From assembly GCA_027036675.1 (NCBI GenBank), contig JALWDW010000019.1, positions 1 through 38,516 of the forward strand: DNA of 38,516 nucleotides, written 5' to 3'. Positions 1 to 38,516 of this stretch are shown here, in pieces (positions within the stretch are counted from its first letter, which is position 1; every line of letters begins with the position of its first letter). Position numbers and translations under genes: made by a program. Below the pieces are notes generated by a model, which was given only the letters and a program-made list of their open reading frames with translations, made no database searches and had not been told where the DNA came from. The stretch comes from Candidatus Dojkabacteria bacterium. GTDB taxonomy: Bacteria > Patescibacteriota > Dojkabacteria > SC72 > JAHDCA01.

Positions 1-485
1 GTTGATGTCATGGGGTAGAGTAGGGGGATGTATCGTAAATACGTTTTGCGACAAGGTTGTTAAGTTTGATAGAAATGTCTGTATCATGGGATTGGTTGGT
101 GCTGAAACAGTATATGAGTCAACAATGACTGTCGCTGAGCGGTCATCCGATACTGTGGATGTGGCGTCCTTGAGAAAGATCGGTGTCATGGGTATATTGA
201 CGCGTATGTATATGTGAGGGGTATGTATCTCAATGACAGAGCGGGTTTGTCGTAATTCTACAAGATTTGGTGTCAGGGCTTGCCGATACTGCGTTTAAGG
301 TAGGTTGTACAAGAGGCGGTGTCATGAGAATACTTTGTAGTGTGTTTGCGCAAGTCCCGTTCCCTTGGGCTTTTTGTAGCACGAGGCCCCGCCCGCCTTC
401 CCACCCGGAAACATTGACCGGATGACCGTTGTGAAAGCTTTTTTGTTGCAAGGTGCGCCTGAAGGCTGGGTGGGAAGGCGGGCTT
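1..485. other. gene-free left end
   Basis: No recognisable gene on either strand. The open frames here are short, give no family signature and lack a ribosome binding site. The phrase GTCATG or ATCATG recurs about four times, but no regular repeat unit could be defined. The right part (391-483) holds a long inverted repeat listed separately. The stretch may be the 3' side of a neighbouring locus or decayed sequence. Confidence 0.5.
391..483. repeat. 16-bp perfect inverted repeat, 61-nt loop
   Basis: The arm GCCCGCCTTCCCACCC (391-406) is exactly reverse-complementary to 468-483. The right arm ends 2 nt from the stop codon of the minus-strand transporter gene, so in its mRNA a GC-rich 16-bp stem would form right after translation ends. 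There is no clean T-run after the stem, so a classical intrinsic terminator is not proven. Alternatives are an mRNA-stabilising 3' structure or a REP/MITE-like remnant linked to the Y1 transposase about 1.6 kb away. Confidence 0.6.
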
Positions 486-1961
486 CTACGCCACGGTAGC
501 ACCCAGTAGGCCGATATACACCATGGCTGCGAAAAGCAACATTAGCCGTGTGAATAGCGACGGGCGGTACGGTGCCGGCAACGATGTGGAGTTTAACCTC
601 CAAACCACCAATGCGATCACTCCCATAGCCAACGCATTGAGTACGGCCCCGATGATGATCAGCATGACGGGTTCGGTCAATCCGGCAAACAATATGCCGA
701 TACCCATAGTAGCCATAACAACTACAGTCACGATATACGCCGTACTGATCTTCATGCGTTCAAATAGTGAAAATACCCGATTGTCAGGAGACTTGCCGGA
801 GGGTGTAACATCTCGAAATGCCCATAAAACGTACGCTACAATGCGACCCGTCAGATCAAAAATACCCATTTGGATCGCGGTCAAATTCACAAACCCGACT
901 AGTATGAATAATATTTCCCAGACACGACCTATATGAATACCGATCACATCGGCTTCGTTTATCAAAAAATGAAATCCTTGAGGTAATGGAGTGTCGCCGG
1001 CTATATTGGCGCGTGCGATATATGCCAGCATAAGTATAGTCAATAAACCGATTCCCCAAAATACAGCAGTGTTTACAAACAATTGTTGACGGCGCAATTT
1101 TGCGAAATTACCAATGGACTCCTGATCCATGGGTGTATGGATAATTTGGGACACAGAGTTTTGTGTAGAGCTGTCCCATAATTCGATTTTGTGTGCATAT
1201 TTTGCCATTCCTTCGTTTTCATCTATGGAGAAGAAGCTATTGTTCAGCAAAAAATTCCCTCCGCTACCGGAATACGCCAATGCGCCCAAAAAAGTACCGA
1301 TCGCCAGTCCATGTGGGATGAAGTTGTATGTTTCCCCGATGCCGAACACACCTCTCAAAAGTTCAATAAACAGTGACATATCGAAGGAACGCAAGAATAT
1401 GTATAGGATGATCAAGAAGCTGGTGGGTAGCAAAATATCAAACAAAGTCTTGATTTTTTTGTAAAGGTGTCGGCCGCTCAGTAAAAATCCCGCAGACATG
1501 ATGATGATAAGTGATGCGATCCAAAGGCGGTTGTGTGGAGTGGGGGGGATGTGGACGAACCGGACATTTGTGATCAGAGATGCGGACATTGATGCGAATC
1601 CGGGCCAACCGAAGCCGATCACGGTGGACAATATCAACCATGGTGCGAAAAGTTTATTCAATCTGACAAAGCCTTGTATGATATTTTCTCCGGTGACTAC
1701 GGTGTAGCGCTTGATTTCCAATACGAGGATCAATTGCAGTGTGATACCGAGCAACGCTCCCCACAGTATGCCAAATCCGTGATGGATTGTGAGGTACGGC
1801 CACAGTATGAATTCGCCGCTGCCGATCCCCAAGCTGAGGACGATGATTGTCGGCCCCAAGGATTGGACGACGGACCGCGGCCGGGGGAAGGAACGAACCC
1901 GGGCTTTGGGCGCACCCTTCCGGTGAGGGCTTTGTTTACTAGAGGATGATGTATGTGTCAT
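486..1961 (-). CDS. Nramp-like transporter with atypical motifs
   Basis: Integral membrane protein of 491 aa with roughly 11 hydrophobic segments and a basic, Ser/Pro-rich cytosolic N-terminus (1-32). The first membrane segment reads GPTIIVLSLGIGSGEF (36-51), the pattern of a subgroup of Nramp/APC-fold proteins. Classical Nramp metal transporters have a DPGN motif here and an MPH motif in helix 6. This protein has GSGE (47-50) and, in the helix-6 region, SGSGGN (231-236), so the metal ligands of that family are not visible. The fold assignment is fairly safe but the substrate is open: Mn/Fe transport should not be assumed. It is the only minus-strand gene and is divergent from the Y1 transposase. 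The ATG at 1961 is followed directly by the basic leader. Confidence 0.75.
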   Translation of the reverse strand: MTHTSSSSKQSPHRKGAPKARVRSFPRPRSVVQSLGPTIIVLSLGIGSGEFILWPYLTIHHGFGILWGALLGITLQLILVLEIKRYTVVTGENIIQGFVRLNKLFAPWLILSTVIGFGWPGFASMSASLITNVRFVHIPPTPHNRLWIASLIIIMSAGFLLSGRHLYKKIKTLFDILLPTSFLIILYIFLRSFDMSLFIELLRGVFGIGETYNFIPHGLAIGTFLGALAYSGSGGNFLLNNSFFSIDENEGMAKYAHKIELWDSSTQNSVSQIIHTPMDQESIGNFAKLRRQQLFVNTAVFWGIGLLTILMLAYIARANIAGDTPLPQGFHFLINEADVIGIHIGRVWEILFILVGFVNLTAIQMGIFDLTGRIVAYVLWAFRDVTPSGKSPDNRVFSLFERMKISTAYIVTVVVMATMGIGILFAGLTEPVMLIIIGAVLNALAMGVIALVVWRLNSTSLPAPYRPSLFTRLMLLFAAMVYIGLLGATVA

Positions 1962-2117
1962 AGTGTTTGCAAGGTTGAAAATGGTATCTGATTGTTGCTT
2001 GTTTTACGCAGATAGTTTATCAACTTATAGAAAGTTAAATGTTTTTCATTTCAGATTCAGAGAAAGTTCATGACTTTTCACTACAATATGTATCAATTAA
2101 GTTAAGTTATTTTACCA

Positions 2118-2708
2118 ATGAAAAAAAGAATACTATATCATAATGCCTATGTCCACGTGGTCAACCGTGGCAACCGCAAACAACTCTTATTCGTAGACGA
2201 TTATGATCGGGAACGCTTCCTACTTCGGTTGCAGTCGATCACGGAGGAAACTCGTGACAGAGTAGTGGCATACTGTCTGATGCCAAATCATTATCATTTG
2301 ATGTTTAGGATATACAGTACCACCTCTTTGCGTAAGACGATGCTACGTTTGGGGACGGCGTATGCGAAGTATTTTGCCAAAAAATATTACACCGTAGGAC
2401 ATGTATTCCAGGGACGATATCGCTCTGTCACAGCAAAAGGACTTGCTCACAGGTTGGTAATGATGAGGTACATCCATAGAAATCCGTTGGGAATACGCAG
2501 TTTGGGCTACAACTTCAGAGATTACCCGTGGTCAAGCCACGAAGCTTATATGAATGGTGGGAATGACCCTTATATCAACATAAAAACGCATGGTGTCCTC
2601 CGCCTGTTTCCATCACTGCGAGAATATGAACAATTCGTGATAAGTAGCGACAATGACGCCAAGGCGTATCTAAAAGGGTGGACACCAACCCGTTCTTTGT
2701 TATACTAA
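2118..2708 (+). CDS. REP-associated-type Y1 transposase (RAYT-like)
   Basis: A 196-aa single-strand DNA HUH nuclease of the Y1/IS200-like group. The HUH motif is HYH at 58-60 in LMPNHYHLMF. The GHVFQGRYRS block (94-103) and RYIHRNPL (117-124) follow in the usual RAYT order, and Y118 is the likely nucleophile. Family members nick and join single-stranded DNA at small palindromes. No tnpB and no IS200/IS605 ends are seen, so this looks like a domesticated, REP-type solo gene rather than a complete insertion sequence. It is intact and near usual family length. The upstream 156 nt are AT-rich. The stop lies 4 nt before map, and its last codons contain the map promoter. Whether the palindrome at 391-483 is its target is speculation. 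Confidence 0.88.
   Translation: MKKRILYHNAYVHVVNRGNRKQLLFVDDYDRERFLLRLQSITEETRDRVVAYCLMPNHYHLMFRIYSTTSLRKTMLRLGTAYAKYFAKKYYTVGHVFQGRYRSVTAKGLAHRLVMMRYIHRNPLGIRSLGYNFRDYPWSSHEAYMNGGNDPYINIKTHGVLRLFPSLREYEQFVISSDNDAKAYLKGWTPTRSLLY
2679..2706 (+). promoter_or_regulatory. leaderless promoter of map
   Basis: TGGACA (2679-2684), a 16-nt spacer and TATACT (2701-2706), with TG one base upstream (extended -10, TGTTATACT). The ATG of map begins at 2713, only 6 nt after the -10, so transcription should start at or next to the A of the ATG. No Shine-Dalgarno sequence is present. The whole promoter lies inside the 3' end of the transposase gene. Confidence 0.7.
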
Positions 2709-2712
2709 CCCC

Positions 2713-3474
2713 ATGGTACCCAAGAAGATACAGAAAATGGCGGAGGTCGGCCATATCGCATGGCAGATCCGGGAGGAAGTGGCGGATTTCGTCAAACCCG
2801 GGAAGACTACCCTCGAAATTGATGAATTCGCCGGACGTTTGATGGAAAAATACGGAGTTCGCTCGTTGTCGCGTGGCACCACCGACCCCGAAGCTGGCCT
2901 CGACGCGCCGTTCCCCGGATATATCTGCGTCAGCATCAACAACGAGCTCACGCACGGTTTTGGCAAACCCGATGTCGTCGTCCAAGACAAAGACATGGTC
3001 TCCATCGACGTCGCCATCGAAAAAGACGGTTGGTGTGCCGACAATTGTACAACACGTGTGGTCGGCATCCCCTCCAAGACCCAATCGCGACTCATGGACG
3101 TCACTTATGAAGCGATGCATTTGGGTATTGCCGCCGCTAAGACAGGCAACAGGGTGGGGGATATAGGATACGCTATACAAGAATTCGTGGAAAAGAGAGG
3201 GTTCTCCGTAGTTCGTGCGCTGGCGGGACACGGGATAGGACGTGAAATTTGGGAAGAACCCTTGGTCCCGAATTACGGTAAGCCGGGGACCGGAGCGGTA
3301 TTGAAGAAATTCCAAACCATCGCTCTGGATACCATGGTCAACGCCGGAGGCAGACGCGTGATTTTCGACCCTTTTGACAAATGGACTGTGCGCACGGCCG
3401 ATGGACGCGATTCGTGCGTTTTTGAAGAGACATTCTATGTTACCAAACACGGCGGTGAGATATTGACCAAGTAA
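2713..3474 (+). CDS. map: type I methionine aminopeptidase, altered active site
   Basis: A 253-aa cytosolic pita-bread metallopeptidase that removes the initiator Met from nascent proteins. Compared from memory with E. coli MetAP, metal ligands D97, D108, H171 and E235 correspond to D99, D110, H173 and E238, and H79 to H81. Two positions differ: E204 is replaced by D206 (ALDTM instead of xIEPM) and H178 by W180 (IWEEP instead of FHEEP). The fold signature AGHGIGRE (171-178) is intact. These changes suggest altered metal binding or substrate choice, or a MetAP-like paralogue. It heads an operon with mreC, mreD and PBP2, which is not the usual position near ribosomal protein genes. The start is supported by the promoter 6 nt upstream. 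Confidence 0.88.
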   Translation: MVPKKIQKMAEVGHIAWQIREEVADFVKPGKTTLEIDEFAGRLMEKYGVRSLSRGTTDPEAGLDAPFPGYICVSINNELTHGFGKPDVVVQDKDMVSIDVAIEKDGWCADNCTTRVVGIPSKTQSRLMDVTYEAMHLGIAAAKTGNRVGDIGYAIQEFVEKRGFSVVRALAGHGIGREIWEEPLVPNYGKPGTGAVLKKFQTIALDTMVNAGGRRVIFDPFDKWTVRTADGRDSCVFEETFYVTKHGGEILTK

Positions 3475-3483
3475 ACTGGAAAT

Positions 3484-4338
3484 ATGGCAGAAGCTGAAAT
3501 ACAACAAAATATAGGCAAACGGATTTTGGTAATTCTGTTAACAATGATAGCCCTGTTTTCGATGAATTATCCGGCAGTTCGGAACCGGATTTCGACAATC
3601 GCGCAAATCGGCGTATTTCCGATATTCTCCGATACCCACAAAAGAGGTGTAGACACGGGAGATTTTTTCCATAGTTTGACGCATGTATACTCTATTTACC
3701 ATGAAAACGCCGATCTCAAAGCCCGCGTAGTGAAATTGGAGTCTGAAGTAGAGTCGATCGCGCCTGTACTCGATGAAAACTTGGAACTTCAACGGCAATT
3801 GAAAATCTCCGCCGTGGAAAAAAAGTTTGACAAAGCGACGGTTTTCACCCCGACGCCGCTTGATACACAGATGACAAATATATATATAAATAAAGGGAGA
3901 GACGCCGGGGTCGTCGAGAATTCTCGTGTATTCTTGGGTAAAACCTTGTTGGGATATGCGCAAGACGTACAATCGAACAGGTCGAAAATACTCCCGTTGA
4001 CCGAACGGACTGTAGCAAACGAAGCTTTTATCATAATCAACGGAGACGGTATTGAGCGGATGATGAATTCGGATAAACCTGATCCGTCGAATGTTCACTA
4101 TATACACGGAGTGGCTGTAGGCACGGGGAAAAGCATACGGATCGAAAATATCGATATCACCGCGGATATACATCAAGGCGATCCAGTATTTGTAAAAGAT
4201 TTCAATACGGGCTCCATATATTATCTGGGTAAAGTGGCAGATATAGAAGAATCCCCGACATCCACCATGAAGATCGCAAATGTACTGCAGGAAGTGAATA
4301 TCGTGGATCTAAACTCAGTATTTGTGACTGTGCAATGA
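3484..4338 (+). CDS. mreC: rod-shape protein MreC
   Basis: A 284-aa single-pass protein that links the cytoplasmic elongation machinery to periplasmic or extracytoplasmic peptidoglycan synthases. One N-terminal membrane helix lies at about 13-30. A predicted coiled coil follows (about 70-105, with phrases such as LESEVESIAPVLDENLEL), then a beta-rich domain whose phrases INKGRDAGV, FLGKTLLGYA and HQGDPVFV are typical of MreC. The length matches the family. The stop codon overlaps the next start (ATGA at 4335-4338), so translation of mreC and mreD is probably coupled. It lies 9 nt after map and ahead of mreD and PBP2, the classic cell-elongation order. No mreB or rodA is in the window. Confidence 0.88.
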   Translation: MAEAEIQQNIGKRILVILLTMIALFSMNYPAVRNRISTIAQIGVFPIFSDTHKRGVDTGDFFHSLTHVYSIYHENADLKARVVKLESEVESIAPVLDENLELQRQLKISAVEKKFDKATVFTPTPLDTQMTNIYINKGRDAGVVENSRVFLGKTLLGYAQDVQSNRSKILPLTERTVANEAFIIINGDGIERMMNSDKPDPSNVHYIHGVAVGTGKSIRIENIDITADIHQGDPVFVKDFNTGSIYYLGKVADIEESPTSTMKIANVLQEVNIVDLNSVFVTVQ

Positions 4339-4829
4339 TAAGAAGAATACTGTTTGTATTATCAATGGCCGTTGCGACTCTGGTGGAAGTGTTTTTCAAC
4401 GCTTTTAGCCCGTTCAGTGTATTGGTGATTGTTCACACAAGTATGGTCAGCACTCCGGATTATTTGGAAAAACTCCCGATCTTTGCGATTTTTACAATAA
4501 TTATGGATTTATGGTATGGAACTTGGATCGGTGCGACCTTTGCAAGTATGGTACTTTCATTTGCGACCTTGTATATTTTGAATAAGCTGGTGCATTCCGA
4601 TGAATGGCCTGCCACGTTTGCCAAATTGATACTTGCTTTTACGGTGTACCATGTCGCCATAGCAAGTTTTGTGGGATATGATTGGGCCGGGGCCGGGATT
4701 TCAGGTTTGCTTGTCATTTTAGGTAAGCTTTTGTTGGTTGCAGCGGTGGAATCGGTCGTGTATATCTTGATATATCAAATTGGAAATCAATTTGGTGGTC
4801 ACAAATCGACGTTGAGATTGCGTCCATAA
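4335..4829 (+). CDS. mreD: rod-shape protein MreD
   Basis: A 164-aa, very hydrophobic protein with about five membrane helices and a short basic C-terminus (HKSTLRLRP). MreD sequences diverge strongly, so the call rests on size, topology, the motif MDLWYGTWIG in the middle and its position directly after mreC and before a class B PBP. It has no Shine-Dalgarno sequence and overlaps mreC by 4 nt, so it probably depends on coupled translation. Its likely role is with MreC and PBP2 in lateral wall synthesis. Confidence 0.78.
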   Translation: MIRRILFVLSMAVATLVEVFFNAFSPFSVLVIVHTSMVSTPDYLEKLPIFAIFTIIMDLWYGTWIGATFASMVLSFATLYILNKLVHSDEWPATFAKLILAFTVYHVAIASFVGYDWAGAGISGLLVILGKLLLVAAVESVVYILIYQIGNQFGGHKSTLRLRP

Positions 4830-4848
4830 AGCTTGACAAACAAATCAA

Positions 4849-7194
4849 ATGCATTTGAAGTTCTCCAAACAAATCTCCAAACAGTCGGCACGTCGGAGCC
4901 TGCCACGCAACCGATATTTGCACACGGGAGATGTAAAGAAACTCAAAACGGGGATCGCAAACTTGCATGATAACCCAGCGGTGCGCGATTTGGAAGAGAC
5001 CGCGATGTCGGGAGTCGCACGGAAAAAAACGTTCTTATTGTCCATAACGGTGATGTTTTTGATATGTGGGTTGTTGGGGATTAAATTGCTACGATTGCAA
5101 GTGATCTCTACGGACGAGTATACCGACGACTCGCGCGCAAATTACATAGAAAAGGTATCGGACACACCTCCTCGAGGAGCCATATTTGATAGGAACGGAG
5201 AATTGATCGCTCGTAATATCACATCCACGACAATCTCGCTACAATTGGATAAGTTTTTTGTTCAAGTAAGTGATGACGATACACAACGGATCAATGAAAC
5301 GTTGTCGTACGTGGAGAGTGCGATCAAATATACGATAGAGCTGGATAAGGAAAGTGCTGGTAACAAAGACGGTACGGCAGAATCCGAAAAGATCCTGTAC
5401 GACATTGCCAACTCCGACATGAACGAAGCCGAAAAACTGCGTAAATTGTACGAGGTTTTTGGGGCGAGTACAAAGTTTGTACAGGCTCGAGGAAAACCCG
5501 TTCCGCAAATGTACGTACTGGATGTTGGGGGAATCCTTACTTCCGTACGGGGAGTCGTCGAATTGATGGAGATAAACGGGATAGATCGACCTTCAAAAGT
5601 GGACCTGACAAAAGGTGAGCAAGGGCTGGTGCGTATGATCACTACGGCGCAACGGGCGGATACTTTGGTATTATACGATGATGTTGACAATGAGGGGGCT
5701 ATTGTGGCGAAATCCCACCAATCGGAAATCCTCGGTTTACAAGTGGAAGACGATACCAAACGTATGTATCCGTACGGTTCGCTGATGGCGCATATCACGG
5801 GGTATATAGGCCCGGTATTTATGCAAAACGATGTACCGTATGCCGACTCGCAGGATTTGGTGGGGAAGTTGGGGTTGGAATATGAATATGATAAGGTATT
5901 GTTTGGCACAAAAGGAGTGACATTGATGGAATATGATAGGTTTGGGCAAAAAGTTCCCTCAAGCAGGGTTTTGAAGGAAGAAGTGCCGGGGCGTAGTATA
6001 GTGACAAGCATCGATGCGGATATGCAAAAAAGATTGGATGCCGCTTTGGAATACGGTGTGGACCGGTACGATGCGAGCGGTGGTGTGGCCATAGTGGAGG
6101 ATATACATACGGGTGAGATATTGGCCATGGTCAGTACGCCAAGTTATGATCCAAACGACTTCATAGGGGGGATTTCGCCCGAGAAGTTCCGGGAATACTT
6201 AGAGGATGCAAAGGGTCTGCCGTTGATGAACAAGCCGATAGCTGCGCAGTATCCGCCGGGGTCTACATTCAAGACGGTAGTGGCGGCATCGGCATTGGAT
6301 GCCGATGCCGCCACCAAGGACACCGTGTATGTCAGCAGTTCGGGCTTTCGACTATCAAACGGAGCTTCGTTTCAGGAGTACCACAATCACTCGTATGGAC
6401 GACTGAATCTGATTGATGCGATCAAAAAATCGTCCAACCAATACTTTTGTCAGTTGATCATCGATTGGGATATGGACGAGTTGGATAAGCGTCTGGAAAA
6501 ATTCGGTATAGGAAGTCCGACGGGTATTGATCTGCCGGGCGAAGCATCAGGTCGTTTGCCATCACCGGAAAACAAGATCAAGTACGCTCAGGATCCGAAC
6601 GTCACGTGGTTGGATCCGATATGGTACCCCGAAGGCGACAGTTGCAACAGCGTCATAGGGCAGGGGATTACCACAGTTACTCCGATACAGATGGTCAATT
6701 GGATCAGCGCAATCGCAAATGGCGGTACACTGCAGCGTCCACATCTTGCCATAGGCACGGCGGACGATCTGTATTGGAGGTATACCCGGGACACGGAAAA
6801 TCATTCTACATCTTCCAAATCACCGGACCGAGCGGAAGGTATCCGAGGCGAAAAGTATATAGATAAGTTTGAATTCAGTCCGATACGCAAGGATGTAGTC
6901 AAACCGGAAGCTTTGGCGATCGTACGCGAGGCCATGCACAGAGCTGTGACGGATAGCGATGGTGGTATTTTTGGCTTGCGGGGCGCGATTGTCGATATTG
7001 CGGCCAAGACGGGTACCGCTGAATTCGGTCGAGTCAACGAAGATGGTTCGTATGAACATGCACATGGTTGGGTTACTGGTTTTTATCCGTACGACGATCC
7101 GCAATATGCATTTGTCATGCTTCTGGAGGATGCGGGGGAGAGTTATTACACCGTCGACACGTTTAGACATTTTATAGATGATTATTATAAGTAG
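4849..7194 (+). CDS. mrdA: penicillin-binding protein 2 (class B transpeptidase)
   Basis: A 781-aa peptidoglycan D,D-transpeptidase of the elongasome. Order: a cytosolic N-tail of about 58 aa, a membrane helix (about 61-83), the PBP dimer/pedestal domain starting with RGAIFDRNGELIARN (109-123), and the transpeptidase domain. The catalytic set is complete: SxxK as STFK (S472, K475), SxN as SSN (528-530) and KTG (720-722). The protein is longer than E. coli PBP2 (about 630 aa). The extra length lies in the N-tail, in an acidic insert at about 140-225 and in a hydrophilic loop near 640-670. An internal Met at 53 would give a more usual N-terminus, so the start is not certain. It closes the map-mreC-mreD-mrdA operon. 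Confidence 0.92.
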   Translation: MHLKFSKQISKQSARRSLPRNRYLHTGDVKKLKTGIANLHDNPAVRDLEETAMSGVARKKTFLLSITVMFLICGLLGIKLLRLQVISTDEYTDDSRANYIEKVSDTPPRGAIFDRNGELIARNITSTTISLQLDKFFVQVSDDDTQRINETLSYVESAIKYTIELDKESAGNKDGTAESEKILYDIANSDMNEAEKLRKLYEVFGASTKFVQARGKPVPQMYVLDVGGILTSVRGVVELMEINGIDRPSKVDLTKGEQGLVRMITTAQRADTLVLYDDVDNEGAIVAKSHQSEILGLQVEDDTKRMYPYGSLMAHITGYIGPVFMQNDVPYADSQDLVGKLGLEYEYDKVLFGTKGVTLMEYDRFGQKVPSSRVLKEEVPGRSIVTSIDADMQKRLDAALEYGVDRYDASGGVAIVEDIHTGEILAMVSTPSYDPNDFIGGISPEKFREYLEDAKGLPLMNKPIAAQYPPGSTFKTVVAASALDADAATKDTVYVSSSGFRLSNGASFQEYHNHSYGRLNLIDAIKKSSNQYFCQLIIDWDMDELDKRLEKFGIGSPTGIDLPGEASGRLPSPENKIKYAQDPNVTWLDPIWYPEGDSCNSVIGQGITTVTPIQMVNWISAIANGGTLQRPHLAIGTADDLYWRYTRDTENHSTSSKSPDRAEGIRGEKYIDKFEFSPIRKDVVKPEALAIVREAMHRAVTDSDGGIFGLRGAIVDIAAKTGTAEFGRVNEDGSYEHAHGWVTGFYPYDDPQYAFVMLLEDAGESYYTVDTFRHFIDDYYK

Positions 7195-7210
7195 TAATTT
7201 TGATTGGATA

Positions 7211-7219
7211 TGTTAGAAT
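7211..7219 (+). promoter_or_regulatory. leaderless extended -10 promoter
   Basis: TGTTAGAAT is an extended -10 (TG, one base, TAGAAT) ending 6 nt before the ATG at 7226. The geometry equals that of the map promoter and predicts a leaderless mRNA. No good -35 is visible, as is common for extended -10 promoters. Confidence 0.6.
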
Positions 7220-7225
7220 CCGACT

Positions 7226-8347
7226 ATGAGTGAGAGCGAAATACAAGAACAAGAAAACCGAGAGTTACAAGAAAAAAGAGAGCAGGGAATGGGAGCGTTG
7301 AAGCGTTTCATACTGTTTGTCGGTATATTGATATTTGGCAGTTTGACGATAGTTGCCATAGCGGATTACAGGTTGCTGTTGGCAATACTGTCTTTCCTTT
7401 GGACTATAGTTGTGATCCTTGTCATTATATTTTTCATATTGGGTGTCTTCATCTTGATAGGGTTACGCAATGAAGTTGGTGAAATTCTGGGGATGCTGTT
7501 TGACGGCTCTCTGAAGATGATAAATCTGGCGGGAGAACTGAAGAAGTTATATGATCGTTTCATCGCTGTCGTGCAAAATATGACCTTGCGGTTGATCCCA
7601 TTGGTGGCGGTTTTCATCACTGTGGTCGTTTATTATATTTTGATTTACCTGTATAAATATGTCGGGAAGACCAGTGATGTGACTATCTTGACCGTAACGC
7701 TGACAATTTTACTGGTTGTTGGGGTCGGTTTGCTGACAGTGCAAAAACGTGACTCACTGGAGGAGTTGACTTTCTGGCAACGTGCCGGTCGCAAATTTAC
7801 CTCCTATTTTCGCGATACGAGCGAGATCATGATGTTTATTTTCTTCATGACTATGGACAGTACGCATCTTTTTTTTCTCCCAGCGTCGTTGAATATACCG
7901 ATCCACGCTCATATATTTTCGTTTGACTTGATGGAAAAAGGGATAGATTTTGCAAAATCACCTTTATTTATGTTGAACCTCATAGTGTTGACTGTGTTTG
8001 TCGAGATGATTCGTAAATCACTGCGTATAGCGTTGGAAGCTAAACGGTTTTACAGGGCCAATGCGCATTTGGTGACGGATGAGAAGGGCAACGACGTAGT
8101 GGCTTTGCTCAAATTCTCTTTGAAAGGAGCTCTTGATTCCTATATGGATGAAATTATTAAGTTTGTGGCGTTTACAACATTATTGGTGATAGTGTTTATA
8201 TTTTTCCCTCGTTTGAAACTTTTTGCCATGGTGGTGGCGAGTGTGACGATGTTTGTCATGGATATACTGATACCTGCGCGATTGTACCAAGATACGACGC
8301 AAGATGACTTGATCAGTCGGATCATAGTGAAGGTCTTCAAGCTGTGA
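7226..8347 (+). CDS. unknown polytopic membrane protein
   Basis: I do not recognise this 373-aa protein. It starts with a charged, Glu/Gln-rich tail (1-24). About eight membrane helices follow, for example at 28-46, 51-80, 122-143 and 152-171, and the last pair is near 316-355. A cytosolic stretch around 175-205 is rich in aromatic and basic residues. Another amphipathic charged stretch lies near 265-305 (EMIRKSLRIALEAKRFYR). No transporter, enzyme or secretion motif is apparent. It stands 31 nt after PBP2 but has its own -10 element placed for leaderless transcription. A role in the envelope is suggested only by its neighbours. Confidence 0.75.
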   Translation: MSESEIQEQENRELQEKREQGMGALKRFILFVGILIFGSLTIVAIADYRLLLAILSFLWTIVVILVIIFFILGVFILIGLRNEVGEILGMLFDGSLKMINLAGELKKLYDRFIAVVQNMTLRLIPLVAVFITVVVYYILIYLYKYVGKTSDVTILTVTLTILLVVGVGLLTVQKRDSLEELTFWQRAGRKFTSYFRDTSEIMMFIFFMTMDSTHLFFLPASLNIPIHAHIFSFDLMEKGIDFAKSPLFMLNLIVLTVFVEMIRKSLRIALEAKRFYRANAHLVTDEKGNDVVALLKFSLKGALDSYMDEIIKFVAFTTLLVIVFIFFPRLKLFAMVVASVTMFVMDILIPARLYQDTTQDDLISRIIVKVFKL

Positions 8348-8414
8348 GGAGAAAATGACAAATTTTTCATCCGTATTTCATCGAAATTTAATGCGCTTGG
8401 TGTAAGCTTGGCGT

Positions 8415-9353
8415 ATGATAAAAAATATCACAGAGCTTTTGCAAAAAGACGGGGTGGGTAGCATGTATTTGATACGTAAGATGAATTTGGAGGGATTCGT
8501 CAGGTGTATGAAAAACGACGGGAACGCGAAGGAATGTCGGCGTAGGTATCGCGGTTTGATCAAAGGTGCGATTTGTGAGGAATACCGTCCACGGTCTGAC
8601 GAGTACCGGTATGATACGGCTATACCGATATGGAGTGTGTATTATCCACGGAGGCTTTTTCACCTGGACAGTCCGCCTATCATGCTTTTTTGCAAGGGGG
8701 ATCGTAAACTGTTGTATCTGCGACCCGGGTTGGGGGTGGTGGGTAGCAGAGCTATGACAAGGTATGGGAGCCGAGTGGTAGAGCGTCTGGTCGGGTATCT
8801 GGCGAAGTTGGGAGTTTCGGCCGTGTCTGATCGGCCATCGTCGTTGCAGTTGTCGAGGGAGGTCGGGCGAGTGGTCGTGATAAGTGGTATGGCACGCGGT
8901 GTCGATAGCAAAGCTCACAATGAGGCGGTACGCCACGGTCTACCCTCGATAGGTGTGGTGCCGGGGAGTCTGGCGGGTCGGTATGTCGATCAGAAAAGAT
9001 CGGTATACGGAAACTTGGTGTCGCACGGTTTGTTGGTGAGTGAATTTCCCGCGGGTAGGGGGGAGTTCAAAGGTATGTTCCCGATGAGAAATCGGATCAT
9101 CGCGGCTTTGAGCGATGCCGTCCTGGTCGTGGAAGCCGGCTTACGAAGCGGGGCTTTGAACACGGTATCGACGGCCGTATCTCTTGGCAAAGAGGTCGGT
9201 GCCGTCCCCGGCGGGATATTCAACCCCGGCAGTGTCGGTACAAATATGCTGATAGCTCAAGGAGCGATGATGGTCAGGGATAAGGCGGATTTGATGGAAT
9301 TACTAAATATAAATATAGAGGTCGGCAAGCGTAGTGTTTGGTCTTCCGGTTGA
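8415..9353 (+). CDS. dprA: DNA processing protein DprA
   Basis: A 312-aa RecA-loading protein for incoming single-stranded DNA in natural transformation. The Rossmann-like DprA core is clear: GVVGSRAMTRYG (107-118), VISGMARGVDSKAH (155-168), FPMRNRIIAALSD (222-234) and the SGALNTVSTA region (245-254). The region before residue 85 is weakly conserved and may be a reduced N-terminal domain. A short insert (about 135-150) sits inside the core. There is no C-terminal winged-helix domain. It lies 67 nt after the membrane protein and 55 nt before topA, and no Shine-Dalgarno sequence is seen. DprA is widely kept in CPR genomes, which are thought to depend on DNA uptake; that link is background knowledge. 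Confidence 0.9.
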   Translation: MIKNITELLQKDGVGSMYLIRKMNLEGFVRCMKNDGNAKECRRRYRGLIKGAICEEYRPRSDEYRYDTAIPIWSVYYPRRLFHLDSPPIMLFCKGDRKLLYLRPGLGVVGSRAMTRYGSRVVERLVGYLAKLGVSAVSDRPSSLQLSREVGRVVVISGMARGVDSKAHNEAVRHGLPSIGVVPGSLAGRYVDQKRSVYGNLVSHGLLVSEFPAGRGEFKGMFPMRNRIIAALSDAVLVVEAGLRSGALNTVSTAVSLGKEVGAVPGGIFNPGSVGTNMLIAQGAMMVRDKADLMELLNINIEVGKRSVWSSG

Positions 9354-9408
9354 CATTCGGGTGGTTTCAGTGTATTTTCGCACAACTTAAACTCACGATC
9401 TCATATTT

Positions 9409-11583
9409 GTGGCAAAAAAGAAAGCAACCAAAACCGAAAAACCGAATGCGAAGAAGCGGCAGGCTCCAAATTTGTTGATCGTCGAGTCTCCGGCCAAAGC
9501 GAAGACAATTAAGAAATACCTTGGGAAAGATTATGACGTCATAGCCACGGTGGGACATGTGATTGATCTGCCGAAAAGTAAAATAGGTGTGAATGAGGAA
9601 AGCGGGAAATTTGAACCGCAATGGCAGACTATCAAAGGTAAAGGAGCGGTTCTCAAAAGGATCAAAAAGGCGGTGGTTGATGCCGACAAGGTGTATCTGG
9701 CGACGGACTTGGATCGCGAGGGTGAAGCTATAGCATGGCATGTCCAATCGTACTTGAAAAAAGACGACCTGGACAGGATCGTGTTCAACGAGGTGACGAA
9801 ACATGCGTTGGAGAAGGCTATCGAAACTCCGCGCAAGATAAACGCCGATCTCGTGGATGCGCAATTTGCAAGGCGGGTATTGGACAGGTTGGTCGGGTAC
9901 AAGGTAAGTGAGTTGTTGTGGAAGAAGATATGGTACGGACTGTCCGCCGGGCGAGTGCAATCAGTGGCATTGCGTTTGATAGTGGAGCGAGAAGAGGCCC
10001 GTGATGCTTTCACACCGGAAGAGTACTGGGTTGTCAAAGCCGGTCTTACCGAAACAAACGGTAAATATACTTTGGAAACCATGCTTACCAAGATCGATGG
10101 TAAGAAATTGGATAGTAAAAAACACAAGATCGGGTCGGAAACGGAGGTCCGGCAATTGGAGGAGGATGTAAAGGACGGGACGTTTATTCTTTCGAAATTT
10201 AAGACGAGGAAGAAACATAATAGAGCATTTCCACCGCTGACCACATCTACGATGCAACAGTCCGCCAACACGATTTACGGCTATACGGCCAAAAGGACCA
10301 TGGGTGTGGCTCAAGCATTGTATCAAAACGGGTATATCACATATATGCGTACAGATTCCGTAGCATTGTCGGATGACGCGATCAAATCAATCAGGCAGAC
10401 TATAGAAGACAAGTATGGGAATGAATACTTACCGCAAAAACCGAATTTTTTCAAAAACAAATCCAAAAATGCGCAGGAGGCGCACGAAGCTATACGACCG
10501 ACCGATATGAAAAACAGCCCGGGGCTGATGAAAGATGTCTTGACTGCGGAGGAACTGAAACTGTACACATTGATTTACAACAGGGCATTGGCAAGTCAGA
10601 TGGCCGATCAAGAAGTAGAGGTGGTCAGTGCCGATTTCGATGTAGAAGGAGCGAGCGGATCACGATATGTATTTCATGCCGGTGGGGAACAAGAGATATT
10701 TGACGGATTTCGCAAGGTGTTGGGGACCGGTCGCAAAGATGAGAATATACTACCCTCCGGTATGGCAGAAGGCGATGAGGCACGTCTGGACGAATTAAAA
10801 TATGAGCAGAAATTTACCACCCCGCCCGCCCGTTTTACAGAGGCCTCACTTGTGAAGGAATTGGAGAAATTGGGCATAGGGCGTCCTTCCACATATGCTT
10901 CAATCATCAGTACTTTGTTTGCGAGAGCGTACATTGAGAAAGTCGAAAAGGCACTCAAGCCCCGTGATATAGGTAGGGTTGTCATCAAACTGCTGAAAAT
11001 GAGTTTCTCGAGATTGGTAGATTACGAATACACCGCCGGGGTTGAAGACTCTTTGGACAAGATAGCGCAGGGTAAAAAACAATATGCCGATTTTATTGGC
11101 GGAGAGTACACCCCTCTCATGCAAGAAATCGCGGAGGCCGAAAAAGATGTCAAAAAGGAAGATTTGGTCACTTTTGGCGAGTCGGACGAGAAATGCGATA
11201 AATGTGGCAAGAAGATGGTTATCAAATTGGGACGATATGGCAAATTCCTAAGTTGTCCGGATTTTCCGAAGTGCAAGGGTATCAAAGCCCTCGAAGAGGA
11301 CACCGAATCAATGGATTTTGAACATCATTATCTGAAACAGGAGAAATGCCCGGATTGCGGAGGACGTATGGTCTTGAAAAACAGCAAATACGGTAAATTT
11401 TGGGGGTGCGAAAATTATCCGGACTGTAAATATACTACAGGACTGTTATTACAAGAAAAATGTCCGGAGTGCGGGAAGCCTCTGGTAGAGAAAAAAGGGC
11501 GGTGGGGGAAGACCTTTATCGGGTGTAGCGGTTACCCTGATTGCCGTTATATCAAGAAAACGAAAAAATCCAAGTCGAAATGA
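9409..11583 (+). CDS. topA: DNA topoisomerase I
   Basis: A 724-aa type IA topoisomerase that relaxes negative supercoils. It begins with GTG; a Lys-rich tail leads into the Toprim domain, with LLIVESPAKA (E26) and ATDLDREGEAIAW (acidic residues D100, D102, E104). The active-site Tyr is Y312 in GYITYMRTDS. The domain-IV signature (EKLGIGRPSTYASII) is intact. Three C-terminal four-Cys zinc ribbons follow, beginning near residue 596, each of the form CxxCG...YGKF..C..(Y/F)P.C, and the protein ends in a Lys/Ser tail. Length and architecture are typical of bacteria. The next gene, radC, is 258 nt away. Confidence 0.96.
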   Translation: MAKKKATKTEKPNAKKRQAPNLLIVESPAKAKTIKKYLGKDYDVIATVGHVIDLPKSKIGVNEESGKFEPQWQTIKGKGAVLKRIKKAVVDADKVYLATDLDREGEAIAWHVQSYLKKDDLDRIVFNEVTKHALEKAIETPRKINADLVDAQFARRVLDRLVGYKVSELLWKKIWYGLSAGRVQSVALRLIVEREEARDAFTPEEYWVVKAGLTETNGKYTLETMLTKIDGKKLDSKKHKIGSETEVRQLEEDVKDGTFILSKFKTRKKHNRAFPPLTTSTMQQSANTIYGYTAKRTMGVAQALYQNGYITYMRTDSVALSDDAIKSIRQTIEDKYGNEYLPQKPNFFKNKSKNAQEAHEAIRPTDMKNSPGLMKDVLTAEELKLYTLIYNRALASQMADQEVEVVSADFDVEGASGSRYVFHAGGEQEIFDGFRKVLGTGRKDENILPSGMAEGDEARLDELKYEQKFTTPPARFTEASLVKELEKLGIGRPSTYASIISTLFARAYIEKVEKALKPRDIGRVVIKLLKMSFSRLVDYEYTAGVEDSLDKIAQGKKQYADFIGGEYTPLMQEIAEAEKDVKKEDLVTFGESDEKCDKCGKKMVIKLGRYGKFLSCPDFPKCKGIKALEEDTESMDFEHHYLKQEKCPDCGGRMVLKNSKYGKFWGCENYPDCKYTTGLLLQEKCPECGKPLVEKKGRWGKTFIGCSGYPDCRYIKKTKKSKSK

Positions 11584-11841
11584 GTCACTGTTGTTGGCGA
11601 AATATATAGGGGGTTGTAGTAGGTATCTGTAGTCACAAAGTTTCCGGTAGGTGTGACGGTTTGCGGCCAGGCAGGTAGCTTTTGGGGTACAGATCGATCG
11701 AAGTGTGGTGCCGAGTCCTGCAGGTCTTGCGGCAGGCCCCATACAAGTGTGGTATCCGGTTTGATTGCAGGGATAAGGACGCGACGAACAGAGTGTGGAT
11801 CCGGTCGATCGGTCATTCTCCGTGCGATATTACATAAACAT
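11584..11841. other. topA-radC intergenic region
   Basis: These 258 nt contain no gene I can support. A short hairpin CCTGC...GCAGG lies at about 11715-11735, and related phrases around GATCGATCG and GGTCGATCGGTC flank the segment. A minus-strand open frame (11816 to 11547) covers most of the region and runs into the end of topA; it is treated as doubtful. No convincing promoter for radC was found. Confidence 0.4.
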
Positions 11842-12522
11842 ATGAAAGATACAAAATCTCTACAATACGGGCCAAGGGAGAAACTTTTGGTGTACGGGAT
11901 TGAAAACCTGGGAGTAAAGGACTTGTTGGGTGCTTTGATCGGGAGTGGGGTAGGGGGGCGGACTTACGCAAAGATTGCCAGCTCGGTCTCCAGATTGATA
12001 CGGCGACGTATCCGTTTACAACAACAGGTGACATTGGAAGATTTGCAGGGTATTGCCGGTATAGGCGAAGCCAAAGCGATCATGATACTCGCGGGTCTTG
12101 AGTTGGGGAAGAGGTTGTACGGTTGCGACCAAGTACGGGAAAAAACTTATGTTTCGAACTCTTCGCAAGCCTATGAACAGCTCAAATGGATCGGGAGTAA
12201 AAAGAAGGAGTACGCCGTAGCTTTGTATCTAAACGCTCGTATGGAGCTTATCGCACAGGAGATCATAGCGGTTGGACGGTTAAATGCGGTGCATATAAGC
12301 TTGCGTTCGTTGGCGATACCGGCCCTGATGCACAACGCCCTTTACGTGATACTTGCTCACAACCATCCGTCCGGAGGTGCGGATGCAAGTCCGCAAGATA
12401 TAGAGATCACTCGTAAAGCTAAAGAGATTTTGGCTTTGTTGGATATAGTGTTGCTGGATCATCTGATCATCACACCAACAGGTTGGGCTGTGGTTGGCGA
12501 TACTACGGATTCGTATATGTAG
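11842..12522 (+). CDS. radC: RadC family JAMM-domain protein
   Basis: A 226-aa protein. The N-terminal half has helix-hairpin-helix signature LQGIAGIGEAKA (68-79). The C-terminal half is a JAB/MPN domain with a complete zinc motif, LAHNHPSGGADASPQD, giving H173, H175 and D186 (HxHx10D). The family is linked to DNA repair or recombination by name, but its biochemical role is unsettled. The frame is open upstream to 11653, but the conserved domain begins right after the ATG at 11842 and the resulting length matches E. coli RadC, so that start is chosen. With dprA and topA it forms a DNA-metabolism group. The last base of the stop codon is also the first base of an 8-bp inverted repeat (12522-12628). 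Confidence 0.93.
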   Translation: MKDTKSLQYGPREKLLVYGIENLGVKDLLGALIGSGVGGRTYAKIASSVSRLIRRRIRLQQQVTLEDLQGIAGIGEAKAIMILAGLELGKRLYGCDQVREKTYVSNSSQAYEQLKWIGSKKKEYAVALYLNARMELIAQEIIAVGRLNAVHISLRSLAIPALMHNALYVILAHNHPSGGADASPQDIEITRKAKEILALLDIVLLDHLIITPTGWAVVGDTTDSYM

Positions 12523-12628
12523 GTACAAAGCTTGCACCAGCAGCAATCGAAGCCGGAGTTGAACTCCGCGAAGTCTAACACTGAGAATGACTTTCTACTC
12601 ATGTAGCGACCATTCCCATATTTGTACC
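12522..12628. repeat. 8-bp inverted repeat closing a 107-nt structured segment
   Basis: GGTACAAA (12522-12529) is exactly complementary to TTTGTACC (12621-12628). Inside lies a strong hairpin, CGGAG-TTGAA-CTCCG, near 12555-12569. End pairing plus internal stems is what a small stable RNA of 107 nt would show. No known family could be assigned: the 5S rRNA signatures for loop C and loop E are not properly met on either strand. It may also be just a 3' structure of the radC mRNA. Confidence 0.35.
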
Positions 12629-13109
12629 GCCCCCGGCATGTTCCCCCGACCTCAGGTCGTGGGAGAGGTCGCATCGTATCCCGTCCCGCTCAAATTGTCG
12701 GCAGTAGTGCATATGCCGGTGAACCGCGGATGAAAACTTAATGAAAATCTGGCCCCTGGTCCTTGCCGGACCTTGAGTCGCCAGTGCTTGTATGTTGCCG
12801 ACGGGGCTCGCGATTGCTATCACGGGTGAAAATTTAATGAAAATTTCACATCCAGTGTGAAGCATCGGCAGTGGCACTACGCCTGCAATCGCGGTTACTA
12901 CCGCGGGAGGGACGCGCTCACTACCTGAGGGCGTTGACCTGTGTCATGGGTAGAGCCTTTGCGGTCTTGCAGGTTGATTCTGCTGGGGCCGTTGGGCGAG
13001 AATTAAAACTTATTAAATCACGGTTTTCGGTACGCTAACGCCGTGGCCACGGCCTTGCGGCCCAAAGGGTGGGTTCAACCCCGGGTCTGAAGCCCGGTTT
13101 CGTCGCACC
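12523..13109. other. gene-free, hairpin-rich region with AT-rich repeats
   Basis: No credible protein gene on either strand. Many short perfect hairpins occur: CGACCT-C-AGGTCG (12648-12660), GGTCC-TTGCC-GGACC (12758-12772), TTCACA-TCCAG-TGTGAA (12846-12862), CGCGG-TTACT-CCGCG (12891-12905), the palindrome CCGTGGCCACGG (13041-13052), GGCC-TTGC-GGCC (13051-13062; on the minus strand this has a GCAA tetraloop) and CCGGG-TCTGAAG-CCCGG (13081-13097). Three AT-rich boxes interrupt this GC-rich background. The region may encode one or more structured RNAs, perhaps on the minus strand. RNase P RNA, tmRNA and SRP RNA signatures were sought by eye and not found. Confidence 0.45.
12731..13017. repeat. 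AT-rich repeat boxes, two strong copies and one weak
   Basis: Copies at 12731-12750 and 12827-12846 match at 18 of 20 positions, with consensus TGAAAAYTTAATGAAAATYT. A weaker third copy lies near 13000-13017 (TTAAAACTTATTAAAT). The first two start 96 nt apart, and each is preceded by CGCGGA or CACGGG. Similar short AT-rich phrases occur before dprA near 8380, but not as full copies. Possible roles are protein binding sites, linkers between structured RNA modules, or remains of a small repetitive element. Confidence 0.55.
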
Positions 13110-13138
13110 TTGGCACAAGACCGGCGTCATGCTATATT
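13110..13138 (+). promoter_or_regulatory. promoter of the LamG/Ig-like surface protein gene
   Basis: TTGGCA (13110-13115), a 17-nt spacer and TATATT (13133-13138), with TG one base before the -10 (TGCTATATT). Transcription should start near 13145, giving a 5' leader of about 115 nt before the GTG at 13261. Confidence 0.7.
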
Positions 13139-13260
13139 GGTGAAAGCAGATTGTATATCTGTATATTTGGTACGTTCGCATCGGGACGACACAATACGGT
13201 GAGTCCGTTACATAAATCAGTCGGAGGTGCGTGCGGTACATTTAAGCAAGTGATTTCGCA

Positions 13261-16200
13261 GTGAAAAAACACATAGACAGGCATACAATACGGCAAAGCA
13301 TGAAGTTTGCGACGATCGTTTTGGTCGGACTTTTCGTCAATATCTCAGCGCATGCCGTATTTGCGACGACATTTACGATACCGTTCACTACCGATACAAA
13401 CTACACTCACGATACGGAGGTGGAAGTGACGGGTGGCCTGGCCAAACTTAAAGAAACCTCCCTGTGGAACGGGTTGCAAGCGTACTGGAAAATGGACGAT
13501 GCCTCGGGACAAATCTCCGATTACTCAGGCAATGGTAACAATTTGGCAAATCACGGAGCCTCTTACGGCTCTTCAGGGTTGCTTGGGGATTCCATGTCAT
13601 TTGTCGAGGATGGTTATTTGGATGGCGGTGGAACGATGCTGAATATGGGACTTGATGATATGACTATAAGTGCGTGGTTTAAGACTACGGATAATAATGG
13701 CGCGATAGTTAGCAAATCTTTTTATTCCGGCCAGGATGAACGATATACAACACTTATCAGTGGTGGATACATCAAAACCTTGATGGATTACGGGCCAAAC
13801 AAGATAGTATCCACCCCCTCCGCACCTTATTTGGATAACCAATGGCATCATGTGGTCACTGTATTTGATCGAGATGGGTATATGAAAATATATCTGGATG
13901 GCGTGGAGAAAGACTCGATTGACATTTCCGGATCGGCTACAGTCGACTTTGATAAGAACAATCATTTTTTCATCGGGCGGTACAACGATCCAGGAGGGGG
14001 GAGCCCGCATCCAAGTGCGTTGAAATTTTCCGGAAATATCGATGAAACAGCGGTCTGGAATCGAGTCTTGACACCGACCGAAATCACGGAGCTTTACAAT
14101 GTGGGAAACGGTAGGTCTATTTCCAAGTATGGTAATGGGACGTTTGAGATATATAAAACGGCCGGTGATACCGATACTATTTCGACATTTACCGGTTTTA
14201 CCGTCGACACGGGGAATGTGCAAGGCTCTTTGAGTTACCAACTATCCGATGATGGGGTGAATTGGAAATATTGGGATGGGGCTGTATGGACAAACGCTGG
14301 TGTTGGGCAGTCCAATACTGCAAACGAAGTAGACTCCAATATATCGAGTTTCCCGACAACAGCGGATAAGATTTACGTGAAAGCATTGTTGACTTCCGAC
14401 GGGTCGCAGAAGGTCGAGATCGATAGGATAAGGGTCGATTATGCGACCGGGCCGATAACTGCTCCGGACCTGCAGTCCGGCTCAGATACCGGTGCGTCAA
14501 ATACCGATAATATCACTTCAAATACCAGTCCCGTTTTCGATGTGCAATGCAGGGTAAGTGGCTTGGCGTTGAAGCTTTATGTAGATGGTGTTGTCAATGG
14601 GACGCATAATTGTAGCTCAGCCGGGACCGAAGCAATATTGGTAAGTAATTCGCTTGCGGATGGGACGCACAGCATCACGTATACAGAGACGGAAAACGGT
14701 ACGGAGTCAAGTGCATCGCCCGCACTGACGATACGTATCGATACGCAGGATCCGGTACTGACTGCGACGATAGATACGCAAAACCCGTACTCGGTAGACA
14801 ATCCGCATATCGTCTTTTCCGCTACGGATACCGTATCCGTAGACCATTACGAGCTCACATATATCCAAGATAATTCAGGTGTCGGCGTGTCAGGGACGAC
14901 TACCGCGATAATTCCGGCGACAAGCCCGGTCACACTTTCATTGGATCCTGATGAGGCCTTACATACGGTCAGCATCATAGCTTACGATACGGCGGGCAAC
15001 GGCTCAGTCAAAACCCTTGAATTCCCACCTACTGTCAACTTCAGTTCCCCTTATATTTTCAACGCCTCGCCATTTGATTCGCAAGTTGTGATTACCTCCC
15101 CATTGGGCAACGATATAGACACGATAACAGTCAACGATATCGGAGGGACAGGAGCGTCGCTCGGGACCTGCACAGGTGCTGGGAATGATGCAACCTCACC
15201 GTTTGCTTCGCCGGTAACTTGTACAATTACCGGTATAGCCTCAAGTGGAGAGATAGAAGTGAGCGCTCGCGACTCCGGACTCAACGTGATTGGTAAGAAT
15301 TCGCAGACATATACTATCGACACGCAGGATCCGGCCATCAGTATCACGGCTCCAACGAAGTCAAGCGGAAGTCAAATCACGGACACAACTATCCGCGTGA
15401 CGGACAATAATGGAATCACTGTCGCAAACGTCAACGTGGATGCAACTTCTACCGTATCCACCTCTGCTTTCTCCTGTACGCAGACGACAGGTACGCAGGT
15501 AGATTGTACGATCACGATAGATGGCCCGACCGACAGCAGTCCGCACACTCTTGTGATAACGGCGACCGATGATGCCGGGAATAATGTAACTCAGACCGAA
15601 AATGGATATATTATCGATACAACCCCACCGACGTCGCCGGTGGTCGCGCCTGATTTGATTTCCTCAAGTGATACAGGGTTGCTGAACAATGACAATATTA
15701 CTTCAGACACGACCCCGACCTTTGATGTTCAATGCACCGAGGCGAATTCGACGATCACTCTGTATATCGATGGGAACCCGGATACCACCGTAAATTGCGG
15801 GGGAGCGGGGGTAGTGGGCATCACCAGCTCGTCGCTTGCTGACGGCAACTACAATGTTGTTTATACAGAGACAGATAACGTGGGTAATGAATCGACCGAT
15901 TCGCCGACGTTTACGGTGACGATTGATACGGTCGCACCTACGGTGCCCGCGATAACCACCCCGACCGACAATGCAACAACGGACGATGATACACCTACAT
16001 TTACGGGGGCCGGCGAGCCGGGGAGTGTCGTAAGTGTCAAGGATGCGAACGGCGACACGGTATGTACCGTAGCGGTTGATCCTGCGGGTAATTGGACGTG
16101 CGCGTCCACGGTGAGCTTGTCGGAAGGTGCACATACGTTTTATGCGGAAGCGGTCGATATTGCCGGCAACGGGCCTGCGGTCGGAGCTGATATGACGCTG

Positions 16201-16857
16201 ACAACCGATTATAATGATACCGATGGTGTAGATGACGTGATAGAGGATGAAGCTCCCGCCGGAGATGGCAATGGAGACGGAGTGAGCGACAAAAGGCAGT
16301 CAAATGTAGCTACGCAACACAATTCGCAGACAAGTCAATACACCACGCTTGTGGCCGGGAACAATTGCTCAGTGATAAATGATTACCAGATACTGAGGGA
16401 AGGGGATCTGCCTGTTCAAGATACGGGCTACATCTATCCGGTTGGCTTAAATGATTTCCAATTGCGATGTGACTACGCGGGTGGTGGAGCGTCGATCGTG
16501 TTTTATTACGATAAGGAGTACGACACCGGCGATTGGGTGTATAGAAGGTATGACACGACTACGCAAAAGTTCGTAGATATGACAGCCCAAGTGTTTTTCG
16601 GTACCGCGGTAGTACACGGCAAGACAGTGACGACTGTCAGTTATACCGTCGTAGATGGGTATCCGGAAGATGAAGACGGTGCGATCAATGGTTTGATCCG
16701 TGATCCTTCCGGTCCTGCGGTCAGAGATCCGTCCGGAAGTCTGGCGGAGGCCGGTACCGATATCCGGTTGCCAATGATTACCGCTTTGGCAGTTTTGGCG
16801 GTACTATCTTCGATTTCCGTCGATATACGGAAGTTGAGCGGGACAGACGACGTATGA
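13261..16857 (+). CDS. giant surface protein with LamG and Ig-like domains
   Basis: An exported protein of 1198 aa starting with GTG. The signal sequence (about 1-36) has a basic n-region and ends near AHAVFAT. Residues about 68-283 form a LamG/concanavalin-type domain (AYWKMDD...DYSGNGNNL, then YLDNQWHHVV, ending WNRVLTPTEITELYN). Two homologous Ig-like modules follow, about 400-497 and 797-897, both with SDTG..N.DNITS..(S/T)P.FDVQC. A Big-type repeat follows at about 897-980 (DDDTPTFTGAGEPGSVV). An acidic calcium-site-like stretch (DGNGDGVSD) precedes a domain resembling choice-of-anchor U domains. The C-terminus has one membrane helix (about 1170-1188) and a short tail. It likely acts in adhesion or glycan binding at the cell surface; this is inference. 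Confidence 0.85.
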   Translation: MKKHIDRHTIRQSMKFATIVLVGLFVNISAHAVFATTFTIPFTTDTNYTHDTEVEVTGGLAKLKETSLWNGLQAYWKMDDASGQISDYSGNGNNLANHGASYGSSGLLGDSMSFVEDGYLDGGGTMLNMGLDDMTISAWFKTTDNNGAIVSKSFYSGQDERYTTLISGGYIKTLMDYGPNKIVSTPSAPYLDNQWHHVVTVFDRDGYMKIYLDGVEKDSIDISGSATVDFDKNNHFFIGRYNDPGGGSPHPSALKFSGNIDETAVWNRVLTPTEITELYNVGNGRSISKYGNGTFEIYKTAGDTDTISTFTGFTVDTGNVQGSLSYQLSDDGVNWKYWDGAVWTNAGVGQSNTANEVDSNISSFPTTADKIYVKALLTSDGSQKVEIDRIRVDYATGPITAPDLQSGSDTGASNTDNITSNTSPVFDVQCRVSGLALKLYVDGVVNGTHNCSSAGTEAILVSNSLADGTHSITYTETENGTESSASPALTIRIDTQDPVLTATIDTQNPYSVDNPHIVFSATDTVSVDHYELTYIQDNSGVGVSGTTTAIIPATSPVTLSLDPDEALHTVSIIAYDTAGNGSVKTLEFPPTVNFSSPYIFNASPFDSQVVITSPLGNDIDTITVNDIGGTGASLGTCTGAGNDATSPFASPVTCTITGIASSGEIEVSARDSGLNVIGKNSQTYTIDTQDPAISITAPTKSSGSQITDTTIRVTDNNGITVANVNVDATSTVSTSAFSCTQTTGTQVDCTITIDGPTDSSPHTLVITATDDAGNNVTQTENGYIIDTTPPTSPVVAPDLISSSDTGLLNNDNITSDTTPTFDVQCTEANSTITLYIDGNPDTTVNCGGAGVVGITSSSLADGNYNVVYTETDNVGNESTDSPTFTVTIDTVAPTVPAITTPTDNATTDDDTPTFTGAGEPGSVVSVKDANGDTVCTVAVDPAGNWTCASTVSLSEGAHTFYAEAVDIAGNGPAVGADMTLTTDYNDTDGVDDVIEDEAPAGDGNGDGVSDKRQSNVATQHNSQTSQYTTLVAGNNCSVINDYQILREGDLPVQDTGYIYPVGLNDFQLRCDYAGGGASIVFYYDKEYDTGDWVYRRYDTTTQKFVDMTAQVFFGTAVVHGKTVTTVSYTVVDGYPEDEDGAINGLIRDPSGPAVRDPSGSLAEAGTDIRLPMITALAVLAVLSSISVDIRKLSGTDDV

Positions 16858-16881
16858 AGCTCTGACTTCGCATCCAAGTAT

Positions 16882-16910
16882 TTGCCATTCACGTGTGAAT
16901 TTGATATTAT
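16882..16910 (+). promoter_or_regulatory. rpsB operon promoter with inverted repeat in the spacer
   Basis: TTGCCA (16882-16887), a 17-nt spacer and TATTAT (16905-16910), with TG one base upstream (TGATATTAT). The spacer contains a perfect inverted repeat, ATTCAC-GT-GTGAAT (16887-16900), well placed for a repressor. The 5' leader before rpsB is about 65 nt. Confidence 0.72.
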
Positions 16911-16981
16911 AGCCACGCCTTGATGTATTGCAGACTCGCATCGCAAGGGAATTTATATAAACGATAAATTAAAAAACACGA

Positions 16982-18106
16982 ATGACTGACAAAAAGAAAG
17001 ATACATCATTTAATGTGGAATTACCGACTCTGGAGGAATTTCTTGAGGCTGGAGCTCATTTTGGTCACAGGACAAGTCGCTGGAATCCGAAAATGAAAAA
17101 ATATATCTACACATCCCGCGATGGCGTACACATCATCGACACTATCACTACCCTAAAGCAACTTAACAAAGCTTTGCCGGTAATACGCGAAGCCGCCGAG
17201 AAATCCTCCGTATTGATCGTAGGTACAAAAGGGCAGGCTGCGACATTGGTCGAGAAAGTCGCCAAAGAAACCGGCGCATTTTATGTCACCAACAGGTGGC
17301 CCGGCGGGTTGTTTACCAACTTCGAGGAAATCAAGAAAAGTGTGAGCAAATTGATCCGTATGGAGGAGCAACTGGCATCCGGTGCGGAAGGTCTTGTCAA
17401 AAAAGAAGCGATAATGCTCGAGCGCGAAATCCAGAGGCTCAACAAAATTTACGCCGGTATCAAATTCATGGAAAAATTGCCCGGCGTACTGATAGTGATT
17501 GATGCAAACTTGGAGAGTATCGCAATCCGTGAAGCTCGTAATGCTGGTGTCAAGGTTGTGGCGTTGGTCGATACGAATACGGATCCCGAATTGGTGGATT
17601 ACCCGATACCTGCAAATGATGATTCGATCCGCAGTATAGGGATGTTTCTCGAGCTTTTTGGTAAAGCGATCAAAAGAGCGAAGAAATCGTCTGCATTGAT
17701 GACGATGCGCAAGGACTATGAAGTGCGTCTTGCCAAGATGCGACAGGATTATTTGGACGCGCAGGAAAGACAAAGGATTATCGAATTGGAAGAAAAAGAA
17801 AGAATGAAAAGGATGCGTGGGGGTAGTGGCGCTCGATTGGTAAGGGTAGAACCTGGTGATAAAAATACATCTCTCAAATCCGATACACCAGGTATCGCAA
17901 CCAAGAAAGCATTCAAAAAGGTTTCCCCGCGGAAGAAGTCGGCGCAGACAGACTTGTCGAGCCTCAGTGATAGAGTATTGAAAGCTCTGAAGACCGCAGG
18001 ACTTGACGATGCGGATCGTCTCCGCTCCATGAGCGATCAAGAGCTGCTGGAAGTCAAAGGTATCGGCGCCAAAGCTGTAGAGCAAATTCGCTCAGAGCTT
18101 AAATAA
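16982..18106 (+). CDS. rpsB: 30S ribosomal protein S2 with extra HhH tail
   Basis: A 374-aa protein. The first 255 or so residues are a standard uS2: [22 protein letters not shown] near the start, FVTNRWPGG-type phrase ([14 protein letters not shown]) and [20 protein letters not shown]2 is usually 230-260 aa. The extra part is a basic linker (about 280-325) and a compact C-terminal module (328-374) with [16 protein letters not shown] and [15 protein letters not shown]. This closely resembles the helix-hairpin-helix of the RNA polymerase alpha C-terminal domain. The tail could contact rRNA, nucleic acid or a partner. It is the first gene of rpsB-tsf-frr-rseP and has its own promoter; no Shine-Dalgarno sequence is evident. 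Confidence 0.95.
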
Positions 18107-18128
18107 TTTATTCAATAATCATCAAATC

Positions 18129-18845
18129 ATGAAAGTAGATCAAAAAGATATTGTAGAACTGAGGAAAAGAACCTCGGCTGGATTCGCTTTGTGCAAAGAG
18201 GCTCTGGAGGCAAGCGAAGGCGACATGCAAAAAGCCATCGCATATATCAACGAAAAAAGTGATGTGGTAGGCAGAATTTATCAGTTGACCGGTGCGAAGA
18301 TAGGACTGATCAAGCTTGCTTTGGAGGATGCCGACGGCGACTACGAAAAGGCTATCGAGATTATCAATGAAAGAGGCTGGGCCGAAGATACCGTGGATTG
18401 TGCCACCGGTAAGGAAGGAACGTTCGGAGTATATGTCCATGGTACCGATCGTAAGACTGTGGCCATCGTAGAATTGATCTGTCAGACCGACTTTGTGGCT
18501 AAAAACGAGAAGTTTATCGAGTTCGCGGATGAGTTGGCCAAGCAAGCGGCCGCTATGAAACCGAAATATGCTACGGTGGATTCGATCCCTGAGGATGTCT
18601 TGGAGGAGCAAAAAGAATTGTTTAGGCGTGAGCTGAAAGAAGAAGGCAAGCCCGAAGAGATGTGGGACAAGATCATGGAAGGGAAGTTGAGGAAGTTTTA
18701 TTCGGAAAAAGTTCTATTAAATCAAAAATGGTTCAAAGATGAGAGCAAGACGATGCAGGACTTGCTGGATGAAAACGTCCTGAGTATGGGCGAACCGATC
18801 ACCGTATCCAGAGTGGTGGTGATGGAATTGGGGAAAGGAGTGTAA
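18129..18845 (+). CDS. tsf: elongation factor Ts with tandem UBA-like modules
   Basis: A 238-aa nucleotide exchange factor for EF-Tu. The core signature ICQTDFVAKNEKF (118-129) that engages EF-Tu is intact. The N-terminus contains two UBA-like three-helix units. The first (about 7-45) has the usual RTSAGFALCKEALEASEGD. The second (about 48-86) aligns with it: LTGAKIGLIKLALEDADGD, then KAI..INE in both. Standard EF-Ts has only one. The rest is compact, with a single clear core. It follows rpsB by 22 nt, as in most bacteria. The start lies directly before the first UBA module and has no clear Shine-Dalgarno sequence. Confidence 0.95.
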   Translation: MKVDQKDIVELRKRTSAGFALCKEALEASEGDMQKAIAYINEKSDVVGRIYQLTGAKIGLIKLALEDADGDYEKAIEIINERGWAEDTVDCATGKEGTFGVYVHGTDRKTVAIVELICQTDFVAKNEKFIEFADELAKQAAAMKPKYATVDSIPEDVLEEQKELFRRELKEEGKPEEMWDKIMEGKLRKFYSEKVLLNQKWFKDESKTMQDLLDENVLSMGEPITVSRVVVMELGKGV

Positions 18846-18851
18846 TCAGCG

Positions 18852-19400
18852 ATGCCTGATATTGAAACACTGAAAAAAGAACTCGACAAGACGATAGAGC
18901 ATTTGCGACACGAGTTGTCGCAGATACGCACCGGGCGTGCAACGGCGGAGTTGGTGGATGGCGTCAAGGTCAAGGCTTACGAAACCGAAACACCGATCAC
19001 CAGTTTGGCATCGGTGACTGTGGAGGATATCAGGACATTGGCGATAGAGCCGTGGGACAAGAGCATTGTGGAGAATATCGCATCGGCTGTTTCTAACTCG
19101 GGTATGGGGTTTGGTGTACGGATTGACGGCCATGTGGTGCGAGCAACCGTTCCCGAGTTGACTACGGAAAGACGGATGGAATATGTCAAAGTGATGAAGG
19201 AGAGAGTGGAAGAGGCACGCAAAGCGATACGCGGGCATAGAAGAACCTTCATGAAACACGTCGATGATCAGGTCAAAGACGGTGGATCTGAGGAGGAGGG
19301 TAAGCGTCTGAAAGAGCGAGCGGAGAAAATAGTAAAAGACGTGGACAATGAGATCGCTCAAATGCGAAAGACCAAGGAGGAATCTCTTATGGAGATGTAA
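18852..19400 (+). CDS. frr: ribosome recycling factor
   Basis: A 182-aa protein that with EF-G splits post-termination ribosomes. Family phrases are present: IRTGRATAELVDGVKV in the first helix of the three-helix bundle, TLAIEPWDKSIVENI in the beta domain and VPELTTERRMEYVKVMKE in the second helix. Length is normal (about 185 aa). AAGGAG at 18835-18840 lies 11 nt before the ATG, inside the end of tsf, so this is one of the few genes here with a clear Shine-Dalgarno sequence. pyrH, normally between tsf and frr, is absent. Confidence 0.95.
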   Translation: MPDIETLKKELDKTIEHLRHELSQIRTGRATAELVDGVKVKAYETETPITSLASVTVEDIRTLAIEPWDKSIVENIASAVSNSGMGFGVRIDGHVVRATVPELTTERRMEYVKVMKERVEEARKAIRGHRRTFMKHVDDQVKDGGSEEEGKRLKERAEKIVKDVDNEIAQMRKTKEESLMEM

Positions 19401-19471
19401 AGCGTCGCGTCAACGTTGTTAGATCTATAAGTTTGTTTTTATTTAACCTTTTATCTGTGTAATTCACTCCG

Positions 19472-20725
19472 ATGGATGTGCATACTGTCTTCAAAATCCT
19501 CTTGATAGTACCGATATTCGGGTTTTTGATAGGTATACATGAGTTCGGCCACTTTTTACTTGCCAAACTCAACGGCATACGAGTCGACGAATTCTCCATA
19601 GGCATGGGGCCTACGTTGATCAAGAAAAAGATCGGTGAGACGACATATATGTTAAAGCTTTTTTGGATAGGAGGTTTTGTCTCGATCTTGGGTGAAGATC
19701 CCACCCCTCCAAGGCTGGTAGACGATTCCGGTCGGAAGTTGCCGTTGGATGAAATGACAAAATTGTATAAACAGGGTGTATTGAAGAATGAACTGGATGA
19801 GAATGCTTACCGGAAGATGGCGAGATATTTCCAATCTTTGACCGATAAGCGGAGTTTCTTGAACAAGAGCGGGTGGCGGAAAATCACGGTACTCCTGGCC
19901 GGAGTTTTTATGAATTTCATGACGGCGGTGGTCATATATTATTTCTTGCTGGCAAGTGCCGGTTTTGTGTATGCTTTGCCGTCGATCATGGTACCGGACT
20001 ACCAGCCGTGGTTTGGAGAGAAATACTCCAAGGGTGTACTATACGAGACTGTACCTGAAGGGAACGCAGCACAGGATGGATTGCCGGAGATAGGGTATAT
20101 CGTCGATATCGACGGCGTACCGGCAGTCAGCTTTGAAACAGTGAAAAAAACGATAAGTCAAAGCGAGGGCACGGTGCAAATACGAGTTTGCGATAGTGTC
20201 ATGCCTGAGATCGGCTGCTCGATATATGAAACACATGTCAACGATGAGTATGCTATAGGTGTCCGATTATATGCGACCGCGGACTTCATCAGGTATACCG
20301 GGGTTAATAAAGTTTTGGCCGGTTTTGAGCACCCTCTAAATTACCTCAAGCTGGCGTATCAAGGCTTCACATCAGCGTGGCATAGAGCCAGGCAGACGGG
20401 GGATTATACGGAAGTGCGAGCAAATGCGGGCGGGCCTATACTTTTGGCGCAAGTATTGACATATATGCAGACCCCACGAGAGATCTTGGAGCTTGTCGCC
20501 GCGGTAAGTCTGTCGTTGGCGGTAATGAACCTTTTGCCGATACCGGCTTTGGACGGAGGCCGTGTCCTTTTGGTACTGATCTCGATGATCATGCGACGGC
20601 CGATCAACGGTAGGGTGGAGGGATGGCTCATCAAGGGGAGTTTCGTATTGCTATTGGTACTGATGGCTGCAGTGTTTTTTAAGGATATTGTGTTTTTTGG
20701 AGATATCAAGACGTTACTTGGTTAA
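19472..20725 (+). CDS. rseP: RseP-like site-2 protease
   Basis: A 417-aa intramembrane zinc metalloprotease. The first membrane helix carries IGIHEFGHFLLAK with the HExxH motif (H23, E24, H27). The third ligand lies in NLLPIPALDGGR (N353, D361) of a later helix. A PDZ domain is recognisable at about 185-245 (VPEGNAAQDGLPEIGYIVDIDG). An extra hydrophilic segment of about 50 aa separates the first core helix and its loop from the second (about 77-130). RseP-family proteases cut membrane-bound anti-sigma factors or signal-peptide remnants; the substrate here is unknown. It follows frr by 71 nt. A possible TGTAAT element ends 8 nt before the ATG, so it may have its own start of transcription. Confidence 0.92.
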   Translation: MDVHTVFKILLIVPIFGFLIGIHEFGHFLLAKLNGIRVDEFSIGMGPTLIKKKIGETTYMLKLFWIGGFVSILGEDPTPPRLVDDSGRKLPLDEMTKLYKQGVLKNELDENAYRKMARYFQSLTDKRSFLNKSGWRKITVLLAGVFMNFMTAVVIYYFLLASAGFVYALPSIMVPDYQPWFGEKYSKGVLYETVPEGNAAQDGLPEIGYIVDIDGVPAVSFETVKKTISQSEGTVQIRVCDSVMPEIGCSIYETHVNDEYAIGVRLYATADFIRYTGVNKVLAGFEHPLNYLKLAYQGFTSAWHRARQTGDYTEVRANAGGPILLAQVLTYMQTPREILELVAAVSLSLAVMNLLPIPALDGGRVLLVLISMIMRRPINGRVEGWLIKGSFVLLLVLMAAVFFKDIVFFGDIKTLLG

Positions 20726-20741
20726 CGGATTGGTTAACGGA
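20718..20741. repeat. 12-bp perfect tandem duplication at the rseP stop
   Basis: TTGGTTAACGGA is present twice back to back (20718-20729 and 20730-20741). The first copy contains the rseP stop codon and the second puts another in-frame TAA 12 nt later. It looks like a recent small slippage duplication. GTTAAC in each copy is palindromic. Confidence 0.85.
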
Positions 20742-20773
20742 ATTGCCTGAAGTTATTAATATCCCTTGGATTC

Positions 20774-20802
20774 TTGACTTAAAAGAAAATTGTCTATATG
20801 CT
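20774..20802 (+). promoter_or_regulatory. promoter of the DUF11-like surface protein gene
   Basis: TTGACT (20774-20779), a 17-nt spacer and TATGCT (20797-20802). Predicted start near 20809, giving about 60 nt of leader before the GTG at 20871. A second -10-like TATTAT at 20842-20847 is also possible. Confidence 0.55.
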
Positions 20803-20870
20803 ATATGTGCCTATATTTGATACGTAATGTGCGGGTCAATATATTATGAATAAGTTGATGACTGCTTGAT

Positions 20871-23800
20871 GTGCAAATACATCGTCGTGTCAAAGTTTTC
20901 ATTGCGTTGATATTATTCACTTTAGTATTGGGCTTGACCAGCTTTATATTATACAAAGTTCTATCTCCCGCCCCAGTATCGGAGACGGGTTCAGGCGCAA
21001 GCAATGATGTCGTTACAGTAACTATTCCTAACCCATTTACAGACTCCTCCGGCAATGTCATCCCGTACGTGTACGCAGTGTCCAATACCGGAACGGCACC
21101 GGCATTGTATAGGATATACCTCCAATTACCAGACGGTCCGGATGTACCTCAAGAGTCAAATGAAAGAGTGCAAAAGATCGCCAATTTACCAAACTCTTTT
21201 TTGGACGGAGGAGCCAATGTACTCGGGCGGTACTATACCGGATCTGACAGAAATATAGATTATTTAATTTTTGACGATCACAATGAGGGCAACGGAGAGG
21301 CGAACGTGGATGGTACGGTGGGAATCTTAAAGTTTCGCCAAGAAGGAAGTGTCTTGAAAGGTGATCTGGAAACGACTGGTGCTCATGGGCAGCAAACTAC
21401 GGGAGGCGAAGTGATTATTGACAATGGGAATACATACCTTGTCACTATTCGATATAACACGAGGATAGTGCGACAAATACCACTGAATCGAGATGGGGAA
21501 GTAGGAGACCCGATTACGATTACACTTACGCCGCAAGGATCATCGTCATATACTCTAGGATCAGACTTTGTGTATACGGATGCGATCAATCGCATATTAA
21601 ACAATCAGGACGCTAAGAAAGCTTTTTACACGGTACGGAATGGCGACATCATGACATTTGATATACGTTCAAAGACGTTAGAGTTGGCAATCCCTGATGC
21701 ATTTTCCAATCCAGAACTTGGTGCGTGTTCCGGTGAAGCGATTATTAGGGGAAGGTATTATATTTGTGGACAACCCAATGCAAATTCTCCAATCTATGTT
21801 TATGACATTGCTGAGAAGCACCAAACCAAGATGTTTGATTCGATATCGATCGGTGTCAAAGATCTGACGTTTGGTAGTGAAACTAAGGTTACAGGGACTG
21901 GGTCATCGGAATTGCCGGAGGGTGGTGAGCATCGTGATGGTGTCAACCTTGCTGTGAATATAGGTCTGAGAGATGTCAATGAAAATGTCTTGCATGAAGT
22001 GGAAAAAGGTAAGCATATAGCTGTTGGTATTGGCGTGGCAAATAGAGGAAATAAGAAAGCTACCGGTATCACGTTGACGTATGATGTGCCGCAAGGTTTG
22101 CAAGTCGATGATATCACCACAGATATTGCCGGAAACAACCCAATGGATACGTCCAAGTGTAGTATACCTACAGGATCTACGCTCATGACATGTCATATCC
22201 CTGACAAAGACCCTAACGGTTCTTTTGGAGTATATGTGCAAACTACGGCAGTTAAGACCGGTACTTATCTGAACGTGGCCGAGGTATCGTCAACGCAAGA
22301 TGATGTAGACGAAAGCGATAATAGATCAGAAGTTGAATTGATCGTTAATAAAGAAAGTACAGGTGGTGGCCAAGAGCGACCGGTGGTATATGAACACGGT
22401 CCCGCTCCACAACCAAACTCGTGCACATATATCTATGGAATCAACTCCATCTCCGGCATATATCGGTTAGAATTTAATAGCGCATTGACAAATATAAATC
22501 CGGTACACTTGGTCAATCTACCTTCAGAATTCAGTGATGGAGCAAATGTATTAGCGACACTTCGAAATGGAGTGTTATATTTTGATGATTACAATCAATC
22601 GAAAGGATGCGATTGCGATACTGACGGTACGTATGGTTCGTATGACGTGAATACCGGTAAATTGATTGTTCGTGGTGAACATAGCCCAGGTCCCGACACT
22701 GGCCCCGATAACAATACGACAGGCGGTGTGATTGTGCGAGAGAACGGTAGGACGTATTGGTATATGTCAGAGTACAATAGCAAGAATCTTAAGCGTTGGG
22801 AACTTGGGACGGATGGAGATATCGAAGGCGGACGAAAAGTGATCAAACTTGGTGGTGATTCCGCACTGAAATTGGGGGCAGACATTGTCTACACAAATGT
22901 TATAGAGAATGGTGGGCAGAGTCATTATTACACTGCATTTGATGGTAACTTGATACGCTTTGACGCAAAGGAAGGTGGTGATATGGTCGTAGTAGATCCC
23001 CATTTTACCACATTTCAGAGTTACAATGGTCACCCGACAAGTTGTTCCGGTTTGGAGGTAGTAGATGACAATCACCTATTGTGTTCCATACAATCGGGTG
23101 GTCCCACGGCTTCCGGCAAGGTTTTCCTTTATGATATCGCTCAGAAGCAAAGCACGGAAATAACGATACCGGGGAGCGATCGTTTATGGTTCAATGACCT
23201 TGCGAGAGGTGAATCCAAGCCGGAGTTGAGTTTGACGTTGAGTACTAAAAACTCCTCTACCACGATAGGTTCCCAAATTATTATATCTGTCACTATCAAA
23301 TCTACTCAAAACGGATTTGGCGCTACAGAGGTATCATTGCTACTACCTGACTTTCTTGACTATAAATCATCGGATGGTACAGGTTGCAAAACGACCTCGG
23401 GTGGCGTGAATTGTGATGTAGATGCCGTTACCGGCAAGTCAAAAACTTTTGAGATAGTATTGACAGCTACAGCGAGCGGAACCGGTGTGATAGAAGCAAA
23501 CTTGCGAAACAATACTGAAGATTGTTCACAGACTGGAAACAAAGCGACATTGAAAGTAGCTGTTGGAAGCGAGGCTGGTACCCCTGCGCAGGTTAATATC
23601 ATCAAGACTGATACTGTAACGTACGAAGCTAGCGATACGGAGTATGCCGACGTTGCTTATACGATAACGATCAGCAATACTGGCGGAGAAAGTGCCATAT
23701 TGGATAGTGTGGTGGATGTACTGGATACTAAAGTGTTGGAGGATTGGCTCAGACAAGATACCATTGTGCCACAGGCCACATATAATGCTGGGCAGCTTAT

Positions 23801-24194
23801 ATGGGATTCTGGTGATTTGACTATAGAACCTGGTGAAGTGGTAGAGTTTAAATACACTTTGCGTGTACCTCAAGCGGATTTTGGGACGTATATCAACATA
23901 GTCACTGCCAATCCGCAAGGTATGGACAATGTAAGTGCAACAGATACGGTAACTTTGGAAGTGCACGATCAGGATGCACAGGGGACAACTGGAGGTGGTG
24001 GGAATACTCAGCAACAGCCTGGGACAGGACTGCTTGATGATTTGCGTTTAGCCGGTTCGATAGGCGCCGTGATGGTCGTCATGTCGCTGGCGTTTGTGAA
24101 ATTTGCCCAGATAGACAACGTATTGTTGTTTACATTGAGCGGACAAGCGAGGGCCAAGAGGCGAAAAGAAGAATTTGAAAAGACATTTGAGTAA
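20871..24194 (+). CDS. giant surface protein, duplicated propeller-like and DUF11-like modules
   Basis: An exported protein of 1107 aa starting with GTG. An N-terminal membrane helix (about 9-29) acts as signal anchor. A module of about 260 aa occurs twice (about 56-320 and 515-770). Both copies run in parallel: (I/V)YRI or YRLEF, NLP..F.DGANVL, (Y)LIFDDHNEGNGEANVDGT versus VLYFDDYNQSKGCDCDTDGT, TTGGE versus TTGGV, LGSDFVYT versus LGADIVYT, CSG and (V/F)(Y/L)YDIA(E/Q)K. The blade-like repeats suggest a beta-propeller. Each copy is followed by a DUF11-like CARDB/Ig domain (about 350-490 and 780-895), then a third near 905-1030. A membrane helix (about 1055-1080) and a basic 30-aa cytosolic tail close the protein. 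Adhesion is plausible but unproven. Confidence 0.82.
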   Translation: MQIHRRVKVFIALILFTLVLGLTSFILYKVLSPAPVSETGSGASNDVVTVTIPNPFTDSSGNVIPYVYAVSNTGTAPALYRIYLQLPDGPDVPQESNERVQKIANLPNSFLDGGANVLGRYYTGSDRNIDYLIFDDHNEGNGEANVDGTVGILKFRQEGSVLKGDLETTGAHGQQTTGGEVIIDNGNTYLVTIRYNTRIVRQIPLNRDGEVGDPITITLTPQGSSSYTLGSDFVYTDAINRILNNQDAKKAFYTVRNGDIMTFDIRSKTLELAIPDAFSNPELGACSGEAIIRGRYYICGQPNANSPIYVYDIAEKHQTKMFDSISIGVKDLTFGSETKVTGTGSSELPEGGEHRDGVNLAVNIGLRDVNENVLHEVEKGKHIAVGIGVANRGNKKATGITLTYDVPQGLQVDDITTDIAGNNPMDTSKCSIPTGSTLMTCHIPDKDPNGSFGVYVQTTAVKTGTYLNVAEVSSTQDDVDESDNRSEVELIVNKESTGGGQERPVVYEHGPAPQPNSCTYIYGINSISGIYRLEFNSALTNINPVHLVNLPSEFSDGANVLATLRNGVLYFDDYNQSKGCDCDTDGTYGSYDVNTGKLIVRGEHSPGPDTGPDNNTTGGVIVRENGRTYWYMSEYNSKNLKRWELGTDGDIEGGRKVIKLGGDSALKLGADIVYTNVIENGGQSHYYTAFDGNLIRFDAKEGGDMVVVDPHFTTFQSYNGHPTSCSGLEVVDDNHLLCSIQSGGPTASGKVFLYDIAQKQSTEITIPGSDRLWFNDLARGESKPELSLTLSTKNSSTTIGSQIIISVTIKSTQNGFGATEVSLLLPDFLDYKSSDGTGCKTTSGGVNCDVDAVTGKSKTFEIVLTATASGTGVIEANLRNNTEDCSQTGNKATLKVAVGSEAGTPAQVNIIKTDTVTYEASDTEYADVAYTITISNTGGESAILDSVVDVLDTKVLEDWLRQDTIVPQATYNAGQLIWDSGDLTIEPGEVVEFKYTLRVPQADFGTYINIVTANPQGMDNVSATDTVTLEVHDQDAQGTTGGGGNTQQQPGTGLLDDLRLAGSIGAVMVVMSLAFVKFAQIDNVLLFTLSGQARAKRRKEEFEKTFE

Positions 24195-24215
24195 TGCAGT
24201 GGTGGATGATATAAT
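24187..24215 (+). promoter_or_regulatory. promoter of rpsU-ybeY/pth
   Basis: TTGAGT (24187-24192), a 17-nt spacer and consensus TATAAT (24210-24215) with TG one base upstream. The -35 overlaps the last codon and stop of the surface protein gene. GAGGT (24241-24245) is a Shine-Dalgarno sequence 7 nt before the rpsU ATG. Confidence 0.78.
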
Positions 24216-24252
24216 CACGCAGTTTGATTAAATAATACATGAGGTAAAACAA

Positions 24253-24456
24253 ATGGCTGTAATCGTAAAAGCTGGCGAACATATCGATTCCGCTCTGAAA
24301 AGATTACATCGCGAAGTGATGCGAGAGGGTATCATGGCGAAGTTTCGAGAGAAGATGTACTTCGTTTCCAAGAGTTTTTACAAACGAGAAAAACGAAGGG
24401 AGTGGAAGAAGATGAAACGACGTGCAAGAGCTGCTAGACGTTGCGCGCGAAAATGA
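24253..24456 (+). CDS. rpsU: 30S ribosomal protein S21
   Basis: A 67-aa, very basic protein of the small ribosomal subunit. It shows the bS21 pattern: VIVKAGEHIDSALKRLHREV at the start, then MAKFREKMYFVSKS and an Arg/Lys-rich helix (KREKRREWKKMKRRARAARR). Length is normal. It has a clear promoter and Shine-Dalgarno sequence. The stop overlaps the start of the ybeY-pth gene (ATGA at 24453-24456), which suggests translational coupling of a ribosomal protein with two ribosome-quality enzymes. Confidence 0.95.
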   Translation: MAVIVKAGEHIDSALKRLHREVMREGIMAKFREKMYFVSKSFYKREKRREWKKMKRRARAARRCARK

Positions 24457-25520
24457 TCCGATTCATCCCGACGGTTGAACAAGGTGTCGGTGGCGAATTC
24501 TCAGATCTTTTGGACGAAGCCTCTTTGTCTATGTTATCCCAAACTTTGGAGACTGAGTTACCTGAGGCGAAACTTGGATTTCCACGGTCGGACCGCCGGT
24601 ACACAGTGAATGTCAATATCATCACAAGGGACACAATCAGACGGTTGAACAATTCTTTTCGTGGTCGGGATCAAGCGACCGATGTCCTGTCTTTTGCGAT
24701 GCATGAAGATGGCTTGCTGGGCGAATTATATATCTCACCCGAAACTCTGTATAATGACGATGAATTGGAAATATTTAGATTGATCGTGCACGGTACCTTG
24801 CATATCCTGGGGTATGAGCACGATATATCTCTGGATAAGTGGTTGGCAAGTCCTGCTAGATACAAGATAGAAATGTTTGAAATCCAAGAAGCGGTGATGA
24901 AAAGATTTGGTAAGTTGAAGAAACAAGACGGAAAGGATGCGGACCGGTCGGTATCGAACCGGACCAATCCTTTGTATATAGTCGGGCTTGGCAATCCCGG
25001 CAATGAATACGAACAAACCCCGCACAATGCCGGATTTGAAGCGGTGAACAAGTTGTACGAGCTTTTGTCTTACGATCGCAAACTGAATGTCGGTGATTGG
25101 AAATACGACAAGTATATCGACGGCGATATCGCTACTGTCCGCCAAAACGGACGGGAAATATACGTTTTGGTCAAACCGATGACATATATGAATAGGGCCG
25201 GCAAAACTGTACGTGAATTGATCAAGCGGTTTGAGTTCGACCCGACTGCCGATTTGGTGGTCGTGTACGATGATTTGGATATCCCGTTGGGGAAATATAA
25301 ATTGCAAAAAGCGAAAAAACCAAAGGCTCATAACGGTATAAACGATATTGTGTCGCAAATCGGCGCTATGGACTTTCAGCACCTGCGTATCGGTGTAGAG
25401 ACACGTGCTAGAGACCGCAAAATATCTGGCGAGGAATATGTAGTGAGAAAATTACCCGATGCAGATTGGCAAACCTTGTTGGAAACGGTACAGGAAGCGG
25501 TATCCAGGTTCGAAGTTTAA
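24453..25520 (+). CDS. YbeY-peptidyl-tRNA hydrolase fusion
   Basis: One continuous frame of 355 aa carrying two enzymes. Residues 1 to about 155 are YbeY, the single-strand-specific rRNA endonuclease, with its zinc motif HGTLHILGYEHD (H113, H117, H123) and FRGRDQATDVLSFAM. A short charged linker follows (about 157-172). Residues 174-355 are peptidyl-tRNA hydrolase: VGLGNPGNEYEQTPHNAG with N181 and the catalytic-base equivalent H191, KPMTYMNRAG, VVYDDLDIPLG and AHNGINDI. Both active sites look complete, so the product should be bifunctional. The frame extends to a TTG at 24441, but the ATG at 24453, overlapping the rpsU stop, gives a natural YbeY start. It shares the rpsU promoter. Confidence 0.93.
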   Translation: MIRFIPTVEQGVGGEFSDLLDEASLSMLSQTLETELPEAKLGFPRSDRRYTVNVNIITRDTIRRLNNSFRGRDQATDVLSFAMHEDGLLGELYISPETLYNDDELEIFRLIVHGTLHILGYEHDISLDKWLASPARYKIEMFEIQEAVMKRFGKLKKQDGKDADRSVSNRTNPLYIVGLGNPGNEYEQTPHNAGFEAVNKLYELLSYDRKLNVGDWKYDKYIDGDIATVRQNGREIYVLVKPMTYMNRAGKTVRELIKRFEFDPTADLVVVYDDLDIPLGKYKLQKAKKPKAHNGINDIVSQIGAMDFQHLRIGVETRARDRKISGEEYVVRKLPDADWQTLLETVQEAVSRFEV

Positions 25521-25607
25521 TTTCGATCGATACAAGACGGAAGCCCGATGACGTGGAGAACAGGGGCGGGCCAATATCTGTAAGTACATGTGTAAGGTGT
25601 AGGCATC

Positions 25608-28241
25608 ATGGAAACAAAGATAATCGCTCCGGCACTTGTAGAAAAGATAAGAAGAAGCGGGAATGATGTCCTGATCAAAGGTATCCCGAGTCATGCGCTC
25701 AATAATATCTATGAGAAACTCCGTCAAGATATCAGACAGCCTCTAGTGTTATGGCGGTATGAAAATTTGGGTGAATACAGGCGCCTGCGGAAGTCGTACA
25801 TGAGTATCATCAGAGGCGAAGTATTTGCACCGGAGTCCTTGCGGACGCTAGGTTACGATAGAGTGCAAAAAGTAGATGCGATTGGGGAGTATGCCGTGGT
25901 AGGGGACATCGTGACAATATGGGGGATGCACGAACGTTTCCCGATACGTATCGATCTATGGGGAGAAGAAGTGGAAGAGATCGCGGTGTTGGATCCGGAT
26001 ACGCGTCAAAGTCGATACTCTTTGAACAATATCGTTTTGCATATACGAGAAGATCAAGCAAAGATCGTCGATATACCAGATCCAGGTAACGTCAAACCGA
26101 TTTCCCTGGTGTATATAGAAGACAATTTGTTTGTATCGGACGAAGAATTTCCGGAGGTTGTCGATCTAGGATTGCAGAGTGTGCCGTTTCCGCGTGAGAT
26201 TACCGAACACGGTGGTGTATCGCGCCGACGGCAGATCATTGCACAGTTGCAAAATTCCCCCGTGTCGGTGACCAAGATTGTGTATGTGACGACAAACGAT
26301 GACCCTGATCGAACGGTATTGGACGAATATGCGAAGGCAGGTTTTGAAGTGGATATATTGACCATACCGACTACCGATTGGCGGGTCTTTGAGAGAGGAA
26401 TAATTGTCGAGGAAGGGGGGCTTGCCGTTTTGACGGATTTTGAGGTTATGGGCAAAGTGGAACTGTATCCGGCCGGGGTGCGGACGGCGGAACGGTTTTT
26501 GTCTTCCATCAAGGTTGGTGATCTCGTGGTGCATGAAGATCACGGCGTAGGGCGGTTTATAGGGATGGTCAGTCTGGATCGCGGAGGGAGCGGCTTTGTC
26601 CAAAAAGACGGACATTCGCCGATCGATGCGTTTGTATTGCAGTACGCGAATAAGGACAGATTGTATGTGCCGGTTTCGGTGTCGTACAAATTGCATAAAT
26701 ACGTCGGTATCGGTAAGAATGTCAAATTGACCACTTTGAACAACGGCTCGTGGAAGCGTGCGGTGAAAAAAGCGACCGCCGATACTCGCAAATTGGCTGC
26801 CGATTTGGCGCGCATTTACGCGATGCGAAAGACGGTGAAGGTCGAGCCGGTCATCGGCTCGCAGACGGACGAAATGCATATATCTGCGTTCATCGATAGT
26901 TTTCCGTACACGGATACGGAGGATCAAACCGTGGCGACAAGGGAGATCCTTGACGATCTGCGCAGAGATTATCCGATGGATAGGCTATTAGTCGGTGATG
27001 TCGGGTTTGGCAAGACTGAAGTCGCCATGCGAGCGATATTTGCCGTGGTCAATTCGCACAGGCAAGTGGCTTTGTTGGCACCCACAACGGTATTGGTCGC
27101 TCAGCATTTTGAAGTATTGAAAGAACGTATGCGTGATTTCGCCGTCAATATTGAGATGTTGTCTGGGTTCGTCCCTGCAAAGAAGGCGAAGATTATCAAG
27201 GAACGCCTGGCCGACGGTGATATAGATATCATAGTGGGGACGCAAAGTATCTTGCAAGACAGTGTGAAATACAAAGATCTTGCACTTTTGGTGATAGATG
27301 AAGAACAGAGATTTGGTGTCAAACAAAAAGAGAAATTGCGTAAACTTCGCTTAGACCTACATGTGTTATCTCTCAGTGCTACGCCGATACCTCGTAGTCT
27401 GAATATGGCATTGAATGGTGTGCGGGATATTAGTACGATATTGACCCCGCCGGTCGGACGTAAGTCGGTGAAAAATGAATTCGCCAAATTCACGTGGGAC
27501 AAAGTGACCGAAGCCATCACGAAGGAATTGCAACGGGGCGGGCAAGTATATTTTGTGCACAATAGAGTGCGGGATTTGTCCAGATATCTCCGTCAAATTC
27601 GTGCTTTGTTTCCACAGCATACGGTGGAGATTCTGCATGGCCGGATGTCCGGTATGGAGATCCAAAATGTCATGCGGTCTTTTGTGAAGGGTGATATAGA
27701 CGTGCTGGTGACGACTACGATCATACAAAACGGTCTGGACTTGCCAAACGTCAATACGATTATCATAGATAAAGCAAATATGTTCGGTCTGTCGCAACTT
27801 TATCAGCTCAGAGGGCGAGTGGGGCGAGCAAAAAGGCAGGCTTTTGCGTATTTCCTGGTGGGAGAGGCAGATGAGACGACGCAGGGTGCCCGTGTGGATG
27901 GCACGATGGAGGCGATGGGTAGTGAAGTTGTCATGGATATTGGAGTTGATGATAACGTGGTTGTAGTCGACAGGAGGTCTGGGGTGGAGTCGGAGAGTAT
28001 GGGTGATGGTCAACAGCCTATAAAGAGTGGGGCCGGGGATTTGACCGATACTGCGATCGCCAGGCTCAACGCATTGAGAGAGAGCGAAAGGTTGGGGAGC
28101 GGATTTACTCTAGCAAGCAAAGATATCCAAATCCGCGGAGTGGGTAATCTGCTGGGGCGAGAGCAGTCGGGTGTGATCAATGCCGTCGGGTTGGGGATGT
28201 ACATGCGAATGATGGAAGGGTACAGGACCTTGCGTCCTTGA
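25608..28241 (+). CDS. mfd: transcription-repair coupling factor Mfd, short form
   Basis: An 877-aa translocase; E. coli Mfd has 1148 aa. From the N-terminus: a UvrB-like D1b region (LGYDRVQKVDAIGEYAVVGD, 81-100), the RNA-polymerase-interacting CarD-like domain from about 303 (VGDLVVHEDHGVGRFIGM), then RecG-like helicase domains with GDVGFGKTEVA (Walker A, about 463), DEEQRFG (about 564) and the TRG region ending in LGREQSGVINAVG. It stops right after this, so the C-terminal autoinhibitory D7 domain is missing. The N-terminal D1a/D2 part, where UvrA binds, is also mostly missing. An insert of roughly 50 aa, acidic and Val/Gly-rich (about 752-813), interrupts the TRG region. AAGGTG precedes the start. 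Transcript release activity is expected; UvrA recruitment is doubtful. Confidence 0.92.
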   Translation: METKIIAPALVEKIRRSGNDVLIKGIPSHALNNIYEKLRQDIRQPLVLWRYENLGEYRRLRKSYMSIIRGEVFAPESLRTLGYDRVQKVDAIGEYAVVGDIVTIWGMHERFPIRIDLWGEEVEEIAVLDPDTRQSRYSLNNIVLHIREDQAKIVDIPDPGNVKPISLVYIEDNLFVSDEEFPEVVDLGLQSVPFPREITEHGGVSRRRQIIAQLQNSPVSVTKIVYVTTNDDPDRTVLDEYAKAGFEVDILTIPTTDWRVFERGIIVEEGGLAVLTDFEVMGKVELYPAGVRTAERFLSSIKVGDLVVHEDHGVGRFIGMVSLDRGGSGFVQKDGHSPIDAFVLQYANKDRLYVPVSVSYKLHKYVGIGKNVKLTTLNNGSWKRAVKKATADTRKLAADLARIYAMRKTVKVEPVIGSQTDEMHISAFIDSFPYTDTEDQTVATREILDDLRRDYPMDRLLVGDVGFGKTEVAMRAIFAVVNSHRQVALLAPTTVLVAQHFEVLKERMRDFAVNIEMLSGFVPAKKAKIIKERLADGDIDIIVGTQSILQDSVKYKDLALLVIDEEQRFGVKQKEKLRKLRLDLHVLSLSATPIPRSLNMALNGVRDISTILTPPVGRKSVKNEFAKFTWDKVTEAITKELQRGGQVYFVHNRVRDLSRYLRQIRALFPQHTVEILHGRMSGMEIQNVMRSFVKGDIDVLVTTTIIQNGLDLPNVNTIIIDKANMFGLSQLYQLRGRVGRAKRQAFAYFLVGEADETTQGARVDGTMEAMGSEVVMDIGVDDNVVVVDRRSGVESESMGDGQQPIKSGAGDLTDTAIARLNALRESERLGSGFTLASKDIQIRGVGNLLGREQSGVINAVGLGMYMRMMEGYRTLRP

Positions 28242-28267
28242 CCGACGTACGCGCGATGTATTATAAT
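28238..28267 (+). promoter_or_regulatory. promoter of paralogue A
   Basis: TTGACC (28238-28243), an 18-nt spacer and TATAAT (28262-28267). The -35 overlaps the mfd stop codon. Predicted start near 28274. The leader of about 59 nt contains the tiny frame MSMSY (28316-28333), whose stop overlaps the ATG of the next gene as TGATG. Confidence 0.7.
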
Positions 28268-28332
28268 CTCATAGTAGTGTTAACCGCTGCCTTTTGCATT
28301 GCCCCGGGAATTAAAATGAGTATGAGTTATTG

Positions 28333-29979
28333 ATGATTCTAAATTCATTCGAATACCAAGGTACGAAACTCTATGATAACCCTGGCCCATACAGTCCAGC
28401 CACTCATCCATATCACGAACCAATTGTGAAATTAAAAGAAGAGGTTGATGCAGAGAAATTGGTAGCGGATTTTGCGGAGTATGCACGGGAAAAACAGTTC
28501 CCCAGTAGTGAGATCTTCGGTGTAGTACTCGATATGGCGTTGACGAAACTATCGGCCGAACAATATAAAGATATCTTTGAGAATATACGCAAGAACCGTA
28601 AGGCCGCACTGGAAAAAGACAACATTCTACTACCTCCGCAATTAGAAGCCGCTTATTCCGACCAACCCGAACGCCTAGCTCTTGTATACTGGCTGGGTGC
28701 AATGGACGAGGAATTTATCAGAGGAATTGTGCAGAACTCTTTGGAACAATTGCCTGAGGAGTTTAGGCGGAGAATGATAGCGCAAGGTAAGTACGGAGAC
28801 GGACACCCGTTGAAGATCATGTATCGTATGGTCAATGGAGTCGGTAATGATGAATATATGGTGCATAATGTTGGTTTGAGTGTAGGTATCCAATACTCAG
28901 GGAAAGTACAAATAATGGAAGTGCCTGGATTTGATTACACCCTGGAGCATGGCGGTGGAGATCAATGCAGCAAGCATATCAGTCTACATAGTATGCTGGA
29001 CGAAGTGTGTTCTCATGGTCTTAGTATGTCTCCAAAGGGGGCTTTCAATATTGCTGTATATGATCAAAAAGGTAGGCGAACTCGCAGCATTGCTGTCGGT
29101 GCCTATGGAGGACCAAGATGGTTTAATCATCTTGTGGCGAATATGTGGCTACGTAAGGAAATGAATATGGAGAATAGGATATCATACACGGTACGTCATT
29201 CATTGGCGGCGTTACCTAGAGGAGAAAGTAACTTAGCTCTGGATCAGAAGAGTGTACAGCTAGTCGAGCGGGTTGCCTCACCGGAGATATTTGCATTTTG
29301 GCATGATGAATCGAAACGGTTGATGACAGCACTTAAGGCGATGATAGAAACCACTCAGGATCGACGAAGCGGTTCCTTGCGACATATGCAAGATTTTATC
29401 GAGTATCTTAAAGCAGACAATCCGTCAGAAAAATATGGCGCTGCATATTACGCTCTATTGCGACGAAAAGCTCCGCAGGCGTGGATTGAGATGTTGAAAG
29501 AAAAGGACATGGAAGAAATTTTGCCATTGCTCATGTATGCGTATCCCGGTAAGGACATTGAATATAGACGGACAATCAGTGTGATTGCCGAAAAGATGGA
29601 AGATATAATAAATACGCACGACAAATATGCCCTGATGGCAACAGATCCATTTGTTGGCAAAAAGGAAGTTGCGCTAGGAGGAATTTGGAAAGATTTAGTA
29701 GATGAGATGCTTGATGCGGAGACGAGTATGCCTAGAATATCCTTTTTACCGAAGCAAAATATTGATCCACGGACGATGCAGGTCATCTATGTGAAATATG
29801 CTTTGGATCAAATTATCGATGAGAATCTACGACTTATGCATAATGAGGATACCTCCATTGATGATAAATTAGCTAGCCGGCTATTGGTGAATATTGCAAG
29901 TAGATTGCAAGAACTTATCTGGAGGCGACTGGTACAGACTACCTTGCAATCTGGAGACCCCGCAAACGTTGTATCCTGA
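28333..29979 (+). CDS. unknown protein, paralogue A of a three-gene family
   Basis: I do not recognise this 548-aa soluble protein, which has no signal peptide or membrane helix. It is clearly related to the gene at 30979. Shared points in order: PYHEP near residue 26, HPLKIMYRMVNG, PGFDYTLEHGGG, SIAVGAYGGPRWFNHL (about 250-266), MYAYPGKD (about 400) and a C-terminal helix block with YVKYALDQIIDEN and RLQELIWRRL (about 486-536). The central SIAVGA.GGP.WFNHL phrase is the best conserved and may form a binding site. The flanking parts look alpha-helical. The ATG at 28333 is preferred over the TTG one codon earlier. It has its own promoter. Confidence 0.75.
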   Translation: MILNSFEYQGTKLYDNPGPYSPATHPYHEPIVKLKEEVDAEKLVADFAEYAREKQFPSSEIFGVVLDMALTKLSAEQYKDIFENIRKNRKAALEKDNILLPPQLEAAYSDQPERLALVYWLGAMDEEFIRGIVQNSLEQLPEEFRRRMIAQGKYGDGHPLKIMYRMVNGVGNDEYMVHNVGLSVGIQYSGKVQIMEVPGFDYTLEHGGGDQCSKHISLHSMLDEVCSHGLSMSPKGAFNIAVYDQKGRRTRSIAVGAYGGPRWFNHLVANMWLRKEMNMENRISYTVRHSLAALPRGESNLALDQKSVQLVERVASPEIFAFWHDESKRLMTALKAMIETTQDRRSGSLRHMQDFIEYLKADNPSEKYGAAYYALLRRKAPQAWIEMLKEKDMEEILPLLMYAYPGKDIEYRRTISVIAEKMEDIINTHDKYALMATDPFVGKKEVALGGIWKDLVDEMLDAETSMPRISFLPKQNIDPRTMQVIYVKYALDQIIDENLRLMHNEDTSIDDKLASRLLVNIASRLQELIWRRLVQTTLQSGDPANVVS

Positions 29980-30106
29980 CTTATAGCGCGCCGCAAACAA
30001 AGTCAGTGACCACACACGTAGAAGAACGTACATCCTTTATGGTGTATCATAGAGTAATGGGGACTCATATTTACCGCAAATTATATATGGTTTAACTTAC
30101 AGAATA

Positions 30107-30904
30107 ATGTCACTACAGGACAGAGACAAAACAACGCAAGCCCCAGATTCGGAATTGGACCTGAATAGACTGGAGACCTATGCGGTGGAGCTTGGCAAAC
30201 CGGAAGTGCTACGGTTTATGGCGGAAGGGTTTCCTTACGTGATCGAGTATTGGAAGAACATTGGCAAGATACCGAATGGATTTGATGAAACAGATTTTTT
30301 AGTGGAACAATTAGTCCTAACTTATATGTTTAGTACAGATCAACTGTGGGGAGTTGATATCACGCGCAATATGCCTGATGCATTGCGAAGGTTTATGAAA
30401 CCTGGACTTGAAGCCGTTGCAGGGCGGCTGGTCGCTTACGCTTATCCGGGGACGGAACTTGATGAGGAATGGGATGGCTTGGAAGTACTTGCCGACCGGG
30501 TAGAATTTTTTCTTAAAACTTATGTAAAACAGACCACAAGAGCTTCCTATGCAGTAAGCGCGAGCACAAGGGAGGATATGTATTTCGCAGCTATTTTGCA
30601 TCCAGACATGTTCAAGGATCCGCCGGGTACCCACTCGCATGTCCCCGATCTTGGGTTTGAGCCGACGCGATGCCTTATGATCAAGTACGCATTGGATGTC
30701 GTGATTGACAAAAATCAAAATATCATGGGAGACAAAAATTCCAGTAGGTTACAATATACTGATGCGATCGCAATTGTCCGAGCAGCTACACACTTCCAGG
30801 AACTTATATGGCAAAGATATTCGTGGCTGGTATTATTTGGACACGACGGATCCCCTTCGTACGAACTGCGAGAGTACGCCCGGGAACGCAATAGAGGGAC
30901 GTAA
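30107..30904 (+). CDS. unknown protein, paralogue B (C-terminal half only)
   Basis: A 265-aa soluble protein of unknown function. It aligns only with the C-terminal halves of its two neighbours: AYAYPGTELD (about 110-120, compare YAYPGKD and YFVYPGD), then MIKYALDVVIDKN (about 191-203) and FQELIWQRYSW (about 230-240, compare LQELIWRRL and REHLWTRLL). The central GGP.WF.H domain of the other two is missing. The frame is intact and starts cleanly, so this is a short family form rather than an obvious pseudogene, though origin by deletion is likely. The 127-nt gap before it holds a possible -10 (TATCAT, 30045-30050) without a good -35. No Shine-Dalgarno sequence. Confidence 0.72.
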   Translation: MSLQDRDKTTQAPDSELDLNRLETYAVELGKPEVLRFMAEGFPYVIEYWKNIGKIPNGFDETDFLVEQLVLTYMFSTDQLWGVDITRNMPDALRRFMKPGLEAVAGRLVAYAYPGTELDEEWDGLEVLADRVEFFLKTYVKQTTRASYAVSASTREDMYFAAILHPDMFKDPPGTHSHVPDLGFEPTRCLMIKYALDVVIDKNQNIMGDKNSSRLQYTDAIAIVRAATHFQELIWQRYSWLVLFGHDGSPSYELREYARERNRGT

Positions 30905-30916
30905 GAGAAGGAAAAC

Positions 30917-30945
30917 TTGACTTTGATATACCTACACCCTATAAT
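30917..30945 (+). promoter_or_regulatory. near-consensus promoter of paralogue C
   Basis: TTGACT (30917-30922), a 17-nt spacer and TATAAT (30940-30945). This is one of the best sigma-70-type promoters in the window, which suggests strong expression of the gene at 30979. Predicted start near 30952. Confidence 0.8.
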
Positions 30946-30978
30946 AAGTCGTTATATAACCTGATTTGACACAAAGCA

Positions 30979-32838
30979 ATGAAACAAGATTTGATTAAAG
31001 AAAGTGGTGTAGAAAAAGTATTGCCTTCAGGAATAGTTATATTCCCCGGCGGGTATCACGAACCATTTATCGTGATCGATGACGCTGAACGTGACATAGA
31101 TAAAGTGGGGAACTACATTGCCCAAGAGTTCAGAGAGTATGTAGACGAAAATCCTCAAGCGGGAGGCACTGTTTTCCGCACGATCATACAGATGGCTATG
31201 GTTGGTTTGCCCGAAGAAGCCTATGCGGAATTTATGCAAGAAGATTACGAACCCGATGGTTGCAGTGAATGTGATAGTCTATGGCTCAATGAGTTACACA
31301 CCCTTTATCGACAACGCAACCCCCGCCAGAAGTCTGACCCTATGGAAATATCCTTCGTGAAATGGCTGGCCACCCAGGATGAAGGCAGTATTAACAAACT
31401 TACAGAAAATGACCCAGAGCATCCTCTTACGGTGGCGTGGCGAATGACAAAAGGTAAGGCGACCGGTAGTCAGGAGGATGAAGATTCCGGTAGGGAATAT
31501 CCGGTGTATTCACACCATCCGACCTTTGCCATAGGTGTATTGCCGATACCTTTGGACTCAGACACCGAAGAAGGTAAAGCGGTGGTCCATGTAGCGGACG
31601 GATTTGACTATTGGGGGCAGGGTGCTGGTGCGTACGCAGCATACGTCACAAAGAAATTGCAGGCGGCTGCGGATACAGGGGCGAGTTTTGAAGTGCTGAC
31701 TTCTGACAGCATGGCGCAAGCCTTAGTGCCATACATTATTGCGTCTCTTGATAATACTGATGATAATACTGATATTGCTGATGGTGATGGCGAGGCTCGT
31801 ACCATGGGTGTCGAGTACGAGATGCTAAAGCGCAAATGGGTCGCCAGTCAGCTCGGAGTAGACATGAACGATCCTTCTGTTGACGAGTTACTACAGAACG
31901 ATGGTTGTCTAAAAGTCGCGCATCACCGAGGCGCGTATATAGTTGAAGTGCGAAATAAGGATGGCAAGACCATCGGGCATATAGCCATCGGTGCAAGTGG
32001 TGGACCAGCATGGTTTGATCACCTGTTGGTTGACATGTTTGTTCGCGAGAAGCTTCTTGATCGGGAGACGACGATGCCACGAGTGATAACACAAGCGGAA
32101 AGATTGGACGATCATCCAGATGTATATACGTTAGACCATGCGAGCCAGGAAGGGCTACATTCCTGGATGGAGACTGCGTTATACAATGCCCAAGTAGCAG
32201 CAGAAGAAGCGGAGAACGCCGGGATGTACGGAGGAGAACCACCTGTGCAGGACTTGATAAAACAATTTCTACAAAGAATCAACGAAGATCTGCCCGAAGG
32301 TAATACCCATATCCCTGACCCGCTAGTACAGTATCTCGACGATGAAAATAGCGGCGATAGGTTCGCACTCGCATCCTTGGCGTACTTTGTTTATCCCGGT
32401 GATGCCGTGCTCGACTCTGACGCAACAGGTAACGATCTTCGCACGATCGAAGATTTGTCGGCTGATGTGGGTAAACTATTGACTAAGGAGATTTACTCAC
32501 TGGCTTCCGCCGGGGATCAATTCCATACACGCTTGGCTGAGTTGACGGATAGTGTACTCTCGTTGGTGGACGGCAGTCTTTCCACTATCCTAAAGGAGGA
32601 CTTAGAACTGGAATTGGGTAGGACACCATTCCCCGACGATGAGACCGCACGAATAGTCATCGCCAAATGGGTACTGGACGAGATAGAAAACCGCCAAGAA
32701 ACAAAAGTAAATACAAAACAACAACAGGCTGTGGCATCGACGGTGATACCTTATATGCGAGAGCACCTATGGACAAGACTGCTGAATCGGGTGGGTATAC
32801 TCAGAGAGAAAGAAGGTGCGGATTCGTCACCCGCCTGA
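30979..32838 (+). CDS. unknown protein, paralogue C (longest member)
   Basis: A 619-aa, strongly acidic, soluble protein of unknown function without signal peptide or membrane helix. It shares the full layout of paralogue A: GGYHEPF near residue 24, HPLTVAWRMTKG, DGFDYWGQGAGAY, HIAIGASGGPAWFDHL (about 334-349), YFVYPGD (about 469-475) and a C-terminal block with IAKWVLDEIEN and REHLWTRLLNRVG (about 560-608). It has extra Asp/Glu-rich inserts, for example around 160-175 and 255-270 (NTDDNTDIADGDGEA). The acidity might reflect binding to a basic partner or metal, but nothing proves this. Own near-consensus promoter; no Shine-Dalgarno sequence. Confidence 0.75.
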   Translation: MKQDLIKESGVEKVLPSGIVIFPGGYHEPFIVIDDAERDIDKVGNYIAQEFREYVDENPQAGGTVFRTIIQMAMVGLPEEAYAEFMQEDYEPDGCSECDSLWLNELHTLYRQRNPRQKSDPMEISFVKWLATQDEGSINKLTENDPEHPLTVAWRMTKGKATGSQEDEDSGREYPVYSHHPTFAIGVLPIPLDSDTEEGKAVVHVADGFDYWGQGAGAYAAYVTKKLQAAADTGASFEVLTSDSMAQALVPYIIASLDNTDDNTDIADGDGEARTMGVEYEMLKRKWVASQLGVDMNDPSVDELLQNDGCLKVAHHRGAYIVEVRNKDGKTIGHIAIGASGGPAWFDHLLVDMFVREKLLDRETTMPRVITQAERLDDHPDVYTLDHASQEGLHSWMETALYNAQVAAEEAENAGMYGGEPPVQDLIKQFLQRINEDLPEGNTHIPDPLVQYLDDENSGDRFALASLAYFVYPGDAVLDSDATGNDLRTIEDLSADVGKLLTKEIYSLASAGDQFHTRLAELTDSVLSLVDGSLSTILKEDLELELGRTPFPDDETARIVIAKWVLDEIENRQETKVNTKQQQAVASTVIPYMREHLWTRLLNRVGILREKEGADSSPA

Positions 32839-32880
32839 TCATGCCAACACAGTCTCTTTATTTTACGAGCTGTGATGGGG

Positions 32881-32886
32881 TATAAT
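32881..32886 (+). promoter_or_regulatory. -10 element before the dimethylformamidase-like gene
   Basis: Consensus TATAAT at 32881-32886. The -35 region (TTATTT at 17 nt) is poor. The leader would be about 63 nt. Confidence 0.45.
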
Positions 32887-32955
32887 CTTACGTGACCGGA
32901 ATCCAAAAGATCCGTGTCCGATGTGATCTAATATAACAATAAAGCAAACATCACA

Positions 32956-35900
32956 ATGAAAAGAACAAAGACCAATTTCCGATCGGAGCAATTGAAGTCA
33001 TTATTACGAAACAAAACGACAAGATTCTTGGCTATGGCCATTATCATTATACTGGGCGGTGTCGGGTTTGCCATGCATCGCGCGTCGGCATCGCCGACAG
33101 TGTATTACAGATCAACCACTGTCGGTTATACTACAAGCCCTTCCTCGTTCAACGCTGAGGGTGATACTGTTGAATTTCATTTGGCTTCACTGGCTTCGTA
33201 TAATCCACCTCCAACCACGATGTTCATTGTCAAAGTCGGCGAAGATGAATTGAAGAAAGTCGATGGCAAATCAGGTGTATATATTGATAATATTGAATAC
33301 CACGATTGTAAACAATCAGAACTTGGGTGTGATTGGCCAGTATCTTACAAGTTGGATGTATCTGGATGGGACTCAGGTTTATATTACGCATATCTTGTCG
33401 ATGGGAAACAAACTGCTTATCCTGGTGGCTTGATAATCGGAAAGAGTTTCTATGAAAATTTTAACTATGTTCCATTCATTATCAAAGACGCCGATCCCCA
33501 TAGTAAAATCCTTGTGCAACTACCAATAGACACATGGGCTGCTTGGGATACGTATAACGACGGGGCGGGTTATTACTCCAGTCCTAATACGACTACAGTA
33601 TCATTCCAACGCCCAATGAAAAAGAAATTTGGTGCGATTAAAAGTGATTCTTATATGCTTTTGAAATGGTTGGCTGATAACGGCTATGATTATGATGTTG
33701 CAGGTGATGTAGATCTAGAGAATTATTCATTTTTGGCACGGTATAAATTACTGATTCCTGTCGGTCATGGGGAATATTGGACTACGAAAATGGCGGATTC
33801 ATTGCGAGAGTTTCGTGATAACGGGGGAAATATCGCTTTTATGACAGGAAATACGATGTATTGGCGTTCTCGGTACAATTCCGCCTCACAAACATTGGAA
33901 ACATATAAATTGGCTTGGCTTGGAATAGATCCTTTTTATAGACCCACTGCTGTGGATTACGATCCTGCCAATGTATCAACCTATTTCCAACCTTCTTTGT
34001 TGACTGGTAATGCGAAGAGGGCTGGATCAGAAAAGTATGACAATATCAAAATCTTAGGTATTCACGGTGACTACGTATCTGGGGTCGGTGGTTACAAACT
34101 ATATAATACGGATAGATCAGAAGTTTCCTGGATTTTCGATGGTGTCGATGTATCTGATGGTGATTTGTTGGGCGATAAAGTTGGATTGGACGAGAGTCGT
34201 GGGTTACTAAATCCTGAAGTTGGTGTGGCCGGTTCTATAGAAACTGATAGAGTAGAGTACTCTATGGTCAACGGGAAACCCGTAGCAAGTCCAAGTTCCG
34301 GCGCACCAGATAATTTGATAATTCTCGGCATAGGTGATATGACGTCGCGTAGGCATAAAGATAGTGACGCATATACTCGTTTGCCGGGTAAAGGGGCTGT
34401 AATGTCTATTTACAACGCTAAACCAGATAAGTATCCACAATGGGGGCAAGGGGCAACGGTATTGCATACAGGCTCGTGGAATTGGAGTAAAAAAGGTCTG
34501 GATAGCCAGCTTTCATATTATGATCCAAGGGTTGCCAGGATTACACGTAATATAATCGATCGTATGAGTGCCGGGAGTCCTATTTCCACTTCACCCGTTT
34601 ATCATCAACATCACATAACTTTGCAACAAGGAGTAGATGGGTATAAGGGATTTGTGAATAATATTTTCAGTGCCACTGCCAACGAGAATCGTGGAGTGTT
34701 ATCCATTCAGAGTATAGATGTATCATCAGCTTTGATTCGGGCTGAACTTCCAGAGTTACCTGACGGTGCTATTGTGGATTCCGCTTCATTGTCGTTATAT
34801 GGATTGATGGAAGGTCATAGAGACTATACAAATCTTATAGATGCGGTGCCAGTTTCGCAAAGCTATAAGACTCTTGGTGGTCAAGGACAGGATGACTTCA
34901 ACAAGGGAGTTCTCCCTGCTGCCGGCAAAGCCATCAGAGATAATTATATATACGGTGGTAGGATAAAAATACATAAGACTCGTGATGGAGAAGGTGGTAG
35001 AACGTGGGGTAAAGACAAATGGCATACATTTGACATTACGAATGCAGTGAAACAATGGTATGATGGAAGCCTTGAAAATAATGGTGTTTTGATATTTAAT
35101 CCAGGGAATAATGTTAGGTATGCATTCGCATCATCTTATAACGATATTGTTTCTAGAAGACCGAAGCTTGATATAGTTTACCACACGGAGAATGATCCGG
35201 TTGCATGTATAGATATTAATACAATTAACGTAACGTCAGCTCCAAAGCGACTTACCATAGAACAGGGACAGAAATTGACCGCTAGTTTTGTCATCAAAAA
35301 CATAGCCGGAAAGCGGCCTGTTTGCGCTCGCCATTACACTGTGTATTCTAAATCAGGTGCGGAATATACATGGAACTTTTCCAGCAAATCACCGGATAAA
35401 GCTAATACGTCCAGATTGGATATATCTCTTGACGATGGTGCAAGTAAGGTCGTGTACATGGCTATGGACACTGGTGCTATGTCTTTAGGTGTGCATGATA
35501 CGATATTTACTGTGTCGACACGTGATAGTTCTGGTGAGGGTGTAGTTTCGAGCAATTTCGGAGTTACGATAAATGTTGTCAAACCCTATGAAGGTTGTCG
35601 AAAGTATGAAACCGAAAACACTATCATACCTATTCATACTGATACGTATTTGGATGCGTGGTTATCAGGAGGTGCATTTGATCCGGCAGATTCCGATCTA
35701 CCAGCAAACAGGACAGTACTACTGGCATTTCCGGACGTACGCGTCCCATTATTTTACAGTGATGTGAATAGTATATTATTGGACCATGATACTGATGTTT
35801 CTATAAAATCTGCTAAATTCCATATCAATGTGTCGAACACGCACGATCAAATTCGTGACTACACTGTACGCAGTATCAAGAAAACGTCAGATATAAATGG

Positions 35901-36216
35901 GACTCCATGGTACGATGATCCGAGCTCCTTGTTGTATATCGTAAATCAACGAGGTATGAATGCTTCTGAGTGGGTACAAGCAAATACTGAATCAGTCAAT
36001 TACGGTACATTGCGCGTATCGCAGAAAGGCTTTGTTGATGTTGATATTACCAACTTAGTTCAAAATTGGATCGATACGTATTCAGATAATAGAGGCTTTG
36101 CATTGGTGCCAAATGATAAGACGCATTTTTATCAGTCATTTAGAAGTAGCGAAGATTCATCCGTACTTAACCGTCGTCCATATATAACCGTGACGTATAA
36201 ATACTGCGTGGAGTAA
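32956..36216 (+). CDS. giant exported protein, dimethylformamidase-like plus DNRLRE-like
   Basis: A 1086-aa protein with a basic N-tail and one membrane helix or signal peptide (about 23-45, ending HRASA). Residues about 180-530 resemble the large-subunit domain of N,N-dimethylformamidase: YNDGAGYYSSP, VDLENYSFLARYKLLIPVGHGEYWT (start about 250) and NGGNIAFMTGNTMYWRSRY (about 290-308). This domain also occurs in many secreted proteins of unknown substrate. Two DNRLRE-like beta domains follow (about 545-745, with WHTFDITNAVKQWYDG, and about 880-1085, with VDVDITNLVQNWID), separated by an Ig-like part (about 755-870). No C-terminal membrane helix is seen. Amide hydrolysis is not established; iron ligands were not assigned. 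Confidence 0.72.
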   Translation: MKRTKTNFRSEQLKSLLRNKTTRFLAMAIIIILGGVGFAMHRASASPTVYYRSTTVGYTTSPSSFNAEGDTVEFHLASLASYNPPPTTMFIVKVGEDELKKVDGKSGVYIDNIEYHDCKQSELGCDWPVSYKLDVSGWDSGLYYAYLVDGKQTAYPGGLIIGKSFYENFNYVPFIIKDADPHSKILVQLPIDTWAAWDTYNDGAGYYSSPNTTTVSFQRPMKKKFGAIKSDSYMLLKWLADNGYDYDVAGDVDLENYSFLARYKLLIPVGHGEYWTTKMADSLREFRDNGGNIAFMTGNTMYWRSRYNSASQTLETYKLAWLGIDPFYRPTAVDYDPANVSTYFQPSLLTGNAKRAGSEKYDNIKILGIHGDYVSGVGGYKLYNTDRSEVSWIFDGVDVSDGDLLGDKVGLDESRGLLNPEVGVAGSIETDRVEYSMVNGKPVASPSSGAPDNLIILGIGDMTSRRHKDSDAYTRLPGKGAVMSIYNAKPDKYPQWGQGATVLHTGSWNWSKKGLDSQLSYYDPRVARITRNIIDRMSAGSPISTSPVYHQHHITLQQGVDGYKGFVNNIFSATANENRGVLSIQSIDVSSALIRAELPELPDGAIVDSASLSLYGLMEGHRDYTNLIDAVPVSQSYKTLGGQGQDDFNKGVLPAAGKAIRDNYIYGGRIKIHKTRDGEGGRTWGKDKWHTFDITNAVKQWYDGSLENNGVLIFNPGNNVRYAFASSYNDIVSRRPKLDIVYHTENDPVACIDINTINVTSAPKRLTIEQGQKLTASFVIKNIAGKRPVCARHYTVYSKSGAEYTWNFSSKSPDKANTSRLDISLDDGASKVVYMAMDTGAMSLGVHDTIFTVSTRDSSGEGVVSSNFGVTINVVKPYEGCRKYETENTIIPIHTDTYLDAWLSGGAFDPADSDLPANRTVLLAFPDVRVPLFYSDVNSILLDHDTDVSIKSAKFHINVSNTHDQIRDYTVRSIKKTSDINGTPWYDDPSSLLYIVNQRGMNASEWVQANTESVNYGTLRVSQKGFVDVDITNLVQNWIDTYSDNRGFALVPNDKTHFYQSFRSSEDSSVLNRRPYITVTYKYCVE

Positions 36217-36232
36217 CTGAGATGTGGATATT

Positions 36233-36280
36233 CCGATGAAGATTGTTTCATGCTATGATGGTGTGAAATAACTTCATCGG
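36233..36280 (+). promoter_or_regulatory. histidine kinase promoter inside a 9-bp inverted repeat
   Basis: TGCTATGAT (36251-36259) is an extended -10. It is flanked by perfect inverted arms CCGATGAAG (36233-36241) and CTTCATCGG (36272-36280). The left arm covers the -35 region. The right arm runs into the Shine-Dalgarno GGGAGG (36279-36284), 10 nt before the ATG. This could be an operator or a structure that hides the ribosome site. Confidence 0.6.
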
Positions 36281-36294
36281 GAGGCCGATCTTCA

Positions 36295-37920
36295 ATGACG
36301 ATTTCTCAACGCTTCGACAAAAATCTGATGTATAGGGTACTTATCGTACTATTGTGGTCGGCCGGCTTACTTTTTTCATACACATATCTTCTTGCGTCAT
36401 TCTTTGACGCTCTGGGTGTGATGCAAATACTACTCTTGGCTATGGTATTTGCCATGCCGGTATTGTTGGTGATCGCATATTCGGTGGAGCGTGGGACTGT
36501 TTATGAAGGTGAACGGTATTTGGCGTACTTAAGCGAGATTATCGGCTTGCAAGACGCAGGTAAGGCTATACGGATGACCGAAGACGTTCTGCGCGACGTA
36601 TATGGCGATAAAAGAGTGATTTTCTTGGGGTATCGCCAAATACAGGCCCGTACGGCCCGCGAGAGTGAAAAGATCGATACTGAAAATACACGACTAGCCA
36701 AGAGGATCCGCACGTTGTTTGGCAGTAAAGAATTTGGCAATTTAATAGATATCGGCCATGAGTACGGGATGACGTACGGCAAGAGAGTGCTAGATGCTTT
36801 GGCCTATTGCCGCAACAAGCGTGTTGCGTATATATTGCGTATAGGCCCCGTGGGTGGTTCATATTTCATCATATTGGACAAGCCACTCCGCATATTTGCG
36901 AATAAACGTAGAGAAGATACGTTCATCAGATTTGTGGCGACCGCGTTGGGCATGAGATACACGCACAACGCGATGTCCGACCGTATATCCAAGTTGAAAA
37001 ACAAGACCGCTTCAATCAAGGATGCGGTCAACGAGGAATTGCGTAAAAAAATATCTATCATAGAGAAACAAAGGCAACGTGAGTTGGATGTGATGGATAT
37101 TATCGGACACGAATTACGCACACCGTTGGCCATGATCAAAATGGCGTTGAGTCTGACGCGACAAAAATTCTTGAGCGTCGAAGATGAGGACGCCAAAAGG
37201 TGGTTTGACAAAATGGACGACACGATCAGCGAAGCTTTGTACAGGGAAACGGCGACTTTGGAGAAGATGTTGAGTACTACGAAGCTGGAGTCATCGCGGA
37301 TGGAAATCTATTTTAGGAAGGTAAACGTGGCGGATTTGGTCCGGAATACAGTGTTTGCCTACAAGACTCAGGCGGAGCAGAAAGGGTTGAAACTCGTGCA
37401 CGGACGTATCCCGAAAGACCTGTATATCTGGGCGGATAAAACTCGGATAGCCGAAGTATTGGACAATTTCGTAAGCAACGCCGTGAAGTACACGGAACGC
37501 GGAAAAGTGCGTATAATGGTGGAGTACGATGCGGATACTGTCAGTGTCCGCGTGGTGGATACCGGTATAGGCATATCCAAACGGCATATGCGTAAGCTTG
37601 GGCAAAAATTCTACCGCGTCGGGCAACACCTGGGTGGCGTCCGCAACGGCAAAAGCGCGTACACTGTAGTCCGGCCCGGAGGGACGGGGTTGGGATTGTA
37701 TGTGGCTTTTCGTCTCTTGCATCTGATGAATGCGGAACTCATAGTGGACAGCAGCAAGGGGCAAGGCTCTACGTTTGGCTTCCGGATAGCAAGGTTCAAA
37801 GGACAAACGGAGTTGCCTTATGATCCTGACGCTAAGCCGAGAAATGTGTTCCGCAGGTTGGGGTGGGACGCGGGCGATGAGGACAGCACCCGCAAGGTTA
37901 TTGGGAAGAAACCCGGGTGA
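36295..37920 (+). CDS. orphan sensor histidine kinase
   Basis: A 541-aa membrane kinase. Two membrane helices (about 13-35 and 42-63) leave only a very short outer loop, so the signal is probably sensed in the membrane or in the cytosol. A cytosolic region (about 70-222) looks like a degenerate GAF-type sensor, followed by a coiled coil (about 228-265). The HisKA domain has IIGHELRTPLAM with phospho-acceptor H272. The ATPase domain has the N-box NFVSNAVKYT (N395), DTGIGIS (422-428) and GGTGLGLYV (462-470), all intact. No response regulator gene lies beside it; the partner must be elsewhere. A clear Shine-Dalgarno sequence supports the start. Confidence 0.92.
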   Translation: MTISQRFDKNLMYRVLIVLLWSAGLLFSYTYLLASFFDALGVMQILLLAMVFAMPVLLVIAYSVERGTVYEGERYLAYLSEIIGLQDAGKAIRMTEDVLRDVYGDKRVIFLGYRQIQARTARESEKIDTENTRLAKRIRTLFGSKEFGNLIDIGHEYGMTYGKRVLDALAYCRNKRVAYILRIGPVGGSYFIILDKPLRIFANKRREDTFIRFVATALGMRYTHNAMSDRISKLKNKTASIKDAVNEELRKKISIIEKQRQRELDVMDIIGHELRTPLAMIKMALSLTRQKFLSVEDEDAKRWFDKMDDTISEALYRETATLEKMLSTTKLESSRMEIYFRKVNVADLVRNTVFAYKTQAEQKGLKLVHGRIPKDLYIWADKTRIAEVLDNFVSNAVKYTERGKVRIMVEYDADTVSVRVVDTGIGISKRHMRKLGQKFYRVGQHLGGVRNGKSAYTVVRPGGTGLGLYVAFRLLHLMNAELIVDSSKGQGSTFGFRIARFKGQTELPYDPDAKPRNVFRRLGWDAGDEDSTRKVIGKKPG

Positions 37921-37927
37921 TTTGCGT

Positions 37928-37933
37928 TATACT
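37928..37933 (+). promoter_or_regulatory. leaderless -10 before the last gene
   Basis: TATACT lies exactly 6 nt before the ATG at 37940, as at map and at 7226. It starts 8 nt after the stop codon of the kinase gene. No good -35 is visible. Confidence 0.5.
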
Positions 37934-37939
37934 CCCACT

Positions 37940-38506
37940 ATGGGCGTGATACCAAGACAACGAGACAGAAGATTCCTGGTTTGGGACGAAGCTGATAAGC
38001 GTGGGTTGAAGCCTTCCGATTGGGGGAGTGCGGACCCTACAGGTTTGGAGGAGAGAACGGTACAGAGTTCCTCCAAGTGGGATGATGCAGGGGCTGGCGC
38101 TGAAGAGGGTAGGAGTGATACGGATCGCGGTTTGTATCAACTCGATTGGCGTATGCCGGAGAGGATCAGTTTTGGTGATTTTACAGAGGCGGCGTATAAA
38201 CATGCTTGTGTCGTGGCGAACCATATATATGAAAAAGGAGGAGATGCGCGGGTACCGTTTGTTTGGCTCTCATATGTGCTAAAAAATACGGCGGATCGGT
38301 ATATTAGGCATATACTGCATAGTCAACCTGACTTTGAAGAAGGAGAGGGTAGGAACTTTTGGGAGGAGTACTATTTATCGACCGATAGAGCTAAAAGACA
38401 CAAAAACGGGGTTAAAGGCCAAAAACGGTTGCTATTTTTGCCTACCCCACTCAAAAGTTGCCTTTTCTTTCAGATAAAAGTGAATGAGTTTCAACTTTCT
38501 ATCTAA
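37940..38506 (+). CDS. unknown small soluble protein
   Basis: A 188-aa protein I do not recognise. The frame is open further upstream into the kinase gene, but the ATG at 37940, placed 6 nt after TATACT, is preferred. The first 70 residues are charged and look disordered (many Asp, Arg, Ser, Gly). A helical part follows (about 75-135, FTEAAYKHACVVANHIYEKG and WLSYVLKNTADRYIRHIL). The last 35 residues are basic then hydrophobic (RLLFLPTPLKSCLFF) and less convincing; the DNA there contains a GGCcAAAAA...TTTTTGCC stem. It sits 19 nt after the histidine kinase, so a functional link to it is possible but unproven. Confidence 0.55.
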   Translation: MGVIPRQRDRRFLVWDEADKRGLKPSDWGSADPTGLEERTVQSSSKWDDAGAGAEEGRSDTDRGLYQLDWRMPERISFGDFTEAAYKHACVVANHIYEKGGDARVPFVWLSYVLKNTADRYIRHILHSQPDFEEGEGRNFWEEYYLSTDRAKRHKNGVKGQKRLLFLPTPLKSCLFFQIKVNEFQLSI

Positions 38507-38516
38507 ACGCAAGCCA

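Follow-up and report, generated by a model that had tools for sequence, protein, structure and literature searches.

Three tandem paralogous genes, found in a single Dojkabacteria genome, lie where the mfd-dnaX gene order is broken

Three consecutive genes, here called A, B and C, follow mfd in the window, i.e. in the whole 38,516-nucleotide stretch of Candidatus Dojkabacteria DNA that was analysed, and they raise the question whether they form one protein family, whether that family is already known, and how it came to stand at this locus. The three open frames of the original prediction were present (Table 1), and for each of them the annotated frame was the best of six when scored with a codon-usage model trained on twelve conserved genes in the window. 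For A, the start was placed at the ATG at 28333, with an alternative TTG one codon before. A five-codon ATG frame (ATGAGTATGAGTTATTGA) was noted at 28315–28334, the end of which overlaps the start of A (TGATG); this could reflect translational coupling to A, or chance. Using the Kyte-Doolittle scale, no strongly hydrophobic 19-residue stretch was found in A, B or C (maximum 1.2), and no membrane or signal segment was present, in line with the predicted cytosolic location; the three proteins are probably soluble and cytosolic. Net charges were −11 for A and −12 for B, compared with −59 over the 619 residues of C.

The window was scanned on both strands for sigma-70-like sites. Only two sites matched 11 of the 12 consensus bases in the 38.5 kb, one upstream of A and one upstream of C, and no such site was found before B. 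The predicted consensus-like promoters of A and C were thereby recovered as consensus matches, not measured promoters, and on this basis it is reasonable to regard A and C as probably transcribed separately.

Table 1 Features of the locus (window positions)
Feature	Position	Strand	Description	Evidence
mfd	25608–28241	+	Conserved gene upstream of the trio	Match in 27 of 29 genomes searched (own included)
Sigma-70-like site before A	28238–28267	+	TTGACC, 18, TATAAT	11/12 consensus bases
Gene A	28333–29979	+	548 aa, full-length member, soluble, without membrane segment	Open frame, genome-like codon usage, paralogy to C and B
Gene B	30107–30904	+	265 aa, C-terminal helical region only	26% identity over 156 aa to A 399–544; A+C profile match, E = 1.3e-7
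Sigma-70-like site before C	30917–30945	+	TTGACT, 17, TATAAT	11/12 consensus bases
Gene C	30979–32838	+	619 aa, full-length member, very acidic (net charge −59)	Paralogy to A, z = 24.5; codon usage
GGPxWF unit of C	31924–32055	+	Best conserved A-C block	39% identity over 44 aa (tblastn); 17 of 40 aligned residues identical

Kinship among the three proteins was assessed by local alignment against shuffled sequences, which gave z = 24.5 for A-C, z = 16.2 for A-B and z = −0.1, i.e. chance, for B-C, and by hhalign with single sequences, which gave probabilities of 96.9%, 95.3% and 0.1%, respectively. A and C are approximately 23–27% identical with similarity detectable over nearly the full length, whereas the similarity of A and B is confined to the C-terminal helical region. 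Pairwise alignment, which the original prediction had proposed as a check, therefore held for A-C and A-B and failed directly for B-C; since A matches both others, B enters the family via A. A profile built from A and C recovered B at the E value given in Table 1 (best of 2000 shuffles, 1.2), while a profile of A and B reached C at E = 1.0 compared with 1.4 for the best shuffle, so that C was not clearly separated. With the B-C link being indirect, the predicted tandem paralogy is confirmed: A, B and C are paralogous coding genes in tandem, and the family is real.

The shared motifs that had been described were present in A and C in the same order, namely YHEP (residue 27 in A, 26 in C), HPL (158, 148), GFDY (199, 208), GGPRWF in A and GGPAWF in C (259, 341), YPG (404, 472) and, near the C-terminus, ELIW in A (527) and HLW in C (596). 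Only YPG (113) and LIW (233) were found in B, which lacks the conserved core. The earlier description of B as the C-terminal half of the family can be sharpened: rather than an arbitrary half, B corresponds to the part of A lying beyond the GGPxWF unit, its alignment to A starting just past that unit, at about residue 295, and being significant from about residue 377. Compared block by block, A and C are 42% identical in the GGPxWF unit versus 21–35% in the other well-aligned blocks (a 7-column scrap within the C insert was set aside from this range). As the best conserved block, the unit fits a functional site. Ahead of it, C is longer than A by an insert of about 80 residues. AlphaFold2 models, computed from alignments of two or three rows, were of low confidence (pLDDT 43 for A and 46 for C), and the secondary structure weakly suggests helices, followed by strand pairs at the motifs and again helices. 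An internal duplication of the strand-strand-helix unit was considered and rejected, the repeat score being reached by a fraction of 0.48 of shuffles in A (not significant) and 0.02 in C (weak).

Known families were searched at the levels of sequence, profile and structure. A, B and C gave no match above chance in Pfam, NCBIfam, PHROGs and PADLOC, PDB sequence and profile searches returned no significant match (best E = 0.48), and Foldseek searches with the low-confidence models of A and C yielded only noise, with no match at E ≤ 0.001, a result that such poor models make uninformative. By sequence and profile, the family is thus unrecognised in these collections, as had been proposed. A helical C-terminal stretch of B (residues 225–256) resembles TetR_C_7 (PF14246), but at E = 0.042 the match scored 14.3 bits, under the 22-bit cut-off, and B did not match the DNA-binding N-terminal part of TetR; the match was taken as chance. 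A GlcG/HbpS-type fold for the core, suggested by the order of the motifs, had no Pfam support and was likewise set aside.

Despite these results, A and C might belong to a known family from which they have diverged too far for profiles built from two or three proteins to reach it, a reading to which we give somewhat less than an even chance. Profiles of three rows are weak, the AlphaFold and Foldseek route was short of alignment depth, and A and C have themselves drifted to the low mutual identity given above. Against such hidden kinship, even at E values of up to 5–10 only chance-level scraps were obtained from Pfam, NCBIfam, PHROGs and PDB.

The distribution of the genes was determined in relatives and in wider collections. 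Only the window's own genes were recovered by whole-genome searches with A in 97 genomes (own included), with C in 42 genomes of the order, and with the A+C profile in 86 genomes of the class. The A+B+C profile, run against 380 genomes of the phylum, returned, besides these, two weak matches, which were both taken as chance, one (G278) lying antisense to a beta-CASP-like gene and the other (G092) falling in a 1286-aa frame for which blastp gave no match to any of the three proteins. A fourth copy was not found in the own genome. Pattern-plus-tblastn scans of GTDB contigs and IMG/VR, as well as tblastn of A against plasmids and of C against phages, were empty, their reach being close relatives only. 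As a control, the window protein encoded at 7226–8347, which has no Pfam match either, could be recovered from two relatives (31 and 34% identity), so that the absence of A and C is real at that level in the genomes searched. Genomes in the phylum range from 0.5 to 1.6 Mb, and in the sampling the genus was represented by one genome and the family by one incomplete genome; completeness was 83% for the window's own genome and 73% for the nearest relative, in which absence is therefore weak evidence. The conserved tandem copies that the original prediction had expected in relatives were found in neither the order, the class nor the phylum sample. The lineage restriction it had proposed held, the trio being confined to one genome in everything searched and none of the three samples yielding a relative outside the lineage.

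Alternatively, A, B and C might be ordinary fast-evolving orphans without a specific mechanism in common, with B a truncated copy in decay. This is unlikely, at roughly one chance in five. B lacks the core and has diverged from C past detection, as decay would have it; its frame is nevertheless open over all 265 codons, with no internal stop and with genome-like codon usage.

Gene order around mfd was compared between the own genome and its relatives. In relatives with at least 1 kb of sequence after mfd, dnaX usually follows 80–490 bases past that gene; in a few of the stretches compared the dnaX match begins about 1 kb on or is partial only (L010, L011, L032). Five longer stretches from relatives show mfd followed directly by dnaX, with ybeY and/or pth before mfd in most. 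The genes after mfd in five relatives, with products of 522–632 aa and thus of lengths like those of A and C, were checked as orthologues and rejected, as they are dnaX and show no similarity. In the own genome, the genes after mfd are A, B and C and then those for a secreted DMFA2_C-domain protein and a histidine kinase; dnaX is located on contig C23, where a transposase-like gene and an orphan gene lie upstream of it. A spacing of mfd and dnaX above about 1.2 kb occurs only in the own genome among those with enough sequence. The trio thus stands, as a new observation, where a widely conserved gene order is broken, by rearrangement or insertion.

Several features of the surroundings were recorded separately. 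At window positions 24441–25520, a single 359-aa protein is a fusion of YbeY with peptidyl-tRNA hydrolase; among relatives, one 326-aa frame matches both in G001, and separate frames are present in G006 and G013. The gene after C (32956–36216) encodes a predicted secreted protein of 1086 aa with the DMFA2_C domain and weaker carbohydrate-binding-like matches (CBM96/disaggregatase repeat); in the 59 genomes searched it was found, besides the own genome, only in G014, where a 1968-aa frame gave a weak and partial match. The histidine kinase gene overlaps at its end, by about 100 bases, with a 228-aa frame at 37820–38506 that matched nothing in Pfam or NCBIfam. On C23, upstream of dnaX (L055, 479–5874), two tandem related secreted-looking proteins of 864 and 927 aa are encoded, which had no Pfam or NCBIfam match and near which two tRNA-Pro genes are located.

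A break of this kind could also mean that a mobile element or provirus entered after mfd and that the trio is its cargo or what remains of it, which we consider improbable, more so than decay. The mfd-dnaX gap unique to the own genome agrees with an insertion, as do two transposase genes, the one just upstream of dnaX on C23 and an IS200-like Y1 transposase at window positions 2118–2708. However, no PHROGs, IMG/VR, phage or plasmid match was obtained, element ends were not found, and the trio resembles the remainder of the window in G+C and the conserved genes in codon usage. No clean island inserted as one piece between mfd and dnaX was apparent either: the left part of C23 looks like ordinary cellular genes, which we take, by eye from the translations, to be phospholipid synthase-like, flippase-like and CcdA/thioredoxin-like.

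As the best explanation we propose, with a confidence that falls a little below one half, a lineage-restricted soluble two-region family that was duplicated in place and combines a motif core with a helical C-terminal region, B representing that region alone; hidden kinship to a known family is considered equally likely. The proposal builds on the observed paralogy, on the region of A that is matched by B and on the lack of detected relatives. Duplication in place, at the break in the ancestral mfd-dnaX order, would have given rise to A, B and C. The full-length members would comprise an N-terminal helical region, the conserved core and the C-terminal helical region, in that order; within the core, every strand pair would lead into a glycine/aromatic loop and then a helix (GFDYxxGxG, IAxGAxGGPxWFxHL). 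Most likely, the core loops would bind a small ligand or a partner, the C-terminal region may mediate assembly, and B may act as a partner or spacer subunit that contributes just this region. The two-region layout and the role of the loops are put forward from weak models and from motif conservation between two sequences only. That the trio represents a new fold or ligand-binding family with a putative GGPxWF site, in which the stand-alone B assembles with and tunes the full-length members, much as the original prediction had suggested for the shortened member, is a long shot.

Findings of this kind are already known, since orphan families of one lineage are common in small-genome bacteria. 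For Cand. Patescibacteria, 54,343 lineage-specific clusters of unknown function were reported, 45,788 of them at species level (Vanni et al. 2022, PMC9132574). The trio resembles these clusters as a set of genes of unknown function limited to one lineage, and differs in comprising three divergent tandem members, one of them a single-region copy. Given tens of thousands of such clusters, its interest is modest: as far as the present data go, it adds one more to the very large number of unknown families of small-genome bacteria. Provided that it is expressed, the trio would illustrate in compact form how a family private to one lineage duplicates and sheds a domain, here at the site of a break in a widely conserved gene order, and its chief value would be as a target for structure determination.
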